64,000 nucleotides of DNA from Acanthochlamys bracteata (lineage: Eukaryota; Streptophyta; Magnoliopsida; Pandanales; Velloziaceae), in NCBI GenBank assembly GCA_019914995.1, contig CM034142.1, positions 6,943,513 to 7,007,512 of the forward strand. The letters run 5' to 3'. The position numbers and the translations under genes are program-made. Position 1 is the first letter of the stretch. The number at the start of each line of letters is the position of its first letter. Under the pieces are notes generated by a model, which worked only from the letters and a program-made list of their open reading frames with translations, did not search any database and had not been told where the DNA came from. This document shows positions 1-64,000 of the stretch, in pieces.

Positions 1-2651
1 CAGAAGCAGAGCTACTTGCAACAAAATCTACCTTCCACAAGTGGGGTTTCTTTGTCGGAGGATGTCCTTTTAACTTGTTTATTAGGTACAAGATTAGTAA
101 AAAAGCTTTGTGGCTTGTGGAGCTTATTGCTATGCTGTTGAGGGAAGTAGCTTATATAGAGGTACTCACGACACCACTCCCGGATCCTGGTAGAGAGATC
201 TCTAAAGGCGAAATCATTGTCGGGTCACAAATGAAGTCAACACTTGAGCTGATCCATTCTTATATAAAAAATGATTCTGTTACAACTATAGCAATTTGGG
301 GTATGGGCGGTGTAGGAAAGACTACGCTACTCGAACTTATCAACAATGAATTTGTGAATCTTGCAAGAACTCAGGGTGCGAAGAACTCATTCCAACATGT
401 CATATTGGTCAGTGTTAATGAGAATCATAGTTTGGAGAAGCTTCGACAAGATGTAGGCGGAGAGTTGGGCATGGTACAACTTACTGCAAGGAGTATCTTC
501 AATTTCTTGAGGAACAGAAGTTTCCTACTCTTGCTTGATAACATATGGGAAGAAATTGATTTGCATAAAGTTGGAATTCCACTTGGGCAGTCCACTGGCC
601 AACTCAAACAGATGCTTATATTTGCAACTCGATCTGAGCAAGTTTGTATCCAAATGAATGCCAGAAAATGGGTGAAGGTGGATTGTTTGGAGAAGAAAGA
701 AGCTTGGGAAATGTTTAGAAAGACTGTTGGTGAAGATGTACTTGCTGATCCAACAATAAATGAATTTGGTAGAGAGGTCGCTGAACAATGCCATGGCTTA
801 CCTCTTGCACTCAAAACTATTGGGAGAACTATGGCTACAAAGAAGAAGCCCCAACAGTGGGAACATGCATTAGCATCTCTTAGAAGATCTTGGAGTGAAG
901 CCATACCCAATATAGAGAAAAAAATGTTCAGTACACTGAAATTCTCTTATGACAACTTGCCAAATGACTTAACGAGACGATGTTTCTTGTGCTGTTCTTT
1001 GTGGCGGCAAGGTCAAAGCATCATAAAGGATGATCTTATCCGATGTTGGATCGGATTAGGATTGGTTGATGAATTTGCTGACATGGCAGAAGCGTATGGT
1101 AAAGGGCATTTCATAATCGAGGATTTGGAGGAAGCATGCCTACTAGAACCATCCACTATAGTTCCAAAAAAGGATATAGGCCTTGCGGCAGTGAAGCTAC
1201 ATGATAGTATAAGGGGCATGGCTCTTTGGATATCCTCTAAATGTGGGGCTGAAAAGAATAGATGGATTGTGGAAAAATATGTTTCAGGAGAGATTGCGAA
1301 GGTTGACAAGTGGAAAGATGCTGAGATTGTATCTGTAACATTGGCTAATAAGGTCCTTCCATGTCCTCCAGATTGCTATAAACTCTTGACGCTCATAATG
1401 CACGGCACAGTTCGTTGCCAGATCCCCAGAGGATTTTTCAAATCCATGCCATCTCTAAGATACTTGCATCTATCTGGCAAGATTTCGTATGAATGTTCAG
1501 AAGAAATTTGTAGTCTAATTGATCTACAATACCTCAAGTTGTCTGGTTTGGATTATAGGGAGCTTCATAAAGCGTTGAGACAGTTAAAGAGCCTGAGATA
1601 TCTATATATTCCATCATCGCATGATATTGATGAAGATTTTTTAAATGCACTTGCGGAATTGCCGAAGTTGGAGGTCATAGATGTATTACCCGAGGGCGAG
1701 TTCGACTTGGTCCAATTGAAGCAACTGGAACGACGTGGGCTGAAAAGTCTTTCCATGAAAGTTTCATCAATTGAAGGACTTGAGAAGCTTCGGCATTTTA
1801 ATGTCGAGCGTGTTATCATGGAAACCTTGGAAGGTGTGAGGTCACTGAAGCTACAACAGAGGAGACGCGGAATGGAAAAGTGTCTCAAATGTCTAGGGTT
1901 ATCTAAATGCGAAGACTTGGAGCGACTGACAATACACGGAGGTGCCGCCACTTCTAGGGAAGGCCAAGACAGTTGCCCACTTCAAAATCTGGAGGTCCTT
2001 GAGCTTAAGAATTTGCCGAATTTGGAGGAGATCGTTTGGGAAGGAGTTTCGGCGAGTCGGAGCTTTCGAAGCCTTCGGTGGTTACTGATTGATGATTGCA
2101 AGAGTTTGAAAAGCATAACATGGGTGGCGGAACTCCCTTCCCTTCATAGTATATTGGTAGATGAATGTGAGGGATTGGAGGAGGTTGTTAGTGGAGAAGT
2201 AGATGAAATAGATGATCCAGATAAGGTTGCATTCCCATGCCTCACATTGTTAGCCTTAGGTAATTGTCCGAGGTTGCACAGCATATCTGCTGAAGTCCTA
2301 CGTTTCCCTTCGCTGGAATATGTGCTGATCGAAGATTGCCCAGAGTTGAGGAGGCTTCCATTCCACCCAACAGTTGCTGCGAACAATCTCAAAAGCATTA
2401 GAGCTGACACTGAATGGTGGAAGAACTTGCAATGGGAAGACAAACATATCTTTGAACCATTCTTCTTTGAATGTGGAGATGATTATGAAAGGAAATTCGT
2501 GGAGGAGATATGTGGAGAGTACGAGGAGACCAGTGATGAAGAAGAAGCAGAAGCAGAAGCAAAAGAAGAAGCACTGGCAGAGCTAGCAGAGCAGAGGCAG
2601 AAAAAAGCGGAAACAACAGAAGCAGAAGAAGATGAAAAAACTTTCTTGTGA
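1..2651 (+). CDS. CC-NB-LRR disease resistance protein, 5' end outside window (CNL1)
   Basis: Intracellular immune receptor of the RPS2/RPS5-like class. The frame is open from base 3, and the first bases match the start of the last exon of the paralogue at 16.8-20.5 kb, so one or two upstream exons are missing from the window; the Met at 75 is internal. Counting from that Met, the order is P-loop GMGGVGKTT near 76-84, kinase-2 LLLLDNIW, RNBS-B FATRS, GLPLA, CFLCCSLW and an LHD form of the MHD motif. Irregular LRRs follow, then a Glu/Ala/Lys-rich acidic tail. The second kinase-2 acidic residue is Asn. RNBS-B reads FATRS, where the two paralogues here have FTTRS. No stop or frameshift is visible. 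Family knowledge gives ADP/ATP-switched signalling; the effector is unknown. Confidence 0.93.
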   Translation, partial: EAELLATKSTFHKWGFFVGGCPFNLFIRYKISKKALWLVELIAMLLREVAYIEVLTTPLPDPGREISKGEIIVGSQMKSTLELIHSYIKNDSVTTIAIWGMGGVGKTTLLELINNEFVNLARTQGAKNSFQHVILVSVNENHSLEKLRQDVGGELGMVQLTARSIFNFLRNRSFLLLLDNIWEEIDLHKVGIPLGQSTGQLKQMLIFATRSEQVCIQMNARKWVKVDCLEKKEAWEMFRKTVGEDVLADPTINEFGREVAEQCHGLPLALKTIGRTMATKKKPQQWEHALASLRRSWSEAIPNIEKKMFSTLKFSYDNLPNDLTRRCFLCCSLWRQGQSIIKDDLIRCWIGLGLVDEFADMAEAYGKGHFIIEDLEEACLLEPSTIVPKKDIGLAAVKLHDSIRGMALWISSKCGAEKNRWIVEKYVSGEIAKVDKWKDAEIVSVTLANKVLPCPPDCYKLLTLIMHGTVRCQIPRGFFKSMPSLRYLHLSGKISYECSEEICSLIDLQYLKLSGLDYRELHKALRQLKSLRYLYIPSSHDIDEDFLNALAELPKLEVIDVLPEGEFDLVQLKQLERRGLKSLSMKVSSIEGLEKLRHFNVERVIMETLEGVRSLKLQQRRRGMEKCLKCLGLSKCEDLERLTIHGGAATSREGQDSCPLQNLEVLELKNLPNLEEIVWEGVSASRSFRSLRWLLIDDCKSLKSITWVAELPSLHSILVDECEGLEEVVSGEVDEIDDPDKVAFPCLTLLALGNCPRLHSISAEVLRFPSLEYVLIEDCPELRRLPFHPTVAANNLKSIRADTEWWKNLQWEDKHIFEPFFFECGDDYERKFVEEICGEYEETSDEEEAEAEAKEEALAELAEQRQKKAETTEAEEDEKTFL

Positions 2652-2737
2652 TTTATGCCCTGTTTGGCTGTGCGAAAGCCCCAAAAAAGCAGAAAACTGT
2701 GAAGCAGGCGTTTGGATACGTCTGTTTTTAGCCGCCA

Positions 2738-2823
2738 TAAGCAGCTTTGAATAGTAAAAAATAAAAAGCTTCGAATATCAGCTGTAAGCAGCTCTGAATA
2801 GTAGAAAATAAAAAACTTCGAAT
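2738..2823. repeat. Two-copy 39-bp direct repeat downstream of CNL1
   Basis: Two near-identical 39-bp units, at 2738-2776 and 2785-2823, start TAAGCAGCT and end CTTCGAAT, with an 8-base spacer. The second runs into a short TTCGAATCGAAG palindrome. GTTTGG motifs lie just upstream, as at the ends of the AT-rich repeats elsewhere in the window. The piece lies between the CNL1 stop and the BIR-like gene. Confidence 0.7.
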
Positions 2824-3102
2824 CGAAGCTTTTCAAGCAAAGCCGCGCAGAGCTTTTCTCGCTGGGTCTGTGGAATATCCATTTTGTCCAGATAATTTAG
2901 CACAAATTACAAATATATATATTCCTAACCGAATCCGTTTCTTCACATTTCTATCATTTTTTCGCTGCTTCACCCATTCGCTCCGCTCTCGCGATTTCAC
3001 TCCTTCTCCGGAAGCGATGTTCTCTCTTCCGGCGCCGGTCCTATCAATCCTTCTTCCTTTTTTTTTTAACCTGCTCCAGCTTTTCCTCAAATCTCTACAA
3101 TC

Positions 3103-3106
<4 letters not shown>

Positions 3107-3135
<29 letters not shown>
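3107..3135. repeat. (CT)n microsatellite in probable 5' leader
   Basis: An uninterrupted 29-base CT tract about 40 bases before the first Met of the BIR-like reading frame. CT-rich leaders are common in plant genes, so this supports a retained 5' end with a promoter upstream. It proves nothing about expression. Confidence 0.8.
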
Positions 3136-3138
<3 letters not shown>

Positions 3139-3175
3139 CAACCAACGAAGTGAACGAAGCAGCGGCGGCGCTAGA

Positions 3176-3703
3176 ATGTATTTTCGATCCTTTCCCTCCG
3201 CCGCATCAGCAGCGGCGGAGATGCTGCTGCTTCTCACGGCGGCGGCACTAGCCAACGCTGCCGAAGAAGATGGCGTCAGATGCTTACGTGGAATTAAAGA
3301 TTCTCTACGCGACCTTGACGGTCGTCTGAATTGGAACTTTGGTAACTCGAGCTTTGCTGGATTCGTCTGCAACTTCAGAGGCGTTTTGTGTTGGAATGCA
3401 CTAGAGAATCGTGTGCTTTCTATTTCTCTGCCTTCCATGTTTCTCACTGGCTCTGTTCCTTCTGCTCTCCAGTTTTGTAAAACTGCGACGACTCTTGTTT
3501 TATCTTCTAACTCAATCTCTGGACAAATCCCTTCGCAGCTTTGCAATTGGTTGCCATATTTGGTTAACCTTGATCTGTCTAACAATGGTTTATCTGGCCC
3601 GATTCCACCAGAACTATCAAGCTGTAAGTATCTGAACACTCTTTACTTGAATGAAAATTTGTTATCTGGCGATATACCACAATCTCTTGCTAAATTTAGC
3701 TAA
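3176..3703 (+). CDS. Truncated BIR-like LRR receptor ectodomain (no TM, no kinase)
   Basis: This matches the N-terminal half of a BAK1-interacting receptor-like kinase ectodomain (BIR2/BIR3 group): a signal-peptide-like stretch, the capped start EEDGVRCLRG, CNFRGVLCWN, then LRRs with SGQIPSQLCNWLPYLVNLDL and SGPIPPEL. The frame stops after about three LRRs, where full-length homologues continue to five LRRs, a TM and a pseudokinase of 600 residues in all. The first Met (3176) gives 175 aa; the Met at 3221 sits right before the hydrophobic LLLLTAAALANA signal core and is an equally good start. No kinase sequence is seen downstream. If translated, the product would be a secreted LRR fragment. 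Either a decayed gene or a decoy-like remnant. Confidence 0.75.
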   Translation: MYFRSFPSAASAAAEMLLLLTAAALANAAEEDGVRCLRGIKDSLRDLDGRLNWNFGNSSFAGFVCNFRGVLCWNALENRVLSISLPSMFLTGSVPSALQFCKTATTLVLSSNSISGQIPSQLCNWLPYLVNLDLSNNGLSGPIPPELSSCKYLNTLYLNENLLSGDIPQSLAKFS

Positions 3704-3779
3704 TCATAAGATTTTGGCTACTGAAGTTGGCTGAGATGCTTTGAAGATTTTGTGAATAAATCTTATGATTAGCTAAATT
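3693..3779. repeat. 22-bp perfect inverted repeat at the BIR-like break point
   Basis: Arms at 3693-3714 and 3758-3779 are exact reverse complements of 22 bases (first arm begins AATTTAGCTAATC), separated by 43 bases. The TAA stop of the BIR-like frame lies in the left arm, and homology to the family ends there. The arms could form a strong hairpin or mark a fold-back insertion or repair scar. Confidence 0.85.
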
Positions 3780-6015
3780 AGTTGGTTATTAGCCTTATTG
3801 CTAGTGATGGGTGAATGAAGCAAATTAGTTAAATCTAACTGCTTCAAGTTACCTTAGCAGTGTTGGTCGGTGGTTGATTTATAACGTCACTGATAGCTGT
3901 TCACTTTGCACACCAGTAACAGTTATTCAACCAGATCAATTGGATCACATAGAGGCTGGTTTGTAGTTGAGATTTCGCTGGAAAGTTTGTGTATAAATAT
4001 TGTTTATAGTTGAGATTCCAAATAGAGGTTGGTTTATAGCTGAGACTGGTTTTCTTGCTCCATGTTCTTTCAAGGATGTGCAATCATTTTGCTTATGTTT
4101 TTATAGAGTCAAGTCTTCATAATTTGGGTGTTGTCAATGACTTTCTATTTATAGTTGTCAATGACTTGTATCTTGGATGCTGTTTATTTTAATGCTTCTT
4201 GGAGCTCTAGATGTCTTGCTACTGCTGAGACACAAAAGCTCTGGGATGCTATTGATTTTAATGCTAAAAAATATGTAGGTTTCTTGTTGGCAGCAGTGTT
4301 TGAGCTAAAGATGCCTTGCTTCAGAAATTTATTTGTTGCAAGTTTTTGAGCTTCAAATTTTAATTTGGTTTGGTATGATGCAGTGATCTTTCTTGTTTTC
4401 TTCCCTCTTTTTGGAAGCAATTCTGCAATAAATTAGGCCAAAATTTATTCTAGTGATTTCTGTTTGTTATCAGATTAGATGTCTAACCTAGGAGTAGATT
4501 TAAGTTAATTTATGTGACAACATTCATGAATTTCAGGAGGATGTTGTCCTGCAACTTTTCATTAGTTTTATGTGAGTAATCCCATTTCTTTGCAACTTTA
4601 TCTTTATGGGTATTTTCTAACATTATACTTCTAGAATAACAGTAGTTACTAATCCTAATTCTTGTTAAGGGCCTTTGCTCTTCTTCACTTGATACCTCAT
4701 CAAGGACAAACCTTTAACTTTTGCAGGTGACTAAATGTGGTGCTATGCTCTGATGCTTCAGCTGGCTGGACAGCTAGGGATGCTTGCTAGCCTGGATGTG
4801 GTAATGAAGGTTGAAGCAGAGGCAGTTCAAGTGCAGCTGGGTGAATATAGATTGCCCAAACGGGGCCATTGTCTTGCTGCTCAACTTTTCTATTCAAGTT
4901 CTGATGATTGAAGTTGGTCAATTATTAGATCTGAAGTGCTCGATAAGTCTGGTAGGATGTTGTTCAGGGAAGATAGGTTATAAAAAATTCAATCTCTTAC
5001 AGTCGCCGGCTTGTGCTATTGTTTATTCATGATTTTTAAAGTGTACAATGAACAATGTTATCTTTGTTAATTACTACAAAGCTAAGTGCCTGTTTAGTAT
5101 TGGTTATAATTTTTTTTCATTCTAATTATGTATTTTTAATAAAATTTTATAATATTTTATAGAATATTTAAATTTAGAAAGTATAAAAATATTTTACGTC
5201 GTGTGAGAATTTATTATTATTTATTTATATTATTATTTTATAAGATAAAAAATATTAGAACTCATTTTTAAAAAAATCTAAAAATATTTTTTTGTTTATT
5301 GATTATATATTAACAGATTATGGGCATTATTTGATCTTGAACATGTTCTGAAAGTACTAAAATCTTTTTTCATAAATAAATTTTTTGGAGAGTAGGGTTT
5401 ACTTTTTTCTTGAATGTTATGTGGACTTTGATTGTTTCGGTGGATAAGCTCATCAATTTTGAAGCTCAGGAGTAGATTTCTTTTCTGTTACGATATGCAT
5501 GTTGGATTTTGAGACATTGATTAGGGATAAATCCATCACACTACAATATGTTGTTGAGTAATTTATAAGATTCACTAGATTCACTACACAATGGATGTTG
5601 AGTTCTACTCGGATAACATATTCCAGTTTTATTTACTAATGTCATAATATTAAAAAATATTGATCATTCTTTAATATTGAGCTCGTATGAATGTATTTAT
5701 TTTGAACTGAATGACTGTATAGTATTTGATTCATTAGATATTTGAGAGTATTTGTTTGCCATAATTGAAGATTAATCATACTTCTTCTGAATAATAAGTC
5801 TCCGAGAATTATTTGAATCATCCTTTTACAAAAAATAATGACTGCCTACTAAGAGAAACTGCAAGAATAATAGTAGTAAATCTAGGTTTATATAGAATTT
5901 CATATTCATATTCTTCTAACTATATCAATCATCTTATCCTTTCTACTACTATTATCGGTCTTTTTATTTTTAATGATATGATACAAACCTTAGTCCTCAA
6001 AGAGGGTGATGAAGG
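3780..6015. other. Intergenic, no recognised gene
   Basis: AT-rich DNA with only short open frames. Around 4730-5035 the base composition is more balanced and short open pieces exist in more than one frame, perhaps an old gene remnant, but I recognise no family. From about 5085 the sequence is very AT-rich, with a GCCTGTTTAG start resembling the MITE-like repeats. No kinase exon that would complete the BIR-like gene was found. Confidence 0.5.
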
Positions 6016-6271
6016 GGGCGTTTGGTAGTGCTTATGAAATAGAGTTTTTCTGAAGTATAAAATATTTTTGTCTTTTATGAAAAACGAGCTTTTTTTTTTT
6101 ACTTTTAAAAAAATAATAAAAATATGCAATAAAAAGATCTCACTTCGTAAAATTTTTTTACACTTTCTAAAATTTTAAATAAATTTTTTATATATTTATA
6201 AAATATATATTAAAAAATATGAAATGAAAAAAAGTTGATAAGCAGTTTATCATAAGCTGTGCCAAACGGGC
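6016..6271. mobile_element. MITE-like AT-rich element with imperfect terminal inverted repeats
   Basis: About 255 bases, starting GGCGTTTGGTAGTGCTTATG and ending in the near reverse complement (CATAAGCTGTGCCAAACGGGC). The interior is almost pure A+T with homopolymer runs and no coding capacity. The copy at 15.7 kb shares the same first 60 bases and an internal AAAAAGATCTCA block, so this is a dispersed family. The superfamily is not assigned. Confidence 0.65.
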
Positions 6272-6744
6272 TCAAAGTTTACTTAAATAGTGTTGGTTTG
6301 AATTTATTGCAAGCGGAGATGGGAGTAAAAGTTAGTTTGATTTTCTTTTCAACATACTAGATGCAAATGTCTATAGTTTTTGTTTTTTTTTTTTGCTTGC
6401 TGTAAGGATTATTTTTTGGTAAGCACTTGTTTGAAGTACTTGTAAAGCCCATGTTGGTTTAGAAATTGTAACAAAAAAATATTAGTAGCTATGTTCTTAA
6501 TGCTCTTGAATAATAGATCTGAAATTTGTAGTTAGTAGCTGTGACATGTAATATCTATATTAAAATTTATTTGATATTGTTAATAATTGACTGTATTAAG
6601 TGTTCAATATTCATTTAATATTTATAGAATATAACAAATTTATAATTGATAAAAATTTAAAATATATATCAAGATTATATATTAATATACAATAATAATA
6701 CTAATTTTATAAATATTAATATAAAAAATTTTTGCTGACAATGG
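6272..6744. other. AT-rich spacer
   Basis: No gene, RNA or repeat recognised. Poly-T and poly-A runs and short AT-rich near-repeats only. Confidence 0.6.
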
Positions 6745-7970
6745 ATAAGCAGGTTAAGAACAGTGTGACTTATATAGACTTCTGCAAGGTGTGAGTAATG
6801 ATTCGGAATAAGTTGTGTTTTGATTGCTGACTCTTGGTTGTGCAGGCGAGGTGATTGGCGTATGTATAATTCTAACTGGTAGTGTGATGAACGGGTTAAG
6901 AGCAGTGTGATTCGTATAGGGCTTTCGTAATGTGTGAGTGAGATTCGAATTAAGTTAGGTTCTGATGGTTGGTTTTTAGTTGTGTAAACGAGTCAACCGG
7001 CATATATTATAGCTTTAGCTGGTAGTGTAATGAGCATATTAAAAACAGTGAGATTTATAGGATTCCGCAAGGTGTGAGTAAAGATTCGCAGCAAGTTATA
7101 ATCTGATGGCTGGCTCTTGGTGTGCAGAGTGATGCTCGGGGCTAAATGGCTGGGATTCTGAGCGATCGACGTACTTGGTGCGCGATAGAGTGCTCGAATG
7201 AGAATAAATATAGTTGACTCACTCTTGAGGAAGAGATTGTTGGATTAAGAGTGAGTAGATTAGTCCCAAATTGAATAAAAATAAAATAAGAAAAAATTTA
7301 ATATACTAGAGACTTCTATAACCCATTAGTTTAACTTTTTGGATTAGATTGGACTTTTTAGTGTATGGACTACACTCTTCCGATCAGGAAGTCTAATGCA
7401 TGTAATAGCTTTCGTTGACGGTCGATTAGAATATTAAAACCAGCGTGACTTATATGGGCTTTCGCAAGCTGTGAGTAAGAATTCAGAATAAGTTTGGTTA
7501 TAATGACTAACTCTTGGTTGAGCAGGCGAGACGATCGGTGCATGTATAGCTCTAACTGATAGTGTGATGAGCAGTTTAAAAACAGTGTGACTCACATGAA
7601 CTTTTGCAAGATGTGAGTAAAAATTCGAAACAAGTTGGGCTTTGAAAGCTAGTTCTTGGTGTGCAGTAACGATGCTCGATGTCAAATGACTGAAATTCTG
7701 AACGATCGACGTATTTGGTGTACAATATGATACTCGGATGATGAGAAATATGAATGACTCACTCTTACGAAAAAGATTATTGAATTAAGAGTGAGTAGAT
7801 TAGTCTCATATTAAATAAAAATCAGATACGAAAGGGTTAATATAGTAGAAAGTTTCATAATCTATTGGCATAAGTTTTTGAGTTGGATTAAACTTTTTAA
7901 TTAATTAATCGAATTCTTCGGATATTTTATATTGATTAATTCTTTTAGTGTCGTATCTTTCCGACACATC
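6745..7970. repeat. Nested tandem repeat array, period about 143 bp
   Basis: Units begin near GGTTAAGAACAGTGTGACTT and recur at about 6752, 6893 and 7036 (spacings 141-143). They are followed by a tail with GATCGACGTACTTGG, GACTCACTCTT and TTAGTCCCAAATTGAAT. The whole arrangement is then repeated from about 7425 with two units and the same tail (7700-7850). So there are two higher-order copies of different unit number. No coding capacity. It may be the end repeat of a decayed element; the TTAGTCCCA motif is common in plant repeats, but no family can be assigned. Confidence 0.7.
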
Positions 7971-8076
7971 CCGACTGCTATTTGTTTAAACCCACCAAAT
8001 AAAAGAAAAAGAAAAATCATGAGCTCTTTCAATTTCTTCACTGATTTCAATTCGATCCGGAAGCAACAAAATGCAA

Positions 8077-8084
8077 CCGGTAAT
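8077..8084. repeat. Target-site duplication, left copy (CCGGTAAT)
   Basis: CCGGTAAT directly precedes the left TIR and is repeated exactly at 13871-13878, after the right TIR. Eight bases is the hAT-type duplication length. Confidence 0.92.
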
Positions 8085-8099
8085 TAGGGGTGGCAATAT
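8085..8099. repeat. hAT left terminal inverted repeat
   Basis: TAGGGGTGGCAATAT, an exact reverse complement of 13856-13870, followed by clustered GACCCG words up to about 8265. Confidence 0.95.
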
Positions 8100-9824
8100 A
8101 TGACCCGACCCGAAAACCCGACTCGAAACCGACCTGCTAAAATCGGGTTCGGGTCAAGGTATAAACGGGTTTGGGTCATTTTCGGGTCAACCCCGAAATT
8201 GACCCGGTAAAATAAACGGGTTCGGGTCAATTTCAGGTCAACCCGAAAGTGACCCGATCAACCCGAATAAGTTAAATATTTATGCCGAGTCGCTGACCAA
8301 CAGACCAAGTGCGTTAGGGTTTTTTCTTCCGAATCTTTTCAAACGGCGTCTCAAACTCTCATAGCGTAATCTACAGATCTAGATTTTTTCTTCCAATTTT
8401 TCGATAATCTTTTTCAGATCTACTCTTCCAAATCTTCTTCTTGCCGGATCTATTATCATTTTTCACCTCTCGTCGAACTCGTCTCCTTCCTGGCCGGTTG
8501 AATTCTTGTCATTTTGAGTCGGATCTACTGTTTTGTAAAGCCACGGCGTCGCGCGTTTGAATCTCTACTCCCTTCGTGAGTTCGCATATTTTCTATTGGT
8601 CTTTCAGTCTTTCCTTCGCTGTCGTCGACAAAGATCAATGTAAGAATTTTAACATTTAGATCTATAAAATTTGATTATTTTGCGTTTGCTATGCTTTCGC
8701 TTCTAGAGTTTATTTTGTGTGCATAATAGAATATTCAGTTGAACTGTTCTCTTAGTAATATAGTCTCTTTTGCTGTTGGAGTTCAAGGAACACCATTTGT
8801 CATTGCTTCATTGCTTCATGCTTCCAGCATTGTGCTAGTGGTCCCTTTTTTCGTTTCTTACACAGAGAATTGAATTGCTTCATGCTTCATCTTGTTATTT
8901 TCCTTTCAAACCTTATGCCAGTTTATTATTTAAATAAAGTTTTCAGATTTTTATTTTTTCCCTATAAGATAATTGAATTGAATTGGATAATTATAACAAA
9001 ATTAATGGATACTTCTTTTGCTCTGTGTTTCGATTTGTTAATTAATACTAGTTGCTTTTCGTATCTAGTTCTAAGGATCTATGTGAGCTTTTTATGTATC
9101 ACCTAAAAACCACCATTATTCAATCTCATTAACTTTGAGTATCTGTTTAATTAGGCTTTTTTTCAGCCTCTTATAATTTTTAAACCATGTTGTATTAAGA
9201 GAGACAGTGATATATATGTTAATACATTAATTAAAATAATACTAGTGATATAAAGTTCAAAGCAAATATATATATATATATATAGTTTTAGTTTCACGTA
9301 GATTTAAGCAATTTAAGAAAACATGGGAAAGTGGAGTGTTAATAGTTTATAGTGAACTAATTAACTAGTTAGTTTGTAGCTTGTAGTTTGTTTTCTTCAA
9401 GACTAATAGAGTTTATTTGTCTAGAGAATAATTATATCCATCCTTGTTCTCTCATCTTTATATGTTCGTCGATTGAGCAAAAATGTAATTTTTTTTTTTT
9501 AACTTTATATTGTTCTTCATATTGTATTATTATCAGAAAGTTGTTAAACATAACCTTATTTTTTAGAAAATTCATGTGGCATTTACAAAAGTAATCATGT
9601 GGTATCTTTTATACTTAGTTTCCAAAATTAAGTAGAGTCTAGTTAATATAATATAAATGATTTGTTTCATTCATTTTATTTTCTATAATTTTTATATGTT
9701 AAATTGTCAATCAATAAGTTTTATATTATTGAACTTATATGCAAGTGTGTACATAGAAGAAGAAATACAAATATTTTATGGATGCACTGAAAATACACGG
9801 AGTAGTCAGGGGATAATTCAGTGA

Positions 9825-12020
9825 TGCGGAAATGAAGCTAGTCAGCCTAGTCTCGATGGGAGTCGTGCGACACAACCAACTACAGTAGGAAAGCGTAAAC
9901 GGAGGCTTACATCGGAGATTTGGAAGCATTTTGAATTTCTTCCTTTAGATTCAACCGGAAAGCAAAAATGTAAGTGCAAAACTTGTGGTTCTTCTTACTT
10001 GGCAGACAGTCAATATGGTACTAGTAATTTGAAACGTCACGTGGAGTCATGTGTTAGAAGGGACACAAGAGATTTAGGACAATCGATTCTTCAGCAAAAT
10101 ACTCATTCTATTTCTTTGACTGAGGAAAAATTTGATCCTAACAAATTTAGAGAATTATTGACTGCTGCCATAATTATGCATGATATGCCATTTCATTTCA
10201 CTGAACTTTCTGGATTTAGAGCTGTATTTCAATATTTGCGGAAGGATGTGCAGCTTGTGAGTAGAAATACAGTAAAAGCTGATTGTGCAAGATTGTATAG
10301 AAGAGAAAAGAACAGGATTTGGTCTATATTAGAAAGTATTCCTAGTAGAATATGTTTGACTTCTGATTTGTGGTCTTCTTTGACAACCGATGGTTATATT
10401 TCTTTGACTGCTCATTTCATTGATAAAGATTGGCAATTGCATAAGACACTTTTGAATTTTGGATCTATGCCTCCTCCTCATAATGGTGTTTCCTTAGCCG
10501 AGAAGATTTTTAGCTTTCTAAAAGACTGGGGCATAGATGGAAAAATTTTTTCTATTACTTTGGATAATGCTTCTGCGAATGATGTTTGTGCTGGAATGTT
10601 AAAGAATCAATTGTCCTTAAGTGGGAGTCTTATATCTGATGGTGATTATTTTCATATTAGATGTTGTGCACATATTCTTAATTTGATTGTACAAGAGGGT
10701 TTAAAAGAAATAGATATTGTTATTGAGAAGATTCGTGAGAGTGTTAAATATGTGAAAGGGTCACAAGCAAGAAAGCAAAAATTTTTTGATTTGTGTACTG
10801 ATTCACTTGATGATAAAAGAGGTTTGAGACAAGATGTTCCAACAAGATGGAATTCCACATTTATGATGCTTGACACTCGCCATTTATTTTTCGTGCATTC
10901 TCGCATTTGGAGTTAAGTGATTCCAACTATACTCATTATCCTACTCGTAATGAGTGGGAAAAAGCTGAAAAACTACGCAAGTTTCTTGGAGTTTTTATGA
11001 TCTCACATGTTTTTTTTTAAGTACGAAATATCCCACCGCCAATTTGTATTTTCAGTGAGTTTTTTAAAGTCATATAACTTTGAAGGAAGCTATGCATATT
11101 TGTGATCTTGATTAAAGCTATACAGAGAGTATGTATTCTAAATTTCATAAATATTGGTCCGATTTTGATTTGATCTTGGCTATTGCAATTATTTTTATCC
11201 AAGATATAAATTCAGTTTTGTCGAATGGTCTTATAAAAAGTTATATGGTATTGGAGGGGATGTAGAGTCTAAGCATGTGAAGAATGCCCTTGTAATTCTT
11301 TTCAATGAGTATGTTTATAAAATACAAAGACAAAGTGATGTTGCTTCTTCTTCTTCACAAGTACCAATTGGAGATATTGGATCGTCTTCTTATTATAATG
11401 TTAGCGAGCTTACATATTCAAGAAAAGCATGTGACGTCTTAAAAGTAAGTTATTAAATTTTCACTTTTTTTCGTTTACATTATATAGTAATATTTTCTTA
11501 TTTTATTTTCAAATAATAATGTTATATTATTTGTTTTAGGAATTTGATTTATGTGAAAATGAAGAAGGTATGGCACAAAAGTCAGAACTTGACTTATATT
11601 TGGATGAACCTAGAATGAAAAGAGATATTGATTTGGATATCTTGACATATTGGAAAGCCAATGAATGTAGATATCCATACATAGCCTCTATAGCTCGTGA
11701 TGTACTTAGCATACCAATTTCAATTGTGGCATCGGAAAGTGCATTTAGTATTGGAGGAAGAGTAATTGATCAATATAGAAGTGCTCTCGGCTTTAAATTG
11801 TGGAGGCTTTAGTTTGTGCTAGAGATTGGTTATATGGAGAACAAGGTTTTTTTTTTTAAAAATTATTATAACAGAGTATTATAAACTAATTATTTTTAAT
11901 ATTGCAGAAATAAGAAAGCAATTATTGGATGAACTTGTCAAGAACGCAATGGATGTGTGCGTCACACCAAATATTGAACCTCATCCTCTAACCGAAGAAA
12001 TTGACACCATCGAGCCATAA
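9825..12020 (+). pseudogene. hAT transposase (BED zinc finger + RNase H-like + dimerisation domain), disrupted
   Basis: Open from 9825 after a stop. The BED finger SEIWKHFEFLP...CKCKTCGSSY...SNLKRHVESC comes first. The catalytic core follows, with TSDLWSS (first acid), DNASAND, CCAHILNL and DVPTRWNSTF. The main frame (Met-like start 9999) stops at 10916, in place of the expected continuation (LELSDSNYTHYPTRNEWEKA can be read in a shifted frame). Family sequence resumes near 11150-11445, then an intron (about 11442-11540), then the hAT dimerisation domain at 11570-11812 (ARDVLSIPISIVASESAFS). Another frame change near 11793 separates it from VCARDWLYGEQ and the terminal exon to 12020. No initiating Met is seen in the BED frame. 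A nonfunctional autonomous-type transposase. Confidence 0.88.
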
Positions 12021-13855
12021 GGTAAAATATTTAGAGTGCCTCCTATGAATTTTGTTTGCATCTTCTATGATTTTTCTTTACATGTTTTGTTGTAGCATGT
12101 TGGTTATTTTCTGTTGGTTTTGAACCCTTTGATGTGTTCTCTCTGTCTTCGAAATTTTTTGCCAATTAGATGACTCTAGCTTATTGAAATTGCCTACTTG
12201 ATGTACAATTCAGTCATGTCAGGTTCTGTATGCAACTGTTTTTCATTCACTTTTCATCAATTTTTTTGGGCTTGGTTAATGACCCAAATCATCTCATTCT
12301 TATTTAAGTATATAGTTTGTATGTCCTTTAGAAGTTCAAGGAAGGCTAAGCTCAAACTCGATCAGGATCATTTTTTAAATCAGCTCTAAAGATAGCATGA
12401 AAATCGTTATTGGATATGCTCTGTTTTTCTTTTTAAATCTTGGGATAGTCGGTAATTTCTCAGCTAATTGGTTGGTAGTTTATGTGCTCTCTGTTTTGGA
12501 AAGGTGCTAGTTACTAGCATGTCAGTTGACTAACTTTTTTACTGATTTATTTATTTCATTAACTAGCACAAAGTTTAGCTCACTGATTTCGGTGCTAGTA
12601 CTAATTAATAAAATATTCTTGTGCTAAGTGGATGCTAAGAATATTTATGTAGCACTAGCATATTACTTGGTCTTCTGTGGATGCTAACTTCATTTTATGT
12701 ACAACATTAAATATGCAGATTGCCTTATTAGAAGAGAGAACAGATATAAAGGCGAGAAAAAAAGAGGGGCGTGATCAAGTTGTAGGAAAGAGAGGACATG
12801 CATTCTGTGGGAAGCTTTGGTGAGTCGTGTGAATGAGGTGAAGGGCTATATGGTTATCATAATGAAGAAGGTCCATTGGGAACTTGAAACTTGGAATGTA
12901 ATATATGCAATGGTTGCGATTATTTTTGTTTAGTTGGAAACTTGGAATGTAACAATGTAACATATGCACATGGTTGCGATTATTTTGTTTTGTTGGATAT
13001 TTTGAATGTAACATATGCATACGGTTGATATGTTTTTGTGTCGTATCAAGGGCATGCATATGAAGCAATCTTTCAAACATTTGGTCAATAAGTGAATGTA
13101 TAGAGAGTAATTCCAAAGTCCTATTCAAAGTTCTTCAATGCTTATCTATTTATGTTTTTGCGCTATTACTTGCGAGTGGCTAATATATCTTATAAAGTGA
13201 TTCCTTTTCTTGGCACTTTGTTCTGTTTTTGTATTATTGAAGTGGGTTGATTAACAATTAGTGTAATGAAAAACATGAAGATGATTTCATATAAATTGAG
13301 ACCACTACTTGTTCTCATCATATTTTTCCTTTTGGTTTTTCTTTGTTATTTTTCTTAGTGATAAGTTAATTTGTTCTTGCGTTAGCGATGGATGGCAATG
13401 TCAAATCGTTCCAAATTGATCTCTTCTAAAACGTCTGTAGTTATTGCTAGGCACTAGGCATCCTGCTAATTTTATTCTCCATCTTTAATATCTATACATT
13501 TGTTTCCCACTTCTCTTCTACCTTACATGCTATATGAAGAAATAGCATTTTTATTCACATGCTATATGAAGTACCAAACATAGCACAAGTTAGATACTAT
13601 ACATTATACTCTGCTTTTACTACTACTATCGATTTCTTATATATTTCAAAATTTTTTTAGTATAAATAAGAAAATAATATAAAAAAATATTAAAACTTTT
13701 AATTATAAATGGGTCGACCCGAATTTGACCCGGTTATTAAAAAGGTTGGGTTAGGGTTGACGATTTTGACCCATATAAATTTATGGGTTGGATTAGGGTT
13801 GAAACAATTTGACCCGGTTATTAAATGGGTCGACCCGGAACCGACCCATAAACCC

Positions 13856-13870
13856 ATATTGCCACCCCTA
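13856..13870. repeat. hAT right terminal inverted repeat
   Basis: ATATTGCCACCCCTA, the exact reverse complement of the left end. It is preceded from about 13708 by GGGTCGACCC and GACCCGG subterminal words and followed by the second CCGGTAAT (13871-13878). Confidence 0.95.
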
Positions 13871-14114
13871 CCGGTAATCACTGACTTTTTTTTTGTTTTC
13901 TGGTAGCTAAATTGTTTTTTTATAGTCAATTCTCGACCCAAATCCTTGTTGGTTTGAGTTCTTGATTCAGTTCCTCTTTCGATTTCTTGGAATTTTTTAT
14001 TTGAGTGACCGGTGTCTTTTTGGTCGCTATTGTGCTAAACTATGGAGTTTTTTTCTAGGTCGCTAGTTCTTATTGTAAAAAACATGAAGTAACTCGTTGG
14101 GTTTTACCATGCAG

Positions 14115-14426
14115 GTCATTTGACTGCAAAGATAGACGTCTAAAGTTTTGGAGTAGTGTTACTAGAACTTCTAACCGGAAGGCGATCACTAGACAAGAAA
14201 CGAGCGAGCCGAGAACAGAATCTTGTGGACTGGGCAAAGTCATATTTGAACAACTCTTCGAAGTTGGACAAAATAATGGCACCCGAATCTTAACGGCGAG
14301 TACTCCGTCAAGGAAGCACAGAAGACGGCAGCATTGGCGTGTCGGTGTTGGAGCCAGAGGCGAAAAAGCAACCTTAGATGAGCGAAGTTGTTGAGGCGCT
14401 TAGTCGTTGCTCGAGCTCAATAAAGA
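14115..14426 (+). pseudogene. RLCK-VII (PBS1-like) kinase C-lobe remnant
   Basis: After an AG acceptor (ATGCAG, ending 14114) the DNA reads GHLTAKIDV, stop, [19 protein letters not shown]..., [18 protein letters not shown]. These are the subdomain IX-XI signatures of receptor-like cytoplasmic kinase subfamily VII (BIK1/PBL/APK1 group). A shifted frame continues [21 protein letters not shown], and another shift gives LEPEAKKQP, stop, MSEVVEALSRC. So there are at least two internal stops and two frame changes. The N-lobe and catalytic loop are absent nearby. Host relatives act in immune receptor signalling; this copy cannot make a kinase. It lies about 240 bases beyond the right end of the hAT element. 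Confidence 0.82.
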
Positions 14427-14429
14427 GAA

Positions 14430-15710
14430 CCTACCTATGAAAGATTTTGTGTTCACTTTTAAATCCGAAGAAGGGAATACTAACGATAATGGCAGTAGTT
14501 GCGAATAGAAAATGCGGTCGCCGGAGTTCACAGAGCAGCATGCGGCCAAAGTTGGGTACATGAACGAAGAAAATGGAAGGTATATAAACAGAAAAAATAA
14601 CTCTCCAAGGCATCACACGGCATGAGAACAAGATTGAACGTGATGTATATAATAATAATAATTCAATTAATCATCTTGCAAGTGTTAACAAGGTGGGTGA
14701 TGTAATTAATTTATTTTTATTTCAATATAATAAAAATAAATATTAATAAAATTTTATTTTAAATATTTTTATACTTTTAATTAAAATAAATTTTATAAAA
14801 TATTACAAAAATTTTATTAAAAATGTTAAATAAAAAAAACTTTTAAAAAGTGGAAAAGTAACACCAAATGCTACCTAAAGCGAAATACATAGCGCAACGG
14901 CGCTCCTAGTTGGCATATTCGGACGGTAAATCGGTTCAGATTTGCAAAAAAGATCGTTTATGCAATCGATCTGTTTTGTCCCGCTTTTGACTCTTTCGAC
15001 CCGATCGATCCGTCCGCTCGGATCAAATCGGGTTAATTTTTTTAAAAAAAAATTAATTAAAATTTTTTTAAAAATTAATTAAAAAATTTTAAATTGATGA
15101 TATATTTAATATAAAAATAATTATTGATAGCCCTATGTTGAAAAATAATATATAGTTTAAATTTTGTATTTGGATGTGATAATGCAAAATATAATTACTT
15201 ATGTCTTATTTGTAAATATCAATTATTAGTAATTTTTAAAATTTTATATTGTAAAATATTTAGAATCAAATATGTATATCTAAAAAAATTTGTTAAATCT
15301 CTTTTATGATTTCTCTATTTTACGATTTTATTTTTTTTCTAATCTCCTAATTTATTTAAATATTTATTATTATAAATTTTAGTTGTTATTATTGTTATTG
15401 GTAGTGGCAATACTTCAATTTTCGCTGTGATTATTATTACTGTTGTTGTTGATAGTAATGCTATAATAAAAATATTTTAATTTTTACTATGATTACTATT
15501 GCTATTATTATTGGTAGTATTATTGGCAATAGATTTTTTACTAATTATTGTTATTATTAATTAAAAATATTTTAATATTATTGACCTGACGGTTCGACCG
15601 GTTGATCCGACGGTTTGACCCAAGAACCGTGACCCGGACAATTTTTCGGTTCGATGTCCCGTCTGATTCTTATAACTATGACGGCGCTGGTTAGTTATGG
15701 CTAATAATAT
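14430..15710. other. Intergenic, AT-rich with two GC-richer islets
   Basis: No gene recognised. Short GC-richer stretches at about 14920-15025 and 15590-15665 contain GACCCG, TCGACC and GGTTCGACCGG words like the hAT subterminal DNA and may be the ends of a decayed element; no clean TIR is visible. Between them the DNA is AT-rich, with ATTATTATTGTT-like imperfect triplet repeats near 15360-15560. Confidence 0.5.
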
Positions 15711-15968
15711 GGCGTTTGGTATTACTTATAAAATAGAGCTTTTCTGAAATAGAAAATATTTTTATTTTTTTGAAAAATAAATTTTATTTTTTTTTTATTT
15801 CTAAAAAATAATACAAATATACAACAAAAAGATCTCATTATGTAAAAATTTTTTACGCTTTTTAAAATTTTAAATAAATTTTTTAAATAATTATAAAATA
15901 TATATTAAAAAATATAAAATAAAAAAATTGAAAAGTAATATTTGGAAAATGCAATCCCAAAACACCCC
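15711..15968. mobile_element. MITE-like AT-rich element, second copy
   Basis: Starts GGCGTTTGGTATTACTTATA and is alignable over its length with the element at 6016-6271, including TTTTCTGAA, the AAAAAGATCTCA block and the following TTTTTTAC run. The right end is decayed. It lies just before the duplicated upstream region of CNL2. Confidence 0.62.
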
Positions 15969-15969
15969 A

Positions 15970-16796
15970 GATCTATCTACTGGAATGGTTCTTAAAAACA
16001 TCTCTTTGTTGTCTTTGTGAAATGGTTTTGGTTGGCAGGTATAATTTTGCCATATCTAAAATTCTTTTGAATGCAACGAACAGTTCAACGAAAGAAAAAT
16101 TTTTTTTAGGACAATGGCATCCAGCTAGGTAATTGCTATTCGCCGTAACCGAAAAGAATTAGGGTTTGTTTGGGGATTACTTTCAGAACTTCTTAATTTT
16201 ATACTTTATAATAAATTAAACTTTATTTAAAAATTTAAAAATATAAAAATTTTATATCGTAAAATTTATTTTTAGATAAAAAATAAAACTTATTTTATAA
16301 AATAAAATAAAAATATTCTTTTATTTTAAAAAATTATAAATACTTTCGAATAACTGCTTAATTTGTAATTAAAATAACAAATTGGAACAATTTGATATCT
16401 AACGACTCACCCGTAAATAAATAACAAACAGTTCAACAGATCAATTTGAAATCAACTCTCGTAGAGAGTCTATATAAAAATCACCAACTTTACTAGAGAG
16501 TTTATATAAACTGACCAATTTGAAGTCTTCCGACAAGTTTCTTAAGCAACGAGAGAGCACATGGTCCAGTTGTACATCATATCCATTAGTGAATGACCAA
16601 CTATATTAAAATTAAATAGTTTTGATAATTTTTAACAGCTCTGTTTGTTCTAATTTAAAGCAAGTTGTTGTTGTTGTGCATTTGATTTTGTTTATGATCT
16701 TAAACCCACCTTAATAGATCTTACCTACTACTACTAATCATCTCTGAGAACTCTCTTGGTTGCTGAGCATTTGCAGAGAAGGAAGAAGTAAGAGAT
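15970..16796. repeat. CNL2 upstream region, partly duplicated before CNL3
   Basis: Blocks here match about 37290-37719 in order: the CTTTGTTGTCTTTGTGAA segment, the AGGTATAATTTTGCC segment, AACAGTTCAACGAAAG, CTATTCGCCGTAA, CTGTTTGTTCTAATTTAAAG and the last 110 bases before the start codon, almost unchanged. The CNL3 side lacks about 300 bases present here. The two genes were therefore copied with their promoters. No TATA box can be picked with confidence. Confidence 0.75.
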
Positions 16797-19700
16797 ATGG
16801 GGTTCTTTTCTTTTATATGGAGCTTGTTCATGTCGGAGTTTGCACGATATCGTTTCTATGTCAATCAGAAGTTTGCTGCCGTAGAGCAGCATCTCGGAGT
16901 TCAGTCTGAAGAAGCACACTGGTGGATTGACAAGGTCCATCTTCTTTAATTTCTTCTTTTCTTCTTGCTGTACTTCCTTTTTGGAGAATTCATGCAGTAC
17001 TTCCTTTTTGGAGAATTCCTGCAGTTTACTATGTATGTGCATACATGTATGATTAATTAGTTGAAGATATTCCTGTTTTGATTTTGTTAAAAAAAAATTA
17101 ATCCTACGAGCTTATCAATGGTCCTGAAATGATATTAATAAAAATTTGGGTTCACTTTTCTCATTTTCAATTGATTTTAAGAATAATTCTAAATTCGTCA
17201 TTTAATATCAGAATAGATTGAATCGGATCGGTCTAAGATGTGGATTAAATCTAACTTTATTATCTATATCTATTCAGAATCTTTATAGTCCGTTTTATTT
17301 CAGGACAGATAGTCTGTTTCATTCAACTATATTGTATAGCAAATAGCTCATTTCATTTTAGGACAGATCGTCCGTTTTATCAAATTCATTACAGAGCACG
17401 TAGCCCGCATGAGTTCAGTTTTTAAAAAAAAAAAAAAACTCCGCTGGAATGCAGGTGTTAAAGAAAAATTTAGTCCCACATTATTTTTTTTATTATTAAT
17501 TGATTTTGAGGAAAATTTTAAGTTGGTCCCTGATTTTAATACTTATTCTTTAATTTAGATCAAGTTCTTGGTGGCCTTGATCTTGCTTCTATGGGCTTGG
17601 TTCAGATACATGTATATGTGGAAGATTGTTAGGAACATATTCTTCACTGCGGAAAATTTAACTGCTGCAGAGCGGGCCATGAGAGATCTCGAATCTCGGA
17701 AGTCCATTGCTATGAACGACATCGAGCAAGGAGAACGCATGGGACAAATTCAAAGTGATCGAGCCAAAGAGTGGTTTGAAAAGGTATTAATTTTTTGCCA
17801 AATCTAACTTTATACGCATATAAAAAGTTTAGAAAGAACCAACAATATTGGTTTATCTATTTACAGGTGAAGGAAGTGGAAGCAGAGCTACTTAAGACAA
17901 AATCTAGCTTCCACAAGTGGGGTTTCTTTGTCAGAGGATGTTCTTTTAACTTGTTTATTAAGTACCAAGTTAGTAAGAAAGCTTTGGGGCTTGTGGAGAA
18001 TATTACTATGCTGAGGAGGGAACTAGCTGATATAGAGCTACTCACTACACCAGTTCCGAATGCCGGTAGAGAGATCTCTAAAGACGAAATCATTATCGGG
18101 TCACAAATAAACTCAAAACTTGAGCTGATCCATTCTTATATCGAAGATGATTCTGTTACAACTATAGGAATTTGGGGTATGGGTGGTGCAGGAAAGACTA
18201 CCCTACTCGAAGCGATCAACAATGAATTTGTGAATCTTGCAAGAACTCAGGGTGCGAAGAACTCATTCCAACATGTCATAGTGGTCAGTGTTAATGAGAA
18301 TCATAGTTTGGAGAAGCTTCGACAAGATGTAGCCGGAGAGTTGGGCAGCGTACAACCTACTGCAAGGAGTATCTTCAATTTCTTGAGGAACAGAAGCTTC
18401 CTACTCTTGCTCGATAATATATGGGAAAAAATTGATTTACATGCAGTTGGAATTCCACTGGGGAAGTCTATCGGCCAACTGAAACAGATGATTATATTTA
18501 CAACTCGATCTGAGCAAATTTGCGTCAAAATGAATGCCAAAAAAACGATGAAGGTGGATCGTTTGGAGAAGGAAGAAGCTTGGGAAATGTTTAGAGAGAC
18601 TGTCGGAGGATATGTACTCGCCGATCCGAGAATACATGAACTTGGTAGAAAGGTCGCTGAAGCATGTGATGGCTTACCTCTTGCGATCAAAACTATTGGG
18701 AGAACTATGGCTACAAAGAAGGGACACCATCAGTGGGAACATGCATTAACATCCCTCAGAAAATCATGGAGTAAAGACATACCAGATATAGAGAAAGATG
18801 TATTCAGTACTTTGAAATTCTCATATGACAACTTGGCAGATGAGTTAACGAGACAATGTTTCTTGTACTGTTCTTTGTGGCGGCAAGGTCAAAGCATTAT
18901 CAAGAATGATCTTATCCGCTGTTGGATTGGATTGGGATTGATTGATGAATTTGATGACATTGCAGAAGCATATAATACAGGACTTTTCATAATCAGGAAT
19001 TTGGAGGAAGCATGCTTATTAGAACCATCGACTAAAGTTCCTATTAGTGACCTAAGCCGTCCGGCGGTGAAACTACATGATAGTATAAGGGGCATGGCTC
19101 TTTGGATATCCTCTAAATGTGGGGCTGAAAAGAATAGCTGGATTGTGGAAAAATATGGTTCAGGAGAGATTGCGAAGCTTGACAAGTGGAAAGATGCTGA
19201 AGTAGTGTCTGTGAGGTTGGGTAATAAGGTCCTTCCATGTCCTCCAGATTGCTCTAAACTCTTGACGCTCATAATGCACGGCACAGTTCGTTGTCAGATC
19301 CCCAGAGGATTTTTCATATCCATGCCATCTCTAAAGTACTTGCACCTGTCCGGGAAGCTTTCGTATGAATCTCCGGATGAAATTTGTAGTTTAGTTGATC
19401 TACAATACCTCAAGGTGGCTGGTTGGAATTGTAGCGAACTCCATGAAGCGGTGAGACAGTTAAGGAGCCTGAGATATTTATATATACGATTATCGTGTCA
19501 TATTAGTGAAGATTTCTTAAATGCACTGTCGGAATTGCCGAGGCTGGAGGTCGTAGACGTATTTCCTGACTATGAGTTCGACTTGGTCCATTTGAAGCAG
19601 CTGGAACGACGTGGGCTGAAAAGTCTTTCCATGAAAGTTTCATCAATTGAAACATTTAAAGAGCTTCGGCATTTTAATGTCGAGCGCGTTCACATGGAAT

Positions 19701-20494
19701 CTTTGAAGAGTGTAAGGTCAGTAAAGCTACAACAGAGGAGACACGGAATGGATAAATGTCTTAATTATCTAATTTTATCTAAATGCGAAGACTTGATGCG
19801 GTTGGCAATACATGGAGGTGCCACTTTTAGAGAAGACCAGCATGGTTTCCCACTTCAAAATTTGGAAGAGCTTCAGCTTGAGCATTTACCGAATTTTGTG
19901 GAGATCGTTTGGGAAGGAGCTTCGGCGAGTCAGAGCTTTCGAAGCCTTCGGAGGTTGTGTATTTATAAGTGCAAGAGTTTGAAAAGCATAACATGGGTGG
20001 CGGAACTCCCTTCCCTTCAGACTATATTGGTAGATGAATGTGAGGGAATGGAGGAGGTTGTTAGTGGAGAAGTAGATGAAATAGATGATCCAGATAAGGT
20101 TGCATTCCCATGCCTCTCATTGTTAGGCTTAGGTAGTTGTCCGAGGTTGCACAGAATATGTCCTAAAGTCCTACGTTTCCCTTCGCTGGAACATGTGAAC
20201 ATTATAAATTGCCGAGAGTTGAGAATGCTTCCATTCCACCCAACAGTTGCTAAGAAGAAGCTCAAATGCATTAGAGGGGAAAATGAATGGTGGGAGAACT
20301 TGCTATGGGAAGACAAACATATCTTTGAACCATTTTTCTTTGAATTTGGAGATAATTTTGTAAGAGAACTTGCTGAGGAGTTATGTGCGGAGTACGAGAA
20401 GACAGAAGATGAGGAAGCAACAGAAGAAGAAGAAGACGAAGAAGAAGAAGAAGGTGAAAGAAGATGTAGCATGCATAAGCGACGCAGAAACTGA
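16797..20494 (+). CDS. CC-NB-LRR disease resistance protein, intact, with N-terminal hydrophobic segment (CNL2)
   Basis: Three exons join in phase 0: 16797-16934, 17559-17783 and 17867-20494, giving 995 aa. The start ATG matches the same position in CNL3. Exon 1 encodes MGFFSFIWSLFMSEF...; exon 2 opens with a strongly hydrophobic stretch (IKFLVALILLLWAWFRYMYM, about residues 47-66), then the coiled-coil part (AAERAMRDLESRKS). Exon 3 has the P-loop GMGGAGKTT about 225-233, kinase-2 LLLLDNIW about 300-307, FTTRS about 332-336, GLPLA about 390-394, CFLYCSLW about 452-459 and LHD about 524-526. LRRs then run to about 960, followed by a Glu-rich tail. The family acts as immune receptors; RPS5 relatives are tethered to the plasma membrane by acylation. 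Here a membrane segment may do that job. All NB motifs are present, but kinase-2 has DN, not DD. Confidence 0.92.
17085..17545. other. Insertion in CNL2 intron 1, absent from CNL3
   Basis: Intron 1 is 624 bases in CNL2 (16935-17558) but 144 in CNL3. The extra DNA includes repeated AGGACAGAT(A/C)GTC(C/T)GTTT words and TTAGTCCCACATT, a motif also seen in the array at 6.7-7.9 kb. A separate short tandem copy of GTACTTCCTTTTTGGAGAAT lies at about 16970-17020. Source family not identified. Confidence 0.6.
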
Positions 20495-21546
20495 CAAAAC
20501 TGACGTTAGAGGTAAATATGTAAAATTGGTTACTTCACAATATCAGTATGTAGTAGAGCATGTTAGAATTTGGGTTTCGAGTTTCTAAATCAACGTTGAT
20601 TAGAAAGAAAAAACCTTTTTTGGGTGAAATTTATTAGAAAATAAACGTCTTTGCTTGAATAATCGCGTATAACAGTGGGTTTTGCAAGTCAAAGTCGAGA
20701 TTGTGTGCCGATATGGAGGGTCAGAATCTTTTTTGTTGAATATTTATGAGAAAAAGAGACAGCTTTGATTGAAAAATCAAAACATAATAGTGAATTAGTG
20801 ACATGATTGGGAAATGGATTTCTTGCAGTCCAAGACCTTGAGGTTTTTTTTGGCTCATGTTGAGAATTGGAACTGTGTTTCTGTGCCCATGGTGAGCATA
20901 TGTTGGTTTGTTGATGGAGCTACTGAGTAGACCAATTTTTACATCTGTTTGGAAGGTCCTAGTTATGTAACACTACTCTCAAGCACCGAAGTTCAAGTTT
21001 CCTCATAGTTATATTCCAAGAGTATTTTAATCCAATTAGCTGGTGTCTCTGTGCCTGAACTCGAACTGGACCTTAACACCTCTTCACATTCTCATCTGAC
21101 AGTGAAGTTGGATGAGTCCATGTATATGGTTAAAAGAGTAGGAGATAAGGGGGTGCATCTGAGAGAGCTAAATTGTAAGCTTGTAGGCACTGGAAAGTCC
21201 TGCATTCCTGTGACCTCAAAAAACCAGTTTTGCATTTCGACATCAAAATTTTATATTAGGCCATCTATTGAACATAACCAAGGGAATAGGCCTCTTTTCT
21301 CTGATGCATTCAATCTACACTGACTCAAGTATATCATCAGAGCTGAATAAGAAGGTGGGCTTTGTGTTGATCTTATCATCTGAGTGCTTTCTCTGTCTCA
21401 TGTTTTTTATTTTTCTTCATTTCGAGAAAGTATCTCATTGTTTTTTTGTGTCTAGTTAATATATGGCTGCTATATTTGTATAAGGTGGTGCATAGACTTT
21501 GAGTTTCATTGAGGCATCTGAGGCAGCTTCCTGCCAGATTTGACGC
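20495..21546. other. Spacer between CNL2 and the CNL fragment
   Basis: Non-repetitive, moderately AT-rich DNA. An open frame at 21051-21323 (90 codons) has no recognisable family or motif, so I do not call it a gene. Confidence 0.5.
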
Positions 21547-21808
21547 CGCTGAGGAGGCTTCCATTCCACCCAACAGCTGCTAAGAAGAAGCTCAAAAGCA
21601 TTAGAGGGGAAAATGAATGGTGAGAGAACTTGCAATGGGAAGACAAACATATCTTTGAACCATATTTCTTTGAATTTGGAGATGATAATTTCATGAAAAA
21701 TTTAAGGAGGTGGTGTTTGGAGAGTACGAGGAGACAGAAGATTGAGGAAGACGCTCGCAAAAAGATGAAGATGAAGAGAAGCAGGAGCGAGTCAGAAACA
21801 GAATAAAA
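21547..21808 (+). pseudogene. Isolated 3' end of a CNL gene
   Basis: Begins at GCTGAGGAGGCTTCCATTCC and follows the last 260 bases of the CNL genes: RRLPFHPT, KKKLKSIRGENEW, then a TGA where the paralogues have TGG GAG, then ENLQWEDKHIFEPYFFEFGDD. Its tail (AAGCAGGAGCGAG...) resembles CNL3 more than CNL2. Nothing upstream matches the rest of a CNL. It marks a former extra copy or an unequal exchange. Confidence 0.85.
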
Positions 21809-22745
21809 GCTTTTATTGCTGTACGTCTACCTGTTATTTCCTAATTTGAAGTTCAAGATGGTCTGCTGTAGTATCCCAAGGATTTTAGTTGATGCTTGTC
21901 TACAGTAACACTTTTTAAGGAAATCGTGCGAGGTTCTGGTCCTTCTACTGCGAGGATTGGTGAATTCGGTTTGCATCCCAAGTGCGCGCTCCAAGAAGAT
22001 AAAGAAGGATATAACGAGATTTATTGAACAAGAACTATATGATTCAAGTGATGAAATTGCTTCCTGCTATTTATTTTAGTGATTAGTTTTGAACACTAAA
22101 AATCTTCTTTTCTCAAATAATGAAAATGTATTCCTGCTGTTTTTTTTTTTGCCAGCATAATTGTTGAATATGTGTTCAGTTCACCAAAGCACTCACCAAT
22201 TTGCAGATCAACAATGAAAGATATTGTGTTAATGATGAATTCTAACAAACATATAATTGAAAATTTAATATTCTTAAATTTAGTTTTTCTTTTATAGCTT
22301 GATTTCAACAGATTTTACTTAGTAAAAGATTTATTGTTGAACAATTTAGATTGAGTTAAAATATACTCAAATGAAGAGATTTATTAAGACATTCAATTGC
22401 ATCCAAAATTTACTTTTTTTTTCTAAATTTTGAATTAGATCACTTCATACCACAGTTTCAACTCCAAAATTTATTTTTATATTCACAATAAACTTCAATT
22501 TCATCAAAATTCACTATTCATTTTGTATTTCAATTATTATTCTAACTTTAGCTCCGCTAGTTGTATTTTTTATAAAATTTTATTTTTAGAAAATTCACTT
22601 CGTTAAACTGAATTTCATATAATTAAAATATACTTTTAGAAAAAATCTCATTAATCATTTATAGTTTAAATAAAAATTATCTTTAGTTAATTAATTGGAA
22701 CTAAAGTGATTCTAGTCTTCAACCTTGGGTTTGTCTACTAATAAG
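21809..22745. other. Intergenic, nothing recognised
   Basis: AT-rich DNA with TTTATT and AAATTT words, no open frame of interest and no clear repeat. Confidence 0.5.
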
Positions 22746-22968
22746 GAGCCGTTTAGCGAAGCTTTCTAAAGCTGTTTTTTATTTTTATTTTATATTTTTT
22801 AATATATTTTTTATAAATATTAAAAAAATTATTTAAAAATTTGAAAAAAATAAATTTTTTTTATATAATAAAATATTATTATTTATTATTTTATTATTTT
22901 TTTGAGTTAAAAAATAAAATTTATTTTTGTAAAAAAATTTATTTCAAAAGTAATTCCAAAAACATCTA
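22746..22968. mobile_element. MITE-like AT-rich element
   Basis: Starts GAGCCGTTTAGCGAAGC, has the family's middle (TATTTTTTAATATATTTTTTATAAATATTAAA, read in parts) and ends near CCAAAAACATC. The ends are degenerate, so membership of the GCGTTTGG family rests mainly on the interior. Confidence 0.45.
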
Positions 22969-22980
22969 ATTCCCTTCAAT

Positions 22981-23045
22981 TTTATAAATCAAAGCGCAAT
23001 CCATTTAATTCACCTTAAATTTTATAAATCAAAGCGCAATCCATT
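22981..23045. repeat. 40-bp direct repeat upstream of fibrillarin
   Basis: TTTATAAATCAAAGCGCAAT occurs at 22981 and again at 23021, followed by CCATT each time. Two copies with a 40-base period, about 240 bases before the fibrillarin start codon. Confidence 0.8.
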
Positions 23046-23090
23046 CACCATTATTGTTATTATTACGAGGCTCGTTACACTGAGAAAAAG

Positions 23091-23210
23091 AAAAACAAAG
23101 CCCAGCCCATTAAGGGAAACCTGTAGCTATTACTTAAGTTGACCTAACCAAAAAAAAAACTAAAACTTCCTGAAAACCCTAAACCTTCTCCCCAGTCTCC
23201 CTTATAAATT
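23091..23210 (+). promoter_or_regulatory. Fibrillarin promoter: site II, telo-box and TATA box
   Basis: AGCCCAGCCCATT (23099-23111) is a pair of inverted TGGGC(T/C) site II elements. AAACCCTAA (23174-23182) is a telo-box. TATAAAT (23203-23209) is a TATA box 50 bases before the start codon. Site II plus telo-box is the known signature of plant ribosome-biogenesis and translation genes, bound by TCP-type and telo-box factors. This fits fibrillarin exactly. Confidence 0.75.
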
Positions 23211-23258
23211 CATCGTTGGCTTCGTTTCTTCCCTCTCTAAAATCTCTCAGCCGCAATC

Positions 23259-26200
23259 ATGAGACCCCCAAGAGGTAATAAAAAATTTCAATACTTGCAA
23301 CTTTGATTCTTGTTTCTGTTCAGATTTAGATGATTTAAGACAGTTCGAGTTGTGTTTCTGCTGTTTTGTTTAATTTCATATGGAATGTGATTTATTTGGA
23401 GTTATTATTTTGAAACTATTATAGCTGTTTTATGTAGTTTACCGAAAAATTTTGTTTTGGAATGGTTAGTTAAGCTATAGATGTTGTATTGTAAGCTTGG
23501 AAGATTATTAAAAGTCCCTTTTCTTTGGTTTCATGTGGAATATTTCTGATTTTGTGTGAATCTTTAAACAACTATTTACAGCTGTTCTAGGTCTAGTTTT
23601 TCATTATTGTACAGTAAATTCGTATTTGTTTTTGTCTTTTTTGAATCACTATTAGGTGGTGGTAAGTATTAAGTGAAATTTGGATATTTTTGGGGAACAG
23701 GTGATTACAACTATGAAGTTCATGTCAATTTAGATCACTATGTTTTAGATTATTCACTTAATTAAACTTTTATTTCCTTTTCTGTGAAATTTGTTATCAC
23801 GAGTGAAGTTTTGACTGTGTTCTTACTATAAATTTGTTTTCTGATACTTTTACTTTTCTGAAATGTGATCAGGACGTGGAGGTGGCTTCAGAGGCCGTAG
23901 TGATGGTGGCGGTGGTAGAGGTAGGGGCCGGGGTGGTGGTGGAAGAGGTGATTGGGGAGGTCGTGGTGGTAGAGGCCGTGGCGGGGGCCGCGATGGTGGA
24001 CGTGGGGCAGGGAGAGGCCGTGGAGGTCGTGGTGGTGGAATGAAGGGAGGGAGCAAGGTTGTTGTTGAGCCACATAGACATGAAGGTGTTTTCATTGCAA
24101 AGGGCAAGGAAGATGCACTTTGCACCAAGAACATGGTCCCCGGAGAATCAGTCTATGGCGAGAAGAGAATTGCTGTGCTGGTAATTGCAAAAGACTGATC
24201 TTTGTTTGTCGTGTGTTTGTAGGCAGAAAAGATATTAATTACTGTTTTGGAATTGCAGAATGAAGATGGGAGCAAGACAGAGTACAGAGTGTGGAACCCT
24301 TTCAGGTCGAAGCTTGCTGCTGCTATTCTTGGTGGTGTTGACAACATCTGGATTGTGAGTGCTCTTCATTTTCCGACAATTACTAACTTAAAGTATGTTA
24401 ACATCGACAGTAGAGTTTACATTAGTTAGAAATGAATAACTTTGAAGATCTTAATTATTCTATGCTACTAATTGCTTTTTTAACCAAAGTTCGTAGACAG
24501 CTAGGTTTATCTTAAAGCTATGTTCAGATGATCTCCTTGCATTATTATATGGAAAATCTATCTGTAATCTATTATTCTGATAGAGTGAACTTTATGTCTT
24601 ACACTGAAGCCTTCTAACAATGTCAGTCATTAATCTTTGTTGAGCTGTAATTTTATGGTTGCTAGGTAGTATATGGTGTACGCTTCATTTTATTTTGTAT
24701 ATGATGCCTGCAATGAGTATTTATTTGTAGATATGAGCTTTATGATTAACACTTTGCCTATAGGCACCTGGAGCAAGAGTCCTTTACCTTGGCGCTGCTT
24801 CGGGGACAACTGTTTCACATGTCTCTGACATTGTTGGACCTGTATGCTTCTTCTCCCTTTGAATTTCAAGGATCTTTTTCTATCCACATACATTTGTCAT
24901 AAAGGAGCATTTGTGGGATGTTTTTGTATCTATTTGGTTTTGCTTGCAGACTGGAATGGTCTATGCTGTTGAGTTTTCTCATAGAAGTGGCAGGGACCTC
25001 GTGAACATGGCAAAGAAAAGAACAAATGTCATTCCCATTATTGAAGATGCTAGGCATCCTGCAAAATATAGAATGTTGGTTGGAATGGTGGATGTTATAT
25101 TTTCCGATGTTGCCCAGCCAGATCAGGTTTGCGTAATAATCTTCTAGTTTTTGAAGAGCAATGTTCCTCTTTTCACCTTTATACTCTAACATTCTTACTA
25201 GATTGTTGATTGTTTTAGTTTACCCATGTACAAGGAAAACATAAGGATTTTTGTCCATACAATTTGTGCTTGTCAATTTGTTTTGGCATAACTAAGCATT
25301 CTCCTGAGAACTTGTCGTTTTCGAAACTTTATGTTTGCGCCTTAATTTCAATATGTTGTACCTTGTTTCTACACTACACTTGTGTATAGGTAATAGTATG
25401 TCATTACATTTTTGTTTGAGTTCCATTGAGGACATATGGTAAATTTCATGAAGTTCCTAAATGTTTGTAGTTCTTTTTTATGAGCGTCTTTTTCAAGTAC
25501 ATGATGAGTTACTTGGATTCCCCTTCAGGACATCATAATGGATGATGCACATTCGAGTTTTCGCTGATGCCTTGGCTACCTTAATATAGTCGTGAGCTAG
25601 ATTTTTGAATCTTTTCTTCTTTTTGTGTAGTTTTGTTGATTTTACACATGCTTAATTTCTGAAAGGGAGGCTTAATTTGAAGCATATGATGACTTACCCG
25701 GATTCCCCTTCAGGACTTCCAATGGATGATGCAGATTCGGGTGTCTGATGCATACACTGCTGCTCATCACTTGCCTTGTTTAGGATTTTAAAGATTCCAA
25801 TATTTTCTAGATTGAACTGTTCCATCTTTATCTTGTTCTAAACTAGAAAGTTCTTTTCATCTTATTTTCATTTAGTAAACGTTCAGTTGCCCGGTTTTCT
25901 TGTGAAATGTTTTCTGTCAGCATTATATTTTTGTATATTTCTCTAGCATATCAGATAACTTTGCAAGAATACAGCATGCACTACTGCAAGAAACGCTGTT
26001 TCTGACACGAGAATAATGATACTGAGCTAATAGTGTTATTCATGTGTTTTATCTAGCTTGTTATAGAGGTGATCACCATGTGCTTCAATACTAAACCCCT
26101 GACTTCCAAGAATTCATGCATGAAGTTCATACATTTAGTAGTACAACTTTGCATGGTGAACATTGGCTACTGAAAAGCTACGGCCGCATATAAGGTTTCT

Positions 26201-26670
26201 TGTTATAAGGACCGTTCAGAGTGCTGAATGTAGTCTCCAAGCTGCTATGCCATGATTCTTTGAATTGGTGACAATGTGTTGTATGAATATGCTGATTTCG
26301 TGCTTGTTACTTCATCACTGACCTTGTGTCATGTTCTTCAGGCAAGAATTCTGGCTCTCAATGCCTCATACTTCTTGAAGGATGGTGGTCACTTTGTAAT
26401 ATCAATTAAGGTATTCTTTTTCACTTAGCTACTACAAAGGTTGTATGTGCAACTGTTCTTAATGAGCTCATGGTTTTACTTCGCCAGGCAAACTGCATAG
26501 ACTCCACTGTTCCAGCAGAAGCTGTGTTTGCACAAGAAGTTAAAAAGCTACAAGCTGAGCAGTTCAAGCCATCAGAGCAAGTAACCCTTGAGCCCTTCGA
26601 AAGAGATCACGCCTGTGTTGTTGGCGGCTACCGGATGCCAAAGAAGCAGAAGCCCGCCACAGCTGCATAA
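23259..26670 (+). CDS. FIB: Fibrillarin, box C/D snoRNP 2'-O-methyltransferase
   Basis: SAM-dependent enzyme that 2'-O-methylates rRNA in C/D snoRNPs in the nucleolus. Seven exons: 23259-23274, 23873-24180, 24259-24354, 24764-24841, 24950-25126, 26342-26410 and 26488-26670, 308 aa in all. The tiny first exon encodes MRPPR plus one base. A Gly/Arg-rich (GAR) domain fills about residues 6-63. The methyltransferase fold follows: [14 protein letters not shown], the SAM-binding [43 protein letters not shown], and the C-terminal [16 protein letters not shown]. The length fits plant fibrillarin (about 310-320 aa). All splice sites are GT-AG. Intron 5 (25127-26341) is the long one and hosts the snoRNA candidates, as in Arabidopsis FIB1/FIB2. 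Confidence is high. Confidence 0.97.
25494..25574 (+). ncRNA. C/D-box snoRNA candidate, U60 family (copy 1)
   Basis: In intron 5 of fibrillarin. C box ATGATGA at 25501-25507, C'-like GGATGATG at 25540-25547, D box CTGA at 25564-25567. CAAG (25494-25497) can pair with CTTG (25571-25574) as an outer stem, with mismatches next to the boxes. The core GGATTCCCCTTCAGGA is shared exactly with copy 2. Arabidopsis fibrillarin genes carry a U60 snoRNA in the same intron, which is the main reason for the name. Confidence 0.75.
25682..25751 (+). ncRNA. C/D-box snoRNA candidate, U60 family (copy 2)
   Basis: C box ATGATGA at 25686-25692, C'-like GGATGATG at 25724-25731, D box CTGA at 25745-25748. GCA (25682-25684) pairs with TGC (25749-25751) around the boxes. 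It is alignable with copy 1 over nearly all its length, differing mostly next to the boxes. Of the two, this has the better terminal stem and looks the likelier functional copy. Confidence 0.8.
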
Positions 26671-26891
26671 GCAAGATTGTTATCTCCTGAAAAGTTCGCC
26701 GAAACAATTATATTTCAAGTAACGTTGTGCTACATGCATCACAGTATATCTTTTTTGGGGTAAATCATTTCATGTACTAAAACTGTTTGTGTAACTTATT
26801 AGAGAATTTTGTTTGATTTTTTCTTAGTTTTAATGTTCTGTTTGTAATCTACTTTTTTCCTACATGTAAAACTTGGCTGTTGTTACGAAGA

Positions 26892-27113
26892 GCGCGTTTG
26901 GCATAACGTTTGGTAAGCTATTTTTTAATTTTTTCAAATTATATATTTTTTAATATATATTTTATAAATATTAAAAAATTTATTTAAAAATTTAAAAAGT
27001 GTAAAAAAAATTACGTATAAAATTTTTTTTATTATATATATTTTTATTTTTTAAAAAATAATAATATTTTTTATTTCAAATTTATTTTATAATCAATTTT
27101 AAACACTTCCGAA
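26892..27113. mobile_element. MITE-like AT-rich element
   Basis: GCGCGTTTGGCATAACG start, AT-rich middle with TATAAATATTAAAAAATTTATTTAAA, and end AAACACTTCCGAAG. Same pattern as the other GCGTTTGG elements. It lies 220 bases after the fibrillarin stop. Confidence 0.55.
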
Positions 27114-27220
27114 GTGTCAAAAGAAATTGTTACTCTTAGTGGGCCATACGTTCGGCCCGGTCGTTTCTTTAGACAGGCCTACTGTAGGGTCTTACCTTCT
27201 ACTTCATACTAATAGAATGC

Positions 27221-27257
27221 TGACGTCAGCAGGCAGGCTCACGTGGGGATGCACGTG
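27221..27257. promoter_or_regulatory. bZIP-type cluster: TGACGTCA and two CACGTG boxes
   Basis: A perfect C-box palindrome TGACGTCA (27221-27228) is followed by G-boxes CACGTG at 27240-27245 and 27252-27257. A further CACGTG lies at 27822-27827. These are ABRE/G-box and C-box cores bound by plant bZIP (and bHLH) factors. The cluster lies 550 bases after fibrillarin and about 1.45 kb before the G-gamma start, so it most likely serves the latter. Confidence 0.55.
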
Positions 27258-28249
27258 CTCTGACCTGTTGATTATTGTGGGCGTTTCTGACTAGTTCTTC
27301 AACTGTCCACATCTATCAGATCTGTTCCTACACCGTTGCTTTTACCCATGCTTATACAGCTAATTTAGCCAGTCAATTTGCGCCACGTAGTAACATATAA
27401 TTACTCTATATTTTGATTAGTTTGTGTAGGTGTTTCTGTTTGGTGAAAGTAAGTTGTGTACGAGATGGACCCCACCAGACTGTGATACGTCGCGGTCTTA
27501 CGAACAGTTCTCGTTCAATTCCACTTTAATTTACTTTTATTCAATTTTATCACATTATTACAAATTATTAGAGAGTTGTATTAAATAATAATACTAATTC
27601 AAGTTTTACTTCTAAAAAATAGTCAAAATGTTTCATATAAATTTCAAACTATTAAAGAGTTATTAAACATATAATTACAGAAAATTAAAGAATTAGAAAT
27701 ACTTGCTTCTTTTTCGTTTTTACTATATCGAGTTTAATCCCCAGAGGTTTTACTGCACCTGTACCTCACTGCATTGACTGCCACGTCAGGTACGGATCAG
27801 GATACAACAACCCGTGCTTCTCACGTGACACTAGTCATCTTCTCTTCCTTCTCCGTAGATCAACGGGGCGGGGCCTTTTCTTCCCATTCTTCTGTCAGTC
27901 ACACCTTAAACCAGCCCTTGAACCATTCCTTAAACCTCGTGCATAGTCAACATTATTAACTCAGTATATCTCCCGGTGTGTCTCAAAATTCAAACGCCAT
28001 TCTTCTGTCATTGCTTGCCGCTAGTTTCTCTTTCTGCGCTGAATTGTAGCAGAGCAGTGCTGGAAAATTTTGTTCTTGCGTAATAATTGCTTAGCTCGTG
28101 TTGTGTTTTTGCTCTGTTCTGCTGTATAGTGTTGTTGTGTCTGTGCAGAAAAAGGTTTTAGAAAAAAAAAGTAAAAAGAAATTCTCAATTTATTTCTTCT
28201 CTACAAATAGAAAGAGAATAAAAGAAAAAAAGGCGCAAAGCGAAAGAAG
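27258..28249. other. Probable promoter and leader of the G-gamma gene, no coding gene
   Basis: Mixed composition with one further G-box (27822-27827). Short open frames only. The transcription start cannot be placed from sequence. Confidence 0.5.
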
Positions 28250-28680
28250 ATGATTTTGATTGTGATAGCAATCAGAATGGTCTAATAAACCCGCGGAGCA
28301 AATAATTATTACAGTGCTCCTTAACGCTCCTCTTGGGGACATCTTCTGATAAGAGTTCTTCCCATTTCGATCTGATAAACCTGCGGAGCAACCATTATTA
28401 CCGTGACCCTTCCACTCTTCGCCGGCGAACACCAATAGCAGCAGCAGTAATAGTAGTTGCTCTCTATTGGCAGTCTAATAAACTCGCGGAGCAACGACGG
28501 CGATCATTGTGCTTTTTCACTCGCCGGGATGTCTATGTAGAAGAAGCTACAGTTCTACTTAGAGCGGTCTGTTGAACTTTTGGAGCAACAACGAAGTTTA
28601 GTTCACTCGCTGTTGATGATCTCAATAGCAATAACAGAAGCAGTGACAGGAGTTCTGTGAGCAGCCTGGTGAACCAGTGA
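28250..28680 (+). repeat. Four imperfect ~95-bp repeats with small uORFs before the G-gamma start codon
   Basis: The anchor TCT(A/G)ATAAAC(C/T)(C/T)GCGGAGCAA recurs at about 28281, 28371 and 28474, and in decayed form (TCTGTTGAACTTTTGGAGCAA) at 28568; the spacings are 90, 103 and 94. Two short upstream frames lie in repeat-related DNA, 28250-28285 (MILIVIAIRMV) and 28616-28660 (MISIAITEAVTGVL), plus a minimal ATG TCT ATG TAG near 28530. If transcribed, these would lie in the 5' leader and could limit translation. Confidence 0.7.
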
Positions 28681-28709
28681 AGGAGAGGAACAAGTAAGCC
28701 GAGTGGAGA

Positions 28710-31700
28710 ATGGCGGCGGGAGCGGTGCCGGAAGCGAAGTCGCCGCCTAGGTACCCGGATTTGTGTGGGAAAAGAAGGCTGCAATTGGAGTTGCAGATGC
28801 TTAACAGAGAGATGGGGTTTCTACAGGTTTGGTTAATTTTTTCCTTTCCTTCCATCTTTCAATCATTGTTAAAATTTTGTTTTCTGTTCTTGAGATTGTT
28901 TGATGGAGTGATTCAAGTGATTAAGAATCTTCTATTGGTTAATTAAACATTGTTGGCTGTTTATGTTGTGACTTGATTATTTTAATCATCTACTCTTTCT
29001 TTATTAATTCAAATCGTTACATGGTTTCTTATTTGCTATAAAGACTTTTTTTTTCGGGTTTTTAACTATGAGGTCTTTAAATGTTTCGTTCGTCAAAAGA
29101 ATCAGATCTGTGGTTGATTCATTGATTGTTTATTTAACTTATTTTAATTAAGGTGTTTAAACTTTAAACATGTATTGTAATCTTTGTTTGCTTTTGTTAT
29201 TTTTCTGATTAAAAGACTATAATTGGAAACACCAAACTCTGCTTTTTGAAGTCAATGTAGTTCCTTTTACTCAACTGGGAAGTTCTTTATTTAGATTTCC
29301 ATTCTCTATGAAGCTGATACTGCAGTTTAAGAAGCTTGATTTTGGAAAAAAAATGAACTTATTTGTCATGCTGGAACCTGGTGATTGGGACATTTTGTAT
29401 TCTTGATTGCTTAGCCTAGAGATAGTGACATGGATTTATTTGTCGACGCACTCAAGAAGTTTTATATATGGTATGAGATGATGGGGTTCTGTAGGACCCA
29501 TTTAAGCTCCGTTGGTTACAATTTAGCATACAAAAGCAACGGTTGTTGGATTATGACTTTAGTTTTATTTTTTTCTTTTTGCTTGAGATGGAAACTGTTC
29601 ATGAAGAGGCTGAGAAGTTCACAGTTTCAAATGTTCTTATAATATGGGAAAGAAACTGGTTGGTGTGGGCTACAAGGGGTGGGTTTTCTTTTTTGAGTGC
29701 AGACCCAATGAAGGGAGACTAACACTAGCTAAATTATTACTACATGTCAACTAAATTTATGACACTCGTTTGTTCTTTTTCTATTTCTTAACACTGTTGG
29801 TTTAATGACAAAATACTTCCTTTGAGAATTGTTTTCAAATTTCAACTTGTGCATAGTTAGCAAAAAGTAGTTCTTTAAACTAGTCAGTTGTCATATTTAA
29901 AGTTTGGTCAAGCCTAAGTGTGGAATTTTATATCCCTATCGATTTTTTAAGTCGTGAACTTGATTGTTGATGTGTCGAAGGATAAGCATTTCCTTTAGTT
30001 GAGCCCTTTTTGGTAACCCCAGAAGATTTTTTTAATTGTGTGCACCTGAGATTGGTATCCCAAGGAAGCTGAAATATTTATAGCTTAGTGGTGTAGCTTC
30101 TCGAGGTCAAGGCCATTATCCGTTATCACTGTCTAATGTATGTTTTCACTAGGTCTATTGTGTTTAGACAAATAAGTTAGGTAGTTCGAGTACTTCTTCA
30201 CATTAACATTTTTTACATATGGTAATTGCGAACCAATAATGTAAACTAGTTGAATGCAGCTGAATGTCTGTCTTGCCATTTTTAACCTCTCTTGTGGAGG
30301 CTTCTATTGGCAGAATATATCTTTTTATGTTGCATAACATGTTTCCCAGGTAGATGTCCAAGTGAGGTACATGTGAGCTACATGTTTATACATCAATGAA
30401 ATCTTTCCAAGCGGTTAAATAATGATCTATATATAATCCACTTGCCTGTGAAAAATGTTTGCCAGATAATGCATTGTTTTAGCTTTATGTTTTTATGCTT
30501 GAATTGTAAAAATAGGTCCATTGGAGAATTTGCATACATATTCTGGAAGTATTATATTCATAAAATTTAACCACTTCCTTCCCTGTTCCCTTACTCTCTT
30601 ATATTCTTATTTTATCTGCATTTTTCATATAGGTTATCCAATACAAGACATTGGTGACTATTGTTTTATGGAATGCTTATCGTTTGATTGTATGGATGCA
30701 CTCAATCATGTCCAACCAATTATTTGCATAGTGAATGGATGCCCTCATTTATGTTCTACTAGTTCTCTTTTGTTTAGACACAATGATGTTTTATTCTAAT
30801 GCACTTGTGTGATGTACATTATACAGGCATGCTGTACGCTCTGTTTATAGTGCACTTTGCTAAAAGTATAAGTAACTTTGTAGCTAGAATAATATGCCTG
30901 CTATTGACAAGGGATGAGCTTCCTTCTAAACTCCATTTTGTACAAATGAACTTTTTCTTCTGTGTTTATGCAATCGAAACATGGGTGCAAATGGATGGGC
31001 AATTAGCTGTTAGTAAATGTAGCATTGGCATCTTTAGTTTCTTCTTGTTACGACTTTTTGTGCGCCATAACACATTTTTTTGTATAAAGCAGGAGGAATT
31101 ACAATCACTTGAAGGGCTTCAATCTGTTTCCAGATGCTGTAAAGAGTAAGTTTCGGCTTCCGTTTTCTCAGCTCTCTATTCAGCTTATTTTTTGAGTAGC
31201 TGCGAAGAATATCATTGGCATAGAGTTTGTTTCAGTCTAGTCAACTTGGAAATTTGTTGAAAAGTTCATTAATGTGGTACTTGTTTAAAATGACCATTTG
31301 CTCACTTAAAATGGTTTCAGAGTTCGATAATTTAGACATGAATAGATGTAAGGTATAATTTCAGTTTTGCATGCTTTATATGTATATATGTCCTATATTT
31401 GAATGCAATGCCGAAACAACTTCTAGTTTGATATGGGGTAGAAAAAGATACATCCATTTTGTCCCCAAAATTGTCTCACTTGAATTAAATAACTTCCAAA
31501 TGTTGCAGCAACGGTAGTCTATTTCACCAACATCATATGATTGATTTTGCAGGATCAATGAGTTTGTTGGGACAAATCCAGATCCGCTGATACCTATGTA
31601 TGTTAGTCTTGTACCTAAGCATTTGCCTTTAATTTTCTTCATATTGGTTAAACATTGTTGATATTGTCGTGTCTGTCAGAAACAAGAGGCATCACCAATC

Positions 31701-32911
31701 CTACTGCATTTTCAAGTGGCTATGGTATTTTCTCTCTTTTTCATTCTTGTCGGCATTTTACTGTTATGTTATTTCTGATGTGCTAAGCTGGTTAAGCTTT
31801 AAGCGAAGGATTTAGTGGATTAGAAAGTTCAAAATACATCAAATCTTGACATGCTAGATAGTATTACATCTTGTTCTGCACAAGCAGTCAATTCTTAGAA
31901 AACATTGCCTCAATAATCATCGATCGCCGTTGCTGCAGTGTACTGCCTAACTGCTAGTTTGCACATTTATTTAGTTTGTTTTACTGTCTTATTTGTAGGA
32001 GAACGGTATGTGCTGTTACCTTGAACCATTTCACTGTTATGTATGCTTAATGGTTTTGTCTTTTTGTTTTTGTTTTTTTTTTTTCTGACAGTATTTTCCT
32101 TCTTTTAATTTTGTCTAGGTCGTTATCTAGCACATAAGGCATTGTAATGAAGCTCTGCTTCTTATATGCATGTTTTGCCTGTAACCATATTTGAACCTGT
32201 CCCGAGACGTATCAGTTCCAGTCACATCATGATTGTTTACCATTTGAATAAGCTCGTTACTCCATTATTTTCACAAATGTCTTGTGACAACAAGTTCATT
32301 CTATCAAGTTGCAAAGACTTTCTGTCTTCTTCTTTTCTTAGCAGGGTTAACAGCATCTCTTAAACTTTATGCATCTAAAATGGACAATTTCTGAATGTTT
32401 ACAAGATTTTGAAGGAAGTTTTTAGCTCTGAGTCTCCTCATTTATCATGTTAAACATTTTACTTGTGTTGAGCAGGAAAAGGTTCTGCCTGTGTCTCTCA
32501 TGGACCTGCTGCTGCGGTGGATGCACTTCTGTGCTGGAACCAGAAAACTGCATATGCGCATGTCCCGACAACTGTTGCAAGTGCAACCTCGGTTGTCCGC
32601 AGCCGTCATACTGCTGCCGAACTTGTACCTTTCCATGTTGCTCGAATTCTTCGACATGTTATAATTCATGCTGCAGCTGCCCAAGTATCTCATGCTGCAA
32701 GCCACGGTGCTCTCAGAGCTCATGCTGTAGACCGAGGTGCCCAAAGTGTAGCGGACTGTGCTGTTGCTGTAACCTTTTTTGTTGCATGCCGCGGAAGATA
32801 TCCTGCCCTGAATTTTCTTGCGGTTGCGTCTGGTCTTGCCCGGAATGCACTGGTGCATGCCACTGCCCAAAGTGCTCAAGGCCATGCTGCACGAGCGGAT
32901 GCCTGTGTTAG
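28710..32911 (+). CDS. AGG3: Type C heterotrimeric G-protein gamma subunit (AGG3/GS3/DEP1 type)
   Basis: Pairs with G-beta at the plasma membrane; relatives control organ and seed size and stress responses. Five exons: 28710-28826, 31093-31145, 31553-31597, 31680-31724 and 32476-32911, 231 aa. The GGL-type N-terminus has [20 protein letters not shown], then [18 protein letters not shown] and [13 protein letters not shown], all close to AGG3. A Trp/Cys stretch ([16 protein letters not shown], a possible short membrane segment) leads into a tail of about 140 residues very rich in CC and CxxC pairs, the mark of type C subunits. It ends in Cys but has no clear CaaX box, as known for this type. 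Intron 1 is long (2.27 kb). Arabidopsis AGG3 is about 250 aa. The frames opposite the Cys-rich exon are shadows. Confidence 0.95.
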
Positions 32912-33876
32912 CCACGGGCCTGCGATGTTATGCGTATTTCTATTACTCCTTTTCTTTTCCCTGGAATTTTTAGTTATTATTATTTTCTACAGAGCACATA
33001 TGAAATTGTCGTATGATTTTAATTCCTTGTTCCTAAACTGGTTTTTGTCCGTGGCAATGTTTTGCTATGTCCCGTCTTCTTTTTGAATTTTCATTTTCAT
33101 TTGAAATGTTTTGCTATTAAGTGTAAAGCTAGTGTACTATAGCTTATACTACATGTGTGCTTCTAGTATAAATTCTACAACAAAGTTTTCTATTTCACAA
33201 CTTCATTAGTGCAAAATTTCTCTACAGAAATACTCCAAGGAGTACTAAGTTTCATTTGCTGACTAATCTTTTGAAAAAGGTTAACTCTTTTTAAGTATAT
33301 AATTCAACAAACACGTTACTCTCATGTTGGGGCGACTGAAAAAGGTAAGAACATTTAAAATGGAATTAATAAAAAACTAAATTTGTTAATATTTTGGATT
33401 TAAAAAATCGTAGTTATAATAATTTTACAAAGTAAACTTCATTTATGCCTTTAAAGTTTTTAAAATTAAAAGAAATGTGGAGATATATACGCATTATTTT
33501 TTAAACTCACATGAGCATACATCAACGTAATCCTATCGATACAAATTTTTATATTCAAATTTACTGATAAATATTAAAAAATATGAATTAAAAATAAATT
33601 TATAAAGTTTAATTTAATCAGAATATGAATTAATATTAATCTAATTTTTTCATAAAAATAATAAAATAATTTTCACAATATATATATAATCAGCCAATGT
33701 GGCAAAATGTGTGTCCTCTTATTATACTCCAATTATCCTCAGCATATTTTGTCTCTCCCCATTGCATTGCCTATAACAGTTGAGTATTTATCCTCCCATC
33801 AAATTTTCATTGGCCATTCCCGTCTCTTCATTTTCCTCTTCTTCTCTTCTGTTTCAGGGAGAAACAAGGAACAACA
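32912..33876. other. Intergenic between AGG3 and the subtilase
   Basis: AT-rich DNA, no gene recognised. A TATATATAATC stretch near 33680 is a possible TATA region for the downstream gene, but it lies almost 200 bases before the ATG. Confidence 0.4.
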
Positions 33877-36515
33877 ATGGCAAGCAGAGAAGAAACAAGA
33901 ACAACAATGGCTAAGCTAACCTTTCTTGTTCCTATCGTTCTACTCCTGGTACAATCACTATCAGCAGCAGCAGCAGCAGCAACGAACACCAACCAACAGA
34001 ATACCTACATGATCCATGTGTCACCATCTCACAAACCCACATCATTTCCAACCCACCGTCACTGGTACACTCAACTTCTCCGTTCACTCTCCCCCGTCAA
34101 CTCCGACCGAAGCACACCATCCGCCCGTTTACTCTACTCTTACTCATTCGTCTCCAACGGTTTCGCGGCAGTACTAACGGAATCGCAAGCTGACATCATA
34201 CGCCGTCACTCTGCCGTTGTTGCTGTTATCCCTGACAGAGTTCGGCAGATTCACACGACGCACACGCCTTCGTTTTTGAAACTTTCGGACGATGATGGAA
34301 TCTGGCCCGAATCAAACTACGCTTCGGACGTTATCGTCGGAGTGATCGATACCGGAATCTATCCGATTGATCGAAGAAGTTTTGATGATAATGGATTGCC
34401 ACCGCCGCCGGCGAAGTGGAAGGGAACGTGCGAGACGCATAAGGATTTTAATGGCTCTGCTTTGTGTAACAACAAGCTCATTGGCGCAAGGGCTTTTTAT
34501 AAAGGTGAAGTAAAAATACTTTTTTTTCTCCAAGGATAAAATGTTGTAGTTGAAATTACATGTTTAAACATTAATCTGAATCCAAAATTTCAATTTGGGA
34601 TTATTCACACAGTTTAAACATTAATCGCACTTGTTTCTTGCTGCTAAAAGTTTTCTTGAGAGAATACTGTTTGAAATTGTTGAGCTAATAACTGGCATGA
34701 TGCATTATTTGGCTTGAGCCTTTTTAGCAGCTTCAAGATGACGTTCTTGATCAATTGTTGTTGGAAGCAGGTTATAGGGCAGGAATGGGCAGGCCAATTC
34801 ACGAGACGGTAGATTCCAAGTCTCCGTTAGACACAGAGGGCCATGGAACACACAGTGCCTCCACTGCGGCAGGCTCTGCAGTCCCCTTGGCGGGCTTCTA
34901 CTCCTATGCCCGTGGAGAGGCCAGGGGAATGGCAACACGAGCACGCATAGCTGCCTATAAGGTTTGCTGGTCTAGTGGCTGCTATGACTCTGACATGCTC
35001 GCGGCATTTGACACTGCGGTAGCTGATGGCGTGAATGTTATATCGTTTTCTGTCGGTGCCAATGGTAATCCTCCTCCCTACTACCGTGACTCTGTTGCAA
35101 TTGGCTCATTTGGAGCCGTCCGCAGAGGAATTATCGTATCTTGCTCTGCTGGCAACTCCGGCCCTGGGGCTTATACTGTAGTCAATGTTGCTCCATGGAT
35201 TCTCACAGTTGGGGCTTCGACTATGGATCGTGATTTTCCAGCAGATGTAGCTCTTGGTGATGGCTCAATTCATTCAGGTGTCTCTCTCTATGCCGGTGAT
35301 CCCTTGCCTAATTCCAGTTACCCTTTAGTCTATGGTGGAGACTGCGGTTCTCGGTATTGCTACTCTGGCCGGCTGAATTCCTATATGGTCGCTGGAAAAA
35401 TCGTTCTGTGCGATCGTGGTGGCATTGACCGTGTTGCAAAAGGAAGTGCTGTTAAGCTTGCTGGAGGCGTAGGCATGATCTTGGCAAATACGGCCGATAA
35501 TGGTGAAGAGCTACTTGCAGACCCTCACCTGATTCCAGCGACAACGGTAACCCAGAAGGTGGGCGACAAGATTCGGGCATACATCAAGTCATCCAGTAAT
35601 GCGACAGCAAACATAGTATTCCGTGGAACCGTTATTGGGTCGTCCCTGCTGGCTCCGAGTGTTGCTGCATTTTCAAGCCGAGGACCAAGCAACCGATCCC
35701 CTGAAATTCTCAAGCCAGACATTATTGCCCCTGGTGTCAACATCCTCGCCGCATGGACAGGGCGTCAATCACCGACTAGTCTTGATACCGATAATCGAAG
35801 AGTGGAATTCAACATTATCTCAGGCACTTCAATGGCGTGCCCGCACGTAAGCGGCGTTGCTGCATTGCTCCGAAATGCGTACTCCAGTTGGAGCCCGGCA
35901 GCCGTGAAATCTGCGTTGGTGACAACTGCCTACAATTTGGACAATGCAGGCAACACAATCAAAGATTTGGCAACAGGAGAGGAATCCACACCGTTCGTTC
36001 GTGGTGCAGGACATGTGGATCCTAATCGTGCCCTCAACCCTGGACTGATTTATGACGCTACCGTTGATGATTACCTGGCATTTCTATGCTCTCTCGGGTA
36101 CACTCAGACGCAGATGGCAGTGTTCACGAACGGCGGCACAAGTGTAAACTGCCCTGAAATGGCACTGGCGAACCCAGGAGATCTCAACTACCCTTCATTC
36201 TCTGTGGTTTTTGATTGGCGCACTACTGTCAGAAACTACACCAGAACCGTGAGGAATGTGGGGAAAGCTGATTCTGTCTACGAGGCTACTATTTCCAACC
36301 CGTCAGACATTTCTGTTACCGTGAACCCGAGCAAGCTTGTTTTCGACGAGACAGAACAGAGTTTGTCATTCACAATTACGTTTGAATCAACTAGCAATTC
36401 TGCTCCGGCAGCGGAGATGCAAAGCTTCGGTTCGATCAAATGGTCTGATGGTGTCCATGTTGTTCGCAGCCCGATTGCTGTCGGATGGAGCGGAAGCTCA
36501 GTGTCATCCATGTAA
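33877..36515 (+). CDS. SBT1.4: Subtilisin-like serine protease, SBT1.4-like
   Basis: Secreted subtilase of plant S8 clade SBT1. Two exons, 33877-34504 and 34771-36515, 790 aa. The first ATG is chosen because its context (AACAATGGC) is strong; an in-frame ATG at 33907 with the same context gives MAKLTFLVP, matching the start of SBT1.4. Order: signal peptide (LTFLVPIVLLLVQSLSA), I9 propeptide ending HTTHTPSFLKL, catalytic Asp158 in GVIDTG, His234 in EGHGTH, oxyanion Asn in SAGNSGP, PA domain insert with GKIVLCDRGG, catalytic Ser near 560 in SGTSMACPHVSG, and a fibronectin-III-like C-terminus. All catalytic residues are present. The intron between FYKG and YRAG is odd, as close relatives are usually intronless. 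Arabidopsis SBT1.4 is linked to senescence. Confidence 0.94.
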
Positions 36516-37719
36516 ACGCATATAGGTCTTGTTTCTTTTTAACTATATAAATAAGGATTTCGAATATCGAAATTCTAGTTTCAACTTGTAAAACGTTATC
36601 TTGTATGGTGATCGGCTGTACGTGCATGAAACAAATTAAAATAAACTAAATTGTCAACGGTATATTTATTTGGTATTTTTTTCATCATTTTTATTTGGAT
36701 AATATATCTCAGTAGGTTATTTTAGAGTAATCTGTAATTATCTAAAAAGTCTAGATATTTATGGAGCATGAAATATTTATGTAAAATATTTATGAAATCT
36801 AAATTTACGTATCAAATATTTTAAAGAACGGAGATGTTTGTAAAATATTTTAGAAGAACTTTTCATAAAAGTGTTAATCTTTAACGTTCGTTAAAAAAGA
36901 GAGGTTTGAAATATAGAGAACCCTTGAGCATTGGAAAAAAGAGCTGTAATCAAGTCAAGATCGTAATAGCTTTTCTTACGAACTTTTCTTCCCCTTTTTC
37001 CTTAGGCAGACACAGATATCTTGGTTGATCTTTGGCAAAGCTTATAATCTTATTTTCACCCTAATTTTTTATTTTATATTTTTTAGTAAAATTTTTAAAA
37101 TATTTTATGGAAGTTTTAAAAAATTTTTAAATAGTACAAAAAATTTTAAATTATAAAATTTTATTATTAGTTATTTTTATTATATTTTTAAAATAAAAAA
37201 AATGATATGCGGTCTTTTTTTCGTCTGCTAAAGCGGAATACTGAGCGCAACGGTGTGAGTTAGTTATGGTAAATCATAGAATCTACCCGGAATGGATCTT
37301 AAAAACGTCTCGCTGTTGTCTTTGTGAATTGGTCTTTGGTTGGGAGGTATAATTTTGCCGATTCTTTTGAATGTAACAAAACAGTTCAACAGAAAGAAAT
37401 AAAAAAATTTAGGATAAAGGCATCAGCTACCTAATTGCTATTCGCCGTAAAAGAAAGGAGTTAATTTGTAATGAATATAACAAATTCGACAATGTCAACT
37501 CTATCGACTCACCCGTAAATGAATAACAAACAATTCAGCAGATTAATTTGGAATCAGCATTGACTTTGTTTGTTCTAATTTAAAGCAAGTTGTTGTTTTG
37601 AGCATTGACTTCGTTTATGATCTTAAACCCACCCCAATAGATCTTACCTACTACTACTAATCATCCCTGAGAACTCTCTTGGTTGCTGAGCATTTGCAGA
37701 GAAGGAAGAAGTAAGAGAC
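36516..37719. other. Spacer and duplicated CNL3 upstream region
   Basis: 36516-37250 is AT-rich, with TATTTTTTAGTAAAATTTTTAAAATA resembling the interior of the MITE-like family near 37035-37205. From about 37290 to 37719 it parallels the DNA before CNL2 and probably contains the CNL3 promoter. Confidence 0.6.
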
Positions 37720-40700
37720 ATGGGGTTCTTTTCTTTCATATGGAGCTTGTTCATGTCGGAGTTTGCACGATATCGTTTCTATGTCAATCAGAAGTTTGCC
37801 GCCGTAGAGCAGCATCTCGGAGTTCAGTCTGAAGAAGCACGCTGGTGGATTGACAAGGTCCATCTTCTTTAATTTCTTCTTTTCTTCTTGCTGTACTTTC
37901 TTTTGGAGAATTCCTGCAGTTTACTATTTATGTCCATACATGTTAATTAATTAGTTCAAGATGTTCCTGTTTTGATTTTAATCTCTTGTTCTTTAACTTA
38001 GATCAAGTTCTTGGTGGCCTTGATGTTGCTTCTGTGGGCCTGGTTCAGATACATGTATATGTGGAAGATTGTTAGATACATATTCTTCACCACCGGAAAT
38101 TTAACTACAGCAGAGCTGGCTATGAGAGATCTCCAATCTAGGAAGTCCAACGTTATGAACGAGATAGAGCAAGGAGAACTTATGGGAAAAAATCGAAGTG
38201 ATCGGGCCAAAGAGTGGCTTCAAAAGGTATTAATTTTTGGCCAAATCAAACTTTTATACGCATATAAATTAAAAGGTTTAGAAATAACCAACAATATTGG
38301 TTTATCTATTTACAGGTGAAGGAAGTAGAAGCAGAGCTACTTAAAACAAAATCTAGTTTCCAAAAGTGGGGTTTCTTTGTCAGAGGATGTTCTTTTAACT
38401 TGTTTATTAGGTACAAAATTAGTAGAAAATCTTTGTGGCTTGTGGAGCTGATTGCTATGCTGTTGAGGGAAGTAGCTAATATACAGCTACTCATAACACC
38501 ACTTCCAGATCCTGGTAGAGAGATCTCTAAAGGCGAAATCATCATCGGGTCACAGACGAACTCAAAACTCGAGTTAATCCGTTCTTATATCGAAGATGAT
38601 TCTGTGACAACTATAGCAATTTGGGGAATGGGTGGTGTAGGAAAGACTACGCTACTCGAACTGATCAACAATGAATTTGTGAATCTTGCAAGAACTCGGG
38701 GTGTGAAGAACTCATTCCATCATGTCATACTGGTCAGTGTTAATGAGAATCATAGTTTGGAGAAGCTTCGACAAGATGTAGCTGGAGAGTTGGGCAGCGT
38801 ACAACCTACTGCAGGGAGTATCTTCAATTTCTTGAGGAACAGAAGTTTCCTACTCTTGCTGGATAACATATGGGAAGAAATTGATTTGCATAAAGTTGGA
38901 ATTCCACTTGGGCAGTCCACTGGCCAACTCAAACAAATGCTTATATTTACAACTCGATCTGAGCAAGTTTGTATCCAAATGAATGCCAAAAGAAGGGTGA
39001 AGGTGGATTGCATGGAGAAGGAAGAAGCTTGGGACATGTTTAGAAAGACTGTCGGTGAAGATGTACTTTCGCCGATCCAACAATAAATGAACTTGGTAGA
39101 GAGATCGCTGAACAATGCCATGGCTTACCTCTCGCACTGAAAACTATTGGCAGAAGTATGGCTACAAAGAAGACGCTCCAACAGTGGGAACATGCATTAG
39201 CATCTCTTAGAAGATCATGGAGTAATTCTATTCCGGATATAGAGAAAAAAGTATTCAGTATTCTGAAATTCTCTTATGACAACTTGGGGAATGACCTAAC
39301 AAGAGAATGTTTCTTATGGTGTTCTTTATGGCGGCAGGGCCAAAGCATCATAAAGAATGATCTTATTAAATGTTGGATCGGATTAGGATTGGTTGATGAA
39401 TTTGATGACATATCAGAAGCATATAATAAAGGGCATTTCATAATTGGGGATTTAGAGGAAGCATGCTTATTAGAACCATCGACTAAAGTTCCTATTGGTG
39501 AAATAGGCCTTTCTGCAGTGAAGCTACATGATAGTATAAGGAGCATGGCTCTTTGGGTATCGTCTAAATGTGGGGCTGAAAAGAATAGATGGATTGTGGA
39601 AAAATATGGTTCAGGAGAGATTGCGAAGGTTGACAAGTGGAAAGATGCTGAGGTAGTGTCTGTGACATTGGCTAATAAGGTCCTTGCACGTCCTCCAGAT
39701 TGCTCTAAACTCTTGACGCTCGTAATGCACGGGACAGTTCGTTGTGAGATCCCCAGAGGATTTTTCAAATCGATGCCATCTCTAAGGTACTTGCACCTGT
39801 CCGGGAAGCTTTCGTATGAATGTCCGGATGAGATTCGTAGTTTAGTTGATCTACAATACCTCAAGGTGTCTGGTTGGAATTGTTGCGAGCTCCATGAAGC
39901 AGTTAGACAGTTAGGGAGCCTCAGATATATGTATATTTCAGATTCGATTGATATTGATGAAGAATTCTTAAATGCACTTGCGGAATTGCCGAACATGGAG
40001 GTCATAGATGTATTACCCGAGGGCGAGTTCGACTTGGTCCAATTGAAGCAACTGGAACGACGTGGGCTGAAAAGTCTTTCCATGAAAGTTTCATCAATTG
40101 AAGGACTTGAGAAGCTTCGGCATTTTAATGTCGAGCGTGTTATCATGGAATCTTTGAAGGGTTTAAGATTGTTGAACCTACAACAAAGGAGACACGGAAT
40201 GGAAAAGTGTCTTCGATATCTACGGTTAATTGAATGCGAAGACTTGGAGCGACTGACAATCCACGGAGGTGCCGCCACTTCTAGGGAAGGCCAGCACAGT
40301 TTCCCGCTTCAAAATCTGGAAGTCCTTAAGCTTGGGAATTTGCCGAATTTTAAGGAGATCGTTTGGGAAGGAGTTTCGGCGAGTCAGAGCTTTCGAAGCC
40401 TTCGTACCTTACTGATTGATGAATGCAAGAGTTTGAAAAGCATAAAATGGGTGGCGGAACTTCCTTCCCTTCATACTTTAGGTTTGAGTTGTGAGAGTTT
40501 GGAGGAGGTTGTTAGTGGAGAAGTAGATGAAATTGACGATCCAGATAAGGTTGCATTCCCATGCCTCACATTCTTAATGTTAGCTAGTTGTCCAAGGTTG
40601 CACGGCATATGTCCTAAAGCGTTATCTTTCCCTTCGCTGGAATATGTGATCATTACAGAGTGCCCGGAGCTGAGGAGGCTTCCGTTCCACCCAACAGTTG

Positions 40701-40855
40701 CTAAGAAGAAGCTCAAAATCATTACAGCTGACAGTACTGAATGGTGGGAGAACTTGCAATGGGAAGATAAACATATCTTTGAACCATATTTCTTTGAATT
40801 TGGTGAAGATTATGCAAGAAAACTTTTTGAGAAGTTAATGTGGAGAGTAGGATGA
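37720..40855 (+). pseudogene. CC-NB-LRR resistance gene with frameshift in the NB-ARC domain (CNL3)
   Basis: Exons 37720-37857, 38002-38226 and 38316-40855 parallel CNL2 exactly, including the hydrophobic start of exon 2 (IKFLVALMLLLWAW). P-loop GMGGVGKTT and LLLLDNIW are intact. At about 39065-39069 the sequence GTACTTTCGCC has two more bases than either paralogue (GTACTCGCC, GTACTTGCT). Reading then ends at 39086, after VGEDVLSPIQQ. The correct frame resumes at once (DPTINELG) and is open from the GLPLA motif to 40855. Near the end a second shift swaps the acidic tail for LMWRVG, stop; GAA-rich DNA continues untranslated. Either a young pseudogene or, for the 2-base change, an assembly error. 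If translated as is, it yields only CC plus half an NB domain. Confidence 0.85.
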
Positions 40856-42039
40856 GACAGAAGAAGAAGAAGAAGAAGAAGACGCGGAGGAAGAAGAAGA
40901 TATGAAGATGAAGAGAAGCAGGAGCGAGGTAGAAATTGAATAAAATTAATGTTTTAATTAAATCTAGTTTATTTTGTGAAACAATGTATTATGAGATTTA
41001 ATAAAAATTTAACATAAATATTACTGTTTGGTGATAGTTAATTTTTTAGAGCAATTTTTAAAACATAACACAAATAAGTTTCAAAAAGTAAAAATTTAGT
41101 GAGAAATTAAGTTTAATAAAAAAATAAATAATTTAAAAATATTATAGAATAAATTTTGAAGCAAAATTTTGTTAGAATTAAATTTTAATATGAAAATAAA
41201 AATTAAAATAATAATAGAATATTTTATTTTCAATGTCTAGAATTAAAATTTGAAGAAGAAAAAAAAAATTCGATGTTAATTAAAACATAGTTCTAACTTC
41301 ACAACTCTACGGGTGTGCTTCAAACTTCCCTAACTCTGAATTTCTTCCGTCAAACTTTAACTTTTCGAATAATTTATATATTTTATTTGTATAAAAAATT
41401 TTAAATTTTATTTTTATATATAAAATTTTAATTTTAAAGTTTTTATTAGTACATCTTCTAATACAATTATAAGTTTTAATTTTAACTCACTTTAAAAAAT
41501 TATTGAAACATAAACTTCACTTTTAATTTATTTTTTAAAAAATTTTTACTTTCTAATTTTTACTATCACGAAACTCAATTACGGACATTTAACATACCCT
41601 TTATATTTTGCAAATAAATACTAAAAATTCACAAACAACCGTAATAAGAATATGTTTGAGATTGCTTATCAATACTAATAAGTTTTTTTTAATTTCAAAA
41701 AATTATATATAATTTTTTATAATATTTTTTAAAATTATAAAATATACAAATAAAATATAAATTATGAAATAATTATATGTATTAATTTTATATTAAAAAA
41801 AAAATTTTTAAATAATATATCTGAAACTTGTTTTCAGAAAAGCACTCGCAATAGATATATTTATAAAATAATATATCTAATCAAGCTTACTCAATAGTGT
41901 CAAAATAATCAACGATTGTTAAACTGAATAATGTAATATACCAAAGCTAACTTTAAAAGTATACACATTAGAAGAACGATTGAACGAAAATCACCTCCAA
42001 ATTTGAAAGCAAATTAACGATTAACGGCAATGATTTAAG
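40856..42039. other. AT-rich intergenic DNA
   Basis: Begins with GAA repeats (40858-40900) that match the coding tails of CNL1 and CNL2. The rest is A+T-rich with many short AAATTTTA words; no gene. Confidence 0.6.
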
Positions 42040-42268
42040 AGCATGCTTGGAGGAGCTTTTTTTTTTCTAATATTTTATTTTATATTTTTTTAATAAAATT
42101 TTTAAAATATTTTATAGAACTTTTTAAAAAATTTAAAAGTATAAAAAAAAATTTCCATCGTAAATTTTTTTATTAGTTATTTTTATTATTTTATAAAAAA
42201 ATTATAATTATTTTTAAAATATTTCTCATTTTTGAAAATTTTTTTTTAATGAACACTTCCAAACATCT
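42040..42268. mobile_element. MITE-like AT-rich element
   Basis: GAGCATGCTTGGAGGAGC start, an AT-rich middle with TATTTTATTTTATATTTTTTT and TTATTAGTTATTTTTATTA, end GAACACTTCCAAACATC. Same plan as the copies at 43.0 and 54.7 kb. Confidence 0.5.
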
Positions 42269-43010
42269 TTTCATGCAAAATATTTTTATTATAATAAAAT
42301 AATTAAATTTATTAAAACATTAGCTTTAAAATTCTTTTATAAATAAATAAATAAAATTTTCTTTTCCAACAACTCTTAAGGAAAAGTAAAGCCACTTATA
42401 TTTTATTCACAAAATTATAATATTCCAACATTAACAACTTCTGTTATTTTATATGTCCTATTGAACACTTTCTTGACTTTATATACGGCAATCTTAAAAA
42501 ATTAATAAATATTTCAACTCCATCATTTCATGTAAACTATTTGATAAATTAATGTTACAGTAAGTTATTTGATCTATAACAAAAATCGTTCGTAGAGTAC
42601 ATTCGAAGGGAGTGTTGAACTTTTTAAAATAAAAGTATTTTAATTCTATTTTAAAATCTGAATTTTATTTTCTTATTTTAACAAATAATAAAATTTTACA
42701 ATATATTTTTTATACGTTCTAAATTATTAAATAAAATTTATAAATATTATTAAAAATTTAATAAAATATAAAATAAAATAGAATTATTAGAATAAAGTGA
42801 AATCTATTTTTCAGCGGCCACTTATTAAGATTGCTAAAAATTTAAAATTCATAAAATGTTTTTTTATTTTATATGATAATAATTTAATACATACAATTTG
42901 TATATTTTTAAATTTTTTATAGTACTATAAAATACTTAATTAAAAATTCAATCGTAGCCCATGATAATTGCATTTTCAATAAAAAAAAAATAAAAAATTA
43001 GAAGTATTTA
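42269..43010. other. AT-rich intergenic DNA
   Basis: No gene or clear repeat. Further AT-rich stretches (about 42610-42800) may be decayed members of the same MITE-like family. Confidence 0.5.
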
Positions 43011-43235
43011 GGTGATGTTTGCGCTGACTTATAAATTTTTTAAAAGTTTTTATTTTATATTTTTTAATAAATTTATACATTATATATTTTATTTAAATTT
43101 AAATTAAAAAAATTTGTATCACAAAATTTTATTATTACTTGTTTTACTTTTTTAAAATAAAAAAATAAAATATTTTTAAAAAATTATAAGATTTTTTATT
43201 TCAAATTTTTTTTTTTAAAACGCTTCCAAACATTA
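43011..43235. mobile_element. MITE-like AT-rich element
   Basis: GGTGATGTTTGCGCTGACTT start, AT-rich middle with TTTTATTTTATATTTTTTAA and TTATTATTACTTGTTTTA, end AAAACGCTTCCAAACAT. About 320 bases before the small basic gene. Confidence 0.5.
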
Positions 43236-43326
43236 CAAAAATATAATCAACTTCCCTCCAAAATCATGCATTCAGCTAATAATTCACAGCCACCACTCAA
43301 CGTAACTACCACGTTAAGACGTCTCC

Positions 43327-43425
43327 GTCAACGGTCACGGTGACCTCCGTCAACTGTCAGCTTATCGTCAATTCTATTCGATCCATGTCGCGCAATCGAT
43401 CCTCACAACACAACAAAGAATTGAC
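43327..43425. promoter_or_regulatory. W-box cluster and 13-bp palindrome before the small basic gene
   Basis: TTGAC cores on either strand at 43327, 43349 and 43367 (as GTCAA) and 43421 (TTGACC), four in about 100 bases. GGTCACGGTGACC at 43333-43345 is a perfect palindrome around a central G. WRKY factors bind TTGAC(C/T); clustering suggests, but does not prove, stress or defence control. Confidence 0.45.
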
Positions 43426-43554
43426 CGTTGAGTCGATTCTAAGCAAGTGTAACGTTACCTACCCGTCGCCTATCTTTTAAATCTCTGCAAAAGTTGCTCT
43501 GAAACTATTTCATCTTATTTTTTAAAGAAAAAAACATAATAAAAAAAGAAAGAC

Positions 43555-43914
43555 ATGAATTGCAGTCGAGCATTAGCAGCATTCCCCGTTCCGGTTACAG
43601 GTCCACGACGACCGGTTCACCGGAGAAGGAAGCCGTCTGCGTCCGTGCACCTCGGCAAGAAGCGGAAGTTTCGGAATCTGCGGTGGAAAATTGGAGTGGT
43701 TTTGAGGAAGATCAAGTTGAAGTGGCTTATGTTGAAGTACATGAAAGCTTTGAACAGGATCAAGAGGCACTACGTTGGGCTTATCGATGATTTGGTTGCT
43801 AAGAATGCAGGCCTCGGTAAAGGAACGACGGAGTTGATCGACGGCGGGTTCGATCGCCGGAAAAGGTTCTTGTTGCCGATGGCTGCCTCGAACTCTTTCC
43901 ATTTCTACCGATGA
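43555..43914 (+). CDS. Small basic protein of unknown function, 119 aa
   Basis: One-exon frame starting in good context (GACATGAAT). It stands out from the surrounding AT-rich DNA by its balanced composition. The protein is very basic: RRPVHRRRKP near residues 19-28, then KKRKFRNLRWKIGVVLRKIK (about 35-54), a repeated amphipathic K/R-L pattern likely to form a helix, then LKWLMLKYMKALNRIKRHY and an FDRRKRF segment. There are no membrane segments or signal peptide. Basic clusters could direct it to the nucleus or to acidic partners. I do not recognise the family. The reverse-strand frame across it (43573-44115) is a shadow. It lies tail to tail with GC6, about 440 bases apart. Confidence 0.65.
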   Translation: MNCSRALAAFPVPVTGPRRPVHRRRKPSASVHLGKKRKFRNLRWKIGVVLRKIKLKWLMLKYMKALNRIKRHYVGLIDDLVAKNAGLGKGTTELIDGGFDRRKRFLLPMAASNSFHFYR

Positions 43915-44355
43915 ATTCTCTTTTTTTAATTCCCCTCTAAGTTTAGCTTTATGTTTAGTTGATTTCAGTTTTGAGAAACTGAATTCAATTAAAGAAAGAA
44001 TTTCATACTCGAGTCGTTGTTCATCATCAGTGCTTAAAATAATATTACAAAATAAATAAATAAATAAATTAGAACTTGTCAAGAACAGAACAGCAAATGT
44101 TGATTTTGTCCGCAAAATAGTTCACATAGCAGTTTTATAAAAAAAAAAATAAGACGAAAAGTTGCAAGTCATTGAAATGACTACATTTCCCGTGCTGTGG
44201 ATTCAACGACAGACGTTAATAATTTACAATTATGTACATAACAAATGAAGCAACTCCACAAGAATCAAAGTTCGGACTTGAAGTTGACAGAGCAGATAGT
44301 AGATATTTTAGTCAGGGGCAAATTTCGCCTTCGTTATTTCGTCGGAAGCAATCTT
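43915..44355. other. Shared 3' flanks of the small basic gene and GC6
   Basis: Convergent gene ends. AATAAATAAATAAATAAATT at about 44049-44069 could serve polyadenylation. No other feature. Confidence 0.5.
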
Positions 44356-47300
44356 TCATTCATCTTCCTCTTCGCCATCGTCATCTGCCAAAGCAGTTTC
44401 ATCTCCGATGCCTTCGAGGAGGGATTCCACATTTTCACCCAGCTCTCTTAGCCTTGTGCTTAGCTTCTCAACCTTGCTTTGTTCCTGACCAAGACAAACG
44501 AGTAGATCGTTGAGTTCTGATTCGCTTTCTTTCTGAGCTTCTTCTCTTGCCTCCGCTTTAATTTCCTCCACGTCAGGGTACGGCGCACTCCCTCCTTTCC
44601 GGAAAGTTTTCACTTCCGATTCTAGACGGAAATTGTCCTGTTCTAGGCTGTTATATGCATCAGAAAGGCTCTTCAAGTCTGATTCCATTTTTTCAGCCAA
44701 GTTGCGGTAGTGACTGGCCTCAACTTCAAGTTTCGTCTTCTCGGACTTGAGCATTTCAATTCGCTGCACTGATTCCTGGAGATCTTTGCGGAAAGTTTCA
44801 GCCAGGACTCTCTCCCTGCCACTGCTTGGTTTCAGCACAGCATCCGACGCATTACCACCACCAACCCTAGCCAATTCCTCAGCTAGAGCAGAGTTTCGAC
44901 CAAGCAAATCCTAAAACGTTATCAAAAACGTAGTTTAGAGTGAGTTGTCAATATGCTCAGTAAAGTAACTTCTCCACACAATCATTGAAAGCAATTGCAA
45001 AAAGACAAGAATTTGAACACAATTCATAATCAGACATCACAACCAGGCATATCTAAAACTTCCAACGAAAAATCTTCCGCTCGATTTACTGATTACTACT
45101 GTGCAAAAACATTGCATAGGTAACTTAGGCAGATAAAGACATAAGATATAGCTGTAAGTCACCTAAAGGAATATGCAAAGTCAAGAATGTAAGACATATT
45201 TATTAGAGCAATGACGAGAGAGAATCGACAAAACCTACTCCTCGTATTGGTTAGAAATTCCAAAGTAGTAAACTCGAGCAAATAGAAGTTACATACGAAT
45301 CTTGCACAATTCATCAAAGACTTCAGATCATAAGGTCTTCCTTGCAGATAAAATCAAAATTTTGCTTTAGCACCTTATGTTATAGACACTACAAAGAAAT
45401 GATGTGGAAGCACCAAAGACATTTAAAGGATTGCACACATATTCATGAGCAGTGCTACATTGAGTAACAACAAATGACTACTTTAAAACGCATCAAAGTG
45501 CAAGCTTATAAGTAGTTCAATAAGAGCAAACTACCATGGCAACCAAAAATGATTAACGAACCTGGACTTCATAACATTGTTTTTCCAGAAATGACTTCAA
45601 CCTTCTTATATAATCTTTATCGCTTTCCCCACTGACCTGCTCCAGCTCTGCTGGAAGCACAGCAACATTGTTCTTTGTGCGGCTAAAAATCTCCACAATA
45701 GCTTCTCTGATATCTGTTTCAAGCCTCCGAACATATGCAACAAAAGGAGAATCAAAAATTGATGTCAAAACTGGATGCTCATGCTTCATATCTATTTCCT
45801 CATTCTCAACCTCTTCAATCTCTATGGTACTCGCTGTATTAGATCTTGAAAGTGGCTTATGCTGTTCAATCGATGCATGCGAAAGAGAAGCAAAAGCTTT
45901 GTTTAATTGATCAAAACTCAGAAAGAATGAAGTGAGGCCAATCTTTTTGCTAATAGCATCAACAATGCTAAAGGAATCTCTGCCTCTCTCGCTAGACTTG
46001 TTGTAGATAACACATTCTCCTAGTATAAATGCTGTCAAGCCACACACATATATGCTGGAGGAAGGGTTTAAAACCAACTCAAGAAGATATGTGAGATGGG
46101 CTGGGGAATCTAGCAAGCAACTGACAGCACTTGGGCATTCAGCTAGCCAGGTAAGTAGCAATCTAAGAAGGATAGGCTGGATGTACGAATCGTCTGCTGG
46201 ATCTGCATTGGTCTTCTCATTCTTTCTACTTTTCGCAGAGGCTGCGAGAGCCAAGTACTTGAGAATCTTGTGCAATAGTGGCTCTGTGGAACCAAATGAA
46301 GGAGCTGGTATTTCAAACTTGATCTGCAAGACCTGTAATGTTCCAACGAGTTCTGTAAACCATGGGTTAGCAATAAAAGGCAAGAACAAACTTGGATAGA
46401 TGAGAAAACAAAGTCCTAATCCTTTGCTATAGTTTAACTTCAAAGTTTTCAGAAGGGTTAGAGTAGTCAGAACCACAAAGGCTAACAAATATGAGAAAAA
46501 CACATAGTTTGTACATACCCGTTCCTTGCACTTGAAATTGTCCTTCAGTAGATGAGTTAGGACACTGGAAGCTCTGCAACATGTCTACATGGCACAAACC
46601 AACCATGAAACCAGGGATCAAAATATTATCCATAGCATACATTCAAGAGCTCAATTAAAAGAGAGCAACTATCAAGAAAGATTTCACATAAATAAGTCAA
46701 TTAGTTCTCTGGATTTTGTGGACATATCATTGCAATACAAAGCATCTCCCCATTCGCCATTTTCGACATAGGACTTAAAACACAAAAAAAAAAAAAGAGC
46801 AAAGTAAAAAAGAAAAAGGAAGACAAGAACCTAGTGGCACATAGCAAAGGGTACTCGAGAAAAAGTGATGGAGAAAAGAGAATGCATTAAATCTGTCAAT
46901 GAGTAATCAGTGATCTGGGTCACAATTGTGCCGTCCACAGCCAGTAGCATCCCTAAATGGAGAAAGTGTACAAAACACATTGCACCTATAGCATTCTAGG
47001 CTGTACACATCAATGAAAATTTAGATTTAATTATTCATGTATGCTTTGCAAGTACAAAGCAATATAACGTTGTCATAGTAAACTTCTAAACCTTTATTCC
47101 ATATCCAAGTCCACCATCCATTTAAGCTCTTTAAGATTGAGTAAAACTGCTACATAAGAAAGAAGTCTTACCTCAAGATTTTCTATTTCCTCATTTGAAG
47201 AAAGTGCATGTAACAGGATACTGCAATAGCAAAATGAGTAACTTAAAAAAATAAGTATATAATAAACAAATTGCTTGTAATGCAGTAGTTCCACAAACAA

Positions 47301-50300
47301 GGTTTTCAAAACTGACAGCAATTAAAGAGATCGTTAGAACATAAACTGCTCTGCTCTTATGATTGCAAAAGCTAATACACTTCCAATATGTGAAGTTCAT
47401 TTCCATAGAAACTATGCACCAGATAATGTGTGAAAAACGATAAGTTCATAATATGAGCTTGCCTTCCAAATGACATGCTGTTATCATGTTCTGTTTTAGC
47501 ACGACCGCCTAAATTTGGTTGAGAAATCATTGTTGACGCTAGCATCAATTGGCCATCCACATTTTTCTACAGCATAAAACAGGGCATAAAAACCATTTAC
47601 CTTGGAGGCATAAGGGGAAACCTTCAACAATAATCTCAACATCACACACAAGTATGAAAACTCACAGATATAAATGTTTGTGTTAAATTGTAGAAGGGTA
47701 TATACATGAATCAGAATCTCAAAGTTCATTTTCTTAACCACTGAAATTCACTTCCTAATATTCAATAGGAAATCAAAATGAGTCACAAGCACTGCACCAT
47801 CAACCTGTATCTATTCCTCTTTGCTATGTGGCAACTAGTTAGCATAAAATTTACTAGTTAACATATGTGGCAACTAGGAATTTATATCCCCAGCAGCTTA
47901 ACTAACTGGCATCTACTACTGGTAGTTGTCACAGAAGTTATGCCCACAGATGAAGGATCATGGAAAGAATAAGCTTAGAGAAGACCCTCTGATGGTGATA
48001 CTCATGCATGGGCTTCCTTTTTCTTTAAATCATGCATACACTAGTAGAAGTTAAGTCTGTGTTCAGACGCATGGTCAAGAGTTTGCTCTCACCTAAAACT
48101 ATCAGTAATGATGAGGAATTACACCAAAGCAGGGAAAACGTTAATATACCTAGCGGCGAAAAGGTTAAACTATCAACAAGCAAAGATATTCTTAATACAA
48201 CAAAATAGAAAAAGGTTTCACAAAGAAAGTGATACTAAATGTAGGCATATAAATGGCATTCTTCAGAAATTCAGGAAACAACCTCACAGAAGCACGCCAA
48301 AACATAGTCCGCGGCTAGAAATTCTTGTGTTACTGTAGTGCGTAGAGTAATACGAAGAATTGCATTCAGGGCAGGCTCGAGATGAGGCTCCTCCCCAACT
48401 GATCTGATGGCAAGAATGTCAAGATTCTGTTGATTCCTTGTGACCAAATCACCAATGCATTGCAGTGCCTAAGAATCACATAAAGAATGTTACCAGAAAA
48501 AAGATGAAGACTTTTGCATACCATTATGAAGTCTTCAATGGGGAGATCTAGTGCTAGGAAAGCAGATAAGTTCATTAAGAGAAGCAGCAAATCTCTATAG
48601 GTGTCGAACAATCTTACCATAGACCGAACAGCAACAGAAGCCCATTGACTCTCAACACCCAACATTAAAAGGTGGTCCAAGATCTTAACCTGCAACCAAA
48701 AGATTGACAACTTCAATTTGAGCTTGACAATTAAAATTGCTCCCTAGAAGGTTATGCTAGTACCTGGGCCAAAGCATTCTGATTTGCCAGTTTATTCGTC
48801 TCCTTGGCAGCTTCAGTTTCACCTTCTGGGCCTCCCATCAAAAGCAATTTGACAGTTCCCAAGGCATTGAGCAGATTGATCGTCTACTGGCATGGCGTTT
48901 ATTTTAAGAAAATGAACACAAATGAGATGATATGTCTTGGCTATCCTAACAACCATAAGAATGAAAGGAGTATACCTTTTGTTGAGTGAAATTATAAGCA
49001 CTGCCCCTTCGAAGCTTCAGGATTGACACTAAAGGCTCAAAGCCAAGTGTTTCCCTTAGCAGTACCTAAAAATAGAAAAACGAGAAATTTTACATAAGGT
49101 AAGACCTGATAACAACACAAGAAGAGGCTCACCTGATTAGATGTGTTTTTCCGAATAAGATTGTTCAACAGTTCTATACAATCCTGCACACATAAAAGTT
49201 AAGAGATGATTACGTGATTTAAGAACTTAATAACATAGCCTAACAACTCCTCTTGAGTACTTAATGCAACAGATCTAGTCTAAGTGAGCCATAAGATCTA
49301 TATGTTCCACCAAGATCAGCAGAATAAAGCCATGTGCAATATAGTACATGTACAGGAGACAATTCAGATTATAAGGGGACATCGCTTCAATCCAAAATGA
49401 GTACATATACAAGAGAAATTTCAAAGATCTGCAGTATTCTCAATTGGAAGCAAATGCCAACTATTTATCATGGAAATGAAAAAATAAACAAAAATAATAA
49501 GTTCGCACTCTCTGATTGAAGCCAAGGCAGTACAGCAAACCGACAAATTATACATTCGTCGCACAAAGAGTGAATTTAAAAGTTTGCTTTCTTCTCTCAT
49601 TTTCCCAATATGCCCTCACTTTGATACATATAGCAAATGAAAAGTTTAAGTATCAATTTATTCTACAATAGCCAGACAGCCAAGAAGAATCTATCAAGCT
49701 ATTGTGGACATGCAAATCCTTAGTTTCTGAAACAAAGTTACCTGCACCACAACACCTCCTTCCGAGCCTCCTTCCTCTTTGATGATGCTAAATATCTTCT
49801 CAAATGCACCCTCAAAAACAACAATCTTTTGTATTTCCTGAAAAGGAAATGGAAAACATCTTACGGATTAAGTTCTTACAACACAAGAACACACAAAGAT
49901 TAGGAAATTTCCCCACCTCAGCCTCACGAGTAAGATAAGTAAGCAGCAGCAACGCTTCATTTCTTATTACCTGCGAAGAAAGAAAACAATGAGCTTGGGG
50001 AGTGATTAGAAATGTTTCTCCATAGTATAGGAGATATTGCTTCCGACGACTTTCTGAAATGTCCATTAAATTAAAGAAAGTTTCTTCTACAATTAAATAC
50101 ATATCCTGCTGTAGTACCCATTACCTAAGTAATTATAAAGCCAAATGCAAATTCCTTATACCAAATCTAAAGCCAGTGTCACAATATAACCCTTGATGAA
50201 CACGCTTATTCTGTCTCTATTTATAACAACTCCGCGTACATCATTGACCTCTATAACGTCTGTTTATACTCATAACTTGGAAATGCTCTACATGTTAGTA

Positions 50301-52003
50301 CAGACTCTTTTGGTAAATAAGACAAAATCAAACTAGTGAATCGCTTCAAAGTTCTGTTATTATCATTTTTTGAGAAGCACTAATGTGATTTTGAGATTGT
50401 TGAAGGAGTAGGATAAACCATACCATATTCCTACATGCAAATTATGAGATGTTATTAAAACTCAAAAAGCAAAAAGAGAAACAGCAATTCCAACAAATTG
50501 GATGAAAATGAGAGATGTAGATAAAGGGTCATGAATGCCCCTACCTCACGATCCATAAGCATATCCATAAGATGAGTTGTACCACGAGGAATTGTAAGAA
50601 TTGCTTCTTGTAACCTGGGAATAATTCAAACCATACCAAAACAGAGCATAAGAAGAAGAGAAGAGCAAAAGAGATGTGCGGGTACGGGAAAGGATATAAT
50701 AAAATCAAAGTTGCTACCTGTTCGGGGAGTGTGTCAGCAGGGCAGTTAGAAGCTGAAGAGTATAGTATCTGATGTAGAAGTCATCCTCAGACTGCCAAAG
50801 GTTCATACAGACAAAAATAAGTACAAGTAAAGAAGAACTATGTAGTCTAAGTTACAAACTTACCAACAAACTTATAAGTAGAGAAATGTTCTCTGATTCT
50901 CGCGAAAGCAGGTCAGAATTAAGTGATGCTGCTTGAACCTCATTTTGCGATGTACGTGACATATCCACTGGGGTCAATGCACTCACAAGTGTTTCTAAAG
51001 CGCCTCTAACCATCTCCACATCATCTCGTTCTTCCTTTAAAACATTTAGCAACACTGGGAACCCTATTCCAAAATATTTATGGCAATTATAATCTATCAT
51101 TAAGGAAGGAATGCTTGTGATGATGAAGATGCTCATACCCATTGCCCCAACTGCCAGTTGAGCAGAACGACTTTCAGCTACAAGTGATTGAAGCTCAGAG
51201 ATAGCAGCATGCCTATCTTCAGCACGAAGACCATTGTTTATTCGATCAAGTAAGCGCTCAACGTAGCTAATGAAAGTAACAATTTGTCAATATAAGTTCA
51301 GACATCAAATATATGCAGCCTAAAAAGAAGAGAACCTATAAGTATAGGCAAGAGGGGGAAACATGTTATACCTATCTTCATTAGCTGAAGAATTTTCATT
51401 TCCAAAGACAAAGCCACCAACTCCCTGCATAAATTTTTGACTCGAAATTAGCACGATAGGTTGAAATAAAACATTTTGCTAGCATAAATGGCCTTAACAT
51501 TAGATACAGAAACGCTCATCATGCCACAGCAAGCAGATTCATGACTCTTTGACAACTCGAAACGAGAAAATGTAACTCGCAATGCTCTACAGAACCAGAA
51601 GTTCAACTCGAATCTTAGAACTCCTTAAACTGATCGTTTCAGAAACACCACTAGTAATCGTCTTCTCAATTAAAAGAAATCAGAAAAATGACTTCAATTG
51701 CTATTTGTCGAAATACAAGAACAAACTGTGATCACAATTCAACCTATATCTGAAATGCTGACAAATCGATCGAAAAGTTTAAGATTGATTCCTGAAATTG
51801 CTACTATAACGACGACAGCAATCGAATCAATCAATCAATCAATTAATCATCTCCAAACCTGATCGTGATACCAACAATTAATTCGAAACAACTATGAAAA
51901 AACAGCTTATTTTGAAAATTAAGATGTCCTAAATTGGTATGGAATTGAGATTTCAAACCTGAGCTACGGCATTGAGATTGATCCTTCCCAACTTGAACTC
52001 CAT
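44356..52003 (-). CDS. GC6: Golgin candidate 6, p115/Uso1-like vesicle tether
   Basis: Golgi tethering factor. Eighteen exons, 5' to 3': 52003-51959, 51424-51372, 51266-51139, 51063-50864, 50791-50718, 50614-50545, 49970-49917, 49837-49742, 49183-49133, 49065-48976, 48884-48764, 48689-48618, 48468-48283, 47566-47463, 47220-47172, 46584-46519, 46332-45562, 44910-44356; about 927 aa (Arabidopsis GC6 about 914). It starts MEFKLGRINLNAVAQGVGGFVFGNENSS (in two exons). An armadillo-like Uso1/p115 head (GFPVLLNVLKEERDDVEMVR, EVIRNEALLLLTYLTREAE) runs to about residue 740. Then comes a coiled coil (ETFRKDLQESVQRIEMLKSE) and an acidic end DDDGEEEDE. Exon 14 has a GC donor (47462-47461). Exon 11 carries one extra A in an A run (plus strand 48840-48844), which shifts the frame to a stop; all other phases agree. 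Either an assembly error or a broken allele. Confidence 0.93.
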
Positions 52004-53353
52004 CCAGATTGATCAATCAATTCGATCACTCGAAGTTTCTTCTTCTCGAATTCGAATTGCTTGAAAAGGAAAAAGAAAATCCTGATCTCGAAAATTTTTC
52101 TATCTTTGATCGGTCGAGTGCGTACGTGCCGGACCACGCAGATCGAGCGTCTTGCTTCTTCTTCTAAAACATGTCCACCTTTTGTAACCAATCAAATACC
52201 TCCACGTATACACTATGTTTTGATGTTTGCAATGTAAGTCTATTACGTATGGTTTATAGAGTAGCAAAACCCTTAACCAAGATTATCTTCGTATAATAAT
52301 TCATGAATTTCTAACAGCGGACTATTAGTTTGAAGTGTTTTTAGTAAGTTTTCCTGCCTTCGTATATGTGCACATAATTAGTACGAGTTTCATTGTGAAA
52401 GTTTTTCCTTTAGCTTTTGGTCGTATTTATTTATCATATAATTTAAATTTTTATTTAATTTCAAAATAAAATAAATACAAAAATTAAATTTAAATTTTAA
52501 AATTACAAATTTTATTCTAAAGTCATTTTTAATACAAATTCAATATATTTTTTATTTAAATACATTATGAATTTAAAATTAAATAAATAAATTTAGAAAT
52601 CATCGTAACATATATTAATCCGAATGATTATAATTTTATTTATACAATCAATCCATTTTATAAAAAATGATCCGATGGACCAATTTCGAACCGCTTCAAT
52701 TCGACTGACCGAATCAAACCGAATTAAATTATAATATAATTTTTTATCAAAAATTTTAATTTTATTTAATTTAAAAATAAAATAAAATACAAAAACTTAA
52801 ATTTATTTTTTCTTTTAAAATTTTTACTTTCAAATTTTAAATTTTAACAAATTTTATTTCTAAGCTCACTTTTAATATAAATTAAATATAAAAATATATT
52901 TTTTATTAAACTTATTTTAAATTTTTATTTTTTATAAATACACTTTGTGAGTTTTAAGTTAAATAAACATACCCATAAATGTTCTTAGCATGGGTCCAAC
53001 AATACGAGCCACTTCAAAGATCTATACAGCGAGTAGATGATATGATTTCAGTTGGAATCGAAGTTAGAATGGAAGAAAAAACAGAGCATCAAAAAGATCT
53101 ATACATCTTTTTTCTGAAATTTGTAAAACAGTTGTTTTGAACACTGTTTAAAACGAAATTGTGAAATTAGATTTTCTCACTGTTTGAAACAAAGAACATC
53201 CCTTTGTTCAAATTCATTCATTACAACAACAACAACAAGAGGCAATCCAGAATAATTTACATACACACAACAGAAAGAAAAAGAAAAACAAGAAAGAAAA
53301 CTTTCATCATTACAAGCAGAAAGAAAAAGCAGCTCAGAGAATTTTTCAAGCAC
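52004..53353. other. GC6 promoter side and spacer to COPT5
   Basis: 52004-52180 is probable GC6 5' leader. The rest is AT-rich, with TTTAATTTAAAAATAAAATAAAA-like words at 52440-52950 of the MITE-like type. Nothing else recognised. Confidence 0.5.
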
Positions 53354-53794
53354 TCAAGCACAAGCACAAGAAGAGGTCTCATTGGTTTCGCTGACGTCAC
53401 CGTGGCTGCGGAACACAAAATATCCAACAGCTAATCCAACCACAACGGCAATAAACACGCCGCCGTTGAACGACATGACAGCAAGCATAAGCAAGTACCC
53501 GATCACCGAGTTCACGCAGAACACGACCGACGCGGCCAGTCTTCCGACCGTCGACACCTTCAGTCCCCCGCTCTGCCGATTGATCAGAGGGATCTGAAAG
53601 GACGGTTGGGATTGATCGGAAGATTTAGAGGGGAGAGTTTGGAGTCGAGATCTGATGGAGTCCATGTACTGGTAGAAGGTTGCGAAGAGGAAGAGGAAGA
53701 TGAGAGAGAGGAGGTAGCCGGTCCACGTGTTGACGCGCCATTGGTCGATAAGGATCGTAACGTTCTTGCCCCAGTAGAACGTCATGTGCATCAT
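53354..53794 (-). CDS. COPT5: Copper transporter, COPT5-like (CTR family)
   Basis: Single-exon 146 aa protein, the same length as Arabidopsis COPT5, which exports copper from the vacuole or prevacuole toward the cytosol. It has the short Met-containing start MMHMTFYWGKNVTILID, a first TM (WTGYLLSLIFLFLFATFY), a variable cytosolic loop, a second TM with the copper-pore MxxxM motif (MLAVM) and a third with GLAVG (GxxxG, for trimer packing). It ends in CACA, a Cys pair that can bind copper. There is no long Met-rich N-terminus, as expected of COPT5 rather than COPT1/2. Frames on the other strand are shadows. Confidence 0.95.
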   Translation of the reverse strand: MMHMTFYWGKNVTILIDQWRVNTWTGYLLSLIFLFLFATFYQYMDSIRSRLQTLPSKSSDQSQPSFQIPLINRQSGGLKVSTVGRLAASVVFCVNSVIGYLLMLAVMSFNGGVFIAVVVGLAVGYFVFRSHGDVSETNETSSCACA

Positions 53795-54270
53795 CTTCGC
53801 TTGGCTCGCCGGAGACGGTGAAGAAGGTTAAAATTGGAAGAACAGATTAAAATTTTCTGCAGAAGAAGAAATGAAAATTCTTTTTTCTGCTGAGAACAAG
53901 ATGAAGAAGAAAAACAAGGAGTTGTTGGGATTGGACGAAAAGGGTACGACTATGACTTTTAATAATAAAATTGCCACTGCCTAGAATAAATTTAACACAA
54001 TTTTACCACTGGTAATGAACTGTATTGGATGTTTTAACAGGGTACTTTAGTAAATGAGACAGAGAGAGGAATGAAGGTAGTAGTACAAGTTTTCTCTTGC
54101 TTGTACTGCACAGAAAGAAATGACTACAACTAATAAAAGACAAAAATGTGAATAGAGGAACAGTTGAAGTTTTTTTTATATTGATTTATTAAAAAATAAA
54201 ATTTATAAAATGATTTTTTTAAACTAAATTAGAAATAAGTTTTCATTTTTATGTTTCAGTTACATTAAGT
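53795..54270. other. COPT5 upstream region
   Basis: Probable 5' leader (GAAGAAGAAATG-rich) and promoter. No distinct motif I would stand by. Confidence 0.4.
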
Positions 54271-54526
54271 ACGTGTTTACTAACATCCCAAATTTTACTT
54301 TTTTAAATTTATTTTTAATATAAAATATTTAATAAAATTAAAATAAATTTTTTTATTAATAAATTTTTTTAAAATTCAAATTTAAAACTTACTATAAATA
54401 TATAATTAATATAAAATTTTATTTTTTATTAATTATTTTTATTTTTAATTTTATTTTTTAAATTTATTTTCTAAAAATTCTATTTTATTCAAAAACTTCA
54501 CTTCGGCACCGCTTTGTAAACACGCA
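54271..54526. mobile_element. MITE-like AT-rich element with CGTGTTTAC ends
   Basis: Left end ACGTGTTTACTAAC, right end TTTGTAAACACGC: inverted ends CGTGTTTAC around about 230 bases of A+T-rich DNA. A possible subfamily of the GCGTTTGG repeats. Confidence 0.55.
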
Positions 54527-54729
54527 CTAAAAAGTGATCAAGTGAAGAAGTGTCTAGTATAATAGAATTCAAATAAAAATAAGAATGATAACTGAAATAT
54601 ATTATAAATGTTCACAACTCTAAATTTAACAAAAAAAAATAATTCGGAGCAACTAAAATATACCTTACAAATCATTAGATATATCATAGCAAAAAAAATA
54701 TATACATGCAAAAGTTACTATCTACTACA

Positions 54730-54940
54730 GCGTTTGGTATTCCATTTTATCTCATTCTAAAAATTTTATTTTATTTCATATTTTTTAATAAATTTGTTAC
54801 AATCTTCTATATAATTTATTTAATTTTAAAAATTTAGTAAGTCTTATTATTACTTTTTTTCATAAAAAATAAAATTCATTTAAAAAAAATATAAAAATTT
54901 TTATTTTAAAAATTATATTTTAAAAATCTTCTCAAACGCT
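54730..54940. mobile_element. MITE-like AT-rich element with GCGTTTGG ends
   Basis: Left end GCGTTTGGTATTCC, right end TCTCAAACGC: the last eight bases are nearly the reverse complement of the first eight. The interior has the family's TATTTTTTAATAAATTTGTTA and TTATTATTAC words. Confidence 0.6.
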
Positions 54941-56139
54941 TCTTATACACAAAATATATTAAGAAATAAAACAGCTTCAAATGGTGCTTGATGATGTTTT
55001 CACAGGTACATCAACTCATGATAGTCATCGCAATCTCATAGCGTTGCCCTATATCAAAGGACGAAAACTTTCAGTTTGTGCTTATTTCAGATGGCCCATA
55101 ACTAAATTTTATAAAAATAAAAAATTAAAATTAAAATCATTTTAAAAATAAAATTAAAATTATTTTAAAAATAAAATTAAAATAAAGTTTAGTATTTATA
55201 TTTCAATAAATTTTTAAAATATATTAAAAATTAAAAAATATAATTATATTAAAAAATATGTAAATAAAAAAATTAGAACTAAAATTTCGTATGTAAAAAT
55301 AAAATTTTAAATTTTTTATGTAATTGAAATATGTAAACTGTTCAAAACTCAAAATTTAGTAAGAGAAAGTAAAATTACGGACATTTAAAATACGTCCTTT
55401 ATAGAACACAAGACAACAGCACAAGAATCCAAGATAATAGTAGACTCTAATAAGTATAATACCAGTAAATTGATGTTTATAGACAAATAACACAATCTAA
55501 GTTACAATCAACCCAGGTAAATTGTAGAAATTCTAACATTATATCATACACGAACTTAGGAGCTAGAGGTGCTGCTTCATTTCCTAGCTACTCAACTGGG
55601 CACCATGATCAAGCTCGCACATTAGAGAAATTCAAAAGCTGCCACAAGGAGATGCTTTATATTCAACTTTGCTTATGAAACTTCTTTATCAAAACAAAAG
55701 GTTCCAGCACCATGAAGCAAAGGTCTAGGTCCATACATAGAGTGCCTGCAAAATACCAACAAGATTATGGCATTAATAACCAAAGAGTAAAATGTTCAAC
55801 CTGTCTTTGTTCTCCTACTACTTTTCCGAGCTCTCAAGCACTTCCTTGATGTTGATTTTCAATGGACAATGATGCTGAAAGTAACACCTAGAGCAGATAA
55901 ATAGAAAAGTGTAATTTCCATCGTATCAAATTACAATCCATGAATGTGTTGGTTGCTATCTCTATCAATGTACAATGTATCCGGAGAACATCATTGGTTT
56001 CATACCCGAAGTCTGCCCTTCTCAATAAACATATACAACAATAGGGAACTGGAAACCTTTGTGGCATAATTAATGGCTGCTGAAAAAAACCTTTTCTAAG
56101 TATTCTCTTGCAGGAATTCCCACCAAGATCAAGAAAAGG
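54941..56139. other. Spacer and 3' flank of the CCX gene
   Basis: AT-rich to about 55400, then ordinary composition that is probably the CCX 3' untranslated region and beyond. No second gene recognised. Confidence 0.4.
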
Positions 56140-58065
56140 TCAGTTCGAAGATCCAGCTATTGCTACATAACCAGCCGACGTGCTGATTCTCACACAGAGG
56201 AATATAAGATAAAGTGCAATCAGGCCAACCCCAAAAATCCGGTTAGGATGCATGTCATTTCGTGGTAACATAACAATCGCCCACAGTAGTCCAGAAATGA
56301 GAAATCCCATTGTATATACCAGAGAGACATCATGGGGGAGAGAATAGGAGCTCGGTGCTGCAGACAGCGTTCCCAAAAGCATAGAGATCCCCAAGCCAGC
56401 AAGTGTGTTGAACATTGGCCCTGCATAACACCCAGACATTGCTATCTGCACACCATCACCACCATTCATTGCAAGTGCAACATTCGACATCAAGTCACCC
56501 ATGGAATTTCCCCATGCCAAAACGGTGACTCCGAGAATAGATGGATTAATTCCCAATATGATACCCAGAGATACCAAGAGGGCAACTAATTCATTTGCAA
56601 CAATGTAGAACCAGACTATACTCATCATAAAACCTCCAAAGACCCATGGAAACAGGAAGGCACGGGGTGGTTCATCAGGTTTGGTATGCAGAAAAGATAA
56701 CGTCCCAAGAGTTGCACCCACAAGCAATCCAACCACAAAAGCAGCAACACTGACATTTGATCCCTCATCACGTTGGCTATTCCATAGAACTGCTAAAAGA
56801 ACAGGTGCCAGGGAAGCGCTAGCAACCGCATAAGGCTTTGACCACCTATCCTGCTCAATGATTGGAATAGTTAACCTACGGGGAAGCGTTAGAGGCATCT
56901 CCCACAATAGAAACAATTTCGAAATTGTAAATTTTGGATTATCTACTCCATCTTCGTTCCATCCCCACGGCCTTGTGTCAGGATGATTTCTTGAGCTCTG
57001 GTTTGAATAAATAGAGACATGGGAAGCCCACATCCACTGAGGCAATGTAACATGCAACTGAGGAACATCACCATTCATATCATCCTCAAGGAAAGGAGCG
57101 TAAATGGGGTCACCCTCTTCGCTCCGAAGAGAAAACATGCTTCCGCTAACAGGAAGCAGCGGCGTCATTACGTCCAACTTCAACATCCCAGCATGTTTCC
57201 GCAATAGCTCATTAGCAGCCACAATGAACGCATACACCACATAAATTGACACAAACAACACTGCACCCCAAAAATTCACCTTTCCAACAACCAATATCAC
57301 CGACAATGTAACTAGTGTAACAAGAAAGAATCCAACATCTCTTACAAAACACTTCCGATCAATTTCGACATCTTTATCTGCAATGAAAAGAGAGACGGTA
57401 CCAACAACAACACACGTCACAAAAACAGCACCACCAAGAACGCTATTCAACCCAACCTCACCAGCCCCAGTTCCAACAAATGCCGCAATGCTTGCAAACA
57501 CATCCGGCGCACCGTTACCAAGGGGCAACAACGTAACTCCGGCAACAGTTGGCGGCAACTTCAACAAATCCGACAATTTTTCAAGACTACAACAAAAGTA
57601 ATCCGCTGCAGTATTGCCTAGGACATAAAACAATGCAGCAAGCCACAACGCGAGTATCGCATAGGCTAAAGCTCGAAACTTCTCGCAATCACAGTAGAAA
57701 AACTTCAAGTAGTCGAAGTAACCCCCAGAATTACAGTGCTGATGAGCCATTAGAAACTCGCAGTGCGTCGCGTAGCCTTCATGGTTACTGATTCCTGCAC
57801 AAGCGACAGTCGGGTTTCCGTTGTTCTCCAAATCCACCACAGAATTATTGAAATTTTCAACCAAATTCGAAGAATTCAAAGCTGGGAGTTGTTCAGAAAG
57901 GTGCCGGTGAGGAATTTTGAAACTATTGGGGAAATTGAAACTAGCGTTTCTTCGATTAATCAGGAATGGATTTCGAATTACATCTTGTTGATTGAAGAAG
58001 AAGAAATAGAGAAGAAGAACTGAAGATAAACCATTAAAGATTGAACGGAACTTGATCTTACCCAT
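56140..58065 (-). CDS. CCX: Cation/calcium exchanger, CCX3/CCX4-like
   Basis: Single-exon 641 aa member of the CaCA superfamily (Na_Ca_ex fold), exchanging cations across an internal or plasma membrane. An N-terminal hydrophobic segment ([14 protein letters not shown]) and a Cys-bearing lumenal region precede two blocks of about five TMs, split by a hydrophilic loop (about residues 310-400). Alpha-1 repeat [17 protein letters not shown] and alpha-2 repeat [20 protein letters not shown] carry the GNxxPD and GNSxGD signatures of CCX proteins. Length and intronless layout fit the CCX1/3/4 group. The ion specificity (K+, Na+, Ca2+ or Mn2+) cannot be told from sequence. No frameshift. Confidence 0.94.
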
Positions 58066-59575
58066 TTGCTAAGAATGAAAAATTCTTGAAAAAACAAGTT
58101 GGGGAGAAATTAATTAGGAATTCAACATCGATCTGGCAAGCCAACGAAAAATCGATGAAATTTTTGATAGAAATTTAGTTGAAAGAATTGAAGAGAAGTT
58201 TCGAGATTTCCTTGGTTGTTTGTTTGAATTTGGGAATTAAAATATTGTTTGAGAAAATTTGATCTTGAGAAGTTTTTGTTCTTCTTTGTCTGGTTTGGTT
58301 CGATTTCTTGGTTGGGAAGTATCAAAGATCAAACCAGACCAGGTATGGGCGTCCGTTAAATTAAACAAACATATTTCTAATTAACTTAATAATAAATTAA
58401 ATTATTTATATTAGCCCGAAAATATATAATAAAATAGTTTTGTTTTATAAAATAAAGGTTTGTAAATTTAAGGAAATTTGTAGGCGTAAAAATTACTTTT
58501 TCATATCTTTTATTTTTTCGATACATTTATTCTCACGAAAACTATTTTTAAAAATTCAGTTTTTACAGAACTTGTTTGTTCATAAAAGTCTATTTTTTGA
58601 AGAAGACAAAACTCTCCTAACTGTGTGGAAGAATTTATGTAAAAACTCTCCTAACTTGTTCTAATTACGTAAGAATGAGTTCACGAAGATAAATTTTATG
58701 CTGATAACATTTGATGAAAATAAATTTTAAAGAGTATTGAAACAAATAAACTAAAATTAAAAACTACATTTTGATAAAATTAAAATTTAACATAAAATAA
58801 AACAATAATTAAAATAAATTAATGATAAATCTAGAAATAGATAAAGTCAAGTTCTTGTAATTGAAATATTATCACGCGATTTAAATTTTAATAACTGTAT
58901 TTGATCTAACTTCAGCGTATATATTGCAAATGTTTATACTAGTGCAAGCAGCTGCCCGGCAAGCATGGAAAGAAGATTTGGTCATAATGTAGAAGATCAA
59001 AACTTGAAATTTTATCACGCCTTCAAACCTAAAATAGAAAAAGAAAAATATATACAATTAATATTTGAAATACAGTCTGCATTCTTTTTTTTCTTTCTTT
59101 CAACAATATCTACATAAATCTGTTTGATCCAATTAAGCACAAAAACATTGCAATGAATTATGAAATGGTTCTAATAAACTGCAATAGGTGCCAAGAAGGC
59201 AATAATATTTGCAGTTGGTGATGTATAATAAACTGAAAGCTAGCTAAATAACAACACATTCTATCTCCGATTTCTTCAAACGTACATCAAATAGAACATC
59301 AACAAGAGATGCTTTCTTTCACATTCTCACCCACAAAAATACAACTACAATGCTTTGAACGACCTGTCACCTCAAGTCGTTCGCCTGAGAGTGTCTACAA
59401 CAACAACAAATGAACGAAGGAAAGAATGAATGAATGATCTAATATGTACCTCGTTGGCTATCAACAACATATTCCCTCAGTCTAAGTGCAATATTCCAAG
59501 TACCAAAGGGAAAGCTGCACTTCTTTAGATGATGATTAACCATGCAGATTGAAGTTTACTGTCCAGATTACTACA
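58066..59575. other. Spacer between CCX and the EFR3-like gene
   Basis: 58066-58330 is probable CCX leader. The rest is AT-rich; 58900-59575 probably includes the 3' untranslated region of the EFR3-like gene. No gene recognised. Confidence 0.45.
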
Positions 59576-62500
59576 TTAGCACCCTGCAGCTCTCAAGAAA
59601 TTATCGAATGGACTTGATGCTGGAAGCCTGAAGAACTGTGGCTGCTGCTGGAATGCCGTTACACAGGGATATGTTGCAGTCGGAGCGGTAGTGGTCTGAG
59701 CACAGACATAGTAATTATCATCGAATGGGTTGCCAGACTGTTGATATGATAACATTAGCTGGTTATCAGTAAGGAATACTTACCCAAAAAAAAAACAGAT
59801 AACATATATGAGCAAAATACTGAAGCAAAACAAAAGTGTTGTTCGCTGATGTTTCGTACCATTCGATACTGGCTTGTGCACAAGAAGGGATTGTTGTGCA
59901 TTGCTTGATTTTGGTCCAATGATGATGGCTCACTCCAGAAGATTTCTTGCGTCTGTTGCACAGTTGTGAAGAAAGACATCTTTTCTTGTTTCTCCACCAA
60001 AAGAGCTTCACAATGGCTGGCCATTTCTTTGAATGGAACATCAGGAGACGTAGACACCGACAACCTTCCAACTTGCCATGCCGTCTCCAATACCTATATA
60101 GCAAAGAAGAATGGTAGGCACATGGATGCAAAGACACTTGGACAGCATAAACAAACTAAACTATACCAAACTAACATGAAATGTCATTGGGCTAATTCTT
60201 TATGTAGTCCTTAACCATGCTTAGCAAAACTATAGGAATTCTGTACCCAGTCAAGTAGAATGATAAAAATAGTACACAGTTCCAACGTAAAGCTGAACAT
60301 GGTTCAATAAATAGTCCCACAAGTGGGATGCAAAGTGGAACCCAAAAACACTAGTGTGATAAAAACATGAGAACAGAAAAGAACTGATATTTATAAACAA
60401 TACTTATGCAGTTATAGTTTAAAGTGCGATGCAAAAATATCACTAATTTCAAGAAGAAACTACACTATCCTGATCAATATTGCCAGCTCTTCACTGGCAA
60501 AGCATAATGAAACTGTAAAAAAATGATTGCTTACTGAATCCAAAAGTTGATTGACACTTAGAAGATTGGAACTGTCTGTTGGTGCTCGGACGTTGGCATC
60601 TGGCACATTTTCAAATGCCTCGATGAGAATGTCATCGTCAATCAGGGAAGTTACACGAACAACCTACATATAGGTATGGGGCTATTAGAGGCCTTGCGCT
60701 TTTGATAGACCACACACTGACTAATCATGATTGGCGTGATACCTTCTCCTGAAGTTTATTATCATTTGCTGATCCAAACGTTATAAGCTGGCCAGGCTCC
60801 ACAAACTGAGCTCCCAAAGGACATATATCGTCAGGTAAAAAGTCACTTAAGAGCTGTGTTCTTACATCAGATGATTCTGACTGCAAGATGAGGAAAAGCG
60901 CTAAGTATAGTTATCCGCTAATAATTAGTATCAAGAGAGAAGAAATAATCTCTATCAAGAAGAACTACAGATTTTACATCTGATAAGTCTGTCAAGCAGT
61001 TCATGATCACCGACACCATAGATTCTGTAGATTCTTTATCTGTTAAAGAAACTGTTGAAAGAGAATGCAAGGCAGCAGTATCATCTTCTTTTGACCCAAA
61101 CGCACTGATCTTCATGCCAGATGCAGTCTTGACAGCCTGCAACTTGGAATCGTCGACCAAACGAAGAAATGGATCAACCTGCAGCAAGCATCAAATGTAA
61201 GTATAAAATACCTCTGACTACCCATTCAAAGAAGACAAAAGATTCAAATGCATGAAACGACATATTTACTCATCAGAAAAACATTCATATGAGCATATAC
61301 ACAAATTTGTAATAACTTCAAAGAAACTGAGGTTTTCTGTGAAAGTTCTCGTAAATGAGGCACCCTGAGAACATGTTCCAAATTATTGATTATTGATTTC
61401 CGCAATAATCAGATTATTGATTTCAATCAGCTACTCTCCATGGTGTTCCAAATTATATGCAGTTATGTACCCTTCTCCACCAGGCTTGTTTCAAGCTCCA
61501 GCAACTCAATCTATATAATGTATGCTCCTCCACCACTTGAAAAACAGGTGACCAAATTTTAAAACTAGACAGATTACAAATAGTAGCTCTGCCATGACCC
61601 TGAAACCATTATTTGCTAGTGAATCTCATTGGCCTTTGACATATCATTGTGGTTTTTGAAACATCATATATTGGAACTGTAATCTGATTGAATATGCTAC
61701 AAGAATTTCCATCAACATAGGTTGAAAACATGAAGTGATTGAAGATGGAGAGAATGCCTATCTTACCATCTTTTCTGTCAGCAATATCTTATTGAGAGGA
61801 ACCAGAGGTATGATATTGAAAGCTTTTGAAGAGAAAATGATCATGGCTCCTGCCAGCGTAAACAGCGAGCGACGACGTGATGGTGACAGCGAACCTGAAA
61901 GGTAACATTTCCGCAACCACCATGAGATTTTAATCAATATCATTTACATGTCAGGAAATAAAAATGCAAAAAAAGCCTATGCATAAGGTATGATGGAACA
62001 GAAGACTAGCATAAACAATGCCAGCAACAGTTACATTCATAATCCCCATACTCTGCAACATATGCAAATTTATTAGAAATATTAACCAAGCACATTTTAT
62101 ATACATTAAACAAAACTTGCAAGTAACGTAGAAACACACTGTAACTAGAATAGCATAGGTTAAGCAGATTCCCACCCCAAGGCATGCAGAAGTTCCTTGT
62201 TCATTCAAGGTTTATGCTTCTGGTAACATGAGAACAGATAGAATTTGCTAATGTGAACATTGAACATTTGTTAAGGATTTGGGCATACCAAGTAAGGTTT
62301 GCATTTAAAACAGATAAAGGTAAGATCCCTTTCACCTTTATTAGACAAACATTGAAGACTACAAACCAAGAATGTTACTACTTCTGTTCGATGTTGCAAA
62401 CATTATTCTTTTCAATCACTTTTGGCCTGAACTTGTCATTTTGGATATGTTTATAGGCGTAACTAAATGAAATCACAAAAGAACTTAACATATAACAAAA

Positions 62501-64000
62501 TGTTCCTTAAAAAATGTGGATTTTGCATTTCACGTTATGGTCTCAGTTTATTTAAAATTGTGCAGCCTGGACTTGAGACTTTTAACTGTGTTTACAAGAT
62601 ATGTAATGGTATAACGAAAAGTCATAAATCGATTTCAGCAGTTTTCTCCAAGATATCTTCTGAAGAGAGAATTTATGAACCTAAAAATGGAAGAACAAGA
62701 GACAAAACTATGAAATGCCAATTGAAAGGACATTTATGCAAGTAACAAAAAAGAGTATGTCACGGAGAAATGCAGTCTGGCTTCTCCTTGAGATACAGCA
62801 ATATGCCATAGCCAAGAAAAGTTACATTATGTACATAATGAAAAGAAAACTTACCCCCTGCACAGAGTGAAATGTTACGTAAAGTGAATGCAAGCTGAAA
62901 ACTCCGAATCAGCACATCATGACTTGAAGCCTACAATTATATATGTGAAAGAACCAAAATATATGAGATAATCATGGGATTGCAAAAACAAATGTGAAAG
63001 TATAGTTTACACCTTCCTGTAAGTGTCAGTTTTAGGTCCAAGGATAGAGTTACAGATTTCAGTATGCAACTTCGTCTTTATTTCAAGCTAATTGTCTGGT
63101 TCTAACAGCAACCTCAGAAATGCATTCAGATTTCTGCAGAAAGACTTTGTAGGTTTTCGGCTATTTGTATTCAGACAATCGAGAAGGATATGTACGCATT
63201 GCTGCAGTTTCTACTGCCTTTAGATGGAACCTATGCTAGGGGAAAATATATCTTTAATACATATAGTACTTTACAATCGTCATGGAAAACCAATTGGGAA
63301 GTTCGGGCAGTTACTACTACTCAAGACTTCTCTGAACCACAGTTGAGTCAACGTACACATGAACCATGAAAGAGCAGCAAGCACATAAAAGGATGCAAGG
63401 AAACTTGATGGACAAGCTACAACAGTAGGCAATAGTCTGATGAATTCTGTGCATGTTCACTATGCTAAGAGATGCTATCCTATGTTCATTTTTTTTATAT
63501 AATTTATAGCTAAAACAACCTTGAGCAGCTTAAACTGATAAACAGAAGGTTACTCAAAGAAGCAGGACCAGAATGAGAATCATCATAGAAATTAGGAACC
63601 AGTAGCCATAGTCAAGAACTCTTGACATATGTGTAATTGAACATTGTCGTCAGTCCATGTTTTCGAAAGTTTTTTGAATCTAGTCTTAGCTTTATAGTAC
63701 CTTCAAAACTTCTATAATAAGCGACTAAACTCCACCAAGCTACAACCAAACACTAAATGAAAAAGGAAAACATAGCTTGCTAGTGAAACAGAAAGAAAAG
63801 GACATAATACACAGACCATTCCATATGAAAAGCAAAGAAAAACCACCAGACATACAGGAGCTGAAAACTAAATACAAATTCATTTACAAACACGTAAATC
63901 TATCTGATTTAAAGCACAATCTTGCTAAAGATCATGAGAGGTCTGTACCTTCATTCCAGAAAACAAGAGAGCCAGGCTGTAAGTGTGGGCAATTGCTTCA
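59576..64000 (-). CDS. EFR3-like ARM-repeat protein (EFOP/SRL2 family), 3' part only
   Basis: Plant EFR3 homologues (EFOP proteins, SEMI-ROLLED LEAF 2) anchor the PI4K-alpha1 complex to the plasma membrane. The 5' part lies beyond the right edge. Exons visible, 5' to 3': 64000-63949 (partial), 62930-62855, 61894-61767, 61178-60978, 60880-60743, 60663-60535, 60093-59860 and 59737-59576. They give about 371 C-terminal residues with all phases consistent. Landmarks: AHTYSLALLFSGMK, RSLFTLAGAMIIFSSKAFNI, VDPFLRLVDDSKLQAVK, CPLGAQFVEPGQ, VLETAWQVGRLSVSTSPDVP with MASHCEALLVEKQEKMS, and the end FRLPASSPFDNFLRAAGC. Introns flanking the second visible exon (about 1 kb each) hold no gene. Confidence 0.88.

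Follow-up and report, generated by a model that had tools for sequence, protein, structure and literature searches.

Tandem snoR60 (U60) box C/D snoRNAs in the fifth intron of a fibrillarin gene of Acanthochlamys bracteata

Intron 5 of a fibrillarin gene of Acanthochlamys bracteata carries two paralogous elements that are almost certainly snoR60/U60 box C/D snoRNAs, each with a guide for 25S rRNA upstream of its D' box. They were found in a window of 64,000 nucleotides, i.e. the whole stretch of DNA that was analysed, and the coordinates of their parts and of the host gene are collected in Table 1.

Table 1. Features of the snoR60 pair and its host gene. Positions are counted from the first base of the window.
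Feature	Position	Strand	Details
Host promoter motifs	23099..23182	+	AGCCCA at 23099 and 23104; telo box AAACCCTAA at 23174-23182
Fibrillarin host gene, coding span	23259..26670	+	308 aa; open joined frame; PF01269, 1e-109
Fibrillarin exons	23259-23274, 23873-24180, 24259-24354, 24764-24841, 24950-25126, 26342-26410, 26488-26670	+	
Intron 5 (of 6)	25127..26341	+	holds both snoRNAs
snoR60 copy 1	25495..25571	+	RF00339, 68.5 bits
Copy 1 C box	25501..25507	+	ATGATGA
Copy 1 internal stem (possible), 5' arm	25511..25518	+	ACTTGGAT; overlaps guide
Copy 1 rRNA guide	25513..25525	+	TTGGATTCCCCTT; pairs with 25S AAGGGGAATCCGA; 13 pairs, one G.U
Copy 1 degenerate D' box region	25526..25530	+	CAGGA; limits inferred
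Copy 1 C'-like box	25540..25547	+	GGATGATG; limits inferred
Copy 1 internal stem (possible), 3' arm	25551..25558	+	ATTCGAGT
Copy 1 D box	25564..25567	+	CTGA
snoR60 copy 2	25680..25752	+	RF00339, 74.1 bits
Copy 2 C box	25686..25692	+	ATGATGA
Copy 2 internal stem (possible), 5' arm	25696..25703	+	ACCCGGAT; overlaps guide
Copy 2 rRNA guide	25699..25710	+	CGGATTCCCCTT; 12 Watson-Crick pairs with 25S AAGGGGAATCCG
Copy 2 degenerate D' box region	25711..25715	+	CAGGA; limits inferred
Copy 2 C'-like box	25724..25731	+	GGATGATG; limits inferred
Copy 2 internal stem (possible), 3' arm	25735..25742	+	ATTCGGGT
Copy 2 D box	25745..25748	+	CTGA

Identity of the two copies and of their host gene

Rfam scanning of the whole window returned exactly two matches at or above the gathering scores, both to RF00339 (snoR60). 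Both span positions 1-72 of the 72-position model and score above its curated cut-off of 40 bits, and their E values for the whole window (2.1e-14 and 7.5e-13) indicate that the matches are not due to chance. Among other snoRNA families, sR28 and SNORD86 gave weak Rfam matches over the two stretches, under the cut-off. Each copy has an exact C box (RUGAUGA) near its 5' end and an exact D box (CUGA) near its 3' end, and these boxes, together with the C'-like box and the GGATTCCCCTTCAGGA core, are identical between the copies. The two C boxes begin at a distance of 185 bases, with 118 bases from the D box of copy 1 to the C box of copy 2. The initial annotation had proposed such a pair at this place, i.e. 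C/D snoRNAs of the U60 type with shared boxes and core, hosted by fibrillarin intron 5 as in Arabidopsis, and on these points the analysis agrees with it.

The terminal stem is present but weak, with 3 bp in each copy. It had been described as poorer in copy 1, which is correct next to the boxes, where copy 2 has GCA/UGC and copy 1 has GUA/UGC with one U.G wobble; but folding, which had been suggested as a check, gives copy 1 an additional outer stem (CAAG/CUUG). The same folding puts the energies of both units at the mean of their shuffles and no better (z -0.10 and -0.07).

The host gene consists of seven exons and six introns, with GT..AG borders in all six introns, and its joined exons encode a protein of 308 residues with the fibrillarin domain (PF01269, 1e-109). 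Both snoRNAs fall within the fifth of these introns. Barneche et al. reportedly described U60 in 2000 from the fifth intron of the Arabidopsis fibrillarin genes. A telo box and two AGCCCA motifs, the latter of which we take to be site II in the opposite orientation, lie 5' of the ATG, and the same kinds of motif are found 5' of the second fibrillarin gene described below. Telo boxes (AAACCCTAA) also occur at 8314-8322 and 16159-16167 on the minus strand of the window, giving three against about one expected by chance, a number reached in 6 of 100 shuffles; the two additional boxes may belong to the promoters of other genes with a role in translation.

The 25S guide and the paralogous pair

Searching the plant's own genome with RF00339 gave five matches, four of them over the cut-off: the two in the window and two on contig C9, where a second fibrillarin gene carries them in its intron 5. 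Since 61 of 27,354 first-look candidates were scored in this search, four snoR60 copies is a lower bound. The fifth match (contig C11, 27 bits, E 0.18) is without the GGATTCCCC core and was discarded as a chance match. When searched with degenerate flanks, the snoR60 core had no matches in genome_contigs or viral_contigs, which hold bacteria, archaea and viruses and are uninformative for plants.

In all four copies the stretch upstream of the D' box is complementary to 25S rRNA at AAGGGGAATCCG(A) over 12-13 pairs. The pairing ends at the D' box, and a G.U pair occurs in window copy 1. The Watson-Crick runs of 11-13 bases were equalled by 0-1 of 500 shuffled guides for the four guides; when three of these were retested with more 18S, 0-7 of 500 shuffles did so. 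The duplex energies range from -21.6 to -23.7 kcal/mol. For these comparisons, 25S was represented by assembly fragments that, apart from small gaps, span model positions 24-1170 and 1489-3399, and 18S by two long but incomplete fragments and one short fragment, also from the assembly. The few searches made of this genome showed rRNA as partial pieces only, on contigs C498, C457, C7, C199, C279 and C383, and no intact rDNA unit was seen in them.

The two window copies share one predicted 25S target. This is one G of a GGGG run, taken to be the equivalent of Arabidopsis 25S Gm2125. By the +5 rule, CAGG as the D' box selects the third G and AGGA the second, and the choice between them is ambiguous because the D' box region, CAGGA, is degenerate. 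Since the predicted target is the same for both copies, the pair would raise dosage and not add a second target. We infer expression, processing and rRNA methylation for A. bracteata along the following lines. As in other members of the family, splicing or cleavage of the fibrillarin pre-mRNA would free intron 5, and both snoR60 RNAs would be trimmed from it; the predicted next step is assembly with the C/D core proteins of such snoRNAs (fibrillarin, NOP56, NOP58 and 15.5K), after which the sequence preceding D' would be offered to 25S at AAGGGGAATCCGA, leading to 2'-O-methylation of one G of the run.

The two fibrillarin paralogues are identical at 303 of 308 residues (dN 0.011, Ks 0.338, NG86). 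Measured from C box to D box, window copy 1 is identical to C9 copy 1 at 64/67 positions and to its own neighbour at 53/63. The corresponding values are 52/63 for window copy 2 and C9 copy 2, 54/63 for window copy 2 and C9 copy 1, 46/64 for window copy 1 and C9 copy 2, and 47/64 for the two C9 copies. The value of 54/63 speaks slightly against a plain grouping of the second copies, because C9 copy 2 is much changed, and the grouping of copies therefore relies on shared features. One is the spacing from stem arm to D box, which is five bases in the copy-1 units and two in the copy-2 units and the Rfam consensus. In addition, CCGG and GGGT in the copy-2 units correspond to TCGG and GAGT in C9 copy 1 and the consensus. 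C9 copy 2 (locus L009, 2880-2953, minus strand) is altered in its C and D' boxes, but the 12-base guide is retained, as is the possible internal stem discussed below; at its ends, outer complementarity (AACUUCAA/UUGAAGUU) was noted by eye. When intron 5 of the two paralogues is aligned, copy 1 stands out as a clear conserved island (39/40 and 33/40 in its alignment windows) and copy 2 is less marked (34/40 and 28/32), against a background in which some alignment windows reach 34/39 or 33/39.

The presence of the tandem pair in intron 5 of both genes indicates that it is probably older than the duplication of the gene (Ks 0.34). Judged from the sequences, the simplest history would be tandem duplication first and gene duplication later, which suggests that the guide was doubled before its host gene was. 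The initial annotation had envisaged a local duplication with divergence of one of the two copies. The copies are indeed related as by duplication, but recent divergence at this locus does not fit a pair that is also present in the paralogue, nor a copy 1 that is nearer to its C9 counterpart than to its neighbour; and the most decayed unit is neither window copy but C9 copy 2 (54.6 bits, C box TTGATGG, D' region TAGGG).

The condition of that unit fits a rather unlikely alternative, namely that each gene has one functional copy next to a relic that is drifting, so that the doubling is without consequence. The weaker box-proximal stem of window copy 1 and the G.U pair in its guide duplex point the same way; however, in both window copies the C and D boxes match exactly and the guide pairs over 12-13 bp, and copy 1 differs at 3 of 67 sites despite a Ks of about 0.34 between the genes.

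The sequence before the D box

Many C/D snoRNAs have two guides. The sequences next to the D boxes do differ between the copies, and the initial annotation had taken these sequences to set the target. That this stretch directs the two copies to methylation sites of their own in rRNA is extremely improbable: the four D-flanks reach Watson-Crick runs of 7-8 bases at best with the 25S, 18S and 5.8S fragments, runs that are equalled by 226 to 452 of 500 shuffles, and the spacer before D is three bases longer in copy-1 types than in copy-2 types or the Rfam consensus, which would shift the +5 site. The rRNA guide lies instead upstream of D' and is directed at one common site. Complementarity of ten or more bases, which had been proposed as a check for the regions upstream of both boxes, is thus present upstream of D' (12-13 pairs) and absent upstream of D (7-8). 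We reject the D-flank as a second guide for the rRNA parts tested, its pairing being no better than chance; these parts are 25S outside model positions 1171-1488 (about 300 positions), incomplete 18S, and 5.8S.

It is more likely that the D-flank folds back on the 5' half of the guide to close an internal stem than that it serves as a second guide. The two stretches are complementary over eight pairs (ACYYGGAU/AUUCGRGU), which end pairs lengthen to ten in the copy-2 types, and single-strand folds of the units include the stem. It can form in all four over-cut-off genomic copies and in the Rfam consensus, with standard pairs in 40/40 cells. One pair is compensatory, being U-A in the copy-1 types and the consensus and C-G in the copy-2 types, and there is also one change from C-G to U.G. 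Stem energies range from -6.9 to -14.1 kcal/mol overall (-6.9 and -9.5 for copy-1 types, -13.6 and -14.1 for copy-2 types). Exchanging arms between the copy types is costly in one direction only. Joining the copy-2 guide to the copy-1 flank weakens the stem from -13.6 to -4.2 kcal/mol, whereas the copy-1 guide loses nothing with the copy-2 flank (-8.6 to -11.1, compared with -6.9 and -9.5 for its own flank), since G.U pairs are allowed.

In favour of the stem, the length reached by the 3' flank was equalled in 3 to 182 of 5000 shuffles for the different sequences. Both the covariation score and the share of paired cells were equalled by 55 of 500 shuffles and the count of double-changed pairs (one) by 344 of 500, and a random pair of single changes preserves all eight pairs in 50 of 576 cases. 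The compensatory evidence, as it can be read from this alignment, is only suggestive. The Rfam consensus structure has a terminal stem of 4 bp alone and no internal stem. With weak shuffle controls, and with just four genomic copies and an overall MFE at the shuffle mean (z near 0) counting against it, the internal stem is a fair hypothesis and not a result, and we are evenly divided on whether it is a real structure. As for its role, we infer that the stem, occupying the 5' half of the guide, would have to be displaced by rRNA; since the rRNA duplex is far more stable than the stem, the rRNA should be able to open it.

A stronger proposal, which we consider unlikely, is that ATTCGRGT before the D box is a built-in mimic of the target, similar enough to part of the rRNA site for pairing with the 5' half of the guide; the two arms would change together, and the mimic would keep the guide closed until rRNA displaces it. 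If this were true, the mimic would set a threshold for binding or protect the free RNP, and the copy-2 types, with their stronger stem and similar rRNA duplex, would be a more tightly gated version of copy 1. Should the stem prove to exist in plants generally, it would account for the retention of the D-flank, for which no rRNA target was found, and would provide a simple case of a self-gating guide RNA. Internal pairing of the snoR60 guide was not recognised in the available parts of the literature matches listed, including PMC6770171.

Relation to known plant systems

In Arabidopsis, according to the available part of PMC8053127, U60.1F is encoded in an intron of FIB1 and U60.2F in an intron of FIB2, which agrees with the fibrillarin host that the initial annotation had named. 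The same text states that in the fib1-1 mutant U60.1F is not expressed and methylation of 25S_G2125, “the target of U60”, drops, and that in fib2-1 both U60.1F expression and 25S_G2125 methylation are unaffected. As it also describes rRNA methylation as generally lowered in fib1-1, the mutant is no clean proof of the U60 target. In the part of PMC6461891 that was available, the target of U60.1F is listed as LSU-G2114, presumably in another numbering. An excerpt of a review (PMC8351944) credits the discovery of U60 to Barneche et al. 2000. The “fifth intron” mentioned in the available part of PMC4140647 is that of a different gene. Tandem U60 pairs are not described in the accessible parts of the literature matches listed, a search that did not take in Barneche et al. 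2000, and the snoR60 core sequence had no literature match.

The Arabidopsis U60.1F and U60.2F and the A. bracteata copies are thus alike in RNA family (RF00339) and in fibrillarin host; on the 25S_G2125 assignment as given in the published excerpt, their target would probably be the same. They differ in number: the available Arabidopsis text names one U60 for each of FIB1 and FIB2, whereas A. bracteata has two per fibrillarin gene in the two genes found. The arrangement couples the synthesis of the methyltransferase with that of one of its own guides, a linkage published for Arabidopsis. Related snoRNAs within one intron of a ribosome-biogenesis gene, as seen here, are also a feature of the intronic and polycistronic snoRNA clusters of Arabidopsis and rice, and the combination of a telo box with site II, also seen here, is reported for the promoters of plant hosts of intronic snoRNAs (PMC3022908, available part). 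Compared with those clusters, the A. bracteata intron has two members found, of one family. The pair is therefore largely ordinary, i.e. a new tandem instance of the known plant arrangement in which snoR60 resides in a fibrillarin intron.
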